Part shown: piece by piece, positions 1 through 64,000 of the stretch
How positions within the stretch are numbered: position 1 is the first letter of the stretch
Layout of the letters: every line of letters begins with the position of its first letter
Assembly: GCF_001010805.1 (NCBI RefSeq)
Contig: NZ_CP011477.1
Location: forward strand, 1,565,001 to 1,629,000
From: Spongiibacter sp. IMCC21906
Lineage (GTDB): Bacteria; Pseudomonadota; Gammaproteobacteria; Pseudomonadales; Spongiibacteraceae
Direction of reading: 5' to 3'
Length of the DNA: 64,000 nucleotides
Program-made: the position numbers and the translations under genes
The notes under the pieces: model-generated
Seen by the model: the letters and a program-made list of their open reading frames with translations, nothing else
Database searches by the model: none
Told to the model about the DNA's origin: nothing

Positions 1-48
1 GCGGTGATAAGTTTGGCAATGATGGGCTCGTGGATAATAGCTTTACGC

Positions 49-615
49 ATGCGGCACTTTTCTGTGGTGATGTTGCTGCTAAGCAATGTTGTTATCGCTG
101 AGCCAGAAGTGGAGGTCATTAACCATTACTACACGGTGGCGGTTGATTCAATTGGCGAGATAGAGACTGCCGTTGAAGCGGCATCGCCGCTTCGCGGCCC
201 AAACAAAACCTACCACGGCTATACCGATAGTCAGGTTAATTGGAGCTGGTGGTGGCGGAAAGAAGCTAATTTATGTCGGATTAGCCGGGTGGAGTCTAAG
301 GTCACTATCGAATATACCTTACCAAGGTTAGAAACCGATCCGCGTAATTTTCGAGTGAGAGGTGTCTGGAGCGAGTGGTTTTGGGCCTTAAAATCCCATG
401 AGAATAATCATGGTCGCAATGCCATTGCGATTGCCCGTCAGGGTGAAAAGGCAATATTGGCTGTTGAGCCCCACACTGATTGTACTGTGATAGACCAGCG
501 GGCAAGCGCAATTGCAGCGGGCCTGATAGAAGCGCTTAAATTACGCGATGCTGAATACGATAAGCGAACAAATCATGGCGAGCTCGAGGCCGGGGAACTC
601 AACGATTATTTTTGA
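49..615 (+). CDS. Secreted DUF922-type putative Zn-dependent protease
   Basis: About 188 residues. From the ATG at 49 the protein opens with a signal peptide (basic MRH, hydrophobic FSVVMLLLSNVVIA, then EPEV). Near the C-terminal third it has HENNH, an HExxH zinc-protease motif, in the context KSHENNHGRNA, which is typical of the DUF922 / predicted secreted Zn-protease family (COG5661). The protein should act in the periplasm or outside the cell; the substrate is unknown. The frame is open to the left edge (GTG at 4, ATG at 19 and 22), so the start is not certain; I chose 49 because it gives a standard signal peptide. Family assignment is by motif and layout only. The gene stands alone ahead of the peroxidase operon. 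Confidence 0.65.
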   Translation: MRHFSVVMLLLSNVVIAEPEVEVINHYYTVAVDSIGEIETAVEAASPLRGPNKTYHGYTDSQVNWSWWWRKEANLCRISRVESKVTIEYTLPRLETDPRNFRVRGVWSEWFWALKSHENNHGRNAIAIARQGEKAILAVEPHTDCTVIDQRASAIAAGLIEALKLRDAEYDKRTNHGELEAGELNDYF

Positions 616-670
616 ATATGGGATCCTGGCCCTAATGAAATAGAACGTTGACCAAAGTTAGGTATTGCTT

Positions 671-692
671 ATTATATCGCGCGCGATATAAT
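671..692. promoter_or_regulatory. Perfect 22-bp palindrome, probable OhrR-type operator
   Basis: The left half ATTATATCGCG is followed directly by its exact reverse complement. It lies 33 bp upstream of the glutathione peroxidase ATG, in the promoter region of an operon whose second gene is a MarR/OhrR-family repressor. MarR dimers bind palindromes of this size and usually regulate their own operon, so this is the natural operator. The symmetry is seen directly; binding is inferred. Confidence 0.7.
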
Positions 693-725
693 CGCTTTAG
701 ATTTAAATTATGAGGATTAAAGATC

Positions 726-1208
726 ATGGCGACAGTTTACGATTTCAAATTAAATACTTTGCAGGGCAATGAATTAGATTTTTCTGCCTACCAAGGCAAG
801 GTTGTTTTAGTTGTTAATACGGCGAGCAAGTGCGGCTTTACCCCCCAGTACGAAGGGCTGCAAGCTTTGCATGAAAAGTTTAAAGATCAGGGTTTAGTGG
901 TTGTGGGTGCTCCTTGTAATCAGTTTGCGAATCAAGAGCCGGGGGATGCTTCGACGATTGAGGGAAGCTGCTTAATTAACTATGGCGTTAGTTTTCCTAT
1001 TACCGAAAAGGTGGACGTAAACGGAAAAAATACGCACCCGCTATTCGCTTATTTGAAAGAGAGCGCACCGGGCACCTTGGGTAATCGCGTTAAATGGAAT
1101 TTCACTAAGTTTTTGATTGGTAAAGATGGCAAGCCCATTAAACGTTATGCGCCGACGACGAAGCCTCAACAGATGGCTGGCGATATTGAGGCTGCGTTAA
1201 ATGCCTGA
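726..1208 (+). CDS. Glutathione peroxidase (Cys type)
   Basis: 160 residues, full family length. Reduces hydrogen peroxide or organic hydroperoxides with glutathione or thioredoxin; cytosolic. The peroxidatic Cys36 sits in NTASKCGFTPQY; the Gln motif (CNQFANQEPG) and the C-terminal WNFTKFLI Trp/Asn motif complete the catalytic tetrad. Cys replaces selenocysteine, as usual in bacteria. The ATG is preceded by a purine-rich GAGGATTAAAG. It overlaps the downstream ohrR-like gene by 8 nt, so the two are co-transcribed and probably translationally coupled. Expression is likely derepressed by peroxide through the 671-692 palindrome. Family assignment is secure; the preferred electron donor cannot be read from sequence. 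Confidence 0.93.
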   Translation: MATVYDFKLNTLQGNELDFSAYQGKVVLVVNTASKCGFTPQYEGLQALHEKFKDQGLVVVGAPCNQFANQEPGDASTIEGSCLINYGVSFPITEKVDVNGKNTHPLFAYLKESAPGTLGNRVKWNFTKFLIGKDGKPIKRYAPTTKPQQMAGDIEAALNA

Positions 1209-1677
1209 ATCTGTACTCGCGAAGCCTGACAATCCGCTGAGCTTGGATAATCAGCTTTGTTTTCCGCTCTATGCGGCCTCCAGGCTGGTGACCCGGATGT
1301 ATCACGACAAGCTTGCGCCCCTGGGCATTACTTATCCGCAATATGTGGTGTTAATGATTCTTTGGGAGCATGCGCCTTGTTCGGTGGGTGTGGTGGGAGA
1401 AAAGGCAATGTTGAATAGTAATACCCTGACGCCCCTGTTAAAGCGCATGGAGCAGCAAGGTTTATTGATCCGGCAGCGGGATAACCGTGATGAGCGCCAA
1501 GTTAATGTCACTTTGACAAAGGCAGGGCTGCAGCTACAAACGGAGTGCAGCTGCATTCCCGCTGAGTTAATGGCGCGCTTCTCGGATGGCGCTGAAGAAG
1601 AGCTTGTGCAGCTTAAACATCTTTTAACGCGTGTTCTTCCAAAAATGCAAAGGGCATTGGAAGCAGGGCAGGCATAA
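1201..1677 (+). CDS. ohrR: MarR-family peroxide-sensing repressor, OhrR-like
   Basis: 158 residues. DNA-binding repressor that senses organic peroxides by oxidation of an N-terminal cysteine. Seen: the OhrR signature LDNQLCFPLYAASRLVTRMY with reactive Cys20, then YPQYVVLMILWE, a winged helix with NSNTLTPLLKRMEQQGLL and the DERQVNVTLT wing. Further cysteines lie at about 60 and 116-118 (PCSVG, ECSC), so a two-Cys disulfide mechanism is possible. The start ATG lies inside the gpx stop region (8-nt overlap). The usual OhrR partner, ohr, is not next to it here; a glutathione peroxidase takes its place. The gene ends at the strong hairpin at 1699-1736. Confidence 0.85.
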   Translation: MPESVLAKPDNPLSLDNQLCFPLYAASRLVTRMYHDKLAPLGITYPQYVVLMILWEHAPCSVGVVGEKAMLNSNTLTPLLKRMEQQGLLIRQRDNRDERQVNVTLTKAGLQLQTECSCIPAELMARFSDGAEEELVQLKHLLTRVLPKMQRALEAGQA

Positions 1678-1698
1678 TTTAAAAAACGCTATTTTAGA

Positions 1699-1736
1699 AA
1701 CAACAAACCCCAGTAAACCTACTGGGGTTTGTTGTT
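1699..1736. terminator. Bidirectional hairpin terminator
   Basis: 17-bp perfect stem (left arm 1699-1715, right arm 1720-1736) with a 4-nt loop AACC, placed between the convergent ohrR-like and acyl-CoA dehydrogenase genes. The T-rich tail is weak (TTTGTTGTT) on the plus strand; on the minus strand the hairpin is followed within a few bases by TTTCTAAAAT. Confidence 0.8.
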
Positions 1737-1765
1737 CCGGCCTGACATAGCTTGTCAGGCTAGTC

Positions 1766-2932
1766 TTAGTAAGACTTAGGCAGTCCCAGTACGCGCTCAC
1801 CAATAAAGGACAGAATCATCTGCTCTGTAACAGGCGCAATGCGTGGCAGGATAGACTCGCGGAACAAACGTTCTACGTGGTATTCACGGGCATAGCCCAT
1901 ACCACCATGGGTCAGCACCGCTTTGGTACACGCGTCAAATGCTGCGCGGGCGCTGAGGAACTTGGCCGCATTGGCTTCGGCACCACAGGGCAATTTTTTG
2001 TCGTATAGATCCGCTGCGCGTAAGCACATCCAGTAAGCAGACTCGAGATAAGTCCACGCTTCTGCCAATGGGTGTTGAATACCTTGGTTTTGACCGATTG
2101 GGCGACCAAATACCACGCGCTCATTGGCGTATTGGGCGGCTTTGTCCAGAGCAGCGCGGCCAATACCGATGGCTTCAATGCCGACCAAAACCCGCTCTGG
2201 GTTTAGGCTGTCTAGCAAGTAATAAAAACCTTTGCCGACTTCACCGATAACATCTGAATCAGGAATGAAATAGTCATCGATATAGGTCGCGTTGGAATCT
2301 ACCGCGTTGCGGCCCAGCTTCTTGATGCGACGCACTTCAATTTTGGTTCGGTCCAAATCAGCGTAGAACAAGGTCATGCCGTCAGTGGGGCGCTTACATT
2401 CTTCTTTTGGTGTGGTGCGGGTTAGCAGCACAATTTTATGCGCTTCTTGACCGGTAGACGTCCACATTTTGCGGCCGTTAACGATATAGCCGCCGTCAAC
2501 TTTCTTGGCGAAAGTTTTGATGCTGGTGGTGTCCAGGCCAGCGTCTGGCTCGGTCACGCCGAAGCAGGCTTTTTCTTTGCCCGCGATCAGTGGCTCTAAC
2601 CAGCGTTTTTTCTGCTCATCAGTACCGTGCACGACAATCGCGTGGGGACCAAATAAGTTGATGTGGATGGCTGATGCTGCTGATTGGCCACCGCCACTGG
2701 CGGCAACAGCGTGCATCATAATGGCAGCTTCGGTTACGCCAAGGCCAGCGCCTCCGAGCTCTTCTGGCATGGTAATGCCCAGCCAGCCTGATTTGGCCAT
2801 GGCGTCGTAAAATTCTTCTGGAAAGCGTGCTTCTTCGTCGCACTCCATCCAGTAGTCGTCGCTGAACTCGGCACAGACTTTCCGCACGCTCTCATCGATT
2901 TCTTTGTGCAGCTCATTGAAAGTAAAGTCCAT
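1766..2932 (-). CDS. Acyl-CoA dehydrogenase family protein
   Basis: 388 residues, full length for the FAD-dependent acyl-CoA dehydrogenases. Seen: FGVTEPDAGLD (residues ~124-134, FAD/substrate loop), KMWTSTG, and the C-terminal helical domain with VFGRPIGQNQGIQHPLAE and THGGMGYAREYHVERLFRES. The usual catalytic Glu of the C-terminal YEGT motif is replaced (RIAPVTEQ), but Glu246 in SLNPERVLVG sits where isovaleryl-CoA dehydrogenase has its base. This suggests a branched-chain or otherwise atypical acyl substrate. A CoA-transferase homologue lies 125 bp upstream on the same strand, so both may serve one catabolic route. The exact substrate is not determinable. Confidence 0.9.
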   Translation of the reverse strand: MDFTFNELHKEIDESVRKVCAEFSDDYWMECDEEARFPEEFYDAMAKSGWLGITMPEELGGAGLGVTEAAIMMHAVAASGGGQSAASAIHINLFGPHAIVVHGTDEQKKRWLEPLIAGKEKACFGVTEPDAGLDTTSIKTFAKKVDGGYIVNGRKMWTSTGQEAHKIVLLTRTTPKEECKRPTDGMTLFYADLDRTKIEVRRIKKLGRNAVDSNATYIDDYFIPDSDVIGEVGKGFYYLLDSLNPERVLVGIEAIGIGRAALDKAAQYANERVVFGRPIGQNQGIQHPLAEAWTYLESAYWMCLRAADLYDKKLPCGAEANAAKFLSARAAFDACTKAVLTHGGMGYAREYHVERLFRESILPRIAPVTEQMILSFIGERVLGLPKSY

Positions 2933-3057
2933 CGCGGCTCTCCTCGGTCAGATGGTATGAATGCAGTCACTATCGCAGTAACTATCATCGTAGTAATGCC
3001 GTAATGGTACGAAATAGTACGCTACAGCACAATAAGAAAGCGAAATATGCTCTCTGC

Positions 3058-4290
3058 TCAGCTAAAGAACGCCTGTTCAAGTCGCTCTCTGTGGTTGGGG
3101 TGAGCGATATCAATCATTCGCTTCGCCCGGGTTTTTCGATCAACCCCGCGAAGCATTGCAATGCCGTACTCTGTTACCACTGCATCCACATTGTACTGCG
3201 GAATGGTAATAGAGGTGCCTGTGGCAAGTGATGCAACTAGTCGTGAGTGCTCGCCAGAGGGGTCGGCCGCAGGCAGGGCAATGATAGAGAGGCCGTCTGC
3301 TTGGGCTCGGGCGGCGGCGGCAAAATCGGGTAGACCACCGGGGCCACTCATGGATTTGCCGTTGAGCATCTCGGCATTGACCTGGCCGCAAAGATCGACC
3401 TCGATGGCAGAGTTAACGGCGTGTAGTTTGGGAGCGGCAGCTAATAGCGCTGCATTGTGGCTGCGCTCTACGCCGCAAATTTCAAGCTGGGGGATATCCA
3501 GCAATTGTTTGTAAAATTCTTCGCTACCCAGTGCGACGGTGCTGATAATTGGGCTGCCTGGTTCTAATACGTCGTTATCGATAAGACGTAACAAACTGTC
3601 GCTGACCATGCCGCTATGAATACGAAGCTGCTGGTGTTGAGATAACGCACCCATCAACTGGTTTGGTACTTTGCCAAGGCCACATTGCAGGGTTGCGCCA
3701 TTGGGGATCAGTGAGGCGATATTGTCAGCAATGGCTTGAGAAACGGCATTTTCGCTACCTGCGTCGTAGACCGGCAGCGGGGTATCGCTCTCGGTATAGG
3801 CGCTAATTTTATCGAAAGCAATGCTGGGCGAGTTCGGCAAGCTCGGCACATTGGGGTTAATCACCGCCAAAATCTTACTGCAGTTTGTCAGCACGCTGGG
3901 TAAAAATTCGCCCTGAGGGCCCAGGCTGCATTGGCCGTGTTCATCGGGTGGCGCAACTTGCAGCAGCACGGTATCAATGGCTTCTGGCATGGTCAGCGAC
4001 TGCTGGATTTGGCTGTAGGTCATTGGCGCAAAATGGACGTTGCCGGTGTCGTGCTTGGCAAAACTCGGTTGCATGAAATAAACGGACATTTGACGGCCAG
4101 CAGTGGTCGACAGGTTGCGTTTGTTGACGCCGGGGATAAAACTGCAAAAGAAGTGGCAGTTTGCTGTGCTGTCGGCAGCAGTCACAATGGCTTCTGTCAG
4201 GGCGATTGGCTCGCCAGCACTGCCGGAAACGAATACCCGCTCATTTTGCTTGAGGTAGCCAAGGAGTTTTTCAGGAGAAATCGCGGTCAT
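3058..4290 (-). CDS. Acetyl-CoA hydrolase/transferase family protein (4-hydroxybutyrate CoA-transferase-like)
   Basis: 410 residues, close to the length of 4-hydroxybutyrate/butyrate CoA-transferases. Seen: PPDEHGQCSLG (~residues 113-123), NGATLQCGLGKVPNQL, the IHSGMVSDSLL segment, VNSAIEVDLCGQVNAE and the C-terminal VDAVVTEYGIAMLRG, all standard for the family. Moves CoA between acyl groups and an acid such as acetate; cytosolic. It lies upstream of the acyl-CoA dehydrogenase on the same strand and diverges from an acyl-CoA ligase at 4469, so the region looks devoted to activating and oxidising an organic acid. A hydrolase activity instead of transferase cannot be excluded. Confidence 0.85.
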   Translation of the reverse strand: MTAISPEKLLGYLKQNERVFVSGSAGEPIALTEAIVTAADSTANCHFFCSFIPGVNKRNLSTTAGRQMSVYFMQPSFAKHDTGNVHFAPMTYSQIQQSLTMPEAIDTVLLQVAPPDEHGQCSLGPQGEFLPSVLTNCSKILAVINPNVPSLPNSPSIAFDKISAYTESDTPLPVYDAGSENAVSQAIADNIASLIPNGATLQCGLGKVPNQLMGALSQHQQLRIHSGMVSDSLLRLIDNDVLEPGSPIISTVALGSEEFYKQLLDIPQLEICGVERSHNAALLAAAPKLHAVNSAIEVDLCGQVNAEMLNGKSMSGPGGLPDFAAAARAQADGLSIIALPAADPSGEHSRLVASLATGTSITIPQYNVDAVVTEYGIAMLRGVDRKTRAKRMIDIAHPNHRERLEQAFFS

Positions 4291-4468
4291 TTTTATGTAG
4301 CCTCAAAAGACGGGGGCGGGATTGCCGCTGCTAATACTGACTTAATTTGCACACAATAAAAGCTTTAGCTTGTTTATAGTATGCTAGCAATCTAATGTTA
4401 TTTTTTCAATCTTGATGTTGCTGCGCGACGGTTTCAGTACAGCTATTTCAATACCAGCGAGGTGTATC

Positions 4469-6028
4469 GTGGCCAGAGTGGCTCATCCACGTCTTTTTGT
4501 CCAAAACAATCCCCAGCGGCCGGCACTTATTATGGCTGACACGGGGCAAATCCTCAGTTATGGCCAGCTGGTGGAGCGCAGTGATCGTGGTGCTCAGCTG
4601 CTTACCACGCTGGGTTTGCAAGAAGGCGATACCATTGCGATCTTCCTGGAAAATCATATTTGCTATCCGGAGCTTTGTTGGGCGGCTAAAAACGCCGGTA
4701 TTACCTATGCCTGTATTCCCAGCCGGTCGACAGTAGAGGAAGTGGCGTACATTGTTGACAATTGCGATGCTAAATTACTGATCAGTTCCATTGCTTTGCG
4801 GGATACTGCTGTGAAGGTGGCGCAGCATCTTGCTCAGCAGTGCCAGTATTTGATGGTAGATGGGGAGGTTGGCGCTTTCGCTAACTACGAGGTGCTGCTG
4901 CAGGCTTGTGAGCCAAGGCCATTAAAGGGGCGTCGTCGAGGGCCCTCCATGCTTTACTCCTCGGGCACCACCGGTAAACCCAAAGGCATACGCTCACCGC
5001 TGCCAGATGCCCCACCGGAGGAGCCACCACCGCGCTTGGCTATGTTGGAGAAAATGTACCAGCTTAGTGACCAAACGGTGTTTATTAATCCGGGCCCGTT
5101 TTATCACGCTGCGCCGGGACGATTTATGATTTGTCTGCACCGTTTGGGTGGTACGGTGATTAGTTTTAAACGCTTTGATCCTGAGGCGTGCTTGGCGGCG
5201 ATTGATGAGTATCAAGCGACCCACGGGCTTTTTGTTCCCACCATGTTTACTCGAATATTGTGCCTTGATAGCAAGGTGAAGGAGAAGTATCGCCACGACT
5301 CTTTACGCTGTGTGGCACATTTGGGCGCGCCTTGTCCTATACCCATTAAAGAGCAGATGATCCAGTGGTGGGGGCCGATATTGGGTGAAACTTATGCCGG
5401 CACCGAGGCGGTGGGACACACCTATATCAGCTCGCCGGAGTGGCTTGAGCATAAAGGTTCGGTGGGGCGTCCCGCGGGAAATTGTGAGTTGCGAATAGTC
5501 GATGACAGCTCGGGTGAAGAGATGCCTGCAGGTGAGCCGGGGCTAATTTATATGCGCAATGGCAAGCGTTTTGAATATCACAAAGATAGCGATAAAACCA
5601 AAGACGCTTTTATTGAAGGTGGCTGGGCAACACTGGGTGATATTGGGTATTTGGACGAGGATGGCTATCTTTATCTCACCGACCGTAAAGCCGATATGAT
5701 CGTTTCCGGTGGCGTTAATGTGTATCCCCGAGAGGCTGAAAATGTATTGCACAGACACCCGCTAATAGCTGATGTTGCTGTCGTTGGTGTGCCCGATGAA
5801 GAGTTAGGCGAGGTGGTGAAGGCGGTAGTTGAAATTGAGGGTGACAATACGCTCCCCAACGATTTTGAAGCAGACGTTATCGCATTTTGCCGGCAGTATC
5901 TGGCGCCGCAAAAGTGCCCGCGATCGGTGGATATCGTCGAGGAATTACCTCGCAATGAAGCGGGTAAGTTATTAAAGCGATTGGTTCGAGACCGTTACTG
6001 GCAAGATCGAGCATCGCGTTTGGTATAA
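4469..6028 (+). CDS. AMP-dependent acyl-CoA ligase
   Basis: 519 residues from the GTG at 4469, chosen because GAGGTG lies 4 nt upstream and the N-terminus then matches the family (HPRLFVQNNPQRPALIM); an ATG at 4415 would add 18 residues of poor match. Activates a carboxylic acid through an acyl-adenylate. Seen: P-loop MLYSSGTTGKPKGI, YAGTEAVG, GDIGYLDEDGYLYLTDRK, the hinge and MIVSGGVNVYP, and the A10 lysine in NEAGKLLKR. A Pro-rich insert (PPEEPPPR) follows the P-loop. The substrate may be a fatty, steroid-side-chain or aromatic acid. Divergent from the CoA-transferase gene; convergent with yhhQ. Confidence 0.9.
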   Translation: MARVAHPRLFVQNNPQRPALIMADTGQILSYGQLVERSDRGAQLLTTLGLQEGDTIAIFLENHICYPELCWAAKNAGITYACIPSRSTVEEVAYIVDNCDAKLLISSIALRDTAVKVAQHLAQQCQYLMVDGEVGAFANYEVLLQACEPRPLKGRRRGPSMLYSSGTTGKPKGIRSPLPDAPPEEPPPRLAMLEKMYQLSDQTVFINPGPFYHAAPGRFMICLHRLGGTVISFKRFDPEACLAAIDEYQATHGLFVPTMFTRILCLDSKVKEKYRHDSLRCVAHLGAPCPIPIKEQMIQWWGPILGETYAGTEAVGHTYISSPEWLEHKGSVGRPAGNCELRIVDDSSGEEMPAGEPGLIYMRNGKRFEYHKDSDKTKDAFIEGGWATLGDIGYLDEDGYLYLTDRKADMIVSGGVNVYPREAENVLHRHPLIADVAVVGVPDEELGEVVKAVVEIEGDNTLPNDFEADVIAFCRQYLAPQKCPRSVDIVEELPRNEAGKLLKRLVRDRYWQDRASRLV

Positions 6029-6054
6029 AAGTGGAAGTCAGTGCCCGCGCCGCC

Positions 6055-6867
6055 TCAGTCTTCACCCAGTGCTTGGTTTTTCATGTTGCTGGCCAGCTCT
6101 TCGCCCAGATACGCATCGATAAAATGGTGGGCCACATACAGCAACGGCGTCATGGCAATGGCGATAAAGACCTTATAAATATAGTTCATTACGCCAATTG
6201 CCAGTACCAATGACAGGCTCCAGCCCGCGCCAATATAAAAGGCGACAAACAACACCACAAAGCTGTCTATCAGCTGGCTGACAAGAGTTGAACCGGTTGC
6301 CCGAAGCCAAATGTAGCGCTCGCCAGTCAGCTTTTTCACTCGATGAAACACCACAACGTCAATTAGTTGGCCGATCAGAAAGGCGATCAGGGAACCGATG
6401 ATGATCCACAGGCCCTGGCCAAAAATAAGTTGAAAGGCGGTATTGAGGTTGCCGACATCTCGCTTCAGTGCGAGTTGCTCGCTGGAAGATACGTTGGCAG
6501 CTAAATGCGACTGGGGCCAAAAATCGGCGGGCACTAGTTGGATGCCAACATACACTAGCGCAAAGGCATATAGCACTAAACCTGCAGTAAGGTAGGAAAG
6601 CAGTTTCACGCCCCGCTTGCCGTAGTATTCGTTAATGATATCGGTCATTACAAATACCACTGGCCATAACAGCACTCCGGTAGTGAGATTAAACGAGAGA
6701 TTGTCGACGCCAAAGATCTGGAAATCTGCGTTTTGCAGGCCTAGCGTTTGCTCCAAGGAAAATATTTTTACGCCGATAAGTTCTGCCAACAGGGCATTGG
6801 CGACAAAGAAACCACCCAACACAATAAATAGTCGCAGCGCTTTGTTATCTAAATTATGGGCAGTCAT
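6055..6867 (-). CDS. yhhQ: Queuosine precursor transporter (VUT family)
   Basis: 270 residues. Inner-membrane protein for uptake of 7-cyano-7-deazaguanine/7-aminomethyl-7-deazaguanine, precursors of queuosine in tRNA. Seen: 6-7 hydrophobic segments, the N-terminal NALLAELIGVKIF, VMTDIINEYYGKRGVK, and the C-terminal LRATGSTLVSQLIDSFVVLFVAFYIG, which are hallmarks of the YhhQ/VUT family. No preQ1-riboswitch-like element was recognised in the 95 bp upstream. Its 3' end lies 26 bp from the acyl-CoA ligase stop (convergent); its 5' end is divergent from the SDR gene. Confidence 0.88.
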   Translation of the reverse strand: MTAHNLDNKALRLFIVLGGFFVANALLAELIGVKIFSLEQTLGLQNADFQIFGVDNLSFNLTTGVLLWPVVFVMTDIINEYYGKRGVKLLSYLTAGLVLYAFALVYVGIQLVPADFWPQSHLAANVSSSEQLALKRDVGNLNTAFQLIFGQGLWIIIGSLIAFLIGQLIDVVVFHRVKKLTGERYIWLRATGSTLVSQLIDSFVVLFVAFYIGAGWSLSLVLAIGVMNYIYKVFIAIAMTPLLYVAHHFIDAYLGEELASNMKNQALGED

Positions 6868-6962
6868 ATTTTTGCCATTGGAGGTTTGGGGAATGGGGAG
6901 CCAAAGTAGGCAGAATTGGTTAGCATGCCCAAATCGATTTTGTATTAACAGGATATTTTGAC

Positions 6963-7679
6963 ATGAGTGTATCTACCGCGCCGCTGGTTTTGATTAGTGG
7001 TGCTTCCCAGGGGATTGGTGCTGCGGTTGCAGAATGCTTTGCCAATGCAGCACAGCCATTTCGATTGGCATTGCTTGCCCGTAATGCGCAGGGTTTAAAA
7101 GCGGTTGCAGAGCGTTGTGGTGGCGCAGAAGCGGTGCAGGTTTTGACGGTTGATGCCAGCGATGAAAAAGCCGTGGCGGAGTTGGCTGAAACCTTGGGAA
7201 AGGTGGATGTGCTAATCAACAATGCCGGGCGTTGGCTGGGGAAAAGCGTGATGGATATGAGTCCAGCGGAGTTTGACGACATTATCAACGCCAACTTACG
7301 CAGCACGTTTTTGTTGAGCAAAATGGTGTTGCCCAAGATGCTGGCAGCGGGGCAGGGGGATATTTTTAATATGGCCTCGACAGCGGGCGTTGAAGGTTAT
7401 GCTGGGGTGTCGGCGTATTGCGCCGCTAAACACGGGGTTATGGGGTTTAGCAAAGCACTGCGAGAAGAAGTGAGGGGCAAAAATATTCGGGTGTGCACCG
7501 TTTCTCCCGGCCCGACGTATTCGCCGTCATGGCAGGAGAGCGGCATTGATCCAGGCCAGCTGATGCCTACAGCTGATGTCGCCAAGGTTTTTTTGCAAAT
7601 GTACCAAATGGATCGCAATGTGGTGGTAGAGGATTTGTTACTGCGGCCTCAGTCGGGCCATATTGTGAGTCATGATTAA
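6963..7679 (+). CDS. Short-chain dehydrogenase/reductase
   Basis: 238 residues, classical SDR. Seen: nucleotide-binding SGASQGIG (12-19), NNAG (87-90), catalytic Ser139 in NMASTAG, and YxxxK (Tyr152, Lys156 in YCAAK). Oxidises or reduces an alcohol/keto group with NAD(P). Arg40 in LLARN after strand 2 suggests NADPH preference. The start ATG has AGGAT 9 nt upstream. The substrate is unknown; it could be a 3-ketoacyl reductase. The neighbouring epoxide hydrolase is convergent, not in the same operon. Confidence 0.9.
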   Translation: MSVSTAPLVLISGASQGIGAAVAECFANAAQPFRLALLARNAQGLKAVAERCGGAEAVQVLTVDASDEKAVAELAETLGKVDVLINNAGRWLGKSVMDMSPAEFDDIINANLRSTFLLSKMVLPKMLAAGQGDIFNMASTAGVEGYAGVSAYCAAKHGVMGFSKALREEVRGKNIRVCTVSPGPTYSPSWQESGIDPGQLMPTADVAKVFLQMYQMDRNVVVEDLLLRPQSGHIVSHD

Positions 7680-7742
7680 GCTTATGACGCGGTGAGGTTT
7701 AGAGCGGCTCACAAGTCATCCTTACTTGCGAGCCGCTAAGTG

Positions 7743-8888
7743 CTATCGCATTGCCTTAAAGCAACTGCGAACCTCATTTACAAAAGTTTCTGGTTGTTCA
7801 AAGGCGGCAAAGTGACCGCCTTTCTCTAACTCGTTCCAGTAACGTAGATTGGGGTATTTGCGGTCTGCCCAGGGTTTTACCGAGCGGAAAATTTCTTTGG
7901 GGAAAATAGAAATTCCCACCGGAATATCGCTTTCGAAGCCAGAGCCAAAAGCGCTATTAAAACTCTCCCAGTACAGCCGTGCCGACGAAGCTGCGGTATT
8001 CGTGAGCCAGTATAAGCTGATGTCGTCCAGGATTTTGCTCGTGCTTAAGGCGTCTTCCGGTTCGCCGTTATTATCGGTCCAGGCATAAAACTTTTCGTAG
8101 ATCCAGGCTGCTTGCCCCACTGGGGAGTCTGCCAAGGCGTAGCCCACGGTTTGGGGGCGAGTGCTTTGTTGTTTGGAATAGCCCGAATCCCAGTCTTGAT
8201 AAAACTGAAAAGAGGCGAGGGCGGCTTTTTCTTTATCGTTGAGATTTGCCCTTTCTGCCTCGTTAGGTAAAGCGATGGCCATATTCAGGTGAATCCCTAA
8301 GCACTCAGGGGGGTGGATATTGCCCAGAGCCCCAGTCACTGCAGAGCCCCAGTCACCACCTTGAGCGACAAAGTTGGCGTAGCCCAGGCGGCGCATTAAT
8401 GTTATCCACGCATTAGCGGTGCGCTCAATGCTCCAGCCAGTTTGCTCGGGTTTGCCCGAGAAGCCGTAGCCGGGCAGTGCGGGTATAACCAAGTGAAAGG
8501 CGTCGTTGGCATCGCCACCATATTCAGTGGGGTTGGTGAGGGGGCCAATCACATCCATAAACTCCAATACTGAGCCGGGCCAGCCGTGGGTCATCACCAT
8601 TGGCAGGGCATTGTCATGGGGTGAACGGATATGCAGAAAGTGAATGTCTAGACCATCGATAGGAGTAATGAATTGAGGGTGCGCATTGAGCCTGGCTTCG
8701 CAGCTACGCCAGTCGTACTCGTTTTGCCAGTACTCACATAGAGCTTTGAGTTTGTGCAGCGGCACACCCTGAGACCAATCGTTGACGGTTTCTTGTTCTG
8801 GCCAGCGCGTTATGGCAAGGCGGGTTTTTAAATCGTCCAATGCCGTTTGGGGAATGTCGATTTTAAAGGGCGTTATTGTCTCAGACAT
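7743..8888 (-). CDS. Epoxide hydrolase (EHN-type alpha/beta hydrolase)
   Basis: 381 residues. Hydrolyses epoxides to diols through a covalent ester on an aspartate. Seen: the N-terminal EHN domain (residues ~1-110, FKIDIPQTALDDLKTRLAITRWPE), oxyanion HGWPGS (101-106), nucleophile Asp179 in QGGDWGS, and the C-terminal catalytic His in EKGGHFAAFEQPE. This is the juvenile-hormone/microsomal-type epoxide hydrolase architecture, common in bacteria that degrade terpenoids or steroids. Single gene; 427 bp of apparently noncoding DNA separate it from the divergent Kor module. Confidence 0.92.
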   Translation of the reverse strand: MSETITPFKIDIPQTALDDLKTRLAITRWPEQETVNDWSQGVPLHKLKALCEYWQNEYDWRSCEARLNAHPQFITPIDGLDIHFLHIRSPHDNALPMVMTHGWPGSVLEFMDVIGPLTNPTEYGGDANDAFHLVIPALPGYGFSGKPEQTGWSIERTANAWITLMRRLGYANFVAQGGDWGSAVTGALGNIHPPECLGIHLNMAIALPNEAERANLNDKEKAALASFQFYQDWDSGYSKQQSTRPQTVGYALADSPVGQAAWIYEKFYAWTDNNGEPEDALSTSKILDDISLYWLTNTAASSARLYWESFNSAFGSGFESDIPVGISIFPKEIFRSVKPWADRKYPNLRYWNELEKGGHFAAFEQPETFVNEVRSCFKAMR

Positions 8889-9315
8889 GTGGGGTCCTTG
8901 TTGTCGTTGTATTGGCGTTACTTAGCCAAAAATGTTTCGTCGGTCAGTGTGTATGCTGGGCTGGAGTATGGTTGGCCTCAGCTTAGGTGAGCAGCATCGC
9001 CGATTTAGGCTCGGCTGTGACCTTGGTAACTCACTCAATATTTATGGTCAATTTCGCCTTGAATTCTTGTTCGTATTCGAACGGGAGTTTTGGTGGAGGT
9101 TTAGTCAATCCGTAGATTTGTTATGGCGCAACTTTCCCTCAAGCTCTTCGCTGCCAGCATAGCGGTCAATGAATACGACGTCTATGACGCCATTTTTATG
9201 CTGAATTTTGAATATTGATGTGGTGTAATTCCTGAACAAGTTTCGCTGCCTAACGAACAAGTCTGGGCAGTAGCATCAATAGCATGAATTTAAAAATAAC
9301 AGTGCAGGAGTTTGC
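8889..9315. other. 427-bp intergenic region, no gene recognised
   Basis: Divergent region between epoxide hydrolase and the 2-oxoacid oxidoreductase operon. Both genes need promoters here. A short inverted repeat GTTCG-TATT-CGAAC lies at about 9068-9081 but is not a recognised operator for this lineage. Open frames here have no family features. The last bases carry the CAGGAG ribosome-binding site of the next gene. Confidence 0.6.
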
Positions 9316-11103
9316 TTGAAACCTACAAATATCCGAGACCCGGAGTATTTCCACAAGGTCGTCGATTGTCAGTACGCGTGCCCAGCTCATACGCCAGTGC
9401 CTGAGTATATTCGGCTTATTGCCGCCCAACGGTATACCGATGCCTACATGATTAACTGGGAGTCTAATGTCTTTCCCGGCGTATTGGGGCGCACCTGTGA
9501 CCGTCCCTGCGAACCCGCGTGTCGGCGGGGTCGGGTAGAAGAAGAACCCGTGGCGATTTGCCGTCTCAAACGTGTGGCGGCCGATAACAAATCCGATATA
9601 CAAGACCGCCTTCCCGTCATCCCCAAAACCAAAAATGGCAAGCGCATTGCTTTAATTGGCGGCGGACCGGCGTCGTTAACGGTGGCCCGGGATTTAATGC
9701 CGCTGGGTTACAACATCGACCTTTACGATGACCAGCCCGCGGGTGGCGGTTTTATGCGCAGCCAGATTCCTGCCTTCCGGTTACCTGAAAGCGTTCTCAA
9801 TGAAGAGGTCGATTTAATCCTCAATATGGGGGTGTTAACTCACTTCAATACTTACGTCGATAGCCTTAAGTCAGTGTTGGATAAGGGCTACGATGCGGTA
9901 TTTGTGGGCAGTGGCGCGCCTCGGGGACGGGACTTGAACATCCCTAACCGGGAAGAAGCCGATGCCAATGTGCATATTGGCATTGATTGGCTCTCCAGCG
10001 TTGCCTTTGGCCATATTGAGAAAGTGGGCAAAAAGGTGATTGTACTGGGCGGCGGCAACACCGCGATGGATTGTTGCAGAACGGCCCGTCGCCTGGGTGG
10101 CGAAGAGGTCGTGGTTGCCGTGCGCAGTCCCTTTGCAGAGATGAAAGCGTCGCCCTGGGAAAAAGAAGATGCCCAGCATGAAGGTATTCCCATTCATGAT
10201 AATCACGTACCGAAAGAATTTGTGGTTGAAGAGGGGCGCTTAAGCGGTGTGATTTTTGAAAAGGTCGAAGCGGTTTACGATAATAACGGCAAACGCTCAC
10301 TCGTACCCACTGGCGAAGAGCCGGTGTTAATCTCCTGCGATGATGTTCTGGTTGCGATTGGTCAGGAGAACTCTTTCCCCTGGATTGAACGGGATATCGG
10401 TATCAATTTTGGCGAGTGGGATATGCCGGTGGTAGACAAAGTGAGCTTCCAGTCTAGTAATCCCAGCGTTTTCTTTGGTGGTGACGCCGCCTTTGGTCCC
10501 GAGAATGTGATTACGGCAGTGGCGCATGGCCATCAAGCGGCCATTTCCATCGATATGTTTTGTCAGGGCGAGGATGTAACAAAGCGGCCGCCACCGGGGG
10601 TGACCTTGGTCAGCCAGAAAATGGGTATTCATGAGTGGAGTTACGACAGTCAGATAGAAGACGATGTCCGCTATGTGGTGCCTCAGGCTGAACTTAAGCA
10701 AACCCTGAATGACCGTAAGCTGGAAGTGGAACTGGGGTTTGATGCCGCCACGGCATTTAAAGAAGCCGAGCGCTGCTTAAACTGTGATGTGCAAACCGTA
10801 TTTGCCGAAGATCGCTGTATTGAGTGCGATGCCTGTGTGGATATCTGCCCAACGGATTGCCTGACATTTACGGTTAATGACGAAGAAGAAACTCTGCGCT
10901 CGAAGCTGAAAATGCCAGCCAAAAATACCGAGCAAGATCTGTTTGTATCAGAAGATTTACCCACGGGTAGAGCGCTGATTAAGGACGAAGATGTGTGTTT
11001 GCATTGTGGTTTATGCGCTGAACGTTGTCCCACTTCGGCTTGGGATATGCAGAAGTTTTATTACTCGGTGACCAAAGCTGGGCAACAAGGCGGTGCCGCA
11101 TGA
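9316..11103 (+). CDS. GltD-like FAD/Fe-S oxidoreductase with C-terminal ferredoxin domain
   Basis: 595 residues from a TTG start; CAGGAG lies 5 nt upstream. Three parts: an N-terminal Fe-S domain like glutamate synthase small subunit (Cys in DCQYACP and RTCDRPCEPACRRG, ~17-75); two dinucleotide folds (RIALIGGGPASL ~112 and KVIVLGGGNTAMD ~242) for FAD and NAD(P)H; and a C-terminal two-[4Fe-4S] ferredoxin segment (CIECDACVDICPTDC and CLHCGLCAERCP). It likely passes electrons between NAD(P)H and the KorAB-like 2-oxoacid oxidoreductase encoded next, whose start codon overlaps its stop (ATGA). An alternative name is glutamate synthase subunit, but no large subunit is present and the Kor genes follow directly. 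Confidence 0.85.
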   Translation: MKPTNIRDPEYFHKVVDCQYACPAHTPVPEYIRLIAAQRYTDAYMINWESNVFPGVLGRTCDRPCEPACRRGRVEEEPVAICRLKRVAADNKSDIQDRLPVIPKTKNGKRIALIGGGPASLTVARDLMPLGYNIDLYDDQPAGGGFMRSQIPAFRLPESVLNEEVDLILNMGVLTHFNTYVDSLKSVLDKGYDAVFVGSGAPRGRDLNIPNREEADANVHIGIDWLSSVAFGHIEKVGKKVIVLGGGNTAMDCCRTARRLGGEEVVVAVRSPFAEMKASPWEKEDAQHEGIPIHDNHVPKEFVVEEGRLSGVIFEKVEAVYDNNGKRSLVPTGEEPVLISCDDVLVAIGQENSFPWIERDIGINFGEWDMPVVDKVSFQSSNPSVFFGGDAAFGPENVITAVAHGHQAAISIDMFCQGEDVTKRPPPGVTLVSQKMGIHEWSYDSQIEDDVRYVVPQAELKQTLNDRKLEVELGFDAATAFKEAERCLNCDVQTVFAEDRCIECDACVDICPTDCLTFTVNDEEETLRSKLKMPAKNTEQDLFVSEDLPTGRALIKDEDVCLHCGLCAERCPTSAWDMQKFYYSVTKAGQQGGAA

Positions 11104-12956
11104 AACAGATTACCGCAGTGAATGACTTTGTTATTAAATTTGCCAACGTCAACGGCACGGGTTCTGCCAGTGCTAACAATATGTTCGCCAAGTCGTTATT
11201 CCGTATGGGCTTGCCGGTGAGTCCTAAGAATATCTTCCCGTCTAATATCCAGGGTTTGCCGACCTGGTATGAAGTGAGGGTGAGTGACAAGGGCTATTTG
11301 GGTCGCAGGGGTGGGGTCGACATGATGGTCTGTGTTAATCCCCAGAGCATGGCCAAGGATGTTAAAGAGGTCGAACCGGGTGGCTACTTCCTTTATGACT
11401 CCAGTAAGCCGCTGGATCTTCGCTTAGTGCGCAATGACATAAACTATATTGGCATTCCTTTAAAAGATATTTGCCAGCGAGAATATAAAGATCCCCGTCA
11501 ACAGCAGCTGTTCCGAAATGTAATCTATGTGGGCGCTTTATCTGCACTGTTGGATATTGAGTTTGAGGTGTTGACCAACTTGGTTGCGGACTTGTTTCGC
11601 GGTAAAGAAAAACTGATTACGCCAAATGTCCACGCTTTAGAATTGGGTTACCACTACGCCAAAGAGCATTTTCAATGTCCGCTGGGTATTCGAGTGGAGC
11701 GCCGTGATGCCGTCGGTGATCAAATATTGATAGATGGCAATACAGCCGCCTCACTCGGTGCCATCTACGGTGGCGCCACCGTTGCAGCCTGGTACCCCAT
11801 TACGCCATCCACTTCGGTAGTGGATGGCTTTGAAAAATACTGCAAACGTTTGCGTATTGATCCCGGTAGCGGCCATAAAAATTACGCAATCGTACAGGCT
11901 GAAGATGAGCTGGCGGCCATTGGTATGGTGATTGGCGCGTCTTGGAATGGCGCTAGAGCGTTTACGGCCACTAGCGGCCCCGGCATCTCGCTGATGAGTG
12001 AGTTTTTGGGGTTGGCGTATTTTGCTGAAATACCCACAGTATTGATTGATGTGCAGCGCGCGGGCCCCTCCACAGGTATGCCGACCCGCACCCAGCAGTC
12101 TGATATTTTGGCCTGTGCTTACGCCTCCCACGGCGATACCAAGCACGTGTTGCTGTTTCCGGCTACGCCAAAAGAATGCTTCGATATGACCGCCGAAGCC
12201 TTTGACTTGGCTGAGACACTCCAGACGCCAGTGATTATGCTCACCGATCTGGACCTGGGCATGAACGACAATATGTCTGAGCCCCTGCGGTGGGACGACA
12301 AGCGTCACTATCGTCGTGGCAAAGTGCTCAACGAAGAACAGCTAGAGAATATGAACGAGCGCTTCGGCCGTTATTTAGATGTAGACGGCGATGGCATTCC
12401 TTATCGTACTTATCCGGGCACCCATCCCACCAAGGGCAGTTTCTTTACCCGCGGCACCTCTCGCGATGAATATGCGGTGTATACCGAAGACAGCGAGGCT
12501 TACGAGCAGAATATGCAACGGTTGCTGCTTAAATGGGAAACCGCCAAGATCGAAGTTCCGGCACCGGAGCTGATTCAAGCTGGTAAGGACGGGAGTGCGG
12601 TTGGCGTGATTCACTTTGGCACCAGCCGAGATTCGACCTTAGAGGCCATCGATATGTTGGCAGCCGAAGGGGTGGCGGTAGATAGCTTACGGATTCGGGC
12701 TTTTCCTTTTTGCAAAGACGTTGATGATTTTATCGACAGTCATGACACCGTTTTCGTAATTGAACAAAACCGGGATGGTCAATTGCGTACTTTGCTTGTG
12801 AATGAGTGCGAAGTCTCGCCCAAGCAACTGCTGCCGATTTTAAATTACGGCGGTATGCCGATTACAGCGCGGTTTATTCGCGACAAAATAGCCGCGGTAG
12901 CAAAGGGGGATAACGTTACCCCAATGCGTAAAAAATCTGCTGGCAAGGAGAAATAG
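11100..12956 (+). CDS. korA: 2-oxoacid:acceptor oxidoreductase, fused gamma-alpha subunit
   Basis: 618 residues from the ATG at 11100 that overlaps the previous stop. The N-terminal ~190 residues are the gamma (CoA/acceptor) domain (VNGTGSASANNMFAKSLFRMG, GRRGGVDMMV); after DGNTAASLGAIYGGATVAAWYPITPST comes the alpha/pyrimidine-binding domain with TSGPGISLMSEFLGLAYFAEIP and QRAGPSTGMPTRTQQSD, then the C-terminal domain with IEQNRDGQLRTLL. With the next gene it forms a TPP enzyme that oxidatively decarboxylates a 2-oxoacid to acyl-CoA. 2-Oxoglutarate is the most likely substrate by KorA-like layout, but pyruvate- or indolepyruvate-type specificity is not excluded. Confidence 0.88.
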   Translation: MKQITAVNDFVIKFANVNGTGSASANNMFAKSLFRMGLPVSPKNIFPSNIQGLPTWYEVRVSDKGYLGRRGGVDMMVCVNPQSMAKDVKEVEPGGYFLYDSSKPLDLRLVRNDINYIGIPLKDICQREYKDPRQQQLFRNVIYVGALSALLDIEFEVLTNLVADLFRGKEKLITPNVHALELGYHYAKEHFQCPLGIRVERRDAVGDQILIDGNTAASLGAIYGGATVAAWYPITPSTSVVDGFEKYCKRLRIDPGSGHKNYAIVQAEDELAAIGMVIGASWNGARAFTATSGPGISLMSEFLGLAYFAEIPTVLIDVQRAGPSTGMPTRTQQSDILACAYASHGDTKHVLLFPATPKECFDMTAEAFDLAETLQTPVIMLTDLDLGMNDNMSEPLRWDDKRHYRRGKVLNEEQLENMNERFGRYLDVDGDGIPYRTYPGTHPTKGSFFTRGTSRDEYAVYTEDSEAYEQNMQRLLLKWETAKIEVPAPELIQAGKDGSAVGVIHFGTSRDSTLEAIDMLAAEGVAVDSLRIRAFPFCKDVDDFIDSHDTVFVIEQNRDGQLRTLLVNECEVSPKQLLPILNYGGMPITARFIRDKIAAVAKGDNVTPMRKKSAGKEK

Positions 12957-12958
12957 CG

Positions 12959-14011
12959 ATGACTTATATCCGACCTAATTTTCGTCATCCCGAACTGCCG
13001 GTGAACGAACTTGGTTATACCCGCAAAAATTATGAAGGCGCGCTTTCTACATTATGTGCTGGCTGTGGACATGATTCGATTAGTGCCGCGATTGTGCAAG
13101 CCTGTTTTGAAATGTCCATTGAGCCCCACAATGTCGCTAAACTATCCGGCATTGGCTGTTCATCTAAAACCCCGACGTATTTCCTCGGTAACTCCCACGG
13201 ATTTAACTCTGTACACGGACGTATGCCGTCGGTGGCAACCGGTGCCAATCTGGCAAATCGGGATATGATTTATGTGGGTGTTTCAGGTGATGGTGACACG
13301 GCCTCAATTGGCATGGGCCAATTTACCCACGCGGTGCGTCGTAATTTAAATATGATGTATGTGGTAGAAAATAATGGCTGCTATGGCTTAACCAAGGGTC
13401 AGGACTCGGCGACTGCGGATGTAGGCTCTATCAGCAAAAAAGGTGAGCCTAACCCCTTTGAGCCCATTGATCTTGTCAGTGTGGCCCTGCAGCTGGGTGC
13501 GACCTTTGTTGCCAGAAGCTTTTCTGGTGACCGAGAGCAACTGGTGCCTTTAATCAAAGCCGCAATCAGTCATCGCGGTTTTGCCTTTATTGATGTGATA
13601 TCGCCCTGTGTTACCTTTAACAATAATCCCGGTTCTACCAAAGGCTACAGTCACGTACGCGAGCATCTGGCGGCAACCGGCACCGTAGATTATGTCCCTT
13701 TTAAAAATGAAATCACCACCAGTTATCGAGACGGTGAGTCTAAAGAAGTGACGCTTCACGATGGCTCGGTAGTGCATTTGCACAAAGCCGATCCGGAGTT
13801 GAATATCAGTAGCCGCCGCTCGGCGCTACGTTTGATTAAGGACTATAAAGCCAAGGACCAAATTCTGACGGGCTTGCTGTTTATGGATGAAAATTCGCAA
13901 GATCTGCATGAGGTGGTCGGTACCAGTAAAACTCCATTGCGGTCACTGGGGGAGTCTGAACTTTGCCCCGGTCAGAAGGTGCTGGACAAGCTCAATGAGA
14001 GCTTGCGTTAA
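12959..14011 (+). CDS. korB: 2-oxoacid:acceptor oxidoreductase, TPP-binding beta subunit
   Basis: 350 residues, two bases after korA. Binds thiamine pyrophosphate and one [4Fe-4S] cluster. Seen: LCAGCGHDSI (Cys pair, ~33-36), GIGCSS (~61-66), the TPP/Mg motif GDGDTASIGMGQFTHAVRRNLNM (~103-125) with VVENNGCYGLTKGQ, and DVISPCVTFNN (fourth Cys region). The C-terminal ~100 residues extend past the core as in KorB proteins. Start ATG follows AAGGAGAAATAGCG. The unit is gene 9316 + korA + korB, ending at the hairpin at 14028-14052. Confidence 0.9.
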   Translation: MTYIRPNFRHPELPVNELGYTRKNYEGALSTLCAGCGHDSISAAIVQACFEMSIEPHNVAKLSGIGCSSKTPTYFLGNSHGFNSVHGRMPSVATGANLANRDMIYVGVSGDGDTASIGMGQFTHAVRRNLNMMYVVENNGCYGLTKGQDSATADVGSISKKGEPNPFEPIDLVSVALQLGATFVARSFSGDREQLVPLIKAAISHRGFAFIDVISPCVTFNNNPGSTKGYSHVREHLAATGTVDYVPFKNEITTSYRDGESKEVTLHDGSVVHLHKADPELNISSRRSALRLIKDYKAKDQILTGLLFMDENSQDLHEVVGTSKTPLRSLGESELCPGQKVLDKLNESLR

Positions 14012-14027
14012 CATATTGCTGTTAAAA

Positions 14028-14052
14028 GAAGAGAAGAGTTGCTCCTCTCTTC
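14028..14052. terminator. Hairpin terminator between korB and mtnC
   Basis: 11-bp stem with one mismatch and a 3-nt TTG loop (arms 14028-14038 and 14042-14052) between convergent genes. On the minus strand it is followed by TTCTTTTAAC, so it best serves the mtn operon. Confidence 0.65.
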
Positions 14053-14056
14053 ACCA

Positions 14057-14737
14057 TCATGACAAGTCTAGATTGCTAAAGCTTTCTAAACATTGATGAG
14101 GCGGCTTTTGGATGAGGCTTTGGTCGCGTTGAATCCACGCGGTTTGAAATCCTGCCGCGCTGGCGGCGTCCAGTTCTTCGACAATATCTGAAAGAAATAA
14201 GATGTCTGTTGCCGGTATATTCAGGGCTTGTTGAATTGCCTGGTAGGAGGCGGCTTCTTTTTTCGGACCGGTGGTGGTGTCAAAGTGGCCACTGAAGAGT
14301 GGCAGTAAATTGCCTGCTTCACTGAATTCAAAGAATAATTTTTGAGCGTGAATGGAGCCGGATGAATAAACGTAAAGAGGAATGCCTTGCTGGTGCCACT
14401 CTTTTAGCTTTGTCACTGCATCCTGATACATATGCGCTTGGTAATCACCCTGGCGATAGCCGTCTTCCCAGATCAGCCCCTGTATGGTTTTTAGTGGGGT
14501 GATCTTTTTATCTTCGGCAATCCAGTCCAACAGTTGCTGAATTAATGCTTCAGTGTGGCTGGTATCTAGATTCGCAATTTGGGCGGTTTCCCTTAATACG
14601 GCTTTCACGGCGGGGGTATTGGCGTTTGCTCTGACAAAGTCTGGCAGTTTTGCCGCCGCGTAGGGAAAGAGTGTTTTGTGAACAAAGTCGATGGCGCTCG
14701 TGGTGCCTTCAATATCGGTGACAATCGCCTTGATCAT
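14057..14737 (-). CDS. mtnC: Enolase-phosphatase E1 (methionine salvage)
   Basis: 226 residues. HAD-family enzyme that enolises and dephosphorylates 2,3-diketo-5-methylthiopentyl-1-phosphate to the acireductone. Seen: VTDIEGTTSAIDFVH (nucleophile Asp8/Glu10 region), VYSSGSIHAQKLFFE, and DILFLSDIVEELDAASAAGFQTAWIQR (Mg-binding acidic loop). Last gene of the operon mtnA-mtnB-mtnD-mtnC; only 2 nt follow the mtnD stop before its ATG. Confidence 0.95.
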   Translation of the reverse strand: MIKAIVTDIEGTTSAIDFVHKTLFPYAAAKLPDFVRANANTPAVKAVLRETAQIANLDTSHTEALIQQLLDWIAEDKKITPLKTIQGLIWEDGYRQGDYQAHMYQDAVTKLKEWHQQGIPLYVYSSGSIHAQKLFFEFSEAGNLLPLFSGHFDTTTGPKKEAASYQAIQQALNIPATDILFLSDIVEELDAASAAGFQTAWIQRDQSLIQKPPHQCLESFSNLDLS

Positions 14738-14739
14738 GC

Positions 14740-15285
14740 TTAGGCCTCAATTCGGGAGTAATGATCAGCAATGCTGCTACCGGTGTAATGGGCGACCCAG
14801 CCATCCGGGTTGTTAAAAAAACGAATTGCCACCAGGTCTGGTGAGGGACCTAGGTCAAACCAGTGGGGGGTATTGGCGGGGACGCTGAGGAGATCGCCTT
14901 TTTCGCAGAGCACCTCATAAACTTTGTCGCCAATATGCAGGGCAAACAGTCCTTGGCCTTGAACAAAGAAACGCACTTCATCTTCGCTGTGGGTATGCTC
15001 GGAGAGAAATTTTTGGCGAAGTTCGTCTTTTTGCGGGTTGTCGCTGTTCAGGCTGATGACATCGACGGTTTGATAGCCCTCTTCATCGATCAATTTGCGA
15101 ATTTCAGTCTGATAGGCGGCAATGACAGCATCTTGGTTGGCACCGGCCAGAATATCGTCCCGGGTTGACCACTGTTCAAAGCGTATACCGGCTTCTTTTA
15201 AATTTTTGGCAATATCGGCGGGCTTATCTCCGCTCCAAATAGCGTCATGTTGATTGGTGTCGGCAAAAATTTTCAGCGTTGTCAT
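14740..15285 (-). CDS. mtnD: Acireductone dioxygenase
   Basis: 181 residues. Cupin metalloenzyme; with Fe(II) it yields the 2-oxo-4-methylthiobutanoate precursor of methionine, with Ni(II) an off-pathway product plus CO. Metal ligands His97, His99, Glu103 (EHTHSEDEVRFF) and His141 (NTPHWFDLG) match the known enzyme positions exactly. Lies between mtnB (9-nt gap) and mtnC (2-nt gap). Confidence 0.95.
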   Translation of the reverse strand: MTTLKIFADTNQHDAIWSGDKPADIAKNLKEAGIRFEQWSTRDDILAGANQDAVIAAYQTEIRKLIDEEGYQTVDVISLNSDNPQKDELRQKFLSEHTHSEDEVRFFVQGQGLFALHIGDKVYEVLCEKGDLLSVPANTPHWFDLGPSPDLVAIRFFNNPDGWVAHYTGSSIADHYSRIEA

Positions 15286-15294
15286 TGTTTTTCC

Positions 15295-15915
15295 TCAGTG
15301 GTGGCGCCGCATTTCCAGCTCGCAGGACAGCAAAAAGTCCAGCGCTTCCAGCCTGTGCATACAATTGTCCAGACTATCAGCCCAGCAATAAATTCCGTGG
15401 CCGCGAATGAGGTAGCCGGGACAGTCGGGGTGCGCTATGAGGTATTGGTCCACTTCAAGGGCGAGGGCGTGAATATCTTGGCTGTTCTCAAAAATAGGGA
15501 TGGTGACTCGGCTGTCATGGCTGTTGATGCCAGCAAAAGCTTTCTGTAGTTCATAGCCTTCAAAAATCAGCTCGGTGCTTTCGCCCATTAGCATAGATAA
15601 AACGGTTGCTTTGGGGGAGTGGCAATGGAGAACCGCGCCAATGTCCGTAAAGCGGGCATAGAGCTGTGTGTGAAGCTCTGTTTCTGCGGAGGGTTTGCCG
15701 TCGGTAAGTGTGTTGCCGCTTAGGTCAACGGCAATAAAATCCGTTGGCGCTAAACGGCCCTTATGTTTGCCAGAGGCGGTGACTGTCGCGGTATTTTCGC
15801 TGAGTCGCATAGAAAAATTGCCGCTGGTCGCGGGTACCCAGCCGCGCTGATAAAGTGCGTCGCCAGCCGCAGCCAATGCAGTAGCCTGTTGATAGAATGT
15901 TTTGCGATCAATCAT
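15295..15915 (-). CDS. mtnB: Methylthioribulose-1-phosphate dehydratase
   Basis: 206 residues, class II aldolase/adducin fold. Dehydrates 5-methylthioribulose-1-phosphate. Seen: ATSGNFSMRL near residue 30, the zinc site HCHSPKATVLSML (~98-110) and the later His in YLIRGHGIYCWADSLDNCMHRLEAL. Overlaps the end of mtnA by 8 nt. A second class II aldolase in the window (50906) is a separate paralogue with less MtnB-like context. Confidence 0.93.
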   Translation of the reverse strand: MIDRKTFYQQATALAAAGDALYQRGWVPATSGNFSMRLSENTATVTASGKHKGRLAPTDFIAVDLSGNTLTDGKPSAETELHTQLYARFTDIGAVLHCHSPKATVLSMLMGESTELIFEGYELQKAFAGINSHDSRVTIPIFENSQDIHALALEVDQYLIAHPDCPGYLIRGHGIYCWADSLDNCMHRLEALDFLLSCELEMRRHH

Positions 15916-16990
15916 GCACGTTTGCCTGTCTTTCGGTCGCGGAACTAGTGCTGGCGGCCTGCAAATGCGCCAGTATCTTGTCTCTATTAGGGCGTTCTAC
16001 CACGCCGTACTCGGTGACGATAGCATCAATTAAGTTTGCCGGGGTGACATCGAAGGCGGGGTTGCTACTACTGATACCGTCGGGAGCAACGGCCTTGCCA
16101 TTTTGGTGGGTGATTTCCTCAGCTGGGCGTTGTTCTATGGGAATGTCCTTGCCGTCAATATGGGCATCAAAGGTGGACGTGGGTGCGGCAACCATAAACT
16201 TAACGCCGTGGTGTTTGGCGATAATGGCTAAATTGTAAGTCCCTATTTTATTGGCAACATCGCCGTTGGCGGCCACGCGGTCAGCACCGACAATAACCCA
16301 AGACGGTTTGTGTTGGCGCATTAGCTGCGCTGCGGCGCCTTCAATGGCAAGGGTGACGGGAATGCCTTCTTGCATAAGCTCCCAGCTGGTGAGCCTTGCT
16401 CCTTGCAGCCAAGGGCGTGTCTCGCCAGCAATCACGCCAGCAATTTTTCCATCCCGAAATGCTGAGCGAATGACGCCCAGTGCGGTGCCGTAGCCGCCGG
16501 TGGCAAGAGCCCCTGCATTGCAGTGGGTGTAAACGTGGTGCTGACCTTGTAAAAGTGCAGCACCGTGTTCGCCAATACGCTGGTTGATGGCCATGTCTTC
16601 GTGATGAATTTGCTTGGCTAGCGCTAATAACTGTGCCGGTAAGTCGTTGGTATTAGCGTGGTTTTCGATGGTTTCATCGCAGCGTTGCAGTGCCCAAAAC
16701 AGGTTAACTGCCGTGGGGCGTGATTGGGCCAGTGCCTCGCGAGCAGGCTTAAGGGCTGCTGCCCAATCGGCGGTGGTGCTTTGCTGGGGCAGAGATCTGG
16801 CAGCAAGGGCCATACCGTAAGCGGCTGTTATGCCGATGGCAGGGGCGCCGCGTACCACCATATCTTTAATAGCTTGGGCTACGTCAACGGGGTTTTTATA
16901 GGCAATATAGGTCACGGCTGTCGGCAGGATACGCTGATCCAATAACTGCAGTTGATCGTCTTGCCAAATAATTGCGTCAGGGGTGCTCAC
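15908..16990 (-). CDS. mtnA: S-methyl-5-thioribose-1-phosphate isomerase
   Basis: 360 residues from the GTG at 16990, which has GGGAGAG 5 nt upstream and begins STPDAIIWQDDQLQLLDQR as in the family; a longer frame to 17128 would add 46 poorly matching residues and overlap the divergent promoter. Isomerises methylthioribose-1-phosphate to the ribulose form. Seen: VRGAPAIGITAAYG, catalytic Cys in HCNAGALATGGYGTALG, and catalytic Asp in VGADRVAANGDVANKIGTY. First gene of mtnABDC. The MTA phosphorylase or nucleosidase/kinase needed to make the substrate is not in the window. Confidence 0.95.
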   Translation of the reverse strand: MSTPDAIIWQDDQLQLLDQRILPTAVTYIAYKNPVDVAQAIKDMVVRGAPAIGITAAYGMALAARSLPQQSTTADWAAALKPAREALAQSRPTAVNLFWALQRCDETIENHANTNDLPAQLLALAKQIHHEDMAINQRIGEHGAALLQGQHHVYTHCNAGALATGGYGTALGVIRSAFRDGKIAGVIAGETRPWLQGARLTSWELMQEGIPVTLAIEGAAAQLMRQHKPSWVIVGADRVAANGDVANKIGTYNLAIIAKHHGVKFMVAAPTSTFDAHIDGKDIPIEQRPAEEITHQNGKAVAPDGISSSNPAFDVTPANLIDAIVTEYGVVERPNRDKILAHLQAASTSSATERQANVHD

Positions 16991-17084
16991 TTTTGCTCTC
17001 CCATTTTGAGGGCGGCCATTATAATGCAGCTCAAGGGGCTTGCCGACGATAGAAGTCTTAAGATTTAGTGATTTTGGAGGATAA

Positions 17085-17540
17085 ATGCCGATTTTTGCAT
17101 GGGTTTTACTTACCGTGGGTCTGTTCATTGTGGTGGTACTGGCGGCAATGGCGTACCGCGCGGTGTCGCAGTTGCGTCAACAACAACGTCAGCTTCAGCG
17201 TGCGCAAGAGCAGCGTGTCAGTGAAACCTCTCTGAGCGCCTTAGAGGGGGTAAGAATATTGGCGGGCAGTTATTTGGCAGGGCAAGTTCAGGCTAGTGAA
17301 GTGTCGCTGCGTATTGCCGTGTTGCTGGACCAACCGGGCCACCCCGATGAGATCACCTCTGCGGGTAAGGCTTTTACGGAGATGGCCGCAAAGTTGGCGC
17401 ATATTCCGACACATCAAGCTTGGAAAGACTTACCGGTGGCTCGGCAGCGCAAATTGCGTACTGAAATGGAAGATTTGGAAACCCTGCATCAAGACGAATT
17501 GACCCAAAGCGCAGAGGCGCTACTAGGCTTATTAAATTGA
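17085..17540 (+). CDS. DUF2489 membrane-anchored protein
   Basis: 151 residues. One N-terminal membrane anchor (IFAWVLLTVGLFIVVVLAAMAYRAV) followed by a charged coiled region (QLRQQQRQLQRAQEQR) and a soluble helical domain with LEGVRILAGSYLAGQVQASEVSLRIAVLLDQPG, the DUF2489 pattern. The cytoplasmic side is likely by the positive-inside rule. TTTTGGAGGATAA precedes the ATG. Function unknown. Divergent from mtnA, convergent with the tetR gene. Confidence 0.8.
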   Translation: MPIFAWVLLTVGLFIVVVLAAMAYRAVSQLRQQQRQLQRAQEQRVSETSLSALEGVRILAGSYLAGQVQASEVSLRIAVLLDQPGHPDEITSAGKAFTEMAAKLAHIPTHQAWKDLPVARQRKLRTEMEDLETLHQDELTQSAEALLGLLN

Positions 17541-17568
17541 TTGCTAAACGCCGGTCTGAAATGTGAAT

Positions 17569-18171
17569 TCAGGCATTTTTCTGGCTTTGAATCAGCGCAT
17601 TTAAACCGTCGACCATTTTTTCTTGCAGCTGAAGTTGGGCTTCAAGCTGTGTTTCTTCTAGAGGATCAACCCCAAATAGCGACTTATGCAGGGGAGCCAA
17701 GGTGACATAACCTAGGATCATGGAGTGGAAAGCCATGGCGGTGGGAATGCTCAAGAATTCTCGCTGCGGGTCAGCAGCGGAGGCGCTGATATAAGAAAAA
17801 AACTGCCGGTACCATTTTTCACGCAATAAGGTGAGGGTTTCATCTTCCGCGAGGGTGGCATGTTGTATCAGTCTGGCAACGTTGGGTGATTCCGTCAGTA
17901 ATGCCATGATTTTCTGGATCTGTTGGCGGGTTTCGCTAAAGTCGGCGCTGGCGTCTAAGTCTTTGGTCGCTTCTGCCAGAGGGGTGAATAACCCCTGACA
18001 AACTTCTTCGTATATAGCCAGTTTATTAGGAAAATGCTTGTAGATTGCGGGACTGCTGATGTTAACAATCGAGGCAATTTCAGTCACCGCTGTGGCGGCA
18101 AAGCCTTTTTGGGCAAATAGCTTTTCGGCTACCTGAAGTATAAGTTGCCGAGTGTTTTTGCGTTTTTTCAT
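17569..18171 (-). CDS. TetR/AcrR-family transcriptional regulator
   Basis: 200 residues. N-terminal helix-turn-helix (ILQVAEKLFAQKGFAATAVTEIASIVNISSPAIYKHFPNKLAIYEEV in the first ~60 residues) and a C-terminal ligand/dimer domain. Third gene of a likely lemA-GIDE-tetR unit (16-nt gap to the gene upstream), so it may regulate that operon, or simply be carried with it. The ligand is unknown. Confidence 0.88.
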   Translation of the reverse strand: MKKRKNTRQLILQVAEKLFAQKGFAATAVTEIASIVNISSPAIYKHFPNKLAIYEEVCQGLFTPLAEATKDLDASADFSETRQQIQKIMALLTESPNVARLIQHATLAEDETLTLLREKWYRQFFSYISASAADPQREFLSIPTAMAFHSMILGYVTLAPLHKSLFGVDPLEETQLEAQLQLQEKMVDGLNALIQSQKNA

Positions 18172-18187
18172 GTGTGGTCCGACATTG

Positions 18188-19069
18188 CTATATTCCGTGA
18201 GAGGAGAAAACTTGCCACGTCAGTGCGGCGGTGGCAATGATACTCAAGATAAATAGCCCTGCAGCCTGCCAGCGGAAGCGGCGGCTTAATGCGGTAGGTT
18301 CTGTTGTTGCAATAAGAAAAGGGTGGCGCCGACTTTTGGGGTCTTTAATGCTATGTACCACTGCAACGGGTAATTGCTGCTCTATTTGCCGCTCAGCTTT
18401 ACGTAACGCTTCTGCTCTTGCTAACTCCCACTCTTTAAAGTCTATTTCACCGTTGGCGTCATGGTCAAAGCGGCTCAGTAACTTGGCATAGTCTTGCTTC
18501 CACTCATTGAGGATATTGGCTTGGGCGTGATTGGCCAGCTCGGCGGGGTTGGGAGGGTGGCGGCTGCTAAACGCGCCAATAACGTAGAGGGGATCATCCT
18601 TGCACAATAGTTCTTCAGTGTAGCGATATTTACCGCTCAGTAGACTAAACCCTGAGTGCTGATGCCCCGCAGGAAAACGTGATGAGCCTTGCCAGGTCTT
18701 TTTACGGTGGCTGCTGACTTCCGCCCCTGTGGGGAGAATAAAGCAGCTGCCAGTAACATCAAAAATAACAAACGGCGCGTCACTGCGTCCCTTTTGTACG
18801 GTGTGCCACCGGCTGTTTTTGCCGCTGCGCCGATATTCTTCAATTTTGTACTCGTACCAGACACAGGGGCTTAGGGTGAGAGGGCTGACGAGCGCGGTAT
18901 CGCCACTGTCAGCGGCCATACCAATTAACTCTACGTAGCCTTGGTGAGCCGAGCGTATTTTAGAGCTTGGCGTGTCTTCAATAATGCGGGCTCGGCGCAG
19001 ACGGGAGATGCTGCCGAAACCGCAGGCCAAGGAGATGGCTGCACTAAAGCCTAGGGCGAGATAATCCAC
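18188..19069 (-). CDS. GIDE-domain membrane protein with EF-hand
   Basis: 293 residues. N-terminal hydrophobic segment (YLALGFSAAISLACGFGSI), then a domain resembling the E3 ubiquitin-ligase-associated GIDE family (HQGYVELIGMA, LTLSPCVWYEYKIEEYRR, HTVQKGRSDAPFVIFDVTGSCFI), an EF-hand loop DHDANGEIDFKEWE (~residues 203-216) with Asp/Asn/Glu at calcium-coordinating places, and a C-terminal membrane helix (AAGLFILSIIATAALTWQVF). No RING finger, as usual for bacterial members. Follows lemA by 14 nt. Family knowledge gives an envelope association with LemA; function is not established. The EF-hand suggests calcium dependence. Confidence 0.75.
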   Translation of the reverse strand: MDYLALGFSAAISLACGFGSISRLRRARIIEDTPSSKIRSAHQGYVELIGMAADSGDTALVSPLTLSPCVWYEYKIEEYRRSGKNSRWHTVQKGRSDAPFVIFDVTGSCFILPTGAEVSSHRKKTWQGSSRFPAGHQHSGFSLLSGKYRYTEELLCKDDPLYVIGAFSSRHPPNPAELANHAQANILNEWKQDYAKLLSRFDHDANGEIDFKEWELARAEALRKAERQIEQQLPVAVVHSIKDPKSRRHPFLIATTEPTALSRRFRWQAAGLFILSIIATAALTWQVFSSHGI

Positions 19070-19083
19070 AGCTGCTGTCTCGG

Positions 19084-19653
19084 CTAGTTAAATAAGGCTT
19101 TTACATCCACGTCTGCCAGTTCTTCTTGCCTAAAGCTTAGGAGGTCAAAATCTTTGAAGTTAAACAGGCGGGCAACAATCACATCGGGAAACTGCTCAAT
19201 TCGCACGTTATTGTTGTTTACGGCTTCATTATAGACTTCCCGGCGATCTGCTATGGCGCTTTCAAGCCCCGAAATCCGCTGCTGTAATTTACCAAAAGCT
19301 TCGTCGGCTTTTAATTCCGGGTAGTTTTCGGCCAGCGCAAACAATTGACCTAAACCACTACGCATTTGGGTTTCAGCAGCGCCAAGGCTTTTTATGTCGC
19401 CTTTGTCTTGTGCGTTGGCAACCAGTTGTCTTGCCTCTATCACCCGGCTTAAGGTGTCTTGCTCGTAGCTCATATATTGTTTGCAGGTTTCAATTAGCTT
19501 AGGGAGTTCGTCGTGGCGTTGTTTTAGTAACACATCGATATTGGCCAAGCTTTTTGACACATTGTGCTTGAGGTTAACCAAGCCGTTATACAACATAACG
19601 AGGTAAACGATCAGAAAGAGTGCAAGTCCCAGAAAAACGGCTAGGCCTATCAT
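19084..19653 (-). CDS. lemA: LemA family protein
   Basis: 189 residues. N-terminal membrane helix (GLAVFLGLALFLIVYLVMLYNGLV), the LemA core NVSKSLANIDVLLKQRHDELPKLIETCKQYMSYEQDTL, LFALAENYPELKADEAF and VYNEAVNNNNVRIEQFPDVIVARLF. Short N-out, long coiled helical cytoplasmic or periplasmic part. First gene of lemA-GIDE-tetR. LemA proteins are widespread with unclear function. Confidence 0.92.
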   Translation of the reverse strand: MIGLAVFLGLALFLIVYLVMLYNGLVNLKHNVSKSLANIDVLLKQRHDELPKLIETCKQYMSYEQDTLSRVIEARQLVANAQDKGDIKSLGAAETQMRSGLGQLFALAENYPELKADEAFGKLQQRISGLESAIADRREVYNEAVNNNNVRIEQFPDVIVARLFNFKDFDLLSFRQEELADVDVKALFN

Positions 19654-19659
19654 TGAGGC

Positions 19660-19686
19660 GATCCCTCAGCAGAAGAGTGAGGGATC
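19660..19686. other. 9-bp perfect hairpin upstream of lemA
   Basis: Arms GATCCCTCA (19660-19668) and TGAGGGATC (19678-19686), 9-nt loop. Lies between the cysteine synthase stop and the lemA ATG on the minus strand. No U-run follows, so it is either a weak terminator for the gene upstream or a 5'-leader structure of lemA. Confidence 0.5.
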
Positions 19687-19720
19687 AGTATAGCCGAGGG
19701 GCAAGAGGGGCTGAAGTGCT

Positions 19721-20731
19721 TTAATTGCGCATCCAGTCGGGGGCTGGTAATCCCATATTTTCTAAAAAAACGGGGTTAAACAGTTTGCTTTTGTAGCGGT
19801 CGCCGTAATCACAGAGAATAGTGACGATGGTTTTGCCGGGCCCCAGGTCTTTAGCTAGCGAAACTGCCCCCGCAATATTCACTGCGGATGAGCCCCCCAG
19901 GCAGAGGCCTTCGTTACGGAGCAAGTTAAAAATATAAGGCAGGGCTTCGGCGTCGCTGACTTGGTAGGCCTTGTCCACATGGGCTTGGCGAAGGTTGTCG
20001 GTTACCAGGCTAATACCTATGCCCTCGGTAATGGATCTGCCTTCACCACTTAACTCACCGTTGGTGAAGTAATTGTAAAGGGAGGAACCTTGGGGGTCTG
20101 CCAAGCCAATAGTCATCGCGGGGTTGTGTGCTTTTAGTGCTTGGCTAACCCCAGCCAGTGTTCCGCCGGTGCCTACCGCGCAAATAAAGCCGTCTATTTT
20201 GCCCTCGGTTTGCTGCCAAATTTCTTCGCCAGTCGTCTGTTTATGGATCTTGGCGTTAGCCGTATTATCAAACTGCCGGGCCCAGATGGCACCATTCGCT
20301 TCGGTTTCGTTAAGCTTTTCAGCCAGCCGCCTGGCGGTATGGATGTAATGGTTGGGGTCGTTATAGTTAGTGGCAGGGACTAGTCTCAGGTCTGCGCCGT
20401 AGAGATCGAGTAACTCAATTTTTTCTCGGCTCTGACTTTGCGGCATCACCACCACGCTGCGATAACCAAGGGCGTTGGCTATTAATGTCAGGCCTATACC
20501 GGTATTACCCGCTGTGCCTTCAACAATGGTGCCGCCGGGGCGGAGGCTGCCATTTTGCTCTGCGTCACGAATAATACCCAACGCGGTGCGATCTTTTACG
20601 GAGCCACCGGGGTTTAGAAATTCAGCTTTGCCGTAAATATGGCAGCCTGTTAAAGCTGATACTTCTTTGAGATAGACTAGGGGGGTGTTGCCGATAAGTT
20701 CCGGCATGGATTTAGCTTCGGTCAGGGCCAT
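19721..20731 (-). CDS. Cysteine synthase A family protein
   Basis: 336 residues from the ATG at 20731, which has GGAG 7 nt upstream (a second ATG 12 nt earlier lacks a good site). PLP enzyme making cysteine from O-acetylserine and sulfide, or a related beta-replacement. Seen: PLP Lys46 in NPGGSVKDRTA, EGTAGNTGIGLT, phosphate loop GTGGTLAG, and the C-terminal GGSSAVN segment. The extended C-terminus (DYGDRYKSKLFNPVFLENMGLPAPDWM) resembles the CysK2-like/fungal-type subgroup. No cysE neighbour. Single gene. Confidence 0.88.
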   Translation of the reverse strand: MALTEAKSMPELIGNTPLVYLKEVSALTGCHIYGKAEFLNPGGSVKDRTALGIIRDAEQNGSLRPGGTIVEGTAGNTGIGLTLIANALGYRSVVVMPQSQSREKIELLDLYGADLRLVPATNYNDPNHYIHTARRLAEKLNETEANGAIWARQFDNTANAKIHKQTTGEEIWQQTEGKIDGFICAVGTGGTLAGVSQALKAHNPAMTIGLADPQGSSLYNYFTNGELSGEGRSITEGIGISLVTDNLRQAHVDKAYQVSDAEALPYIFNLLRNEGLCLGGSSAVNIAGAVSLAKDLGPGKTIVTILCDYGDRYKSKLFNPVFLENMGLPAPDWMRN

Positions 20732-20868
20732 GTAATACTCCATGTTCTTGTTTGCTAATGGTATAGCTGGCGGCTATTTGTCGCAATGATTGCTGACGCA
20801 TTGATGCTTTGGACTATAGAGTTGACCTCAGGTCTGATATTTTTCGGTGCGGGTAGAAATAATACTAG

Positions 20869-20950
20869 GGTCTGTTCACACTAATCCGATTATTACTGTT
20901 GTGGCTAAAATGACTTCCAGCAGTGACAATTGGATTAGTGTGAACAGGTC
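20869..20950. mobile_element. 82-bp MITE-like element with 19-bp terminal inverted repeats
   Basis: Ends GGTCTGTTCACACTAATCC (20869-20887) and, on the other strand, GACCTGTTCACACTAATCC (20932-20950): 17 of 19 match. Both sides carry the 4-bp CTAG (20865-20868 and 20951-20954), the YTAR-type target duplication of IS5-group elements. It has no coding capacity. The ends differ from the IS5-family copy at 35035, so a different parent transposase would mobilise it. The element lies 13 bp upstream of the -35 of the ECF sigma promoter. Confidence 0.75.
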
Positions 20951-20967
20951 CTAGGCTGTGTTTGGGT

Positions 20968-20993
20968 TGATCCGCTTAATCATCCATAACGTA
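20968..20993 (+). promoter_or_regulatory. ECF (RpoE/ChrR-type) autoregulatory promoter
   Basis: TGATCC (20968-20973), 16-bp spacer, CGTA (20990-20993). This is the pattern known for promoters recognised by sigma factors paired with ChrR-type anti-sigmas. It sits 23 bp upstream of the sigma-factor ATG, so the operon probably drives itself. Confidence 0.65.
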
Positions 20994-21016
20994 ATACTGA
21001 TAACAGAGGTTTGTTG

Positions 21017-21580
21017 ATGGCAGATGAAGCCACAGAGCAAGTGCGCAGTGGCAAGTTTTGGGCAGAATGCATGGCTAATATTGCTCAAAATAGAGACAAA
21101 GGCAGCTTTATGCTGTTATTTGATCACTTTTCGCCCCGGGTCAATGCCTATTTGCTGGGTCAAGGTGTGGACAGTGCGACTGCTGAAGACATTACCCAAG
21201 AGGCATTGCTGGCCCTTTGGAATAAGGCCAAGCTCTATAAACCTGAAAAAGCCGCGGTGAGTACCTGGCTTTTTCGCGTCGCACGAAATCTATGGATAGA
21301 TAAATTGCGTAAGCAGCGCGGCATCGCCTACGAGGCAGATGACCGCATTGCCGAAGAAACTAATATCGAACCCACTTTGGGCGCAGACGGGGATAGGCTG
21401 AAGTCTGCTCTGGATGCCTTGCCTCTCAATCAGGCGCAAGTGGTGTACAAGTCCTATTACGAGGGCAAAAGTCACAGTGAGATCGCCGCTGAAACGGGGA
21501 TGCCACTAGGTAGTGTGAAGTCAAGTTTACGGCTAGCCATCAAGGCTTTCCGTGAGCAATTTGGAGAAGTTGGCAAATGA
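21017..21580 (+). CDS. ECF RNA polymerase sigma factor (RpoE/ChrR type)
   Basis: 187 residues from the ATG at 21017; AGAGGT is placed 6 nt upstream and favours this over the two in-frame TTG codons just before. Sigma-2 region (FDHFSPRVNAYLLGQGVDSATAEDITQEALLALWNKA, STWLFRVARNLWIDKLRK) and sigma-4 region (LNQAQVVYKSYYEGKSHSEIAAETGMPLGSVKSSLRLA). Overlaps the ChrR gene by 4 nt. In this sigma group the trigger is singlet oxygen or related oxidants. Confidence 0.92.
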   Translation: MADEATEQVRSGKFWAECMANIAQNRDKGSFMLLFDHFSPRVNAYLLGQGVDSATAEDITQEALLALWNKAKLYKPEKAAVSTWLFRVARNLWIDKLRKQRGIAYEADDRIAEETNIEPTLGADGDRLKSALDALPLNQAQVVYKSYYEGKSHSEIAAETGMPLGSVKSSLRLAIKAFREQFGEVGK

Positions 21581-22236
21581 GCCGTATAGAACATCATCCC
21601 AGTGAAGACACGCTGGCCAGCTATAGTGCAGGGGCGTTGCCTGCTGCTTTGGCCTTGGTAGTGGGTTGTCATCTGGAATTTTGCTCGTCTTGTCGTCGTG
21701 ATCTGGCGGGGTTGGAACATTTGGGTGGCGAGCTAATGACAGCACTGCCGCCTAAAGCGTTATCGACAGCGGCGCGAGATAGAATGCTGGACCTGCTCGA
21801 CGAGCAAGTGGATATGGAAGTATCTACCGTCACGTCGACTGAAAAAGCTAAAGCTTCTTCTATGCCGGCACTGCTGAGTAAACTGACTGGCTCAGCAAAC
21901 TTGGAAAGCATGCCTTGGAAGGTTGCTGCGCCAGGGATTAGACAAATTGTATTGAAAACAGGTGAAGGCAATGCCCGCTTGTTACGTATTTCAGCAGGTA
22001 TGCGAATGCCAGTGCACAGCCATCGGGGCAATGAATTAACGATGATTTTGCAAGGTGGTTACAGCGATGCATTGGGTCAGTTTAATGCGGGAGATGTTGC
22101 CGATTTGGATGGCAGTGTGGAGCATCAACCCATTGCGGATGATGATCAAGATTGCATCTGTTTGGCGGGAATGGATGCGCCGCTGATTTTTAAAGGCTGG
22201 ATTGCTAAATTGATGCAGCCGTTTGTGGGGATGTGA
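21577..22236 (+). CDS. chrR: ChrR-family zinc anti-sigma factor with cupin domain
   Basis: 219 residues. N-terminal zinc anti-sigma domain: His6, His32, Cys36, Cys39 (GCHLEFCSSC). C-terminal cupin with metal ligands His147, His149, Glu153 and His183, which line up with those of Rhodobacter ChrR. Holds the ECF factor inactive until oxidant (singlet oxygen, hydroperoxide) damages or triggers the cupin. Overlaps the sigma gene by 4 nt, giving stoichiometric expression. Followed by the palindromic terminator at 22311. Confidence 0.92.
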   Translation: MSRIEHHPSEDTLASYSAGALPAALALVVGCHLEFCSSCRRDLAGLEHLGGELMTALPPKALSTAARDRMLDLLDEQVDMEVSTVTSTEKAKASSMPALLSKLTGSANLESMPWKVAAPGIRQIVLKTGEGNARLLRISAGMRMPVHSHRGNELTMILQGGYSDALGQFNAGDVADLDGSVEHQPIADDDQDCICLAGMDAPLIFKGWIAKLMQPFVGM

Positions 22237-22310
22237 GTATTTTTTAACGGCATTAAGTAGCAAAAAGCCTTATCTGTACACCTGTACTATGAGATTAGGA
22301 TTAGCAGGCC

Positions 22311-22342
22311 AATAAAAAAGCGCTATATAGCGCTTTTTTATT
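22311..22342. terminator. Perfect 32-bp palindromic terminator
   Basis: Each half is AATAAAAAAGCGCTAT or its reverse complement; the GC core AGCGCT is flanked by A and T runs on both strands. It serves both chrR and the convergent diguanylate cyclase gene, whose stop codon (22338-22340) lies inside it. Confidence 0.9.
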
Positions 22343-23243
22343 GGGTACCGATTTTTTCTGCACTCATTGTACGATTTCTTCCGGCTGCTTTTGCTTCATA
22401 AAGGGCTTCGTCAGCACGTTGGAATAACTGTTGAAGCTCTTCTTTAAGCTCGATGTTGCACTGAGCCAAGCCAATGCTAATGGTCAGTGGGATACTCAGT
22501 TCGTTGTTGGCGGTAGCGGGCTGGAGCTGCACTGCAGATCGCATGCGCTCTGCGATTACCCACGCTTCTTCCTCGCCCGTGTTGGGTAATAAAATAACAA
22601 ACTCTTCACCGCCATAACGACCAATTTGATCGTACTCACGTAAATTGTTACTTAATACTTGAACTAAGTGTTTTAGAGCGATATCGCCAACGCTGTGGCC
22701 ATGGGTGTCATTAATTTTCTTAAAGTGGTCTATATCCAGAACCATAAGAGATAGCGGATTATTTTTCCGTCGAGATTCCTGCACAGCATTGAGCAGTAAC
22801 TCATCAATCATGCGACGATTCCAGCACTGGGTTAGAGCATCGCGGGATGCCAGCTGGTTGAGCGTTTGCTCAAGACGCACAATACGGCTGCCTGCGGCGA
22901 TCCGGACTTTCAATACTCGATGGTCGAAGGGTTTGCTGACAAAATCATCTGCGCCTGCCTCCATTGCTTCAACAATGGCTTCACTACCTTCTTTGCCTGT
23001 TAGCATAAGGATATAGAAAAACTGGCCGTCGCTGCGCTCGCGAATGGTCTTACACAGCTCTGGTCCACTTAGACCTGGCATTGACCAATCGATAATCATT
23101 AGGTGAGGCGGGTTTTTTTCTGCCAGCTTAGTTAGGGCCTGATGCCCATCTTCGGCTACCACGGGCACAAAGCCCCATTCTTCTAATGCGGCGCATACTG
23201 CTAAGCGGGTTATCGGGTCGTCGTCGACCAGCAAAACATCCAT
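22338..23243 (-). CDS. Response regulator with GGDEF diguanylate cyclase domain
   Basis: 301 residues. Receiver domain with Asp7-Asp8-Asp9, phospho-acceptor Asp52 (IIDWSMPG), Thr82 and Lys104; then a GGDEF domain with active RYGGEEF and an RxxD inhibitory site (REYD) exactly five residues before it, so product feedback is expected. Makes cyclic di-GMP when phosphorylated. It begins 1 nt after the stop of the hybrid histidine kinase gene, which should be its phospho-donor through the kinase Hpt domain. Confidence 0.93.
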   Translation of the reverse strand: MDVLLVDDDPITRLAVCAALEEWGFVPVVAEDGHQALTKLAEKNPPHLMIIDWSMPGLSGPELCKTIRERSDGQFFYILMLTGKEGSEAIVEAMEAGADDFVSKPFDHRVLKVRIAAGSRIVRLEQTLNQLASRDALTQCWNRRMIDELLLNAVQESRRKNNPLSLMVLDIDHFKKINDTHGHSVGDIALKHLVQVLSNNLREYDQIGRYGGEEFVILLPNTGEEEAWVIAERMRSAVQLQPATANNELSIPLTISIGLAQCNIELKEELQQLFQRADEALYEAKAAGRNRTMSAEKIGTQ

Positions 23244-23244
23244 A

Positions 23245-25341
23245 TTATTGCTCTGCTATTTCATTTAATTCGCTGATGAGTTGGTCAAGCTGCTCACGTT
23301 TGGCTTGCCATTGAGTTTCCCACTGTTCAAACGGGAGCGTGATAGCTAATGACTCTAATACAGCGACTTCTTGGTAATAAGCGGTATGCACAAAATTGCC
23401 CAAAGCACTTTTTAGTCGATGTATGGCTTGTGAAAGCTTCTGTGGATCCCGCAGACCCCTGGCATTATCTATATCTGACAACATTTCTGGAAGTTCATCT
23501 AAGAACAGTCTGACGATGGACTGCATTAGCCCCTGATTACCCCTAGTGATATCGCTAAGCCGATTTTTGTCCAAAATCATGATGTTTAAGCTAGTGTCCT
23601 CGTTGGCGGAGTGCAGTTGAAGTTTTGAATCAGGTAGTTTTCTTACTGGATTGCCTTCAATTTTTTGAATTAATGATGTCAGATCACCGGGCTTTGCTAT
23701 GCAGTGACTCATGCTGGCATGGAAATAGTGATTGCTACCACCATTACGTATTGAGTCAGTCAGTGCAATGATGGGGATAGGATGCCCGGTTTTGTCCTCA
23801 ATTTCACGAATTTTTTCAGCAGCTTGAAATCCATCCTTAACGGGCATCTTTACATCTATCAAAATTTGGTCGAAATGACCACTCTCAAAAGCCTTTATTG
23901 CGGCTAAGCCATTGTCGACAAGGGTTAATTTATGCCCTCTGGCAGATAGTGAGTCGAGTAGTAATTGCTGAGTAAGGTGATTGTCTTCAGCAATTAGGAT
24001 TGATAATGGCACTGGTGCTAGATCATGGTCTGTATCACCCTTTTGGGTGGGGGCAGAGGAAAGGCGTTGAACCTGGTTGTCGTGATTTGATTCCCGCATT
24101 TTTGGAGAGCTTGAAAAATCGTTTTTTTGTATTGTTACAGGCAAGCAAATGTAGATGTTACTGCCTTTGCCCACTTGGCTTTCTAGCCCTACATCGCCTT
24201 CCATGAGTTTGATCATCTTAGACACAATTTTTAAGCCTAGCCCTATTTCATTTACGGCTGGGTTTGTTTCATTTTGTGTTTTAGCAACAGCATCAATAAT
24301 TGCCTGCTGTTTTTTTAAAGGGATGCCAACGCCAGTGTCGCTAACAGAAAATTTCACGTTAGTCTGGTTTTGATAATCTGACGTTGTCGATATATATAAT
24401 GTTATGTCGCCAGAATCGGTAAATTTTACGGCGTTGTTTAATAGGTGACTTAACATTTGCTTGATTCTAAAGGAATCTGATATCAACCATTCCGGCCCAT
24501 TTTCTTCGACCTCATATCGAAGTTGAATATCTTTGTCTTTGATGATGACTTTTGTTTCTTCAATCAGCTCATTCACCATTTCAATTAAATTAAATCGTGT
24601 CTTACTTATAATTAACGTTTCCGCTTGTAGTTTTGACAGATCGAGAACGTCATTCAAGGTTTCCAGTAAAGACCTGGCTGAACGATTAACAATACGGAGG
24701 TATTCTTGTTGACGTGCATCTAAGGGGGTATTTTCCAGTAGGCTATTGATTCCTAAAATACCGTTGATTGGAGTGCGTAGGTCATGGCTTATGTTGGCTA
24801 GAAATTTGTTTTGGTTGGTGATTTGTTCTTCTGCATTGGCTTTGGCAAGTTCTAGTTTTTGGATCTGTTGTGTTGTTTTTTCTGTAGAAGAATGCTCTCG
24901 TAGCGCTGCTTGGTTAAGAACATGGTTAAAGGCAATCGCAAGATTTTGTAAGCTTGTATTTCGATAATTTTCTGGCAAGCGCTCATTGATATCCCCCTGT
25001 TTTATTCGTGTGATCATTGTTTCGAGTGTTTTGAAAGGGGCATAGATTCGTTTGGAAACATATATGGCTGCGACTAAGGAAGCCATGCAAAACCAAAAAA
25101 ACAGGTTTATTTGTTGTTGATGAAAAAGCGTTGTGGGGAGGAGTACTTCAGCACTATCTTTATCTGTGACCGCAAAGGCAGTACTGGAATGCTGTTGTTT
25201 ATTGGTGGAAGCACTGAGTTCAGTGAAGCTGGTTTTTTTTTGCGCTTGGCTGGTGTGAATGTAATCTAATAAGCCTAAAAAAATGACGGGGATCACGGCA
25301 AACAAGAATAAAGTAATCAGTAATTTCTTGGGCAGCGACAC
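23245..25341 (-). CDS. Hybrid sensor histidine kinase (HAMP-HisKA-HATPase-REC-Hpt)
   Basis: 698 residues. Two membrane helices (LLITLFLFAVIPVIFLGLLDYI and INLFFWFCMASLVAAIYV, ~8-28 and 78-96) enclose a short ~50-residue periplasmic part; then HAMP (~97-150), HisKA with His186 in NISHDLRTPING, HATPase_c (DTGVGIPLKKQ, EIGLGLKIVSKM), a receiver (IAEDNHLTQQL, LIDVKMPVKDG) and a C-terminal Hpt with His in AIHRLKSALGNF. Full phosphorelay in one chain; the output is the adjacent REC-GGDEF protein. The small sensor domain suggests a membrane or small-ligand stimulus. Confidence 0.93.
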   Translation of the reverse strand: MSLPKKLLITLFLFAVIPVIFLGLLDYIHTSQAQKKTSFTELSASTNKQQHSSTAFAVTDKDSAEVLLPTTLFHQQQINLFFWFCMASLVAAIYVSKRIYAPFKTLETMITRIKQGDINERLPENYRNTSLQNLAIAFNHVLNQAALREHSSTEKTTQQIQKLELAKANAEEQITNQNKFLANISHDLRTPINGILGINSLLENTPLDARQQEYLRIVNRSARSLLETLNDVLDLSKLQAETLIISKTRFNLIEMVNELIEETKVIIKDKDIQLRYEVEENGPEWLISDSFRIKQMLSHLLNNAVKFTDSGDITLYISTTSDYQNQTNVKFSVSDTGVGIPLKKQQAIIDAVAKTQNETNPAVNEIGLGLKIVSKMIKLMEGDVGLESQVGKGSNIYICLPVTIQKNDFSSSPKMRESNHDNQVQRLSSAPTQKGDTDHDLAPVPLSILIAEDNHLTQQLLLDSLSARGHKLTLVDNGLAAIKAFESGHFDQILIDVKMPVKDGFQAAEKIREIEDKTGHPIPIIALTDSIRNGGSNHYFHASMSHCIAKPGDLTSLIQKIEGNPVRKLPDSKLQLHSANEDTSLNIMILDKNRLSDITRGNQGLMQSIVRLFLDELPEMLSDIDNARGLRDPQKLSQAIHRLKSALGNFVHTAYYQEVAVLESLAITLPFEQWETQWQAKREQLDQLISELNEIAEQ

Positions 25342-25775
25342 GCGATAAAGTCTCCAATGCGTTATAACGATATAGGTTAGCGCTATGTTGCGGGAGACTC
25401 TGCTCGGACTTGCCGAGGGCGATTTAGGTAAATGCCCTTACTGAATGAGTGCGGATAGCTCAAAATAATAGTGAACTGTTGTGGTGTCGATAGATTACTT
25501 AGTGGCTAAGGGCAGTCGCACTTAGCAGAAGACCAACCGAGAGCGCAGCGGCGGGGAGTAGACCTAAGCTGCTGCTAGATGCGGCAACAAGTGCGATATT
25601 GGCGATTATAGGGACGAAAAGATTGACGCCGTTTGCTCTGGCCATAACTGTTCCAACCTTATTTGTATGATGTGTTCAGCGCATATTTTATTATGTGTCA
25701 GATATAAGGCGATGAGCATTTATACCTATGGTGTCGGGCCCAAAAGAGATACTGGTGCTCTTTACTAACCCCCTC
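25342..25775. other. 434-bp intergenic stretch before the IS3-like element
   Basis: Contains the upstream region of the histidine kinase gene and one possible minus-strand micro-gene (25499-25645, listed separately). Nothing else was recognised. Confidence 0.6.
25499..25645 (-). CDS. Candidate 48-residue hydrophobic protein
   Basis: ATG at 25645 to TAA at 25499. Starts MARANGVNLFVPIIANIALV and continues with SSSSLGLLPAAALSVGLLLS, i.e. two hydrophobic stretches with few charges, like a small membrane protein. An AGG/GGA-containing segment lies about 9-14 nt upstream. No family recognised; it could be chance. Confidence 0.35.
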   Translation of the reverse strand: MARANGVNLFVPIIANIALVAASSSSLGLLPAAALSVGLLLSATALSH

Positions 25776-25837
25776 TGTCAGGATAGTTGTCGTGTCCAAT
25801 TTTCAATTAATACTCGGGGGGCGCTCAGGAATGAGCA

Positions 25838-26335
25838 ATGAAACAATACCCAGAAGAACGCAAGCAGGCGGTGCTTAGAAGAATGATGCCGCCAGAAAAC
25901 ACCCCGGTACGCGTGCTATCAGAAGAGACGGGAATCTCCGACGTGACCCTGTATCATTGGCGCAAACAAGCCCGATCAGGAGGGATGGTAGTGCCAGGGG
26001 ATGGAAGGAATCCGGAAGGTTGGTCGCCCGAAGACAAGTTTGCAGTCGTGCTGGAGACCGCCGCTCTGAACGAGGCGGAGGTGGCCGAGTACTGCCGCAA
26101 GAAGGGGCTGTATGCGGAGCAGATACTGGCGTGGAAAGAGGTTTGCATGCACGCCAATGCCACGGCAGTAGAACAGGCCAGGTCAGCGCGGGATCAGGCT
26201 CGATCGGCGAAGAAAGAGATCAAGGAGCTGAAGCGCGATCTGCGTCATAAAGAGAAGGCGCTGGCGGAAACCGCTGCGTTACTGGTGCTTCGAAAAAAGA
26301 TGCATGCGATCTGGGGCGAGGGAGAGGACGAATGA
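25838..26335 (+). CDS. IS transposase OrfA (helix-turn-helix)
   Basis: 165 residues. HTH at the N-terminus (YPEERKQAVLRRMMPPENTPVRVLSEETGISDVTLYHWRKQAR) and a C-terminal coiled coil (SARDQARSAKKEIKELKRDLRHKEKALAETAALL), the DNA-binding/dimer subunit. Its stop overlaps the orfB ATG (ATGA), so coupling is by reinitiation, not the usual frameshift. Confidence 0.88.
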   Translation: MKQYPEERKQAVLRRMMPPENTPVRVLSEETGISDVTLYHWRKQARSGGMVVPGDGRNPEGWSPEDKFAVVLETAALNEAEVAEYCRKKGLYAEQILAWKEVCMHANATAVEQARSARDQARSAKKEIKELKRDLRHKEKALAETAALLVLRKKMHAIWGEGEDE

Positions 26336-27384
26336 TTAGCACCCCAGATCGCGAGCGAGCCGTCAGGCTGATCAAGGAAACAACCGATGCTGGTGCCCGG
26401 ACCTTCAGGGCGTGCGCAGAAATGGGCATAGCCATGCGCACCTATCAGCGCTGGACCCGGGAGGGGGATGTTAAGGCAGATGGTCGCCCTGGTGCGACCC
26501 GTCCGCCACCGGTTCACAAACTGACACAGCAAGAGCGCGAGGCCGTGCTGGTCGCCGTGAATAGCCCAGTACACAGAAGCCTGCCACCCAGCCAGATTGT
26601 ACCGGCCCTGGCGGATGAAGGGTGCTTTATCGCCTCTGAGTCCACGTTCTATCGTGTGCTTCGTGAACAGAGCCAACAGCAGCACCGGGGCCGCAGTAAG
26701 GCACCGACCGCCAAGCCACTCAACACGCACTGTGCCACCGGCCCGAATCAGGTGTGGTGTTGGGACGTGACCTGGTTGCCCGGTCCTGCCAAAGGAATCT
26801 TCTTCTACCTGTACCTCATCCTCGACCTGTACAGCCGCAAGATTGTGGGCTGGGAAATCCATGAGGGAGAGTCCAGTGAACTGGCGTCAGAACTGGTAAC
26901 CAAGGCGTATTTACGTGAGGGTATTGCCGGTGTACACCTGGTTCTGCACTCGGACAACGGCAGCCCGATGAAAGGCGCGTCACTGATGGAAACCCTGTAC
27001 CGACTGGGTATCATGTCGTCCTATAGCCGCCCTCGGGTCAGTAACGATAATGCCTATGCTGAGTCGATCTTCCGAACGTGCAAGTACCGCCCTGATTACC
27101 CTTACAAAGGCTTTGCAACACTGGGCGATGCCCGGGCCTGGGTACTCCAATTTGCGACCTGGTATAACCAGGAACACAAGCACAGCGGGTTGAAGTTCAT
27201 CACTCCGGCGCAACGGCATAGTGGCCAGACGACAGAAGTCATACAACAGCGAAAGGCCGTTTACGAGGCCGCGAAAGCAGCCAATCCGAAGCGCTGGTCG
27301 GGGAGAACTCGGAATTGGGATTTGCCAGAAGAGGTCTGGTTGAATCCTGAGAAGGAGAGTCGCAGCTTAGAGGCCGCTGCGTAA
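26332..27384 (+). CDS. IS transposase OrfB (DDE integrase core)
   Basis: 350 residues. rve-type catalytic core with Asp in VWCWDVTWLPG, Asp in LHSDNGSPMKG and Glu in SNDNAYAESIFRTCKYRPDYP: the full D,D(35)E triad. HTH-like N-terminus (FRACAEMGIAMRTYQRW). Appears intact and should be active with OrfA. Confidence 0.92.
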   Translation: MISTPDRERAVRLIKETTDAGARTFRACAEMGIAMRTYQRWTREGDVKADGRPGATRPPPVHKLTQQEREAVLVAVNSPVHRSLPPSQIVPALADEGCFIASESTFYRVLREQSQQQHRGRSKAPTAKPLNTHCATGPNQVWCWDVTWLPGPAKGIFFYLYLILDLYSRKIVGWEIHEGESSELASELVTKAYLREGIAGVHLVLHSDNGSPMKGASLMETLYRLGIMSSYSRPRVSNDNAYAESIFRTCKYRPDYPYKGFATLGDARAWVLQFATWYNQEHKHSGLKFITPAQRHSGQTTEVIQQRKAVYEAAKAANPKRWSGRTRNWDLPEEVWLNPEKESRSLEAAA

Positions 27385-27579
27385 AAAACACGACAACTAT
27401 GCTGACAAACAGCGCTAACGCTAGTGTGCGTAATTATTGCTAGTGTGTCATTGTAGAGGAAAACCGATTATTGATAAAGAGGTTAATAGCTTGGTGCGCT
27501 TCATTATTAATTAATAGGCAGCCAGTTGATCGTTTAGTGTTCAGACTGTTGTGGTAGTTGTTGAGAAGGGTTTTGGCGA

Positions 27580-28341
27580 GTGTATGAACTCACGTTTTTT
27601 TACGCTGTAATATTGGTTTTAGTCGGCGTTGTTGCTGGCGTAATCAATACCTTGGCGGGTGGCGGTTCTAATTTGACGCTGCCTGCTCTGATGGTAATGG
27701 GGATGCCGGCAGATGTCGCCAATGCTACGAATAGGGTTGGTGTTTTGTTGCAATCCCTTGCTGGGGCAAATGATTTTCATCGCGGCGGCCATTTGCCCCG
27801 AGAGGATTTTGGCGCAATTCTTCTACTCACATTACTAGGTTCGCTTATCGGGGCTTTGCTTGCGGCGTTTATGCCCGCTTCAATTTTAAAACCAGTGTTG
27901 TTGTCGGCAATGCTAGGGATGGCTTTACTGATTCTTGTGAGGCCCGCAGTGGTGGCGCCCCCACCGGGTACCGTGCCCAGAAGGGTGGCGGATACCCCTA
28001 GTTCGAAGTGGATATTATTATTGGCGGGGGTGTACGGCGGCTTTGTACAAGCCGGGGTTGGTTTCATTTTGATTGCGGCGTTAGCCGGCAGTCTACGTTA
28101 TGAACTGGTTAAAACGAACGCACTGAAAATGCTGTGTACGGGGTGCCTGACTTTGGCGGCTATCGCGGTGTTTATTTGGCAGGATCTTATCGCTTGGGTG
28201 CCGGGACTTATTTTAGCAGTGGGTACCGTGATTGGCGCGAAACTCGGCGTCAAACTTGCAGTCGGTTTTAGTCAAAATGGCCTAAAATGGTTTCTCTTTA
28301 TTATGACGTTATTGGCCAGCGCGGCGGCTCTCTGGTTTTGA
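27580..28341 (+). CDS. TauE/SafE (TSUP) family membrane permease
   Basis: 253 residues from a GTG; GAGAAGGG lies ~9 nt upstream. About eight membrane segments in two homologous halves; the first has VVAGVINTLAGGGSNLTLPALMVMGMPADVANATNRVGVLLQSLAG and the second GGFVQAGVGFILIAALAGSLRYELVKTNALK. Exports or takes up sulfonates, sulfite or small organic acids; the substrate cannot be read from sequence. Stands alone downstream of the IS. Confidence 0.9.
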   Translation: MYELTFFYAVILVLVGVVAGVINTLAGGGSNLTLPALMVMGMPADVANATNRVGVLLQSLAGANDFHRGGHLPREDFGAILLLTLLGSLIGALLAAFMPASILKPVLLSAMLGMALLILVRPAVVAPPPGTVPRRVADTPSSKWILLLAGVYGGFVQAGVGFILIAALAGSLRYELVKTNALKMLCTGCLTLAAIAVFIWQDLIAWVPGLILAVGTVIGAKLGVKLAVGFSQNGLKWFLFIMTLLASAAALWF

Positions 28342-28439
28342 TTTCACATCCTTTTAGTGCGAAGCCCTGTGGAAGTCTCTTTTGCCCATGAATATCCCCT
28401 TTGATTTAGGTGTAGGATATTTGTGACACACATTACTTA

Positions 28440-28724
28440 CTAAAGAGCTTGCCTGTGTAGCCGTCTTCTTTCCGTTGCCAACAGGGCATGAGCGTCGTGA
28501 ATGGCCTGTTGGATACTGGCGGACAGTAACGATCTTTCTTCCGTGGTTAATGCTTTTCGAGCTTCTTCGACAAAGCGCACATAGCGTGGCTGTAGGGCGT
28601 TCATGGTCAGGCAGTACAAGTCTTGTACATAATGATGGTCGTAACGCTGGGACACTTGCACGGCATCAAACTCCTCTGCGACGAGAGCCTCCATTAAGTT
28701 TGTGGCTTCGTTTACAACAAACAT
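28440..28724 (-). CDS. ComFB-like protein
   Basis: 94 residues. The pattern NLMEALVAEEF...YDHHYVQDLYCLTMNALQPRYV matches the late-competence ComFB family (N-terminal helix, then D-hx-CL-x-N-x-L-PxYV). Members have been reported to bind cyclic dinucleotides and tune motility or pili; whether this one does is inference. It lies about 5 kb from the diguanylate cyclase. Single gene, ATG preceded by GTAAGCTT, a weak ribosome site. Confidence 0.65.
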   Translation of the reverse strand: MFVVNEATNLMEALVAEEFDAVQVSQRYDHHYVQDLYCLTMNALQPRYVRFVEEARKALTTEERSLLSASIQQAIHDAHALLATERRRLHRQAL

Positions 28725-31322
<2,598 letters not shown>

Positions 31323-31341
31323 GATGTTCTAGGCCATGCCT

Positions 31342-31377
31342 AAAACGGCGCTTCAATGATATTTGAAGCGCCGTTTT
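31342..31377 (+). terminator. katG intrinsic terminator
   Basis: 15-bp perfect stem (31342-31356 with 31363-31377), 6-nt loop TGATAT; GC core GGCGCTTC and a T run on the right arm (TTTTTGTTTT). Lies 20 nt after the katG stop. Confidence 0.9.
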
Positions 31378-31597
31378 TGTTTTAAGGAGGTTTATTTTAA
31401 AGCCATACTACTTCTTGTCGGTTCGCTCTTCTTTTAGCTATCCGGTATAGGTGCACATTGAAGCGTTGTAATCGTGATAGCTGAACGTTAAAAGGGAATT
31501 AATATATTAGTGCATTAAACCGAGTTGCTTCAGTCTCACTGCGAAGGGTATTTATTAAAACCGTTGCTTCAAACCACGGCTAAACAGGAGAAGCCCC

Positions 31598-33721
31598 ATG
31601 AGCTTCACGGAAGTAAATGAGCTTGTTGATCGTATTTTAGAGCAAGTCGATGGTGATATCGTGCTTGCTTTGCCCCTTGGCTTAGGTAAGCCCGTAGCCC
31701 TTGTGGATGCGCTGTATCGGCGCATAGCCGAGCAACAACAGCGGTCACTGACCATTCTAACGGCGTTGAGTTTGGAGCGCCCGGTAGAGCATGATCCGAT
31801 ACCCGCCCGCTTGCTGAATCCGGTATTTGATCGTCTTTACGCAAACTATACCGAGCCTCAATATTTGCGAGATGAGCGGCAGGGGTGTTTGCCAAGCAAT
31901 ATTACAATAAAAGAATTTTACTTTAAGCCGGGTAGTCGGCTGGGTCATGAGCAAGCGCAGCGGCATTACATTAGCTCTAACTACACCTTTGCCCCAAGAG
32001 ATGTCGCGGCCCAGGGTTGTAACGTGGTGATGCAGCTATTGGCTGACGATAGTGATGGGGCTGATACCTTGAGTATGAGTTGTAACCCGGATACGTCGCT
32101 AGAGTTGGTTAACATTCTTCGAGAACAACAAAAGCCGGTGATGCATATAGGCGTGATTCATCCAGATTTACCTTATATGTATGGTGATGCCGAGATAGCG
32201 GCGGAGGCCTTTGATTACGTGTTACGGGAGCGCGTGCCTTCTCAGTATGGGCTTTTTTCGGTGCCCTATTTAGCACCGATATCTGCTGCGGATTATGCTA
32301 TCGGTGTTCATGTTAGCACCTTGATTGCGGATGGCGGCACCTTACAGCTAGGCATTGGTGCAATGGGGGATGCCATTGTGCAAGCGCTATTGTTGCGTCA
32401 CCAGCAACCGAATAAATATAGGCAATTATTATCTCGATTCGAGCTGTTAGAACGCTACGGTTCTGTCATTGCCGAATCTGGTGGTATCCAGCCATTTCAC
32501 GAAGGTCTTTACGGTGCAACGGAAATGTTTGTTGAGGGCTTTTTTCACCTGTTTACCGCAGGCATTTTGAAGCGCGAGGTGTATGACTTTTGGGCGCTAC
32601 AGCAATTGGTTAATAATAAAAAATGTAATCCATTGTCCCTGTCTGCTCAGAACGTTATCGATATGGCCGAAGCGGGTGTGAGAGAGCTGAGAGGAAAGGA
32701 TTTTGATACGCTGCAATACCATGGTTTTTTCAATGATGAGACGCAATATAGCGAAGGGCATTTAATCTCACCTTTCGGTGAGCGTTTTTCTGCCAATTTA
32801 GCAAACCCGGATAGCCAGAAAAAAATAGTGGCATCTTGCCTTGGGGCAAATTTGCGAAACGGTAAAGTGTTACATGGAGGCTTCTTCCTTGGTAATGCTA
32901 AATTTTACCAAGCCCTTGTCGACCTTCCTGCTTTAGAGCGCCAGAAGTTGGCAATGAGCGGTGTTGATAAAATTAACCAGCTTGACGTTAACCCAAGGCT
33001 TTTTAAAGCTCAGCGTCAACGTGCACGCTTTATCAACACTGGCTTAAATGTGTCTCTGAATGGTGCTGTCGCATCAGATACTTTAGAGAATGGTCAAGTT
33101 GTATCAGGGGTGGGTGGGCAATACAATTTTGTTGCTATGGCGCATCAGCTTCCTGGTGGACGCTCTATTTTAATGATTCGAGCCAGCCGGAATCAGGGTA
33201 AAAACACTGTTTCAAACGTGCTCTGGCATTATGCGAGTTGCACGATCCCTCGACATTTAAGAGACATTGTTGTTACTGAATACGGTATCGCCGATCTGCG
33301 TTCTAAGAGTGACGAAGAGGTGATTAAGGCGTTGATAAAAATAGCTGATTCACGTTTTCAAAGTGAATTAATGACTCAGGCGAAAGAGGCCGGAAAGCTG
33401 GATAAAAACTGGCACATACCACAAGAATATAAAAATAATCTTCCCGCTACAATTCAGGCCCTCGTCGGGGAAGTCGGACAATGCTTGCCGGCCTATCCTT
33501 TTGGCTGTGATTTCACTGAATTGGAGCTTGAAAGTGCGCGCGCACTCCAACAAGTTGCCGGGATGAGTGTGGGGCAGAAATTGCTTGCTCTGCTATGGTC
33601 TCCGTTTAAAGGTAGCAGCCCTCAGGCTGATGCCATTCTAGCGCGGCTTGACCTCAGCAAGCCTGAGGGCTTTTCTCCTCGTTTGCTTGCAAAACTGCTG
33701 CGGCGTGTATTGCGGAGTTGA
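31598..33721 (+). CDS. Long acetyl-CoA hydrolase/transferase homologue
   Basis: 707 residues, about 200 more than typical acetyl-CoA hydrolases. ACAGGAGAAGCCCC precedes the ATG. N-terminal half: DGDIVLALPLGLGKPVALVDAL and a CoA-transferase-like fold; middle GTLQLGIGAMGDAIVQALL; C-terminal hallmark ASCTIPRHLRDIVVTEYGIADLRSKSDEEV. The extra length is a middle insertion (~350-460) and a C-terminal tail. Likely moves CoA among short acyl groups or hydrolyses acyl-CoA. Paralogue of the 410-residue gene at 3058. Convergent with the next gene, only 3 nt apart, so its terminator must lie in coding DNA (see 33618-33670). Confidence 0.85.
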   Translation: MSFTEVNELVDRILEQVDGDIVLALPLGLGKPVALVDALYRRIAEQQQRSLTILTALSLERPVEHDPIPARLLNPVFDRLYANYTEPQYLRDERQGCLPSNITIKEFYFKPGSRLGHEQAQRHYISSNYTFAPRDVAAQGCNVVMQLLADDSDGADTLSMSCNPDTSLELVNILREQQKPVMHIGVIHPDLPYMYGDAEIAAEAFDYVLRERVPSQYGLFSVPYLAPISAADYAIGVHVSTLIADGGTLQLGIGAMGDAIVQALLLRHQQPNKYRQLLSRFELLERYGSVIAESGGIQPFHEGLYGATEMFVEGFFHLFTAGILKREVYDFWALQQLVNNKKCNPLSLSAQNVIDMAEAGVRELRGKDFDTLQYHGFFNDETQYSEGHLISPFGERFSANLANPDSQKKIVASCLGANLRNGKVLHGGFFLGNAKFYQALVDLPALERQKLAMSGVDKINQLDVNPRLFKAQRQRARFINTGLNVSLNGAVASDTLENGQVVSGVGGQYNFVAMAHQLPGGRSILMIRASRNQGKNTVSNVLWHYASCTIPRHLRDIVVTEYGIADLRSKSDEEVIKALIKIADSRFQSELMTQAKEAGKLDKNWHIPQEYKNNLPATIQALVGEVGQCLPAYPFGCDFTELELESARALQQVAGMSVGQKLLALLWSPFKGSSPQADAILARLDLSKPEGFSPRLLAKLLRRVLRS
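33618..33670 (+). terminator. Inverted repeat inside the 3' end of the CDS, possible terminator
   Basis: Perfect 11-bp arms GCCCTCAGGCT (33618-33628) and AGCCTGAGGGC (33660-33670), followed by TTTTCTCC, with a shorter competing hairpin (GGCTTG/CAAGCC) in the loop. It lies ~50 nt before the stop codon; transcripts ending here would lack a stop. It may instead be chance or serve the opposite gene. Confidence 0.3.
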
Positions 33722-33724
33722 TGC

Positions 33725-34783
33725 TTATTTATACATTTCTGAGGCACAGGCTTTATAGTAATTTTCTTGTGCAGGTACGATATCGTCAACAAGGTTACAG
33801 CCAGCCGACTTTGCATATCGCCGCATGGCCTGTCCGCAAGCCATGCTTTTTGCCTTGATCGGCACGGAATGGTTGCCGCCATGGGGGCAGGTAAACGCAA
33901 ACTGTTCATCAATCACAAATGTATCGCCAGCTGAGCTGTTATTGCCGCCGCCTATGCCTCCGGCGCCTCCAGCTTGTGGGGCATTCAGCGAACTCACAGT
34001 GGACTGAAGGTTGCCCATACTGCTGTCGCCGGAAAAGCTATCTGCGACGATGCCGCCGAGAATCTGCGCTTGGGCGTCGCTGTTTAAATTTCCCACACCC
34101 CCGGCAACCGCGCCCACGCTCATGGCGATGGCTTTGCCCCAATCGAATCCAGATTGAGACTTTTGTTGGGCAATGGCTTCGCGGATCTCTTTGTCCTTTT
34201 CTTTTAGATTTTTACGCACTTCATTGCTTGATTGGTCCAGTTTATCTAGCACTTGCTCTACGTTTTGGGCGAAGTGTAGTTTTTGTTGAACGACAGCGGC
34301 ATTACTCTCCGCTAGGCTTTTGCCCTCGTCCCACTTTTGACAGGCCTGTTTTTTCTGGCTGTTGAGCTGTTGATTGGCTTTTTTTGCCGCATTGACAACT
34401 GCTTGTTGTGATATGTCTCTACTAGACACGTCGTAGCATTGACCAGATGTGCAGGCACAGCGTTTGCTGAGCGTGTTACTTAAGGTGCTTAATTGTTCCT
34501 TGGATTTGTTAAGCCGTGTGATTTTTCTGCCGCTGTAGATATCGTCAAGGCTCGTCGACGCAGCAGCGGGATTAGTTACTGCTGTTTTACTGTTCAGCTG
34601 TGCTTCAAAAGTACTGCTGCTGTTGGTCGATGGCGTCGTATTCGGCTCTTCAACAGGGTTCATTAACTCATCTATCGTTAGGCCTAGTGACGAGTTGGCA
34701 GTAATAATTATGACCGAAATAAAAAGGCGTGAAAAAAGCACTGTGCTCAGCGATCGTATTTTGCAGTATGAAGAGAATGACAT
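33725..34783 (-). CDS. Secreted Ser/Gln-rich protein of unknown function
   Basis: 352 residues. N-terminal hydrophobic segment (SRLFISVIIITANSSLG) looks like a signal peptide or anchor. Then a low-complexity Ser/Thr/Asn region, a Cys trio in KRCACTSGQCYD (~109-118), a Lys/Gln/Glu-rich coiled coil (~120-225), a Gly-rich stretch (GGAGGIGGGNNSSAG) and a C-terminal Cys domain (FTCPHGGNHSV, SMACGQAMRRYAKSAGCNLV, YYKACASE). Ten or so cysteines suggest a disulfide-rich periplasmic or surface protein. No family recognised. Convergent with the acetyl-CoA hydrolase homologue. Confidence 0.75.
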   Translation of the reverse strand: MSFSSYCKIRSLSTVLFSRLFISVIIITANSSLGLTIDELMNPVEEPNTTPSTNSSSTFEAQLNSKTAVTNPAAASTSLDDIYSGRKITRLNKSKEQLSTLSNTLSKRCACTSGQCYDVSSRDISQQAVVNAAKKANQQLNSQKKQACQKWDEGKSLAESNAAVVQQKLHFAQNVEQVLDKLDQSSNEVRKNLKEKDKEIREAIAQQKSQSGFDWGKAIAMSVGAVAGGVGNLNSDAQAQILGGIVADSFSGDSSMGNLQSTVSSLNAPQAGGAGGIGGGNNSSAGDTFVIDEQFAFTCPHGGNHSVPIKAKSMACGQAMRRYAKSAGCNLVDDIVPAQENYYKACASEMYK

Positions 34784-34847
34784 GTGGTGTTGGGCTCGAA
34801 GTTCATATCTAACATATGAGTTAATGCAAAACTATTTTGGCAAACGG

Positions 34848-34878
34848 TAATCCTTGAGCGCATTGAATGCAAGGATTA
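34848..34878. other. 9-bp hairpin between genes
   Basis: Perfect arms TAATCCTTG (34848-34856) and CAAGGATTA (34870-34878), 13-nt loop. It lies in the short intergenic space between the secreted-protein gene and the split lipoprotein gene. No T run; role unknown. Confidence 0.4.
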
Positions 34879-35034
34879 TGGGGCAGTTTAACCTTGCACC
34901 TCTTTAGTGGTCGCGGTATTTTTACTGCTATCAAGTCGCGTATTTTTCATTCTTTAAAAGACTAATGAGCCGCCTAATGAACTTATTTCTGAATTCTAAA
35001 AACATATTTTGCCTAAAATTACTTTCATTGTTAG

Positions 35035-36180
35035 GGAAGGTCTGCACAACCTCCCTCGTTCATAAAAATACCGCTAAAAATACGCGTTAGTTTCTTGGGC
35101 CGCGGTGATTCTCAGCTTTTCCCGGCCTGTAACCAGCCATTTGGCTGATTACAGGCGCACCTTCCCTACGAAGGCAGATATTTCTCCGCTCTCAGCAGGT
35201 TGGTAAACGCCGAGAGGACATACAGGCGATTGGTGTTTTTCGCCAGTCCACGGTAGCGAACCTTCCCATAACCAAACTGCTGTTTGATCGTCCGGAACGG
35301 ATGCTCGACTTTCGCACGCACGCTGGCCTTTATTCCCTCCAGCATTTCCTGTAGCTGGTCAGCCAGCTTGCGCCGGGTGCCGGGGCGTAGCGCGATACGC
35401 CAATCGACATCCCGATCTTTAAACTCATCTCGCTTATGGATGCCGGTATAACCCGCATCACCCCAGACCCGCTGCTCTTCTCCGTGAAGAAGCTGATCTG
35501 CCGCAGTGAGATCATGCACATTCGCGGCTGTGGTCTCGATGCTGTGAATCAAGCCGTCCCGGTCATCCACGCCAATATGCATCTTCATGCCAAAGTGCCA
35601 TTCATTGCCTTTCTTTGTCTGGTGCATCTCCGGATCCCGCTCCCCGTCCTGATTCTTGGTTGAGCTGGGCGCGGCGATAATCGTGGCATCAACAATGGTG
35701 CCTTCACGCATCATCAGACCCTGCTGGCGCAGCTGGGCGCTCACGGTATCGAAGATCACTTTGCCCAATTTGTAGCGTTCTAAAAAATGACGGAAGCGGA
35801 GAATGGTGCTTTCATCCGGTAGCCGATCAGACAAACGGAGCCCGGCAAAGCGGCGCATCGACTCGATCTCGTACAGGGCATCCTCCATCGCCGGATCACT
35901 GAGGTTGTAGAACAGCTGCAGGCAGTGAACCCGAAGCATTATCGCCAGCGGGTACGGCGGATTCCCGTTCTCACCCTTGGGATAGTGCTTGCGGAGCTTC
36001 TTCTCCAGCTTGGCCCAGGGAATCAAGCCATCCATTTTCTCGAGGAACAGCTCCCGCCGCGTCTTGCGCTTCTTGTTTTGGTATTCGGCTTCGGCGAAAG
36101 TCAGTTGGCTCATGCTATATTCCGGTTGAAATGGGTCATCACGAAATTATCTCAAATTTTCGAGGTTGTGCAGAGGTTCC
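35035..36180 (-). mobile_element. IS5-family insertion sequence, 1146 bp, complete
   Basis: Inverted ends GGAAGGTCTGCACAACCTC (35035-35053) and, reversed, GGAACCTCTGCACAACCTC (36162-36180), 17 of 19 identical. Target duplication TTAG at 35031-35034 and 36181-36184, the YTAR site expected of IS5-group elements. One transposase gene in minus orientation. It is inserted in the signal-peptide region of the ankyrin lipoprotein gene; the exact duplication and restored frame indicate a recent event. Confidence 0.95.
35166..36113 (-). CDS. IS5-family transposase
   Basis: 315 residues, intact. DDE catalytic residues: Asp in GTIVDATIIAAPSSTKN, Asp in VWGDAGYTGIHKRDEF, Glu in RAKVEHPFRTIKQQFGYGKVRYRGL (Y-2-R-3-E-type signature). 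N-terminal part with MRRFAGLRLSDRLPDESTILRFRHFLE is typical of the IS5/ISPa-type group. More GC-rich than its neighbours. Confidence 0.95.
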   Translation of the reverse strand: MSQLTFAEAEYQNKKRKTRRELFLEKMDGLIPWAKLEKKLRKHYPKGENGNPPYPLAIMLRVHCLQLFYNLSDPAMEDALYEIESMRRFAGLRLSDRLPDESTILRFRHFLERYKLGKVIFDTVSAQLRQQGLMMREGTIVDATIIAAPSSTKNQDGERDPEMHQTKKGNEWHFGMKMHIGVDDRDGLIHSIETTAANVHDLTAADQLLHGEEQRVWGDAGYTGIHKRDEFKDRDVDWRIALRPGTRRKLADQLQEMLEGIKASVRAKVEHPFRTIKQQFGYGKVRYRGLAKNTNRLYVLSAFTNLLRAEKYLPS

Positions 36181-37146
36181 TTAGTTTTTTCAACTGTAGT
36201 GGGCTGTGCTGGCCAGCCGCCCATGATAACTGCGGCAATGAGCGGCAGTAAGACTGAAGTAGCAAGTTTGCTTAGTAGTGGATATCCCGTTGATGCTCAG
36301 GATGAATATGGCCGGTCTGCACTTTATTTTGCAGCAAAAGATAACAAGCTGAATATTGTGAAGGTGTTGCTGGAGTCAGGGGCGGACGTTAATTTGCAGA
36401 CCGCATCTGGTTGGACTGCGCTTGCAATTGCCGCAAGATATGAAGGTGATGTTGCCACGTTGACGGCGTTGTTGGATGCAGGTGCGGATGTTCACCTCTC
36501 AACCAAAGATGGCTGGTCACCAATCCTGTCTGCGGCGCGTTATCGAGGGACGGATATTGTGAAGCTATTGTTGGATCGTGGTGCTAATATCGAAGATAAA
36601 AATAATTACAATATGACTGCCTTGTATTTGGCTGTTGCGGCTCAGAATGAGGATGTTGCCATGTTCCTCTTGCGTCGTGGTGCCTCTCTCGATCCAGTGA
36701 CCACAGAAGGTAAATCGATATTGGGCTTTGCCAAAGAAAAGAATATGAATGTTGATGCTTTGCAGCGTGCCCGGAATGAATTCGAACTGTATGAACGAAA
36801 AGCCCGAATGGAAGATCGTCTGCTTGAAATAGAGCAGCGCGACGCTTCTTTGCCGATGTCCATTAAACGTGACAAATACTTGGTTGCCTTTACTGGCGCG
36901 CTGAAATCAGAAGACTTCCTTAGTGCTTTATTCTATGCCAATTTGCTTGATCGCTTGGGCATCCCCATGGACGATTCATTTTACTATTTTTGGGGCGAGG
37001 CTCTGCTCGAATTACAGGACCCTGATGGTGCGATTGAAAAGCTCAACTTCTATTTGAGCCGGGTGGGGTCTTCGGGAAAATATTATACGTCGGCTTTACA
37101 AATGATTTTGCGCGCAGAGAAAGCACGTGATGGCGAAGTTATTTAA

Positions 37147-37454
37147 ACTAGAAGTTAGTTAAACCTTTCTCTTCAGGCTGAGATCGGCCATGTGGCGTAA
37201 ATAACGGCGGTTTAGTACAGCAGCCGTTTAGCTTGTCTTGAGATTTACGTCACATTTCAGCACATTTTTTCTTTGGTCTAGTTTGGCGGTCAAGGCAATA
37301 AACTATTTTATTTCAGTAGTTTATGGGATTTTATTGCGATTATCAGGAGATCTACCGACTGTTTTATAAGTGCCAGAGAACCTATCTTTTAGATCTGTTG
37401 TTTTGTTAACCTCGCGCACGGACGTGCTGTACACGTTTTTCAAGCAGGCTAATT
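37147..37454. other. 308-bp intergenic region
   Basis: AT-rich, between the ankyrin gene and the small secreted protein. No gene, operator or terminator was recognised beyond weak A/T tracts; it should contain the promoter of the gene at 37455. Confidence 0.55.
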
Positions 37455-37823
37455 ATGATAAAGATAATGTTTTCGGCAATCTTGTTGTTTGCCACCTTAC
37501 AGGGATCTTCTCTGGTATATGCCAACACCAATACAGATGTTTCTGGCGATTGTCTGGATTGGGAGATAAAGACCCACCCCGCAGGTGAAAATCTATCAAG
37601 TTGTGCCTATTACAACCCGGATAAAGTGTCGACACGGTTTGTGGTCAGCAACCATTGTCAGACTTCAGTTCGGGGGGTGTTTAGTTATTACAGCCAGGGC
37701 GCGGAAGATGATCGGATCATGTCAGTGCAGGCATTTAATGTTCAGCCTGGCCGCACCGCAGAAGTTGCTAATCCTTGCGATACGGCGGGTGATTGGTCTT
37801 ACCATGTGACGCAAGCCAATTAA
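37455..37823 (+). CDS. Small secreted protein with four cysteines
   Basis: 122 residues. Signal peptide MIKIMFSAILLFATLQGSSLVYA then NTNTDVSG. The mature ~99 residues carry four Cys (GDCLDW, SSCAYY, NHCQTS, NPCDTA) that could form two disulfides, and beta-rich segments (TRFVVSNHCQTSVRGVFSYYSQG). No family recognised. Periplasmic or extracellular. Followed by a hairpin. Confidence 0.7.
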   Translation: MIKIMFSAILLFATLQGSSLVYANTNTDVSGDCLDWEIKTHPAGENLSSCAYYNPDKVSTRFVVSNHCQTSVRGVFSYYSQGAEDDRIMSVQAFNVQPGRTAEVANPCDTAGDWSYHVTQAN

Positions 37824-37834
37824 TACTCCGACGC

Positions 37835-37868
37835 CGGGGCTACAACGATTTTAGTTGAAGTCCCCGGA
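37835..37868. terminator. Imperfect hairpin between convergent genes
   Basis: Arms CCGGGGCTACAAC and GTTGAAGTCCCCGG pair with one bulge and one mismatch around a 7-nt loop. Lies between the small secreted protein and the long acyl-CoA dehydrogenase. Confidence 0.55.
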
Positions 37869-37890
37869 ATGCCCATGTGTAGTCCGGCGT

Positions 37891-39693
37891 TTAACGAATT
37901 CCAAAGTGCTCTTCAGACATCCCCATAACGCTATCGGTGCTGCTGTCCATGGCACTGGCATGTGCTTTTGCTCTGGGGAGTAATCGGCTGAAGTAAAACT
38001 CGGCCGTTTCCAGTTTCGACTGATAGAAAGCGGTATCACCTTCTCCTGCCGCTAATTTACGCTCTGCAACCTCGGCCATTCTTGCCCAGTAATACGCCAT
38101 CGACAGGTAGCCGCTGTACATTAAAAAGTCATAGGAAGCGGCAGATACGGTATCCCGGTCTTTGGAAGCTCGGGCCAGCATTTTAATGGTTTTCCAGTTC
38201 CAACAAAGTGTAGTTGATAGGACTTTTACCGCGTATTTACGACGCTTACCTTTTAACAGTGTTTTAAAACCAAAGCCGTAGAGTTTTTTGCTGAAGGCGG
38301 TATATAGCTTAAATTTATCTAATACCACTTTGCGGCCAATTAAGTCCATGGCTTGGATGCCGGTGGTGCCTTCGTACATAGTGGCGATACGAGCGTCGCG
38401 ATAAATCTGCTCCATGCCGTGTTCTTTAATATAACCGTGGCCACCAAATACCTGCATGCCGTTGCTGGCAGACTCCAATCCCGTCTCTGTTAAAAAGGCC
38501 TTCAGGATTGGCGTTAAAAATCCTAGTTCATTCTCGGCTTCATCCCGCTCTGCCTCTGTCGCAGAGTGGGTCATTTTGTCGGCAAATTTCGCGGCGTCAT
38601 AGAGCATGGCTCGACCACCCTCGGCAAACGCTCTGGCGGTTAACAGCATACGCCTGACATCTGCGTGATGGATGATGGCGTCGCCAGGTTTGTCTGGGTT
38701 TTTGCTGCCTGACAGCGAGCGCATAGAATAGCGATCTAAGGCGTAGGGCAGCGCATTCTGATAGGCAAGTTCTGATGCGGCCAAGCCTTGAATGGCCGTG
38801 CCTACTCGGGCGGTGTTCATAAACGTAAACATTGCTGCCAGGCCTTCGTTTTCTTTGCCTAGCAGGTAGCCTGTTGCGTCATCAAAGTTTAAGACGCAGG
38901 TGGCATTACCGTGGATGCCCATTTTCTCTTCAATGCTACCGCAGCGCACGCCGTTGCGAGGGCCAACGCTGCCGTCTTCAGCGGGGAGAAATTTGGGTAC
39001 GATAAACAGCGATATACCCTTAGTACCTTCCGGTGCTCCGGGTATTCTGGCAAGCACAATGTGAACAATGTTTTCGGTTAAATCATGTTCACCAGCAGAA
39101 ATAAAAATTTTTGTACCATTGAGTTTGAAGCTGCCATCGTCTTGCCGTTCTGCTTTGGATTTCATTTGTCCAAGATCTGAACCGCAGTGAGCTTCGGTGA
39201 GACACATCGTGCCACTCCAAACGCCGCTGCATAACGGAGTTAAATACTCTTGTTTCTGCGCTTCAGTGCCATGCACATACAGGGTGTTCATCGCACCTAA
39301 GCTAAGTCCTGGGTACATCCCCCAGGCCCAGTTTGCGGTGCCTACAAACTCAGACTTGATCAGTCCCAGCGACATGGGCATGCCCTGGCCGCCGTATTCA
39401 GTCGGATGAGAAAGTCCCTGCCAGCCGCCGTCAACCCACATTTGATAGGCTTCTTTGAAACCCTTGGGAGTGATGACATCACCTTCTTGCCATTGGCAGC
39501 CTTCTTGGTCGCCAATATGATTAAGCGGTGAGAGAACTTCTTCTGAAAATTTTGCTGCTTCGGTAGAGATGGCATCCACCATGTCTGGGGTTGCTTCTTC
39601 GCCACCGGGGAGGGTTTTGTAGTGGCTTTCGTAGTCCAGCACTTCATTGATAACAAACTGGATATCGCGTAATGGAGCTTTGAATTGGGTCAT
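37891..39693 (-). CDS. Long acyl-CoA dehydrogenase (DmdC/AcdH type)
   Basis: 600 residues, the long C-terminally extended class. Seen: N-terminal segment ~1-60 unlike short enzymes, CLTEAHCGSDLG, GTKIFISAGEHDL, TARVGTAIQGLA, and catalytic Glu441 in RDARIATMYEGTTGIQAMDLIGRK, followed by a ~150-residue C-terminal helical domain. Such enzymes include 3-methylmercaptopropionyl-CoA dehydrogenase (DmdC) and various FadE; the motif alone does not tell the substrate. Faces the crotonase-fold gene at 39940 divergently. Confidence 0.9.
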   Translation of the reverse strand: MTQFKAPLRDIQFVINEVLDYESHYKTLPGGEEATPDMVDAISTEAAKFSEEVLSPLNHIGDQEGCQWQEGDVITPKGFKEAYQMWVDGGWQGLSHPTEYGGQGMPMSLGLIKSEFVGTANWAWGMYPGLSLGAMNTLYVHGTEAQKQEYLTPLCSGVWSGTMCLTEAHCGSDLGQMKSKAERQDDGSFKLNGTKIFISAGEHDLTENIVHIVLARIPGAPEGTKGISLFIVPKFLPAEDGSVGPRNGVRCGSIEEKMGIHGNATCVLNFDDATGYLLGKENEGLAAMFTFMNTARVGTAIQGLAASELAYQNALPYALDRYSMRSLSGSKNPDKPGDAIIHHADVRRMLLTARAFAEGGRAMLYDAAKFADKMTHSATEAERDEAENELGFLTPILKAFLTETGLESASNGMQVFGGHGYIKEHGMEQIYRDARIATMYEGTTGIQAMDLIGRKVVLDKFKLYTAFSKKLYGFGFKTLLKGKRRKYAVKVLSTTLCWNWKTIKMLARASKDRDTVSAASYDFLMYSGYLSMAYYWARMAEVAERKLAAGEGDTAFYQSKLETAEFYFSRLLPRAKAHASAMDSSTDSVMGMSEEHFGIR

Positions 39694-39939
39694 GTCTCGC
39701 CTCAGTTCTCATTTGGGGGTCGGCAGTGGCTTTTAGGGCAGTGCTCGACAGTGGAACCAGCTTAGCGAATGCAAAAGGGCGAGAAATTGGCCGCAGCCGA
39801 TTTAATAGGCTGACGGTTGGGTCAATGCAGTTGGGTCAATAGCGTTAATTAATTTGGCAGGTAGCAGCTAATATTGGCTCTTGAGCGAGGGCTTTTGCGA
39901 GGCCATACTGCTGATGCGGCTGAAATAGAGGTTTGGGTA

Positions 39940-41058
39940 ATGCAAATTGAATATTTAGTGCATTTGGAGCGGCATGCCCTTGCTGCGGGGGGGTATCTCG
40001 CCCATTTAACCTTAAACGCGCCACGACGGCTAAATGCGCTTTCACCCGAAATGGTGGAGTTATTGTATCGCTTGTTAGTGGAAATTCGAGACGACGATGA
40101 TGCGGTGGCTGTTTTTTTAGACGGCGCGGGAAGCGATGTTTTTTGCAGCGGTGATGATGCCTTGCGCATTCGTGAATCCGCATTGAGTAACCCCGGTGGT
40201 CCAGCGGTAGAGGCTGAAGCTTTTTTTGCTCGTGAGTACGCCACCGCCTATATGATCCACAGGTTTAATAAGCCGGTGATTGTCTGGGCCAGTGGTGCGG
40301 TGATAGGCGCTGGCTTGGGGCTAATGGCTGGCGCCAGCCATCGTATCGTTACGGATACCAGCCGATTGTCGATGCCGGAGATGACTATTGGTTTGTTTCC
40401 CGGTGTCGGTGCCAGCTGGTTCTTGGGACAAATGCCCGGCGCTACGGGCTTGTTTTGTGGTCTTACTGGAGCGGAGTTAATGCCAGCCGATGCCTTGTAT
40501 GCCGGACTGGCGGATTATTGCTTGTCTGTTAGTAGTAAGCGGGAGGTTTTGCAGGCGCTATTGCATTTAGACTGGTGTGACGATGCAGATTGGAACCATC
40601 AACAGTTGACAGAAAAACTGACAGACATTGAGGCTCACCAAGGCGTTGCGCTTGGCATTTCGCATTTAAAGCAATCTCGAGAATGGATAGATTTGTGCTG
40701 TGGCCAGCTTGACCCGGTGCGAATTGAAAATAAAATTTGCAGCTACCGTGGCGCCAAGCCTTGGCTTAAGTCGGCCTCTGTTGGCTTGCAGAGAGGCGCG
40801 TCGAGCGCCGCAAAATTAATTTTTCGCCAGCTTGAGCGAGGCAGTGGTTTGGGCTTGGCTGACATCTTTCGCATGGAGCTGGTATTGGCGGTTAATCGGG
40901 TGAGAGACCCAGAGTTTGCTGAAGGTGTTCGGGCCTGTCTATTGGACAAGGATCGTAGCCCGCGATGGTGTTATGACAGTATTGCGGAGGTGCCAGACGC
41001 TGAAATTGACGCGTTGTTCTGTGCGCCTTGGGCCAAGCATCCGCTAGCAAATCTGTAA
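39940..41058 (+). CDS. Enoyl-CoA hydratase/isomerase, HIBCH-like
   Basis: 372 residues from the ATG at 39940 (GAGGT 8 nt upstream). Crotonase fold in the 3-hydroxyisobutyryl-CoA hydrolase layout: LNAPRRLNALSPEMV, FCSGDDALRI, GAVIGAGLGLMAGASHRIV, MPEMTIGLFPGVGASWFL, CGLTGAELMPADALYAGLADY, and a long C-terminus. In true HIBCH a catalytic Asp sits in FPDVG; here it is Gly (FPGVG). So hydrolase activity is doubtful and another acyl-CoA reaction is possible. Divergent from the long acyl-CoA dehydrogenase. Confidence 0.85.
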   Translation: MQIEYLVHLERHALAAGGYLAHLTLNAPRRLNALSPEMVELLYRLLVEIRDDDDAVAVFLDGAGSDVFCSGDDALRIRESALSNPGGPAVEAEAFFAREYATAYMIHRFNKPVIVWASGAVIGAGLGLMAGASHRIVTDTSRLSMPEMTIGLFPGVGASWFLGQMPGATGLFCGLTGAELMPADALYAGLADYCLSVSSKREVLQALLHLDWCDDADWNHQQLTEKLTDIEAHQGVALGISHLKQSREWIDLCCGQLDPVRIENKICSYRGAKPWLKSASVGLQRGASSAAKLIFRQLERGSGLGLADIFRMELVLAVNRVRDPEFAEGVRACLLDKDRSPRWCYDSIAEVPDAEIDALFCAPWAKHPLANL

Positions 41059-41066
41059 ACTATCAC

Positions 41067-41261
41067 TTAAATGCCTTTATCCTGCATGTTTTGTTGTCGT
41101 TGTAGCATTTGTTGTTGCATCTGATCCCCTAGGGCGTTGGCCTTTTTTAAGCTTTTTTCTTGTGCGGGCGTCAGTGCGGTGGACTCTGGGGGCCTGTTAC
41201 AGGCTGACAAACTCAAAATAGCGATCAAGCAAAATACTCGTGGTATGGTGTGAGTGGTCAT
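41067..41261 (-). CDS. Small lipoprotein
   Basis: 64 residues. Lipoprotein signal with LSLSAC lipobox; the mature ~44 residues are Gln/Lys-rich (DQMQQQMLQRQQNMQDKG), likely helical. Function unknown. Convergent with the HIBCH-like gene, 8 nt apart. Confidence 0.75.
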   Translation of the reverse strand: MTTHTIPRVFCLIAILSLSACNRPPESTALTPAQEKSLKKANALGDQMQQQMLQRQQNMQDKGI

Positions 41262-41336
41262 GGCTGCAAGCTTCTCTGATACTTTTTATGGTGAAGGGTA
41301 AACCGTTCTTGGCGTGCTAATTCCAGTGTACTCGTT

Positions 41337-41975
41337 TTATAGTAGCGAACTAAGAAAGAGGTCAAGCTCTGGTTGTTCACGTTGTAGTTGTTGCACGGCA
41401 TTTGCAAGCATTCGATCGGCTTGGATGGGGCCGACACTTTCGCAAAGCAAAACATAAAACTGATTAATTAGCTTTTGCAATAAACTTGCAGGCGCATTGT
41501 TTAGCTCTAAAGCTTGACGATTCGATAGCCACCGCTGAAGTGCATCCAATATGTTGTGGGGCAATTTGCGACGTCGCAGCGCCGCAAAAAGGTCGAGTTT
41601 AAGTTTAGTTTGTTGGCTTTCGTTGAGTTGTGACATTAAGGCTAGAATTAATGCCGAGAAAGCAACATTGTGACTCAGTGCTTGGGGGTTTTCTTGGGAT
41701 ATGTTGCTGGTATTACGCGACGTTTTTTTTTGTAACTCGTTTACAGGAAGATTCATGGCATTCAGCAAGCTTCGCAATACTGCGCTTCGCTGTTTTTTCA
41801 GCGCGCTATCTTCATTACATATATAAGCTACAAAGCGTTGTAGGGCCAAGCTGGGTTGATCTGCGTAACTGTTTTCCCAATGCTGCACGGCGCGCTCCAG
41901 GTCTTGTTCATCCATAAAGTCGTGCAGACCTGTGTAAATGGCTTGTCGTCGCTGGTTAACATCCTTTGTATTCAT
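41337..41975 (-). CDS. Helical protein of unknown function downstream of amt
   Basis: 212 residues, no signal or membrane segment, mainly helical, Leu/Gln-rich (ALILALMSQLNESQQTKLKLDLFAALRRR). Its ATG overlaps the amt stop by 4 nt, so it belongs to the amt operon and should share its sigma-54 control. It occupies the place often held by glnK but shows no PII features. No family recognised. Confidence 0.75.
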   Translation of the reverse strand: MNTKDVNQRRQAIYTGLHDFMDEQDLERAVQHWENSYADQPSLALQRFVAYICNEDSALKKQRSAVLRSLLNAMNLPVNELQKKTSRNTSNISQENPQALSHNVAFSALILALMSQLNESQQTKLKLDLFAALRRRKLPHNILDALQRWLSNRQALELNNAPASLLQKLINQFYVLLCESVGPIQADRMLANAVQQLQREQPELDLFLSSLL

Positions 41976-43276
41976 CGGGTGTAATCCAGGTCACTGGCGC
42001 GATCGGCGGTGTAGGCGGTAATGCCAGAGGGGAATTCAGGGTAACCGATCTCGGCATGTTCGCTCAGATCAAGACCGCGTTGTTCATGGAGGGGCGGCGC
42101 ACGTAGCCCCATGGTGAGGTCAATCAGGTAGTACACAATAAGCGATGTGGAAAAGGTCCAGATAAAACAGGCTAAAATCCCCACTAGCTGAATTACGATA
42201 AGCTCGGAATTGAACATATTGCCGGTATAGAAAAGGCCTGCGGCCAAGGTACCCCAGGCTCCGGCAAAGCCGTGAACAGAGACGGCACCCACCACGTCAT
42301 CCATGTTGAGTCGCAACAACATTTGGCTGCCCAAGCTGCAAATAATCCCGCCGATAAAGCCGGTAATCAATGCATAGATTGGGGTCATTGTGGCGCAGCC
42401 AGCAGTGATGGCGACCAAGCCTGCCAAGCTTCCGTTAACGGTAGCGGTGAGCAAAATGGGTTGGCGCTTAACCATTGCCAGTAGCATGCATGCGGAGGCT
42501 CCCGCCGCTGCGGCTAATTGGGTGTTAAGATTAATTAATCCTATATCGACACTGGCCGCCAAGGTTGAACCACCGTTAAAACCAAACCAGCCAAACCATA
42601 AAATAAATCCACCCAGTGCCACCAAACTTAGATTGTGGCCGCGAATTTCTCGAGGTTTACCATTTTTGTCAAAGCGTCCCAACCGAGGGCCAAGAATAAT
42701 AATCCCTGCCAGCGCGCACCATGCGCCGACGGAGTGAACAACGGTTGAGCCTGCAAAATCGATAAAGCCCATTTTGGCTAGCCAGCCACCACTGTTCCAT
42801 ACCCAGCTGCCGAATACCGGATAAATAATAGCAATGATAATAATTGCCCCAACTAGATAGGCTTCAAATCGAGTGCGCTCAGCCATGGCGCCACTGGCAA
42901 TGGTTACGGCTGTTGCCGCAAACATGGTTTGAAAAAGCAGTACCCCGTAAGTGCCTGCATCACTTTGGTTTAAGAGAAAAAGGTCGGTACCAAAGAGGCC
43001 AGTTGTATTGCTGCCAAACATCAGTCCATAACCAATAGCCCAAAATATTAAGGTGCCAATGCAGACATCCATATAATTTTTCATCACCACGTTTAAAGTG
43101 TTTTTGGATCGTGACATACCAGACTCTAAGAGCGCGAAACCGGCTTGCATCAAAAATACGAGGGCGCTGGCGGTGACAAGCCAAACCATATCCATCGCTG
43201 CGCTGGCGTCATCGGCAATGGCGGGCGGACTTAATGCTACTAATACGAGCAGGGTCAGGTTTTGGAAACGTCTCAT
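41972..43276 (-). CDS. amt: Ammonium transporter
   Basis: 434 residues. Signal-like N-terminus then eleven membrane helices. Seen: MQAGFALLESGMSRSKN, the Amt signature DFAGSTVVHSVGAWCALAGIIILGPR (twin-His region) and NMDDVVGAVSVHGFAGAWGTLAAG (second conserved His). Moves ammonium inward under nitrogen limitation. Regulated by the sigma-54 promoter at 43331-43347; no glnK accompanies it. Confidence 0.95.
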   Translation of the reverse strand: MRRFQNLTLLVLVALSPPAIADDASAAMDMVWLVTASALVFLMQAGFALLESGMSRSKNTLNVVMKNYMDVCIGTLIFWAIGYGLMFGSNTTGLFGTDLFLLNQSDAGTYGVLLFQTMFAATAVTIASGAMAERTRFEAYLVGAIIIIAIIYPVFGSWVWNSGGWLAKMGFIDFAGSTVVHSVGAWCALAGIIILGPRLGRFDKNGKPREIRGHNLSLVALGGFILWFGWFGFNGGSTLAASVDIGLINLNTQLAAAAGASACMLLAMVKRQPILLTATVNGSLAGLVAITAGCATMTPIYALITGFIGGIICSLGSQMLLRLNMDDVVGAVSVHGFAGAWGTLAAGLFYTGNMFNSELIVIQLVGILACFIWTFSTSLIVYYLIDLTMGLRAPPLHEQRGLDLSEHAEIGYPEFPSGITAYTADRASDLDYTR

Positions 43277-43330
43277 ATAAGCCTCAACTTATGAAGGTGG
43301 ACGTAATGCCCGCCAAAGTCAGAAAGCTCA

Positions 43331-43347
43331 AGCAACTGCTGTGCCAG
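43331..43347 (-). promoter_or_regulatory. Sigma-54 (RpoN) promoter for amt
   Basis: On the minus strand reads CTGGCACAGCAGTTGCT, matching the -24/-12 consensus YTGGCACGrNNNTTGCW at 15 of 17 places with exact GG and GC spacing. It lies about 55 bp upstream of the amt ATG. An NtrC enhancer was not resolved in the 290 bp further upstream. Confidence 0.75.
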
Positions 43348-43636
43348 TCACTGTTTAAGAGCGTGGAGAAAAAGGGATGATTCGCTTTGGTGTCTAAACC
43401 TAAGTTTTTGAAGAGGGTTGGTTTTATAGAAAGCTGTAGATGAATAGTGGCACCGCACCATCTGACCTTATCCTCAGCGCTATAGGCCTAGTGTGATAGG
43501 TGAGGGCTATGGTTATCTTTGAAATTATCAACTTCTGTATTTGCTCGGAGTCGCTATTATTGTTTTGTTGCAGCGGGGTTTGTGGCGTATTTCTGCCACT
43601 GCCAGTAGTGGGACTTAACCAAGAGGAGTTTATACC
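43348..43636. other. Upstream region of amt and DUF2061 genes
   Basis: 289 bp between the sigma-54 site and the next gene. Together with 43277-43330 it forms a 360-bp gene-free region. It must hold an NtrC-type enhancer if the sigma-54 promoter is used; no clear inverted TGCACC-type pair was seen. Confidence 0.5.
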
Positions 43637-43849
43637 GTGAAAAAAACAATGAGTTTTGCTGTGATGCACTTCAGTGTTGCTTTTATGGTGGCGTACTTAT
43701 TGACCGGAAGCTTGTTGATAGGAGGGACCTTGGCGTTACTGGAACCAGCGGTAAATACGGTTGCGTTCTACTTTCACGAGAAAATGTGGGCAAAGGCCGA
43801 GAGTCGTTCCGCTGCGATTGTTAATGAAGAATCCTTGTTGTTTGGATAG
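43637..43849 (+). CDS. DUF2061 small membrane protein
   Basis: 70 residues, two membrane helices. KKTMSFAVMHFSVAFMVAYLLTGSLLIGGTLALLEPAVNTVAFYFHEKMW is the full DUF2061 pattern. Start preceded by GAGGAG. Function unknown. Convergent with the 60-residue membrane protein. Confidence 0.85.
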   Translation: MKKTMSFAVMHFSVAFMVAYLLTGSLLIGGTLALLEPAVNTVAFYFHEKMWAKAESRSAAIVNEESLLFG

Positions 43850-43861
43850 CGACTTTATTCC

Positions 43862-44044
43862 TTAGCTCGGCCCCATGCACTGACGGGCAAGTGCCAACAC
43901 CAGGCCTAGTCCGACTAAAGGCAGTATCCAGCGGCTCATTCGCTGCTGGGTTTCTGGGCTTGGTTGCGGTGAGTATTTTTCGATTAATGGGACGATGACA
44001 AGCAAGGCGACCATCAATACTGCAATAATAATGAGCAAATTCAT
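43862..44044 (-). CDS. Small two-helix membrane protein
   Basis: 60 residues: NLLIIIAVLMVALLVIVPLIEKY, loop SPQPSPETQQRMSR, WILPLVGLGLVLALARQCMG. GAGGGCC precedes the ATG on the minus strand. No family named with confidence; typical conserved gammaproteobacterial membrane peptide. Confidence 0.7.
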   Translation of the reverse strand: MNLLIIIAVLMVALLVIVPLIEKYSPQPSPETQQRMSRWILPLVGLGLVLALARQCMGPS

Positions 44045-44313
44045 TTTGGCCCTCGGTTAGCCAGGGTGAATGCCGATTGGATCATATTTAAGGCTAACAT
44101 GACTAATGGATTAAACAATGAGGGCGGAGATTCGAGGTCTGCAGCATCTGCTAAATACTCTCAGCACGAAAACTAACCTAGGCCCTGGCCCCTTTGTGAA
44201 AAACTCACGTAGGCCTGGTGAAACTTCTATCGGTCAATCCTGCCCAAAACTCCATACTGTCGCATGGCAAATTATTGTACGCGATTAAGAACAACGATTC
44301 AGGGAGAGAAAAT

Positions 44314-44922
44314 ATGCGCGGATTTAGTGCCGCCTTTTTGCGTGGGCTGTTTGTGTTATTACCGGTAATGTTGTCTATTCAGTTGGCAATGTGGGTAGTG
44401 GCAACGGCAGAATCCTGGTTAGCGCCGCCATTAAAAGAAGTCTTGGGTAGCGTTTATATACCGGGAATGGCCTTAGTCTTGTTGGTATTGTTGACGGTAT
44501 TCATCGGTTTGAGTTTGCGCTGGCCAACCGGAACCTATATCTGGGGGTTGCCAGGGCGTTTTTTAGAACAACTTCCGGTGTTGCGGCAAATTTATGGAAC
44601 GTTCAAAGACATTATGGAAATTATGGGCGGTCAGAAATTTGATGACGAGGCTGTGGTCATGGTCGAGCTGCCCAACAGTGAAGCCCGCTTAATTGGTATT
44701 GTTACGGTAAGGCATCAGGGTAATGGCAACACTATCGCCAGTGAGCTGGATGATGATCATATTGCCGTCTATTTGCCTATGAGTTATCAGGTGGGTGGCT
44801 ATACGGTAATTGTTCCCCGCCGGCATACGCGTCCTTTAAATATGAGCCCAGCAGATGCCTTGCAGTTAGTGCTCAGTGGCGGTGTGGTGTCAGAAAATCG
44901 CGAAGGTGCTGACAAGACATAA
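44314..44922 (+). CDS. DUF502 membrane protein
   Basis: 202 residues from the ATG at 44314 (GGGAGAG 5 nt upstream; a longer frame from 44218 lacks such a site). Two membrane helices near the start (GLFVLLPVMLSIQLAMWVV, GMALVLLVLLTVFIGLSL), then the DUF502 hallmark LPVLRQIYGTFKDIMEIM, and a soluble part ending PADALQLVLSGGV. Function unknown; widespread inner-membrane protein. Confidence 0.88.
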   Translation: MRGFSAAFLRGLFVLLPVMLSIQLAMWVVATAESWLAPPLKEVLGSVYIPGMALVLLVLLTVFIGLSLRWPTGTYIWGLPGRFLEQLPVLRQIYGTFKDIMEIMGGQKFDDEAVVMVELPNSEARLIGIVTVRHQGNGNTIASELDDDHIAVYLPMSYQVGGYTVIVPRRHTRPLNMSPADALQLVLSGGVVSENREGADKT

Positions 44923-45076
44923 AATACAGCGCATCAGCCGATATTTGTTATAACTCACACATAACTTACAAAGGTGCTAAGCCGGTTTTAGAGTGATAGC
45001 ATTCAAGAGCGGTTTTCGTATCTTCATTTTCAGAACAGCCGTCTTTAAAGGATCAAGTCGAAAGGAAAGGTGTCCT

Positions 45077-45487
45077 ATGATAAAGCTAAAGGTACTTGCT
45101 ACACGTCTCTTGTTACTTTGCTGGGGAGTGGCGCTTCACGCTGCTGAAACAGGGCCGATACGCGGCGAAGTGGGCTTTGTGGATGAGGTTAGTGGTGCAC
45201 GAGTGGAAGCGGTAGACCCTGATGAAAATGGGGAGTATCGCGTTTTGGTGTCACTTCCTAATACCGACACAAACAAATCGCCAACGATTATCGAGGAAAT
45301 TGTCGTTCGTGCTGAGCGAGACGAGTCTGTCGTTGATGAGCCCGCTCCTGCTGCGCCGCGTTATGAAGTGATTAAAGACTACGCTAATGACCGTTATGGA
45401 TTTTATGTTTATCTCGGTAAAAATAAATCCCTGCCGTTTAGAATATTCTTTAAAGACCACAGTGCCAAAGAGATACATAATCGCTAG
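45077..45487 (+). CDS. Small exported protein of unknown function
   Basis: 136 residues from the ATG at 45077 (AAAGG upstream). Signal peptide KLKVLATRLLLLCWGVALHA, then an acidic segment (DEVSGARVEAVDPDENGEYRV), a linker rich in Glu/Asp/Pro/Ala, and a C-terminal KDYANDRYGFYVYLGKNKSLPFRIFFKDH. No family recognised. Confidence 0.7.
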   Translation: MIKLKVLATRLLLLCWGVALHAAETGPIRGEVGFVDEVSGARVEAVDPDENGEYRVLVSLPNTDTNKSPTIIEEIVVRAERDESVVDEPAPAAPRYEVIKDYANDRYGFYVYLGKNKSLPFRIFFKDHSAKEIHNR

Positions 45488-45511
45488 GAATGGCTACTCT
45501 TCACTTTTTGG

Positions 45512-46450
45512 CTAATGCTGGGTGAGTCCCAGCATGAGCCATTCGACGTAGTGGTGAAGTGGCGTGACGCTTAAACATAACGCTGCAGCAGCGACACAGG
45601 ACAAACTGAACGAGACCGATTTTGGGAGCGTTAACGGCGAGGGCCCTAATAAGTTCTTCACTCGCTGTTCCACAGATTCTTTTGCGAAAGCGCAGTATAT
45701 TGCCGAACTTTGAGACTTGCTTGCCGCAGCGAGTTTTAGAATGCATCTGGCAACATCACCGGGTTCATGGTGTTGGCATGATCGTAAATCGCAAGATTTT
45801 TCAATGCATAAGCACAGCTCTGAAATAAAATAACGGGCGCCGGGCATGGGTAAGCTGAGTAGCCTCGCAAGCAGAATTCGCAGGTTGTCGCGGTTTAATC
45901 GATGTCCTTGCTCATGCAGAAGAATAATGTCGACTTCCTTCTTGCTGCACTGTTTTAACAAGCCTGTGCTCACTACAATTTGTGGTTTAAATAAGCCGCT
46001 AGTAAATGCGAGTGGTGTTTGCTCGTCAATCTCCCAAAACCCTGCTCTGGTCTTGCAAAGTCCTCGTATTCCGTTGCCAAATCGTAGATTAGTTCGCCCA
46101 TCTTGCCAGCTTTTAACTGCAACAAGAGCGAGCGCGGTCGCTGTGATAATTAGTGACAGTGGCCCTAATTGGGGTAAATGCCCCACTGGCAAATGTTCTT
46201 CACAGGCTGGGCCGTGGCAGTGGAGTACTAGAAAAAAACTCCCAATCTGAGGGTAGTAGAGTAGCAGGGTCACCGCGAGACTCACCAATACGGGAATAGC
46301 AAGTACCAGCATTAATATGGTGCTTGCCTGGTTGGGGTCGAGTTTTTCGAGTAAGAACTTGAGTGGAGTGCGGAGTGTCAGTAACGCTAGACTTAATACG
46401 AACCAAATTGAAAGAAGTACAAAGTTTGCAGTGCCAAGGGTCTCAAGCAT
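45512..46450 (-). CDS. M56 (BlaR1-like) membrane metalloprotease
   Basis: 312 residues. Several hydrophobic segments and the zinc motif HEQGH (His179, Glu180, His183; LLHEQGHRLNRDN) in the BlaR1/MecR1 position. It lacks the C-terminal penicillin-binding sensor domain (BlaR1 is about twice as long), so the signal is not a beta-lactam in the usual way. Overlaps the BlaI-like gene by 8 nt; it should cleave that repressor when activated. Confidence 0.88.
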   Translation of the reverse strand: MLETLGTANFVLLSIWFVLSLALLTLRTPLKFLLEKLDPNQASTILMLVLAIPVLVSLAVTLLLYYPQIGSFFLVLHCHGPACEEHLPVGHLPQLGPLSLIITATALALVAVKSWQDGRTNLRFGNGIRGLCKTRAGFWEIDEQTPLAFTSGLFKPQIVVSTGLLKQCSKKEVDIILLHEQGHRLNRDNLRILLARLLSLPMPGARYFISELCLCIEKSCDLRSCQHHEPGDVARCILKLAAASKSQSSAIYCAFAKESVEQRVKNLLGPSPLTLPKSVSFSLSCVAAAALCLSVTPLHHYVEWLMLGLTQH

Positions 46451-46862
46451 TTCGTCTATTGGTTTCGTGTTTGTCGATTAGCAGTTTAAGTCGGTCTAAA
46501 GAGTCATTATCTATGCTTGCGGCGGCATTTACAAAGCCGCTGAGAATGGTTTCGGTTGGGCCGTCATGCAAGGCATTGATTACGTCACCAATTAAGCGCC
46601 CCATCAGCTCGCCGCGTTTAACAACGGGGGTATACACGTAAGCGTGGCCCTGCTTACTTCGGTCCAGTAGGTTTTTTCGATGTAGGCGCTCCACCGTCGA
46701 CTGTAGTGTACTAATGCTGGGTCGTCGCTCAGGAGTCAGTGCCGATGCCAATGCCTTCACGTCACTACCTGGTTTTTGCCAGAGTAATTCAAGAAGTGCT
46801 AATTCAAGTTCTCCCAACTGTGGGAGAGCATTATGACGGGACCGAGCACGAATAAGTTCCAT
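46443..46862 (-). CDS. BlaI/MecI/CopY-family repressor
   Basis: 139 residues. Winged helix: LGELELALLELLWQKPGSDVKALASAL, SISTLQSTVERLHRKNLLDRSKQGHAYVYTPV. C-terminal dimer and cleavage region. Represses its operon and unknown targets. First gene of the pair with the M56 protease. No beta-lactamase gene is in the window. Confidence 0.9.
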   Translation of the reverse strand: MELIRARSRHNALPQLGELELALLELLWQKPGSDVKALASALTPERRPSISTLQSTVERLHRKNLLDRSKQGHAYVYTPVVKRGELMGRLIGDVINALHDGPTETILSGFVNAAASIDNDSLDRLKLLIDKHETNRRNA

Positions 46863-47244
46863 ATTAATACCGACTCCGAGGCGGTTTTTTGAACGGGTTT
46901 TAAGGACGATTTTTAGTTGCTGGGGCAGGGCGGAAGTGATTGAAATTTATGAAGAAAATGCTGATTTTCACGGTAGTATTACTCTGCCAAGACCACAGGA
47001 CAATAGCGGATTATCAACAGCATTTGAAGCATTAGGTCGCCAAGAAAAAGTCTTTTTATATTTTGGAGATTAATAAAATGTGACGATTACTGACGGTAAT
47101 GTGTTGTGACGTTTTAAACATGCTTTGTGAACATCACCTCGAAGGTATGGTTCGAAAAGATGGGTAAACAGGTTTTCTAATAGGTCAATTTTCGATAACT
47201 GCTGTGTCGGGGCGGTGGTGCCGTGTAGGGTACAATGCTACGCC
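46863..47244. other. 382-bp intergenic region
   Basis: Between the BlaI gene and hrpB. One weak open segment from GTG 46936 to TAA 47071-47073 reads VIEIYEENADFHGS...EKVFLYFGD (45 codons), protein-like but without a good ribosome site, so it may be a gene remnant. No clear BlaI-type operator was found. Confidence 0.5.
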
Positions 47245-49779
47245 ATGACCTCTTCACTACCTATTGTCGATATTTTGCCTGCACTGCGCGATGCTTTACG
47301 TCGCAGAGATGAGGTCGTTCTAGAAGCTCCTCCAGGAGCAGGCAAAACCACTCAGGTGCCGTTGGTATTGTTATCTGAGAGCTGGCTTGAAGGCCAGCGT
47401 ATTATTATGTTGGAGCCTCGACGGCTGGCGGCTCGCGCGGCGGCAGAACGAATGGCTGCGTTATTGGGTGAGAAGGTCGGTGGCACGGTGGGCTATCGTG
47501 TGCGACTGGAGTCTCGCGTCAGTACCGCGACCCGTATCGAAGTGATTACCGAGGGTATCCTAAGCCGAATGCTCCATGACGATCCGTCACTGGAGGGGGT
47601 TGGGCTGCTTGTGTTTGATGAGTTTCATGAACGAAGCCTGGATGCAGACCTCGGGTTGGCACTAACGCTAGAAGGCCGAAAGCTGTTTTCTGAGTTACGC
47701 AGCGCGCCGCTTAAATTGTTAATCATGTCTGCCACCTTAGATGGCCAGCGGGTTGGTGAGCTACTCAACCATGCGCCGGTGTTGCGCAGTGAAGGTCGGC
47801 AATATGCTGTTGGAATTGAGTACCTTGGCGTATATAAACCGAGAGACCCGATTGTGCCCAAGGTTTTACAGGCCTTGGAGCGTGCGCTTGCAAGTCACGC
47901 AGGGAACATTTTGGTGTTTTTGCCGGGACAGGCGGAAATTCGCCGTTGTGAGCAAGCCTTGCAGGCGTGGGCGGATGATTCGCTGCTTATTGCGCCTCTA
48001 TACGGCAATTTGAGCTTGGAGCAGCAACGCTTGGCAATTTTGGCCCCTCCAGCCGAGTGTCGAAAAATTGTGTTATCGACGCCAATCGCTGAAAGTAGCC
48101 TGACCATTGACGGCATTACTGTGGTGATTGATAGCGGTCTACTTCGTCAAGCCATTTTTGATCCGCGCACAGGCATGACTCGACTCGCGACCAAGCGAAT
48201 CTCCCAAGCGTCAGCTGCCCAACGAGCGGGCCGCGCAGGAAGGCTACAACCGGGGATTTGCTATCGTCTCTGGGCTGAGTCCCAACACAAAGAACTGCCA
48301 GCCCATTCGGAGCCGGAGATTTTACAGGCAGATCTGGCCGGGTTATTCATGCAGCTTTTGCAGTGGGGTGCGGACTCGGTTGATGCTATGGCTTGGTTGG
48401 ATCCACCTCCAGAAGGTGCCTCCCAGCAAGCGTTAGCGCTGCTGAGACAGCTATCGGCGGTCAGCCCAGTAGCTAGAGAGGCGAGTAGTATTACTCTTAC
48501 CCGGCACGGTGAGGCTATGGCCCGCTTACCCATGCATCCTCGATTAGCGCATATGTTAATAAAAGGCCGGGAGCTGGGTGCGGTTCATCTTGCTGCGGAG
48601 CTCGCGACCTTACTGTCTGAGCGCGATACTGAGTCCTCGGCCGGTAGTGATATCGAATCCCGGTTGCGCTTGTTTCAGGCTGAGAGCCAGGGTCGATCGG
48701 GTGGCGTAGCAAGCCGGTTAAAGCGTCAAAAAATGCAGTATTTAAATCTGCTTGAAACCCCGAAAACCGCGGCAAACCCATCAAAAGGCGTATCTGCGGG
48801 CACCTTGCTGGCATTGGCTTATCCCGATCGTATTGCCAAACAGCGGCCGGGTCGAAGCGGGCGCTATCAACTTAGCAATGGTCGCACCGCCGTCTTACGG
48901 GATGATGATAGTTTGCATGGCCAGCCTTGGCTGGTAGTGGCCGAATTGGGGGGCTGGATGGGCGCTTCAGAAGATATTATCTGGCGCGCCGCCGTTTTGA
49001 GTGAGACCGACTTTGACGATCTGCTTCTGCCTTTGTTGAGCACGCTATCTGTTGCCCAATGGGATGAGCAGCGTGGTCGATTTATCTCAGAGCGCTTGAC
49101 CAAGATTGGCGAGATTACCCTGCGATGCGAGTCTGTGCCGCTAACTGATGTTGCGGAGAAAGAACGCGCATTATTGGCCTTGATAAGGGAGCAGGGCCTG
49201 AACATATTGAACTGGTCGGAGGCGGCAACGCAGTTATGCGCTAGAATTGAATTGCTCAGAGATTTAGGTCTGGAATTAGACAAGGAAATTGGCTGGCCGG
49301 ACTTTAGCCATCAAGGTTTGTTGGCAACACTAGAGCAGTGGCTCGGTCCCTATTTGGCAGCAATACGCAGCTTGCCCAGCTTACAGGCCCTGGATTTATA
49401 CCCGTTATTAAAAGCACGTTTAGACTGGGTTGCGTTAGATGCCCTTGAGAAACTGGCACCGGGATCTATTCGAGTGCCCTCGGGTTCTAATTTACGTATT
49501 GATTACAGTCAACGGCCGCCGGTGTTGGCAGTGAAGCTGCAGGAAATGTTTGGCTGCGAAACCACGCCGACAGTTGCCGCCGGAAGGCAAGCACTCAGCA
49601 TTCATTTATTGTCGCCCGCCCGTCGACCATTGCAGATCACCCAGGATTTAGCCGGGTTTTGGCGGGGCAGTTATGAGCAAGTAAAAAAAGAAATGCGAGG
49701 GCGATATCCAAAGCATCCCTGGCCAGATGACCCATTGCAGGCTCCCGCCACGGCCAAAACTAAAAAGCGCCAAGGGTAA
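47245..49779 (+). CDS. hrpB: ATP-dependent helicase HrpB
   Basis: 844 residues from the ATG at 47245, chosen because the family starts near SSLPIVDILPALRDAL. DExH-type RNA helicase. Seen: Walker A APPGAGKTTQVPL, DEFHERSLDADL, SATLDG, and the C-terminal QRAGRAGRLQPGICYRLW. The HrpB-specific C-terminal region (SRLKRQKMQYLNLLETP to the end) is present. Role in RNA metabolism is poorly defined. Followed by a terminator. Confidence 0.95.
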   Translation: MTSSLPIVDILPALRDALRRRDEVVLEAPPGAGKTTQVPLVLLSESWLEGQRIIMLEPRRLAARAAAERMAALLGEKVGGTVGYRVRLESRVSTATRIEVITEGILSRMLHDDPSLEGVGLLVFDEFHERSLDADLGLALTLEGRKLFSELRSAPLKLLIMSATLDGQRVGELLNHAPVLRSEGRQYAVGIEYLGVYKPRDPIVPKVLQALERALASHAGNILVFLPGQAEIRRCEQALQAWADDSLLIAPLYGNLSLEQQRLAILAPPAECRKIVLSTPIAESSLTIDGITVVIDSGLLRQAIFDPRTGMTRLATKRISQASAAQRAGRAGRLQPGICYRLWAESQHKELPAHSEPEILQADLAGLFMQLLQWGADSVDAMAWLDPPPEGASQQALALLRQLSAVSPVAREASSITLTRHGEAMARLPMHPRLAHMLIKGRELGAVHLAAELATLLSERDTESSAGSDIESRLRLFQAESQGRSGGVASRLKRQKMQYLNLLETPKTAANPSKGVSAGTLLALAYPDRIAKQRPGRSGRYQLSNGRTAVLRDDDSLHGQPWLVVAELGGWMGASEDIIWRAAVLSETDFDDLLLPLLSTLSVAQWDEQRGRFISERLTKIGEITLRCESVPLTDVAEKERALLALIREQGLNILNWSEAATQLCARIELLRDLGLELDKEIGWPDFSHQGLLATLEQWLGPYLAAIRSLPSLQALDLYPLLKARLDWVALDALEKLAPGSIRVPSGSNLRIDYSQRPPVLAVKLQEMFGCETTPTVAAGRQALSIHLLSPARRPLQITQDLAGFWRGSYEQVKKEMRGRYPKHPWPDDPLQAPATAKTKKRQG

Positions 49780-49796
49780 TAAAATCTAGACATAAA

Positions 49797-49819
49797 AAAG
49801 CCGGTCAGTGACCGGCTTT
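49797..49819. terminator. Bidirectional terminator
   Basis: AAAGCCGGTCA / TGACCGGCTTT arms around one base; an A run precedes and TTTACAC follows. Between convergent hrpB and the outer-membrane protein gene. Confidence 0.85.
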
Positions 49820-49838
49820 ACACACGAAAGATAGACGC

Positions 49839-50639
49839 TTAGAAGCGGCCAGCCACGCCGATCAAGAAGCCGTCAGTATCAAGCTCTGGACCATTGTAGT
49901 CTTCTGTGGTGTCAAAGTAGGAAAATGCCACTTCAACGTTGGGCGCTACAAAATAGCTAAGATCCAAGCTGATGGTGTCTCTCTCGTAGCTATCTACATC
50001 GACGAACTCAGCAGATAGGCCAATGCCAAACATATTGTTGAAATAGTATGTGGCACCAGCATTCACGCCAAAACCGTCATCGTCCTCGGCATCAATTACC
50101 GATGCGCCCAGGTCAAAGGCGACTGACGCACCTTGTGCCATAGCTTGAATGCTATGTAACTGCACATCCAGTACGTCCAGGTCTCCTGAAGCGTCATCGT
50201 CTGTAGTGGAGTACGACACGACGACATCGGTGGTGTCATTGATGTAGGTACCGATACCAAAGCCAAATGTATCGGCGTCATTGGTGCCGTCGTCTGCCTG
50301 ATCGTAGCTGGCCTCCAAAATGAGGTTGGTGTCGGTCACGAAGCGGCCACCGAAGCCATAGTTGTCGGTATCGTCACCATTGTCAGGATCGATGTTAACC
50401 AAGCTGAAATCAATGAATGAAGATTTGTCTAAAAAAGCGGCTTCAGCCAACGGGCCTTTGCTGGTGTCGACCTGTTCAAAGTGAAGTTCACCGTAGATCA
50501 ATGCGGCATCGTAATCGTTACTTACATTGCCAGCTTCGACTTCACCTTGGCCAAGGCCTGCGCTAACTTCAAATTGATAAGCGCTGGCATAAGATGAGGC
50601 GATAGTGGCAATGGCTACGGTTAAAAGTTGCTTTTTCAT
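49839..50639 (-). CDS. Outer-membrane beta-barrel protein (putative porin)
   Basis: 266 residues. Signal peptide MKKQLLTVAIATIASSYASA, mature part of alternating strands (FGFGIGTYINDTTDVVVSYSTT, GVNAGATYYFNNMFGIGLSAEFVDV) with very acidic loops (DPDNGDDTDN, DAEDDDG), ending in Phe as barrel proteins do. The acidic composition fits a marine cell. Exact family not recognised. Confidence 0.8.
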   Translation of the reverse strand: MKKQLLTVAIATIASSYASAYQFEVSAGLGQGEVEAGNVSNDYDAALIYGELHFEQVDTSKGPLAEAAFLDKSSFIDFSLVNIDPDNGDDTDNYGFGGRFVTDTNLILEASYDQADDGTNDADTFGFGIGTYINDTTDVVVSYSTTDDDASGDLDVLDVQLHSIQAMAQGASVAFDLGASVIDAEDDDGFGVNAGATYYFNNMFGIGLSAEFVDVDSYERDTISLDLSYFVAPNVEVAFSYFDTTEDYNGPELDTDGFLIGVAGRF

Positions 50640-50905
50640 GTGGTGCTCCCCCTATGGATGTGCGTCTCACGCTAATGGTGATTAATGACACATAGATGTC
50701 CGTAATATGAAAGTTCCATAACTGTGCATTGTTGTTGGGCGTTAGATCTATTGTTGATCTTATTTGGTGCGCAACAATCTGAGGTTATCACAAGGTATGT
50801 GAAATAGGCGTGGCGAGTTTGTGAAAATTTACCGATTTTTTGGCGGTTTAGCGCGAGGAGTTAGCTAATAACTTCAGCTTTTGTGTGACATAAGTGGAAG
50901 GTTGT

Positions 50906-51550
50906 TTATTGCTGGCCGTAATGTCGAAATTGTTGCAGTACCTTCTCCATTTCACCATTGCTGAGCAGCGTCGGTCCGCCATTTTGTAGGCTGAAATAAT
51001 AATTGGCTGCTAAAGCTTCTACTTCTTGAGCGAGAGATAGGGCTTTGTTGATGGTTTGGGCAATACAAAGTTGGCCGTGATTAGCCAATAAACAAGCTTT
51101 GCGGCGATGCAGGGCAAGGCTGACATTTTCGGCCAGTTCCGCGCTGCCAAAGGTAGCGTAATCTGCACAGGGAATATCGACGCCACCCGCGACAGCGACC
51201 ATGTAGTGAAAAGAGGGAATGGCTCGGCGCTGGCAGGCCAGCACCGTCGCAAAGGGAGAGTGACAATGAACAATAGCGGCGGCTTCGGGGTGGTCTTGAT
51301 AAACCTGATGGTGCATTAGCCATTCGCTGGATGGTTTGGCTTGGCCCGGCGTGCAAGTACCTTCGCTGCTGATCTCGACAAGGGATTCCAACGTTGCCTC
51401 ATTCCCCCGCACCCCACTGGCGGATATCAACATGCCGCCATTGGGGAGCCGCAATGACATATTACCGCTGGCTCCCGGGGATAAATCGGCTTCGGCCATG
51501 GCATGTAGGGCCGTCATCAACTCTCGGCGCTGTTGCGATAAGTCGTTCAC
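50906..51550 (-). CDS. Class II aldolase/adducin family protein
   Basis: 214 residues. Seen: [29 protein letters not shown], metal site [11 protein letters not shown], and [13 protein letters not shown]. Cleaves or dehydrates a sugar phosphate with zinc; fuculose-1-phosphate aldolase-like. Paralogue of mtnB but separate from the salvage operon. Overlaps htpX by 4 nt. Confidence 0.88.
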
Positions 51551-52434
51551 GCCCCGTCTCTCAGTGCCTGAATACGTTTTTCCAGCGGTGGGTGAGAGCT
51601 AAACAGTGCTGCGAAATCCCTCTTGCTGGGGCTGCTAATCGCCAAAGCGGTGAGTTCGCCGGGCATGTCATTGGGTAGCCCTTGCTGAGCCTGTAGGCGC
51701 TGGAGCGCGGCAATCATATCGTCACGTCCTGCCAGTGTGGCACCGGCGTGGTCGGCGCGAAATTCCCGCCAGCGCGAAAACCACATCACAATGGTGGAGG
51801 CGAGAATGCCCAGCACCATTTCAGCGATAAACGTGGTGATGTAAAAACCAATACCGTGGCCGCGTTCTGTTTTAAATACGGCTCTGTCCACGGTGTGGCC
51901 GATGATGCGAGCAAAGAACATGACGAAGGTATTCACCACCCCTTGAATAAGGGTGAGGGTGATCATGTCGCCATTGGCAACGTGGCCAATCTCATGGGCC
52001 AATACCGCCCGGACTTCATTGGGGCGCATTTGCTTCATTAGCCCTTCGGACACCGCGACTAGTGCCGCGTTTTTATTCCAGCCAGTGGCAAAGGCATTGG
52101 CGACTGGAGAGGGGAATATCCCCACTTCAGGCATGCCGATGCCGGCTTTGTCGGATAGCTCTTTTACCGTATCCAGCAACCAGCGCTCTTGGTTGTTGCG
52201 GGGTTGTTTGATGACTTCGGTACGGGTTGAGCGTTTGGCGATCCATTTTGAGATCAGCAGTGAAACAAGGGAACCCGCCATCCCGAACACTGCACAGAAT
52301 ACCAGCAGTGAGCTCAGGTTTAAGTCGACGCCATTTTGCGCCATATAGGTGTCTACCCCCAGCAAACTGAGGGTAATGCTAGCGACCAGAACAATGGCCA
52401 GGTTTGTTGCCAAAAACAACAGAATTCGCATCAT
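51547..52434 (-). CDS. htpX: Membrane protease HtpX
   Basis: 295 residues, full length. Zinc site [13 protein letters not shown] and four membrane helices ([36 protein letters not shown], and two near 155-220). Degrades damaged inner-membrane proteins. Upstream gene of a pair with the class II aldolase. Confidence 0.96.
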
Positions 52435-52491
52435 TGCAGTATAAACCTCGTAGTAATACCGCTTAATAAATGGGGGTACAGGAAGCTGCTT

Positions 52492-52812
52492 TCAAGCTTG
52501 ATCGCCAATGTTTTCCGGGTTTTCTTGTTGTAGATTTTCTTCCTGCTCGGGTTCTTGGTTTAAAGCCGCTTGGGTCTCTAATGCAGTGGGTGGCCCGACT
52601 TCGACCATAGGCTGATTGTTTTTATCCAGCTCGCAGGGGAAGGGTTCTGCACGCAGATAAATATCTTTGCTGCTTTGCTCAAACACAACATTGACCGCTT
52701 CATCGTTGTGGGGGGTACGGTACAGTAGGCGTCGGTCACTGCCATCTAGCCACAATTGTTGCTTGCTTAAATAATGGCCATGCTGATTTTTAATAACAAA
52801 TACGGTGCTCAT
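52492..52812 (-). CDS. Conserved hypothetical protein
   Basis: 106 residues. N-terminal ~55 residues (FVIKNQHGHYLSKQQLWLDGSDRRLLYRTPHNDEAVNVVFEQSSKDIYLRAEPFPCEL) look conserved and beta-rich; the C-terminal third is acidic, Gln/Glu-rich and probably disordered. No signal peptide. Function unknown. Confidence 0.7.
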   Translation of the reverse strand: MSTVFVIKNQHGHYLSKQQLWLDGSDRRLLYRTPHNDEAVNVVFEQSSKDIYLRAEPFPCELDKNNQPMVEVGPPTALETQAALNQEPEQEENLQQENPENIGDQA

Positions 52813-52879
52813 AGTAAGTCGGAGCTGCTCCTAAGTGCTGAGTTTATATGTGGATTATGATCATGATGTGTCAGTCGCC

Positions 52880-53365
52880 TTAACTGTTAAGCAGAACGGA
52901 TTTTGCTTCGTTCAGTTGACTGGCTAAATAATCATTGCCGCCGCGATCAGGGTGGAATTTCTGCATTAAGTGACGATGGGCTTTAATAATATCGTCTTCG
53001 CTGGCGCCTTCCTTAAGACCCAGTATGGAAAGCGCCTCAGGCTTATCCATATTGCCGCTGTAACGTCGAGGTGGTGGCTCTTCGTTCTGGGGGCCGGTGT
53101 TGCTGCGGTTAGCATTACCGCTAATGCGTTGATGGAGGTGATTGGCAATAAACTGGCGGACAAAGGGCATTGCCGCGCCGATGATTCCTGCTAGCCAATG
53201 CACTCTACCGGTAATGGACAGCAAGACTAAACCGGCCGCGGCAATGCTAATTAGCAATGTGAAGTAATAGGGTCGGCGCTGATCCTTGGGTTTGCTTTGC
53301 ACGATTTTAACAAAGCGGAAAATGCCATACAGAACAGCCACTGCTATTAATAAACGAATGATCAT
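52880..53365 (-). CDS. Membrane-anchored DnaJ-domain protein
   Basis: 161 residues. Two N-terminal hydrophobic segments (IIRLLIAVAVLYGIFRFV, YYFTLLISIAAAGLVLLSI), a charged linker, and a C-terminal J domain (EALSILGLKEGASEDDIIKAHRHLMQKFHPDRGGNDYLASQLNEAK) with HPD. Recruits Hsp70 to the membrane. Divergent from the GspF-like gene. Confidence 0.92.
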   Translation of the reverse strand: MIIRLLIAVAVLYGIFRFVKIVQSKPKDQRRPYYFTLLISIAAAGLVLLSITGRVHWLAGIIGAAMPFVRQFIANHLHQRISGNANRSNTGPQNEEPPPRRYSGNMDKPEALSILGLKEGASEDDIIKAHRHLMQKFHPDRGGNDYLASQLNEAKSVLLNS

Positions 53366-53518
53366 CGCCGGTTTCCGGATTCCTTTTGGGGCAGGCGATA
53401 AAAGATGATCGCCTGCGTGATTGACTCAAAGTATTACAAAGTACTAAAAGCCTCGTAGTATAGTGCTTCCTGCCAGCAAGACACACCGTCTTTGGTATCG
53501 CATTTGTCAGAGAGTTTT

Positions 53519-54460
53519 ATGTTCATAGCCTCACGCTACGCCCAACGATTTGTGCTGTTTCAGGGCTTGTATGAAGCCAGTCAGGGTGATGGTCAGCGGG
53601 ATTGGCAGCAACTTGTTGCCAGGCTCAGTCAGGGGCAGCAATTAGCCGAGCGGGTTCAGCTTGAAGAACTGGCTGAGAAATTTGGCAGTGGTCAACAGCT
53701 CGTCATGGACGAGTTGCGGGACGGCGGCTTATTTTTAGACTGGGAACTACGGTTTTTGCAGCTAGGTTTAGCGGTGGGGAATTTGCCCAATGCTTATTTA
53801 CGCCTGGCCGAGCATTATCGAATGGTCAGTGATTTTGCCTTGCGTTTTCGCCGGCATCTTTGGTTGCCACTGTTGTTGAGCTTGTTATGTGCTTTTTTGC
53901 TGCCGTTAATGCTGTATTTGGGTGGTTTTTTAAGTGCTGTTTCGGTCTTGGAAGTAATGGGGTTGTCGTTACTGCCTGGGATAGTTGCTGCAGTATTGCT
54001 GACGGTTTTTTTTAAGCCTCCGGTGTCAGCTTCTATTACTGCTATTGGATTCACGCTTCCCAAACTTAAAAAAGCCCTGTCCTGTTACCACAATTATTGG
54101 TTTGTGGGGCATTTGGCCGAGTGCGTCGGTGCAGGGTTTCCGTTGCAACAATCGCTGCGCCAAGCATCGCGGCGGATGCCAGCAAGCCCGCAAAAAAATC
54201 GTTATTTGGGGTTGGCTGGCAAGGTAGAAACGGGACAGCCCCTGTCTGCAGCCTTGCTGCAAAGTGGGGTATTGGACGGGGTGGGGTTGCAGCGCTTACC
54301 TGCGGGTATCGCGGCGGCAGAAGCGCCAGCGCACCTTGGCTTAGCTATACATGCCCGTTGCGAGGTGCAACTGGGCTTTTGGTCAGCAACACTGCCTTAT
54401 GCGGTGCTGGTGATAGTACCTTGGTCGGTGCTGCTTAATGCATGGTTTCTCGGCAGCTGA
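53519..54460 (+). CDS. GspF/PilC-like membrane protein, orphan
   Basis: 313 residues. Three hydrophobic segments (LPLLLSLLCAFLLPLMLYLGGFL, VLEVMGLSLLPGIVAAVLLTVFF, SATLPYAVLVIVPWSVLLNAWFL) in the T2SSF layout: a ~100-residue cytoplasmic helical domain (FQGLYEASQGDGQRDWQQLVARLSQGQQLAERVQ), helices, a second such domain (FVGHLAECVGAGFPLQQSLRQASRRM, KVETGQPLSAALLQSGVL), helix. The paired F-domains are the family signature, but no secretin, ATPase or pilin genes are nearby. AGAG precedes the ATG; an upstream in-frame start at 53492 is possible. Function unknown. Confidence 0.7.
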   Translation: MFIASRYAQRFVLFQGLYEASQGDGQRDWQQLVARLSQGQQLAERVQLEELAEKFGSGQQLVMDELRDGGLFLDWELRFLQLGLAVGNLPNAYLRLAEHYRMVSDFALRFRRHLWLPLLLSLLCAFLLPLMLYLGGFLSAVSVLEVMGLSLLPGIVAAVLLTVFFKPPVSASITAIGFTLPKLKKALSCYHNYWFVGHLAECVGAGFPLQQSLRQASRRMPASPQKNRYLGLAGKVETGQPLSAALLQSGVLDGVGLQRLPAGIAAAEAPAHLGLAIHARCEVQLGFWSATLPYAVLVIVPWSVLLNAWFLGS

Positions 54461-54620
54461 ATTGCTCCAGTTCGCGCTGGTAGTGCTGGCGACCCGAAAG
54501 CTCTTGCTCAATGGCGAAGCGTTCTGCGTTGCTGTGCCATTCGGCGTTTTTCAGTAGTTCCCACAGTTTTCTGCTGCACAAGTTTTTTACGTTACGTTCT
54601 ATATTTTGCTTGTTCATCAT
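54435..54620 (-). CDS. Small conserved protein of unknown function
   Basis: 61 residues from the ATG at 54620, where AAGGAG lies 5 nt upstream. NIERNVKNLCSRKLWELLKNAEW, helical and charged; Cys in CSRK and FSCRE. Cytosolic. Its end overlaps the 3' end of the GspF-like gene on the other strand by 26 nt. No family recognised. Confidence 0.6.
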   Translation of the reverse strand: MMNKQNIERNVKNLCSRKLWELLKNAEWHSNAERFAIEQELSGRQHYQRELEQFSCRETMH

Positions 54621-54862
54621 AATTTCTCCTTGAGTCTCCAGACTCAACCTCTGTGTCCTTAATGCTTGTCTCACTGGTCTTTGTCTCCTTGACCATAGCG
54701 ATTATTAACAAGACAGATTGCAGAGGTATGACAGTACGATTTTTTCTTTCGTTTGCTGTAGACTTCGCATCTTTTTAAAATTGCTGGTGCCGATCAAAAG
54801 GCACTGTTTCCCCGTTTGGTCTTGCTGGCCAGAGGGAATCGAATCGCCATGGAGCAAAGCCC

Positions 54863-56020
54863 ATGAAGCAACAGGTTCTAGCTGACAGTGCTTGGCAGCG
54901 AATTGTTAATTTTGCTGCCGACAAAGCCACGCCCTGCGTGATTATTGATCTGGACACCGTTCGTTCAAAATATCGGGAATTGCTCGCGGCATTTCCCTTT
55001 GCTGGTATTTATTACGCCGTTAAAGCTAACCCGGATACGGCGATCATTCGCTGTCTCCATGAGTTGGGCGCGTATTTTGATATTGCCTCAGTCTTTGAGC
55101 TGAAAAAGCTTCTCGACTTAGGTATTCCGGCCGCCCGGATGAGTTACGGCAATACCATCAAAAAGTCCGCTGACATTGCCTATGCCCACCAGCAGGGTAT
55201 TAGTATGTTTGCCAGCGACTGTGAATCTGACATTAGAAAGCTAGCAAAGTTCGCGCCAGGAAGCCGGGTGTATATCCGGGTGTTGACCGAGGGCTCTGAA
55301 ACTGCCGATTGGCCGCTGTCCCGTAAATTTGGCTGTCAGGCCGATATGGCCATTGAGTTGATTATGTTGGCTCGAGATTTAGGCTTGGTTCCCTACGGTA
55401 TCTCTTTTCATGTGGGTTCCCAGCAGCGAGATATTGCTACTTGGGATGCGGCCATCGCCAAGGTACGGTTTATTTTTGACCGCTTGGCCGAAGCCGATAT
55501 CCACTTGGAAATGATTAATATGGGCGGTGGTATGCCTGCCAACTACGGCAATCGCCACCACGATATTGAAGCTTACGGCAATGCGATCCGCCGGTTTTTA
55601 GACGAAGATTTTGGCGATCATCAGCTGCAAGTGTTGATTGAACCTGGGCGGTCGTTGGTGGCTGAAGCTGGGGTATTGGTTAGCGAAGTCATTCAGGTAT
55701 CACGTAAATCCCAAGAATCCTTAGACCGTTGGGTGTATTTGGATGTGGGCTTGTTCGGCGGCATGATTGAGGCGATTGGCGAAGCCATTCAATACCCGAT
55801 GGTCTGTGACCGCCAAAGCGATGAGCTGGATGAAGTGATTATTGCCGGTCCGACCTGCGACAGCATGGATATTCTCTACGAGGACCATCGCTATAGTCTG
55901 CCGGTGGATTTACAAGAGGGTGATCGGCTATTTTGGTTGACCACCGGCGCCTACACCACCAGTTATAGCTCTATTGAATTTAACGGTTTTCCGCCATTGG
56001 CCTCTTATATTATTGAATAG
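54863..56020 (+). CDS. Ornithine/lysine decarboxylase, alanine-racemase fold (type III)
   Basis: 385 residues. PLP Lys54 in YYAVKANPD, GTIKK loop (YGNTIKKS), HVGSQQRD, MGGGMPANY, EPGRSL, and the second-subunit Cys in AGPTCDSMDILYED. Makes putrescine or cadaverine from ornithine or lysine. With the class I decarboxylase at 59519 and speD/speE it forms a polyamine supply. Divergent from the 61-residue gene. Confidence 0.92.
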   Translation: MKQQVLADSAWQRIVNFAADKATPCVIIDLDTVRSKYRELLAAFPFAGIYYAVKANPDTAIIRCLHELGAYFDIASVFELKKLLDLGIPAARMSYGNTIKKSADIAYAHQQGISMFASDCESDIRKLAKFAPGSRVYIRVLTEGSETADWPLSRKFGCQADMAIELIMLARDLGLVPYGISFHVGSQQRDIATWDAAIAKVRFIFDRLAEADIHLEMINMGGGMPANYGNRHHDIEAYGNAIRRFLDEDFGDHQLQVLIEPGRSLVAEAGVLVSEVIQVSRKSQESLDRWVYLDVGLFGGMIEAIGEAIQYPMVCDRQSDELDEVIIAGPTCDSMDILYEDHRYSLPVDLQEGDRLFWLTTGAYTTSYSSIEFNGFPPLASYIIE

Positions 56021-56024
56021 GGCG

Positions 56025-57134
56025 CTATTGCTTAAATATTTTGGTTTGAGGGCGGTGTTTTTTGCGCCACCTCAAAACATAGCTGGCGCTGCCACTCAAG
56101 GTTAAATAAAGCGCGACCAAGCCCGCAATAAACACGCCTAACTGATAACCCCGATTTAAACCGTAGGATGAATGCAGCGGGTACATCACGTTAAGAAGCT
56201 TGCGACCATTGCTGGCTTGATCCGCTCGGCTTAACACCGTTGCCTGCCCACTGTGGCCATCCACGGCGACTTTACTGCGGCCGTTGGGGTGCCATTCGTC
56301 TTTTAAACGAAATCGAAACTCAGCCGCTGGTCGATCTTTTGATGGCAACCTGGCAAGGGTGAGCTGTGCGTCGGGCAACAGGGTTTGCGCAGCTTGCAAG
56401 AGTTGCCCAGCGGCGAGTTGATGGGCTTGCCCTGTTTGATCGACGAGGCTTGCCTCTTTTATCGCTGCCGGGGCTGGCTTGGATGATGCCGAATTGAGTT
56501 GATAGATAAAACCATTACTCAACATCACCACGCCGCTGACGGCAATAACAAGAATAAATAATGATAACAGCAGACCTTGATGCCGATGGCTGATAAGCAA
56601 CTGTTGGGGGCTGAGCTTTTTGGGGAGCAGTTTGCTAAAGCGGTAGCGCCGCCAAGCCGGCCACCACAAAATAATACCACTGAGGGCAAAAAAGCTGAGT
56701 ACCAAGCCCAAACACAGTGCGGCGATCTCGCCGGGGGTGTGGAGCATTAAATCGGTATGTAACTCTCTAATTATGTCCAGGGTGGCGAGTACTCCAGCTG
56801 GCAATTGGAGTTCGGTAAAGCTGTGCCGGGCAAAAAGGGTACTGCGACCAGCGCTTTCAACAACGGTCCAGTAGTCGCGACCGGCTGATGGTGCTTTGAT
56901 ATACGACAGTTGCTGGTGGCTCAACTGTTGCTCAAGTGCACTTAACTCTTCGTTAAGTGATTGGAATCGGTGGGGCGGGGGCGGCTGATCGGTAATAGCC
57001 AGGGTAATGAGGGCTTCTTTATAAACAAGTAGGGTGCCGGTGACGATAATCAGTAAAAGTGGGGCGGCCAAACCCAAGCCTAGCCACTGGTGCCAGCGAC
57101 GAAGCTTGAGTAAGTACGGCTTTGATTGAGACAC
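56025..57134 (-). CDS. PepSY-associated membrane protein
   Basis: 369 residues. Four membrane helices; LRRWHQWLGLGLAAPLLLIIVTGTLLVYK at the start and VLYPLHSSYGLNRG-type segment near 315; PepSY domain between. Inner-membrane partner of a TonB receptor, commonly reducing or handling siderophore-bound iron. 15 nt after the receptor gene, same operon, so under the same Fur-type control. Confidence 0.88.
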   Translation of the reverse strand: MSQSKPYLLKLRRWHQWLGLGLAAPLLLIIVTGTLLVYKEALITLAITDQPPPPHRFQSLNEELSALEQQLSHQQLSYIKAPSAGRDYWTVVESAGRSTLFARHSFTELQLPAGVLATLDIIRELHTDLMLHTPGEIAALCLGLVLSFFALSGIILWWPAWRRYRFSKLLPKKLSPQQLLISHRHQGLLLSLFILVIAVSGVVMLSNGFIYQLNSASSKPAPAAIKEASLVDQTGQAHQLAAGQLLQAAQTLLPDAQLTLARLPSKDRPAAEFRFRLKDEWHPNGRSKVAVDGHSGQATVLSRADQASNGRKLLNVMYPLHSSYGLNRGYQLGVFIAGLVALYLTLSGSASYVLRWRKKHRPQTKIFKQ

Positions 57135-57149
57135 GGCTTGGTCAGCGCT

Positions 57150-59258
57150 TTAAAAGTGACGCTCATAAGAAAGACGAATGCTACGACCATAGCCTTTAAA
57201 ATTGCGGGCAGCAGAGCCGCCGCCAGCTTGGCTGTAGTAGGTGAAGTAGTCTTGGTTATTGAGGTTTTGTACCCCTAGCGTGAAGGTGCCAACGCTTGCC
57301 TGCCATTCGGCACTGACATCAATGGTGGTGTAGCCCTCAAAACTTTCATAGCGGCTGTTGTTGAGGTCTTTAAAGTTGCGGTTGAGCAAACGGTTAAACT
57401 GCAAACGGGTAGAAACCGTGTCGGTCCAGTCCCGCTCCCAGCTAAGGTTAATGCGGTCTGGAGCGATATTGCGGCCGTCTAGATCAGTGTCGACTTTGCC
57501 GTCGTCGTTGGAGTCGTACTCGCCTCGGGTTTTGGCATAGCGAATACCAAACAGGTCTTTGTTACTGGCCAGCCAGTCTAGGCGCAGTTCAATACCATCG
57601 ATATCGGTTTTTTCACGTTGCACGCTGAAAATGCCATCGGCGTTGGCTTGCAAACGCTGACCAAAATCGGACTCAGACTGGTAATAGGTTATCTGACTGC
57701 GGATATTGTCGATATTAAATTCCACCCCAATTTCACTGTTTTCGGTGGAGATGGGGGTGAGGTCTAAAAAAGTTTCCACGCTTTGGTTCGGTTGATCTAT
57801 TCCCCGAAGTACCCGGCCGACATCGGGCATAGAAAAGCTTTCGGCGTAGTTGCCGTAGAGACGGACGACGTCATTGATTTGATAGCTTGCACCCATGTTG
57901 TACAGGGTTTCAGAGAAATCGGGTGTGCCCCCGGTGACTTCTTGGCTGCCATAACTGGCGAGGGTGGTAAAGTCATCAACCTCCAGCTCGGAGACTTCGT
58001 GACGTACTCCGGTGGTGACCGTTAATTGCTCAATACCGCTATATTCAAATTGCAGAAAGGGCGCGTAATTTTTGTAAGTAGATTCAGGCACCCAGGCGCG
58101 GCCTGTCTGCACCAGTTTTTGCTGGGTTTGGTCTTGAAAAACATCTAAACCGTAGGTGACCGCCAGTGGCAATCCCGCTAATTCGTCTTTATTTAAGGTG
58201 AGCTTAAGCCCATATTTCTCGGACTGGTTTTCTGATTGATCAAAAATGTCGGCACCAAAGGCTGGGTCTTGGAAGGTGCCAAACCGGCCGCCGCCATAGG
58301 TGCCGGCAAAATCCTGTTTGAATAGTTGCGCTCGCAGGCTGTGTCCCAGCAGCTGGTCGTGGCGATAGCTGAGGCTGATGGTGGTGACTTCGTTTTTGGG
58401 CGCGTCACCCTCAACGGTTCCTTCCACTGCTGTGGTGGGGATGCCGGCATCTACGTCGCCATTGACAGGGACCCAATTGGTTTCGCCCTCAATCTCGTAG
58501 CGATTGTAGGTGAACTCAAGGCGCTGGTTTTCAAAGTCTTTGCCAATTTTTAAAAAGGTATCCAGACTTTCTGAATCCATGGTATCGCCTTGGGTGGTGT
58601 CGAAGCCCACTACTTGACCATCGGCATCAAAACCCACGCCGACGCTTTCAAAAGCGACACTGGCGAGTAGATCAAATTGCTCAAAGCTGCCGGAGAAGCT
58701 ATAGCTGCCGCTGTACCCCAGGCTGTCATCAAGCTCTTCTTCTTGGCCAGAAAGACCAATTTTCAAGCTGTGTTCTGGGGTGTCACTGGGGCGTTTGGTA
58801 ATGAGGTTGATAATGCCACCGGCAGCGCCTAAGCCGTGAATAGCATTGGCACCGTGAATGACTTCTACGCGTTCTAGCATTAATGGCGAAATGGTGTTGC
58901 CGTCCCGGCCGCCATCTCGGAGTGGGTTGGATTGAGGTACTCCATCTATCAAATACAGCGGCTTGCGGCCGCGCAAGCTCTCGCCGGAGTTGCTGAGCTT
59001 TTGTCGGCTAGGCGAAAAACTGGGTATTAAGTTGCCTAATACTGATGATAGGTCGCCGTTAATACCAATTTGCTGCTCAAGAGACTTTTGATCAATTACG
59101 GTCACCGTATTGGGTATGGTCGCCAAAGGTTTTTCGGTACGACTGGCGGTGACCACCATTTGCTCTACAGGTAACTCTTTAGCGATAACAGTGGTTGAGC
59201 TGGCAAGAACAAGCAATGCGGGAGTAAGAACGCGAACAGGGGGCAAAGACATAAACAA
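57150..59258 (-). CDS. TonB-dependent receptor (iron/siderophore type)
   Basis: 702 residues. Signal peptide, TonB box-like EQMVVTASR, plug domain (NTVTVIDQKSLEQQIGINGDLSSVLGNLIPSFSPSR, VEVIHGANAIHGLGAAGGIINLITKRP), 22-strand barrel ending RSIRLSYERHF. Takes up a metal-chelator complex at the outer membrane. A Fur-like box lies 117 bp upstream of the ATG. Substrate not determinable. Confidence 0.93.
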   Translation of the reverse strand: MFMSLPPVRVLTPALLVLASSTTVIAKELPVEQMVVTASRTEKPLATIPNTVTVIDQKSLEQQIGINGDLSSVLGNLIPSFSPSRQKLSNSGESLRGRKPLYLIDGVPQSNPLRDGGRDGNTISPLMLERVEVIHGANAIHGLGAAGGIINLITKRPSDTPEHSLKIGLSGQEEELDDSLGYSGSYSFSGSFEQFDLLASVAFESVGVGFDADGQVVGFDTTQGDTMDSESLDTFLKIGKDFENQRLEFTYNRYEIEGETNWVPVNGDVDAGIPTTAVEGTVEGDAPKNEVTTISLSYRHDQLLGHSLRAQLFKQDFAGTYGGGRFGTFQDPAFGADIFDQSENQSEKYGLKLTLNKDELAGLPLAVTYGLDVFQDQTQQKLVQTGRAWVPESTYKNYAPFLQFEYSGIEQLTVTTGVRHEVSELEVDDFTTLASYGSQEVTGGTPDFSETLYNMGASYQINDVVRLYGNYAESFSMPDVGRVLRGIDQPNQSVETFLDLTPISTENSEIGVEFNIDNIRSQITYYQSESDFGQRLQANADGIFSVQREKTDIDGIELRLDWLASNKDLFGIRYAKTRGEYDSNDDGKVDTDLDGRNIAPDRINLSWERDWTDTVSTRLQFNRLLNRNFKDLNNSRYESFEGYTTIDVSAEWQASVGTFTLGVQNLNNQDYFTYYSQAGGGSAARNFKGYGRSIRLSYERHF

Positions 59259-59374
59259 TCCGGCTAATTGATTTTGCTACAGTTTGGGTTGGAGCCGGGC
59301 GGAGTGGGACGTGACGAGGCCTGTGCCAAGCCTGGTTGTCATCCAATCGCGCGGACTTAGCGGCGCATTGTCTT

Positions 59375-59393
59375 GGTAATACAAATCATTGTC
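59375..59393. promoter_or_regulatory. Fur box upstream of the TonB receptor
   Basis: GGTAATACAAATCATTGTC matches the 19-bp Fur consensus at 14 of 19 places, with the AATCATT core intact. In the promoter region of the receptor operon. Iron repression is inferred. Confidence 0.6.
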
Positions 59394-59518
59394 AATTTCA
59401 TTTGTTTGCGGGGTGGTGGGCTACGTTGTGAATGGGGTGACTTTCGGTCGCGTGATGGGTGGTTTTGCCGGGGTAGAAATTATTCCACCCCGGTTTTAGG
59501 AAGCGAGCTCACAGAGGG

Positions 59519-61774
59519 CTAAATATTGTCGATCACCGCATCTACAAAGTAATGGTAGTCCAGCCCGACTTTTTCTTTTACCAAACCGTGGCAGTCTGTT
59601 TCAAAGCCGGGAAAGCGGGCGTTGAAATCCCGGACAAATTGCAGATAGCGGACAATGGTACTGTTGAAACGCTCGCCGGGAATAAGCAGGGGAATGCCTG
59701 GCGGATAAGGTGTGACCAGCATGGCGGTAACCCGACCTTCAAGCTCGTCGATGGGCACCCGTTCTACTTGGCGGTGTGACATTTTCGACCAGGCATCGGC
59801 GGGGATCATCGCGGGTTCAATTTTAGAGAGGTACATCTCTGTGGTAATACGGGCGAGGTTGTATTCTTTGTAGACACTGTGAATATCATTACACAGGTCT
59901 CTAAGACCGACTTTGTCGTATTGGGGATATTTTGCGGCAAACTCGGGCATCACTCTCCACAATGGTAAGTTCTGGTCGTAGTCGTCTTTAAATTGCTGCA
60001 ACTCCGTTACCATGGAGTTCCAGCGGCCCTTGGTAATGCCGATGGTGAACATGATAAAGAATGAGTAGAGGCCGGTTTTTTCAATAATAATGCCATGCTC
60101 CGCCAGATATTTGCTGACGATAGATGCCGGGATGCCGTAACTGTCAAAGCTACCGTCGACATCCAGTCCTGGCGTGATGATGGTGGCTTTGATGGGGTCG
60201 AGCATATTAAACCCCGAGTCGATTTTGCCAAAACCGTGCCAGTTGTCGTCAGAATGAATAACCCAATCATCTCTGTCACCGATGCCTTCTTCGCTGAGAA
60301 CTTCGGGCCCCCAGACCTTAAACCACCAGTCGTCGCCATAATCGGCATCGACTTTGCGCATAGCGCGGCGAAAATTCAGTGCTTCGGCAATGGACTCTTC
60401 TACCAGTGCGGTACCGCCGGGAGGGTCCATCATCGCCGCCGCCACATCGCAGGAGGCAATAATGGCGTACTGGGGACTGGTAGAGGAGTGCATTAAATAG
60501 GATTCATTAAAACGGTGGGTGTCGAGCTTACGGTTTTTGCTGTCTTGCACCAAAATTTGTGAAGCCTGCGATAAGCCCGCTAATAATTTGTGAGTGGATT
60601 GGGTGGCAAAGACCAAGGTGTCATCTGACCGAGGACGGTCGTTGCTAATAGCGTGCATGTTTTCATAAAAACTATGGAAAACAGCATGGGGCAGCCAGGC
60701 CTCGTCAAAGTGCAGCGTGTCGATGGTGGCGTCGAGAATGTCTTTGATTTCTTCTACGTTGTAAACAATACCGTCGTAGGTGCTTTGGGTAATGGTCAGG
60801 ATGCGCGGCTTCTTTTCTGGCGCGTGCTTCGCAAAAGGGTGTTGCTCAATTTTTTCGCGGATGGCTGCAGGGTCAAATTCACTTTTGGGAATGGGGCCGA
60901 TAATGCCGTAATGGTTGCGGGTAGGCATTAAAAATACCGGAATAGCGCCGGTCATAATAATGCTGTGCAAAATCGATTTATGGCAGTTGCGATCTACCAC
61001 AACGATATCACCAGGGGCGACGACCGAGTGCCATACCACCTTGTTGGACGTGGAGGTGCCATTGGTGACAAAAAACAGATGGTCGCAACCAAAAATTCGG
61101 GCGGCATTTTGCTCGCTCTCACTGACTGGGCCTGTGTGGTCCAGTAGTTGGCCTAACTCCTCTACGGCATTGCAAACGTCAGCGCGCAATAAGTTTTCGC
61201 CAAAGAATTGGTGGAACATTTGCCCCACTGGGCTTTTCAAAAAAGCGACACCGCCTGAGTGGCCGGGGCAGTGCCAGGAGTAAGATGAGTCGCTGGCGTA
61301 GCCCATCAGGGCTCGGAAAAAAGGCGGTGCGAGGGAGTCCAAATATTTATTGGCTTCGCGAATAATATGCCGGGCGACAAATTCTGGCGTATCTTCGAAC
61401 ATATGAATAAAGCCATGCAGTTCCCGAAGGATTTCATTGGGAATATGGCTGGAAGTGCGGGTCTCGCCATAGAGAAACACTGGGATATCGTTGTTGCGCT
61501 GACGGACGGCGCGCATAAATTCACCGATAGCCGCCAGGGTTTGACTGGCGGAATCATCGTCATCACTAAATTCTTCATCGTCGATAGATAAAATGAAGCA
61601 AGACGCACGGCTAGCTTGTTGAGCAAAGGCGGTGAGGTCGCCGTAGCTAGTGAACCCGACTACTTCCATTCCTTGATTGCTGATGGCATCGGCCAAGTCT
61701 CGAATACCGGAGCCGGAGATATTCTCGGAGCGAAAGTCTTCGTCAATTACGACGACGGGAAAACGAAACTTCAT
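59519..61774 (-). CDS. Class I Orn/Lys/Arg decarboxylase, LdcA-like
   Basis: 751 residues. N-terminal receiver-like domain (FPVVVIDEDFRSE, FIHMFEDTPEF), PLP core with GHSGGVAF, NGTSTSNKVVW, DRNCHKSILHS, HFDEAW and PLP Lys in STHKLLAG, and the C-terminal domain VTPYPPGIPLLIPGE. Its layout and length match Pseudomonas-type lysine/arginine decarboxylases (LdcA group). Substrate may be lysine, arginine or ornithine. It is downstream of speD/speE on the same strand, but with its own 397-bp leader region and a terminator between. Confidence 0.9.
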   Translation of the reverse strand: MKFRFPVVVIDEDFRSENISGSGIRDLADAISNQGMEVVGFTSYGDLTAFAQQASRASCFILSIDDEEFSDDDDSASQTLAAIGEFMRAVRQRNNDIPVFLYGETRTSSHIPNEILRELHGFIHMFEDTPEFVARHIIREANKYLDSLAPPFFRALMGYASDSSYSWHCPGHSGGVAFLKSPVGQMFHQFFGENLLRADVCNAVEELGQLLDHTGPVSESEQNAARIFGCDHLFFVTNGTSTSNKVVWHSVVAPGDIVVVDRNCHKSILHSIIMTGAIPVFLMPTRNHYGIIGPIPKSEFDPAAIREKIEQHPFAKHAPEKKPRILTITQSTYDGIVYNVEEIKDILDATIDTLHFDEAWLPHAVFHSFYENMHAISNDRPRSDDTLVFATQSTHKLLAGLSQASQILVQDSKNRKLDTHRFNESYLMHSSTSPQYAIIASCDVAAAMMDPPGGTALVEESIAEALNFRRAMRKVDADYGDDWWFKVWGPEVLSEEGIGDRDDWVIHSDDNWHGFGKIDSGFNMLDPIKATIITPGLDVDGSFDSYGIPASIVSKYLAEHGIIIEKTGLYSFFIMFTIGITKGRWNSMVTELQQFKDDYDQNLPLWRVMPEFAAKYPQYDKVGLRDLCNDIHSVYKEYNLARITTEMYLSKIEPAMIPADAWSKMSHRQVERVPIDELEGRVTAMLVTPYPPGIPLLIPGERFNSTIVRYLQFVRDFNARFPGFETDCHGLVKEKVGLDYHYFVDAVIDNI

Positions 61775-61891
61775 ATGATTACTCGCAATAAGCTCAGAAA
61801 ATTAGCCACCCCATTAGACCTGGTGGGGAGCGATAAAGTTTGATGCTGGGCTGTTAAAACAGCTGATAACGGAGGTCATTTTGACGTCGCT

Positions 61892-62080
61892 TTGTTGCAG
61901 AGCCGTTATCTTGAAAACTTGATCTTATACAGCCTTGTTCCACAAAGCCTGATTGACAAGGTGTTGTTTCAAAAAGCAATTTCTTAGAGACGCATATTCT
62001 AGAAGGCCCTGTTTTAAAAAACCATGTTCCTGCGCGCCATGTCTAGCGAGCCGTGTTCGACAAACCCTATTCGACAAGCA
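61892..62080. repeat. Degenerate 15-bp tandem array
   Basis: About 12 units of roughly 15 nt (three of 14) resembling GTTCNACAAAGCCCT, for example those at 61935, 61965, 62010, 62054 and 62068. Fifteen bases are five codons: on the minus strand one frame reads pentads such as CFLKQ, HLVNQ, ALWNK from a TTG at 62110 to 61925 without a good ribosome site. Lies between the speE terminator and the class I decarboxylase ATG. Confidence 0.55.
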
Positions 62081-62106
62081 TAGTGTTGCTAGCAATAGTA
62101 CCGCTA

Positions 62107-62131
62107 ACAAAAAACGGGCGTAAAGCCCGCT
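62107..62131 (-). terminator. speDE terminator
   Basis: Minus-strand hairpin CGGGC/GCCCG with 5-nt loop (plus one G-T pair), followed by TTTTTTG. Lies 41 nt after the speE stop. Confidence 0.8.
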
Positions 62132-62171
62132 TAATGTTAAGACTCTTTTAGTGATGTGAGCTATGACGGTA

Positions 62172-63020
62172 TCAGCTCAAAGAATCGACAAGGTATTGAG
62201 GAAGGGCAAAGCTGCCTTGATGTAGCGCCGGATTGTAATAGCGGGTTTGTATGCCGCTATCCTGATAGCGTTGCTCAAGAGTGGCTAAAGCGGTTTGTCG
62301 AGCGGCAGCGTTGTCGCTGGCCCAAGCAAAGGTCATGAGGCCACCGATGTAGGTAGGAACCGGCGCGGAATAAAATCCGGTATCGGTAAACAGCGGCGAC
62401 AATCGCTTATTGGTGGTGCTGACCTCATCGGGCTGCATAAAAGCAACGCCGTTTTGCGCTGCAAAAATGCCACCGGGTTTCAGGCAGCGTTTAATACCTT
62501 CGTAAAACGGTGAGGTAAATAACACTTCGCCGGGACCGATGGGGTCGGTGCTGTCAGATAAAATAATGTCAAATTGGCGATCGGTGGTTTTGACATACTC
62601 AATGCCGTCGTTAATCACAATTTCAGCACGAGGGTTGTCATAGGCACCTGCCGAATGATTCGGCAGATACTTTACGCACATGTCGATAACGGCTTGATCA
62701 ATTTCTACTTGAACCGCACGTTCAACATTTTGATGCTTGAGCACTTCACGTAGTAATCCGCCGTCACCGCCACCAATAATCAACACGTCTTTGGCCTGAC
62801 CATGGGCAAACAGTGGCACATGGGCTAGCATTTCGTGGTAGATGAATTCGTCGCGTTCGGTGGTTTGAATGATGCCGTCTAGCGCCATCACTCGACCGAA
62901 GCTGGTGGACTCGAAAATGACCAGGTGCTGATGATCGGTCTTGTTTTCAAACAAGACCTCAGCGACCTCAAATCCTTGGTGATAGCCGTTATGGAGCGTT
63001 TCATTAAACCACTCAGACAT
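62172..63020 (-). CDS. speE: Spermidine synthase
   Basis: 282 residues. Aminopropyltransferase: [59 protein letters not shown] (dcSAM site), [10 protein letters not shown], and catalytic Asp in [18 protein letters not shown]. Makes spermidine from putrescine and releases methylthioadenosine, substrate of the salvage route served by mtnABDC. Overlaps speD by 8 nt. Confidence 0.96.
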
Positions 63021-63468
63021 CGCCCATATTCCCGCGCAGGTTTTCGCCCACCTCTACACGAGAGGGGTTGAAGGCCTTTTGCAGGATGCCCACAGCAAGC
63101 TCGGGTTTAGCGTCGCCACACATAAAGACATCAAAGGCGGCATAGTCGCGCTCTGGCCAAGTGTGTACGCTGATATGAGATTCAGCCAAAACTGCTACTC
63201 CAGACACGCCACCATTAGGGGTGAAGTGGTGCATATGAATATGCAACAGAGTTGCTCCGCATTCGCGAACGCAGTCTAAAAAGGCTTGTTCCATACGGGG
63301 GATATCATCGAGGTGGGATGCGCCCCAAAGATCGATAATAAGGTGTGTGCCGGCATAGGCCATGCCATCACGGACAATAAAATGGTCCAAATTGTCGTCC
63401 GATTGGCTAATCGGGTTGCAGCTAGCCGCGCTGGCCTCCATCTGAGGCATGAGATCTAAACTTTTCAT
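63013..63468 (-). CDS. speD: S-adenosylmethionine decarboxylase proenzyme
   Basis: 151 residues. Pyruvoyl enzyme; self-cleavage at Glu96-Ser97 in [13 protein letters not shown] gives the pyruvoyl group. [15 protein letters not shown] precedes it, CGDAKPELA follows. First gene of speDE, ATG preceded by GGAGGATTTATGCG on the minus strand. Makes decarboxylated SAM for speE. Confidence 0.95.
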
Positions 63469-63725
63469 CTCGCATAAATCCTCCGCAGGGGTGAAAGAAG
63501 CGGCGATTTAAACGTTTTTTGCTTTAAATAGCAACCTTAAAATAGTTAAAAAAATGCCCCGGAATTTTACTTATAAACTAAGGACTTATGTATAGCAGCT
63601 AGACTTGCCTGGCAATGCCAAAGCATTGTCAGGGGCTGGTATAAAGGTAGCGTAACAGGGCATATTAGACGGCAGCCAAATGACAATGTCCGTTTCGTAG
63701 ACCCCATATTTTCAGGAGCCTCACT

Positions 63726-64000
63726 ATGAGTATATTCGATCGCTATGTAAAACCGGCTAAATCGTTGGTATTACCCACCGCAGAAGAGGCTCTGCCCGGA
63801 CGCTCAGCCACCATGAAAGTACCCGAAAAGCATGCGGTTTTGGCGACGGCAATGGTGCCGCCATTTCCGGCGCACTGCGACCAAATTTATTTTGGCTTGG
63901 GTTGCTTTTGGGGTGCCGAGCGTTGTTTCTGGCAACTGCCGGGCGTTTATACCACCGCAGTGGGCTATTCGGCGGGACATACACCCAACCCCATTTATGA
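63726..64000 (+). CDS. msrA: Peptide methionine sulfoxide reductase A, partial
   Basis: 91 codons, runs off the window. AGGAG 8 nt upstream. Catalytic Cys in [28 protein letters not shown]; the N-terminal ~45 residues before it ([23 protein letters not shown]) are the longer MsrA type. Repairs oxidised methionine. Divergent from speD. Confidence 0.93.

Follow-up and report, generated by a model that had tools for sequence, protein, structure and literature searches.

Introduction

MUL1 (MAPL, MULAN), a protein ligase of the mitochondrial outer membrane, holds its GIDE/BAM domain between two membrane helices and is packaged into mitochondrial vesicles (PMC4457424). The same work covers the evolution of the BAM/GIDE domain, and LemA, EF-hand, calcium and operon have 0 occurrences in its main text. 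A second family relevant here is that of the LemA proteins, which possibly restructure membranes (PMC12631010); one of its members, MamQ, was suggested as a possible hub at the cytoplasmic membrane before invagination (PMC4902198). LemA genes also occur with a partner gene in the LemA–TPM (YgcG-like) pair. A search of the open-licence literature for LemA together with GIDE, or together with GIDE plus an EF-hand, gave no paper, and in a broader search of open-licence papers no title or abstract start among the matches listed dealt with a GIDE–LemA pair.

We analysed a locus in Spongiibacter sp. IMCC21906 at which these families meet. Like MUL1, the GIDE protein encoded there has its domain between two membrane helices; unlike MUL1, it is without a RING, carries an EF-hand insert and has a LemA partner, and its GIDE domain is predicted to be cytoplasmic, the counterpart in MAPL being exposed to the intermembrane space. 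The LemA shares the common LemA Pfam domain with PDB 2etd and MamQ, but its partner is GIDE. The EF-hand aligns weakly, in its loop and flanking helices, with those of centrin, calmodulin and troponin C, but in contrast to such calcium sensors the protein has a single EF-hand, which lies inside a membrane-anchored beta domain.

Results

Locus and gene order

The window, by which we mean the whole stretch of 64,000 nucleotides analysed (NZ_CP011477.1, positions 1,565,001 to 1,629,000), contains lemA, then the GIDE gene and then tetR, all read from one strand and separated by 14 and 16 nt (Table 1); open reading frames and Pfam matches bear out the presence of all three and the coordinates (17569-19653) given in the first-pass annotation. 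In 17 of 21 loci from the same family a convergent DUF2489 gene, here at 17085-17540 (Pfam 1.1e-25), is found close to the operon. An inverted repeat at 19660-19686, immediately before the lemA start and, by eye, absent before lemA in the 20 other family loci, may be the terminator of the upstream PALP gene. Farther out, an ECF-type sigma factor gene (Pfam) overlaps its neighbour at 21011-22236, the neighbour presumably resembling a ChrR-type anti-sigma factor, and three genes at 14740-17128 resemble what we take to be methionine salvage enzymes. A defence library queried with the LemA, GIDE and TetR proteins returned no match.

Table 1. Features of the lemA–GIDE–tetR locus (positions in the window)
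Feature	Position	Strand	Evidence
lemA: N-terminal hydrophobic helix and LemA helical domain	19084..19653	(-)	Pfam LemA 2.7e-43, 147.8 bits (cut-off 26.2)
GIDE/BAM-domain protein, 293 aa, GTG start	18188..19069	(-)	Pfam GIDE 2.6e-13
EF-hand helix-loop-helix insert, aa about 175-231	18377..18547	(-)	Model helices, column conservation
EF-hand loop DHDANGEIDFKE, aa 202-213	18431..18466	(-)	Pattern, 64-homologue alignment
tetR-family regulator, third gene	17569..18171	(-)	Pfam TetR_N 4.6e-14

The GIDE protein

The window protein matches Pfam PF12483 with 50.2 bits against a curated cut-off of 23.6, and the GIDE family is likewise matched at E≤0.01 by all 64 of the homologues that we aligned, which are 31-61% identical to it. 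Hydrophobic stretches lie at either end of the protein across this alignment, and in an AlphaFold2 model built from the 64 homologues (mean pLDDT 94.7, pTM 0.82) a beta domain is bracketed by a long helix at either terminus (aa 2-32 and aa 258-290), the protein stopping 3 residues beyond the last helix. The EF-hand insert, modelled with confidence, comprises helices 175-192, 194-201 and 211-231; its loop separates the second helix from the third, and the whole lies just ahead of the strands that close the GIDE domain (238-242 and 252-254) and lead into the terminal helix. The Pfam match, the loop pattern and the terminal helices of the model thus uphold the first-pass reading of a GIDE-domain homologue with an EF-hand loop and two membrane anchors. 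No RING family was matched in the protein by Pfam at E≤1.

Neither sequence comparison (phmmer) nor Foldseek turned up a solved GIDE structure, and in Foldseek the model had no match at E≤0.001. The OB domains of AspRS, RPA and MCM aligned to the model with Z 6.3-8.3, near the level that the tool calls common, and the three rows above them were complex IV chains (Z 9.3-10.1, only 60-63 residues aligned); from the model, the beta domain may be OB-like. Uncharacterised giant-virus proteins (Tupanvirus, Klosneuvirus and others) also resemble the model, at a best E of 7e-8 and TM-scores <0.5 (BFVD). Two EF-bearing GIDE proteins, L089:107-2092 and L246:352-2340, have a long N-terminal extension with no Pfam family at E≤0.1. 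C69 is kept in 64 and C109 in 62 of the 64 homologues; we found no support for a disulphide between them, L089 and L090 retaining C69 only.

Conservation of the EF-hand loop

Canonical EF-hands have a 12-residue loop with ligand-type residues at positions 1, 3, 5, 9 and 12 and Gly at 6, and the loop (aa 202-213) agrees with every position of this pattern. Asp202, Gly207 and Glu213 (loop positions 1, 6 and 12) are invariant in the 64 homologues, as are Trp190 and Trp214, which flank the loop. Asp occupies position 9 in 62 of 64, no residue other than Asp, Asn or Ser occurs at positions 3 and 5, and, apart from one Gly at position 9, the five ligand positions hold only Asp, Asn, Ser or Glu. Many helix positions around the ligands vary while the ligand positions are kept. 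A strict EF motif was present in 64/64 real homologues and in 10/32000 shuffled sequences, which expresses constancy and is not a p-value because homologues share descent; moreover, most of the 64 came from a scan with two patterns, one of them in the first helix of the EF-hand, which favours EF-bearing forms. Column conservation and the shuffles rule out a chance motif.

Of the profiles named in the first-pass annotation (PF12483 and EF-hand), GIDE is above its cut-off on the window protein and the EF-hand models are below theirs: EF-hand_1 reached E 0.029 and 14.3 bits against a cut-off of 25.4. Among the homologues, 52 of 64 match EF-hand_5 at E≤0.01. When the EF region was compared with solved structures (phmmer), centrin/caltractin came out best at E 0.0058, with calmodulin and troponin C behind it (E of 0.14-1); all these matches are weak.

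All 21 genomes of the same family have the GIDE gene, and all have the EF loop, 20 by script pattern and L021 with the reading DRDDSGDIDLQE. A class-wide profile search, likewise built on the 64-homologue alignment, found a GIDE match in 89 of 323 genomes; we examined 84, leaving out G504, seen separately as a fusion, and G575, G777, G804 and G831, which are weak or fragmentary matches. The EF motif is kept in 76 of the 84, so the conservation in orthologues on which the first-pass annotation depended holds in these genomes as in the 64 homologues. The remaining eight are varied: in G615 the GIDE gene runs over two frames and its loop is altered, the loops of G623 and G703 are degraded, the gene of G845 is broken, G680 is a fusion, G752 is without the insert, and G664 and G864 are divergent. 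Losses of the EF-hand are several, L219, L220 and L086 among them. Besides Pseudomonadota, the EF-hand occurs in the Geobacteraceae-type phylum, in one acidobacterial locus and in one of bdellovibrio type, the motif lying at the equivalent GIDE site in the other phyla. In a quick tree computed for 83 GIDE domains from 199 of 553 columns, in which three rows sit on very long branches, the EF-hand needs 7 changes, at least 3 of them forced by starred branches.

Linkage of GIDE to LemA

In 79 of the 84 genomes lemA is adjacent to GIDE, always upstream of it, on its strand and no more than 400 nt away; in 1 the two are fused, and in 4 (G596, G664, G712, G864) the fetched stretch showed no lemA. 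Counted by gene, with repeats and the fragments of one genome included, lemA is upstream of all 81 GIDE ORFs that have an adjacent lemA. LemA itself is broader, being found in 199 of 297 genomes in the class search, so that GIDE accompanies only part of the LemA genes.

Adjacency or fusion recurs in other phyla, and the expectation that GIDE would be linked to lemA elsewhere is therefore well supported. Among 148 genomes of the phylum to which the Geobacteraceae locus belongs, 7 match, counting the one we started from. Six of these carry the EF motif at the corresponding site of a longer protein; lemA comes after GIDE in 5 of the 7, and in one more the contig ends first. In the planctomycete phylum, searched with the Pfam GIDE profile, which has no EF-hand, 17 of 149 genomes match, and in the 16 new loci GIDE and LemA form one ORF in 11 (one cut by the contig end) and are neighbours in 1; in 4 no LemA was seen within the short locus, and the EF motif was found in 0/16. 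Long gammaproteobacterial ORFs (L248-L261, 726-816 codons) read GIDE–GIDE–LemA in 14/14 fetched, without the EF motif, and in the archaeal loci that we read GIDE copies mostly flank lemA, again with no EF motif. Every GIDE–LemA fusion seen is without the EF-hand. The EF-hand is thus conserved among the homologues of this lineage and is not general to GIDE–LemA units, as the fusions and archaeal forms attest. Because GIDE and LemA are fused in two distant groups, a physical or functional unit is very likely; going by gene order and fusion, the link between them is old and strong, and the EF-hand is, judged from the sequences compared, an insertion into this older unit.

One planctomycete fusion (L093:3905-5695) has a terminal TerB-like stretch of 20.3 bits, below the cut-off of 24.4. 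In 13 of 49 loci (L037-L085) GIDE is followed, on its own strand and about 1 kb further downstream, by a PrlC/OpdA-like gene, presumably an oligopeptidase.

The first-pass annotation had also counted tetR with this operon, which is correct for the family, where tetR is beside GIDE in 19 of 21 genomes, but not beyond it: of 48 loci that are more distant (L037-L085 minus L058, with flanks ≤4 kb and some loci shortened; L085 itself is labelled Spongiibacteraceae), none showed tetR. We accordingly rejected tetR as a part of the conserved unit.

The two LemA proteins

The window LemA matches 2etd ('lemA protein', which we take to be LemA of Thermotoga maritima) at 1.2e-25, and scores 72.1 bits, far below the 250-bit cut-off, with NCBIfam NF040966 for MamQ. 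It also matches a phage family, phrog_1383 ('virion structural protein'), at 5.8e-16. The genome has a second LemA at C1:395992 (L282 1375-2735), where it forms a LemA–TPM pair: its lipobox-like start reads like that of a lipoprotein, a gene labelled TPM/YgcG-like by reading follows it, and no GIDE gene is listed in its 3.5-kb locus. This second LemA is probably periplasmic. LemA domains can therefore be periplasmic, and the inner membrane may have one LemA type on each of its faces.

Membrane sidedness

By the positive-inside rule, flanks rich in K/R point to the cytoplasm. In the 64-homologue alignment the N-terminal tails of GIDE are acidic (9 K/R and 74 D/E in 305 residues), and the inner flanks hold 198 K/R with 108 D/E and 197 K/R with 59 D/E, in 768 residues each. 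This bias favours the cytoplasmic face for the GIDE domain, and hence for the EF-hand, and counts against a periplasmic placement of the domain. The outer C-terminal tails are net basic (35 K/R, 7 D/E in 282 residues), though less dense than the inner flanks, and this counts against a clean charge rule. For LemA the indications of a cytoplasmic domain are weaker than for GIDE: in 84 proteins the part before the helix has 81 K/R and 100 D/E in 638 residues (untrimmed starts included) and the part after it 199 K/R and 85 D/E in 1680, so that net charge agrees with a cytoplasmic domain while K/R density is the same on either side. A model of the fusion, of moderate quality (pLDDT 78.6, pTM 0.60), has the order helix 1 – GIDE – helix 2 – helix 3 – LemA; since helices 1 and 2 enclose GIDE and LemA comes after helix 3, the two domains would share one face, whichever it is. 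Against the cytoplasm, PMC3905215 describes the C-terminal domain of LemA as extracellular, and in PMC4902198 MamQ was labelled with EGFP at its N-terminus, which would fit an extracellular LemA domain, although that report also lists EGFP fused to the C-terminus.

Discussion

The domains, conserved loop, gene linkage and fusions seen here would be accounted for best, as a whole, by a LemA–GIDE scaffold of the inner membrane under calcium control, to which we assign a probability of about 0.42. The products of the two genes would be halves of one complex, which, like its sidedness, we infer from the sequences: GIDE would contribute a beta domain, perhaps OB-like, held to the membrane by two helices, and LemA a long helical bundle on a single membrane helix, with the soluble domains of both facing the same side, which is most likely the cytoplasm. 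A cytoplasmic EF-hand would be in a place where calcium could signal. The EF-hand inserted before the last strands of GIDE in this lineage would then act as a calcium-controlled lever, binding calcium when its cytoplasmic level rises, for example on envelope damage in sea water, and altering the packing or pairing of GIDE or its contact with LemA, whereupon the complex would organise or remodel the adjacent membrane. Within this reading, calcium as the signal has about an even chance of being right, and membrane organisation as the job is a more tentative assignment. Both are argued by analogy, the second with MamQ as a possible hub, with LemA proteins that may restructure membranes and with the vesicle packaging of MAPL. 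Most working EF-hands occur in pairs, and the single one in GIDE counts against a switch. Because GIDE–LemA units without the EF-hand exist (fusions, archaeal forms and losses), calcium would be dispensable for the core job.

The same single EF-hand, together with relatives that manage without it, would also suit a permanent structural calcium staple in a complex that calcium does not regulate, and were the domain periplasmic (compare the description of LemA in PMC3905215) it would meet constantly high calcium. Against this stand the charge bias of GIDE and the retention of ligand positions while many neighbouring helix positions vary, and we regard a staple as unlikely, if worth keeping in mind. 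Free calcium is normally low in the cytoplasm, the face that the charge bias favours. We consider it quite improbable that the EF-hand is instead a protein-contact hairpin or a magnesium binder to which calcium is irrelevant. The invariant Trp190 and Trp214 next to the loop could indeed have a role in packing, and on the window protein the Pfam EF-hand scores are under the cut-off and the best phmmer match to a solved EF-hand is only 0.0058; however, residues at positions 1, 3, 5, 9 and 12 are of ligand type (one Gly at 9), Glu is at 12 in 64/64 and the loop pattern is that expected of calcium ligands.

Two further readings look away from the EF-hand. One could envision a local stress operon whose main point is regulation by TetR, as tetR begins 16 nt downstream of GIDE and accompanies it in 19 of 21 genomes of the family. 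Its absence from all 48 distant loci, and our finding no palindrome or TetR operator common to the stretches upstream of lemA in the 21 family loci by eye, make this very unlikely. The Pfam family description, 'E3 Ubiquitin ligase', would have the GIDE protein be a ubiquitin-ligase-like enzyme, an identity that we reject and to which we give practically no credence, because the protein is without a RING (Pfam, E≤1); nor was there a C-terminal RING in any prokaryotic sequence used by PMC4457424, as that paper states.

A LemA–GIDE scaffold under calcium control thus remains our preferred reading, and a wider and more speculative history, on balance improbable, can be built on it: an ancient two-part GIDE–LemA system would mend or organise prokaryotic membranes from their cytoplasmic face, the EF-hand would have added a calcium-gated response to damage in Pseudomonadota and some other phyla, and MUL1 would descend from the GIDE half. 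If this is true, the GIDE domain of MUL1 traces to a membrane-remodelling pair and its ligase part was gained later. The natural GIDE–LemA fusions supply each of the two families with a partner, and the EF loop offers a handle by which a single loop mutation can probe the role of calcium.
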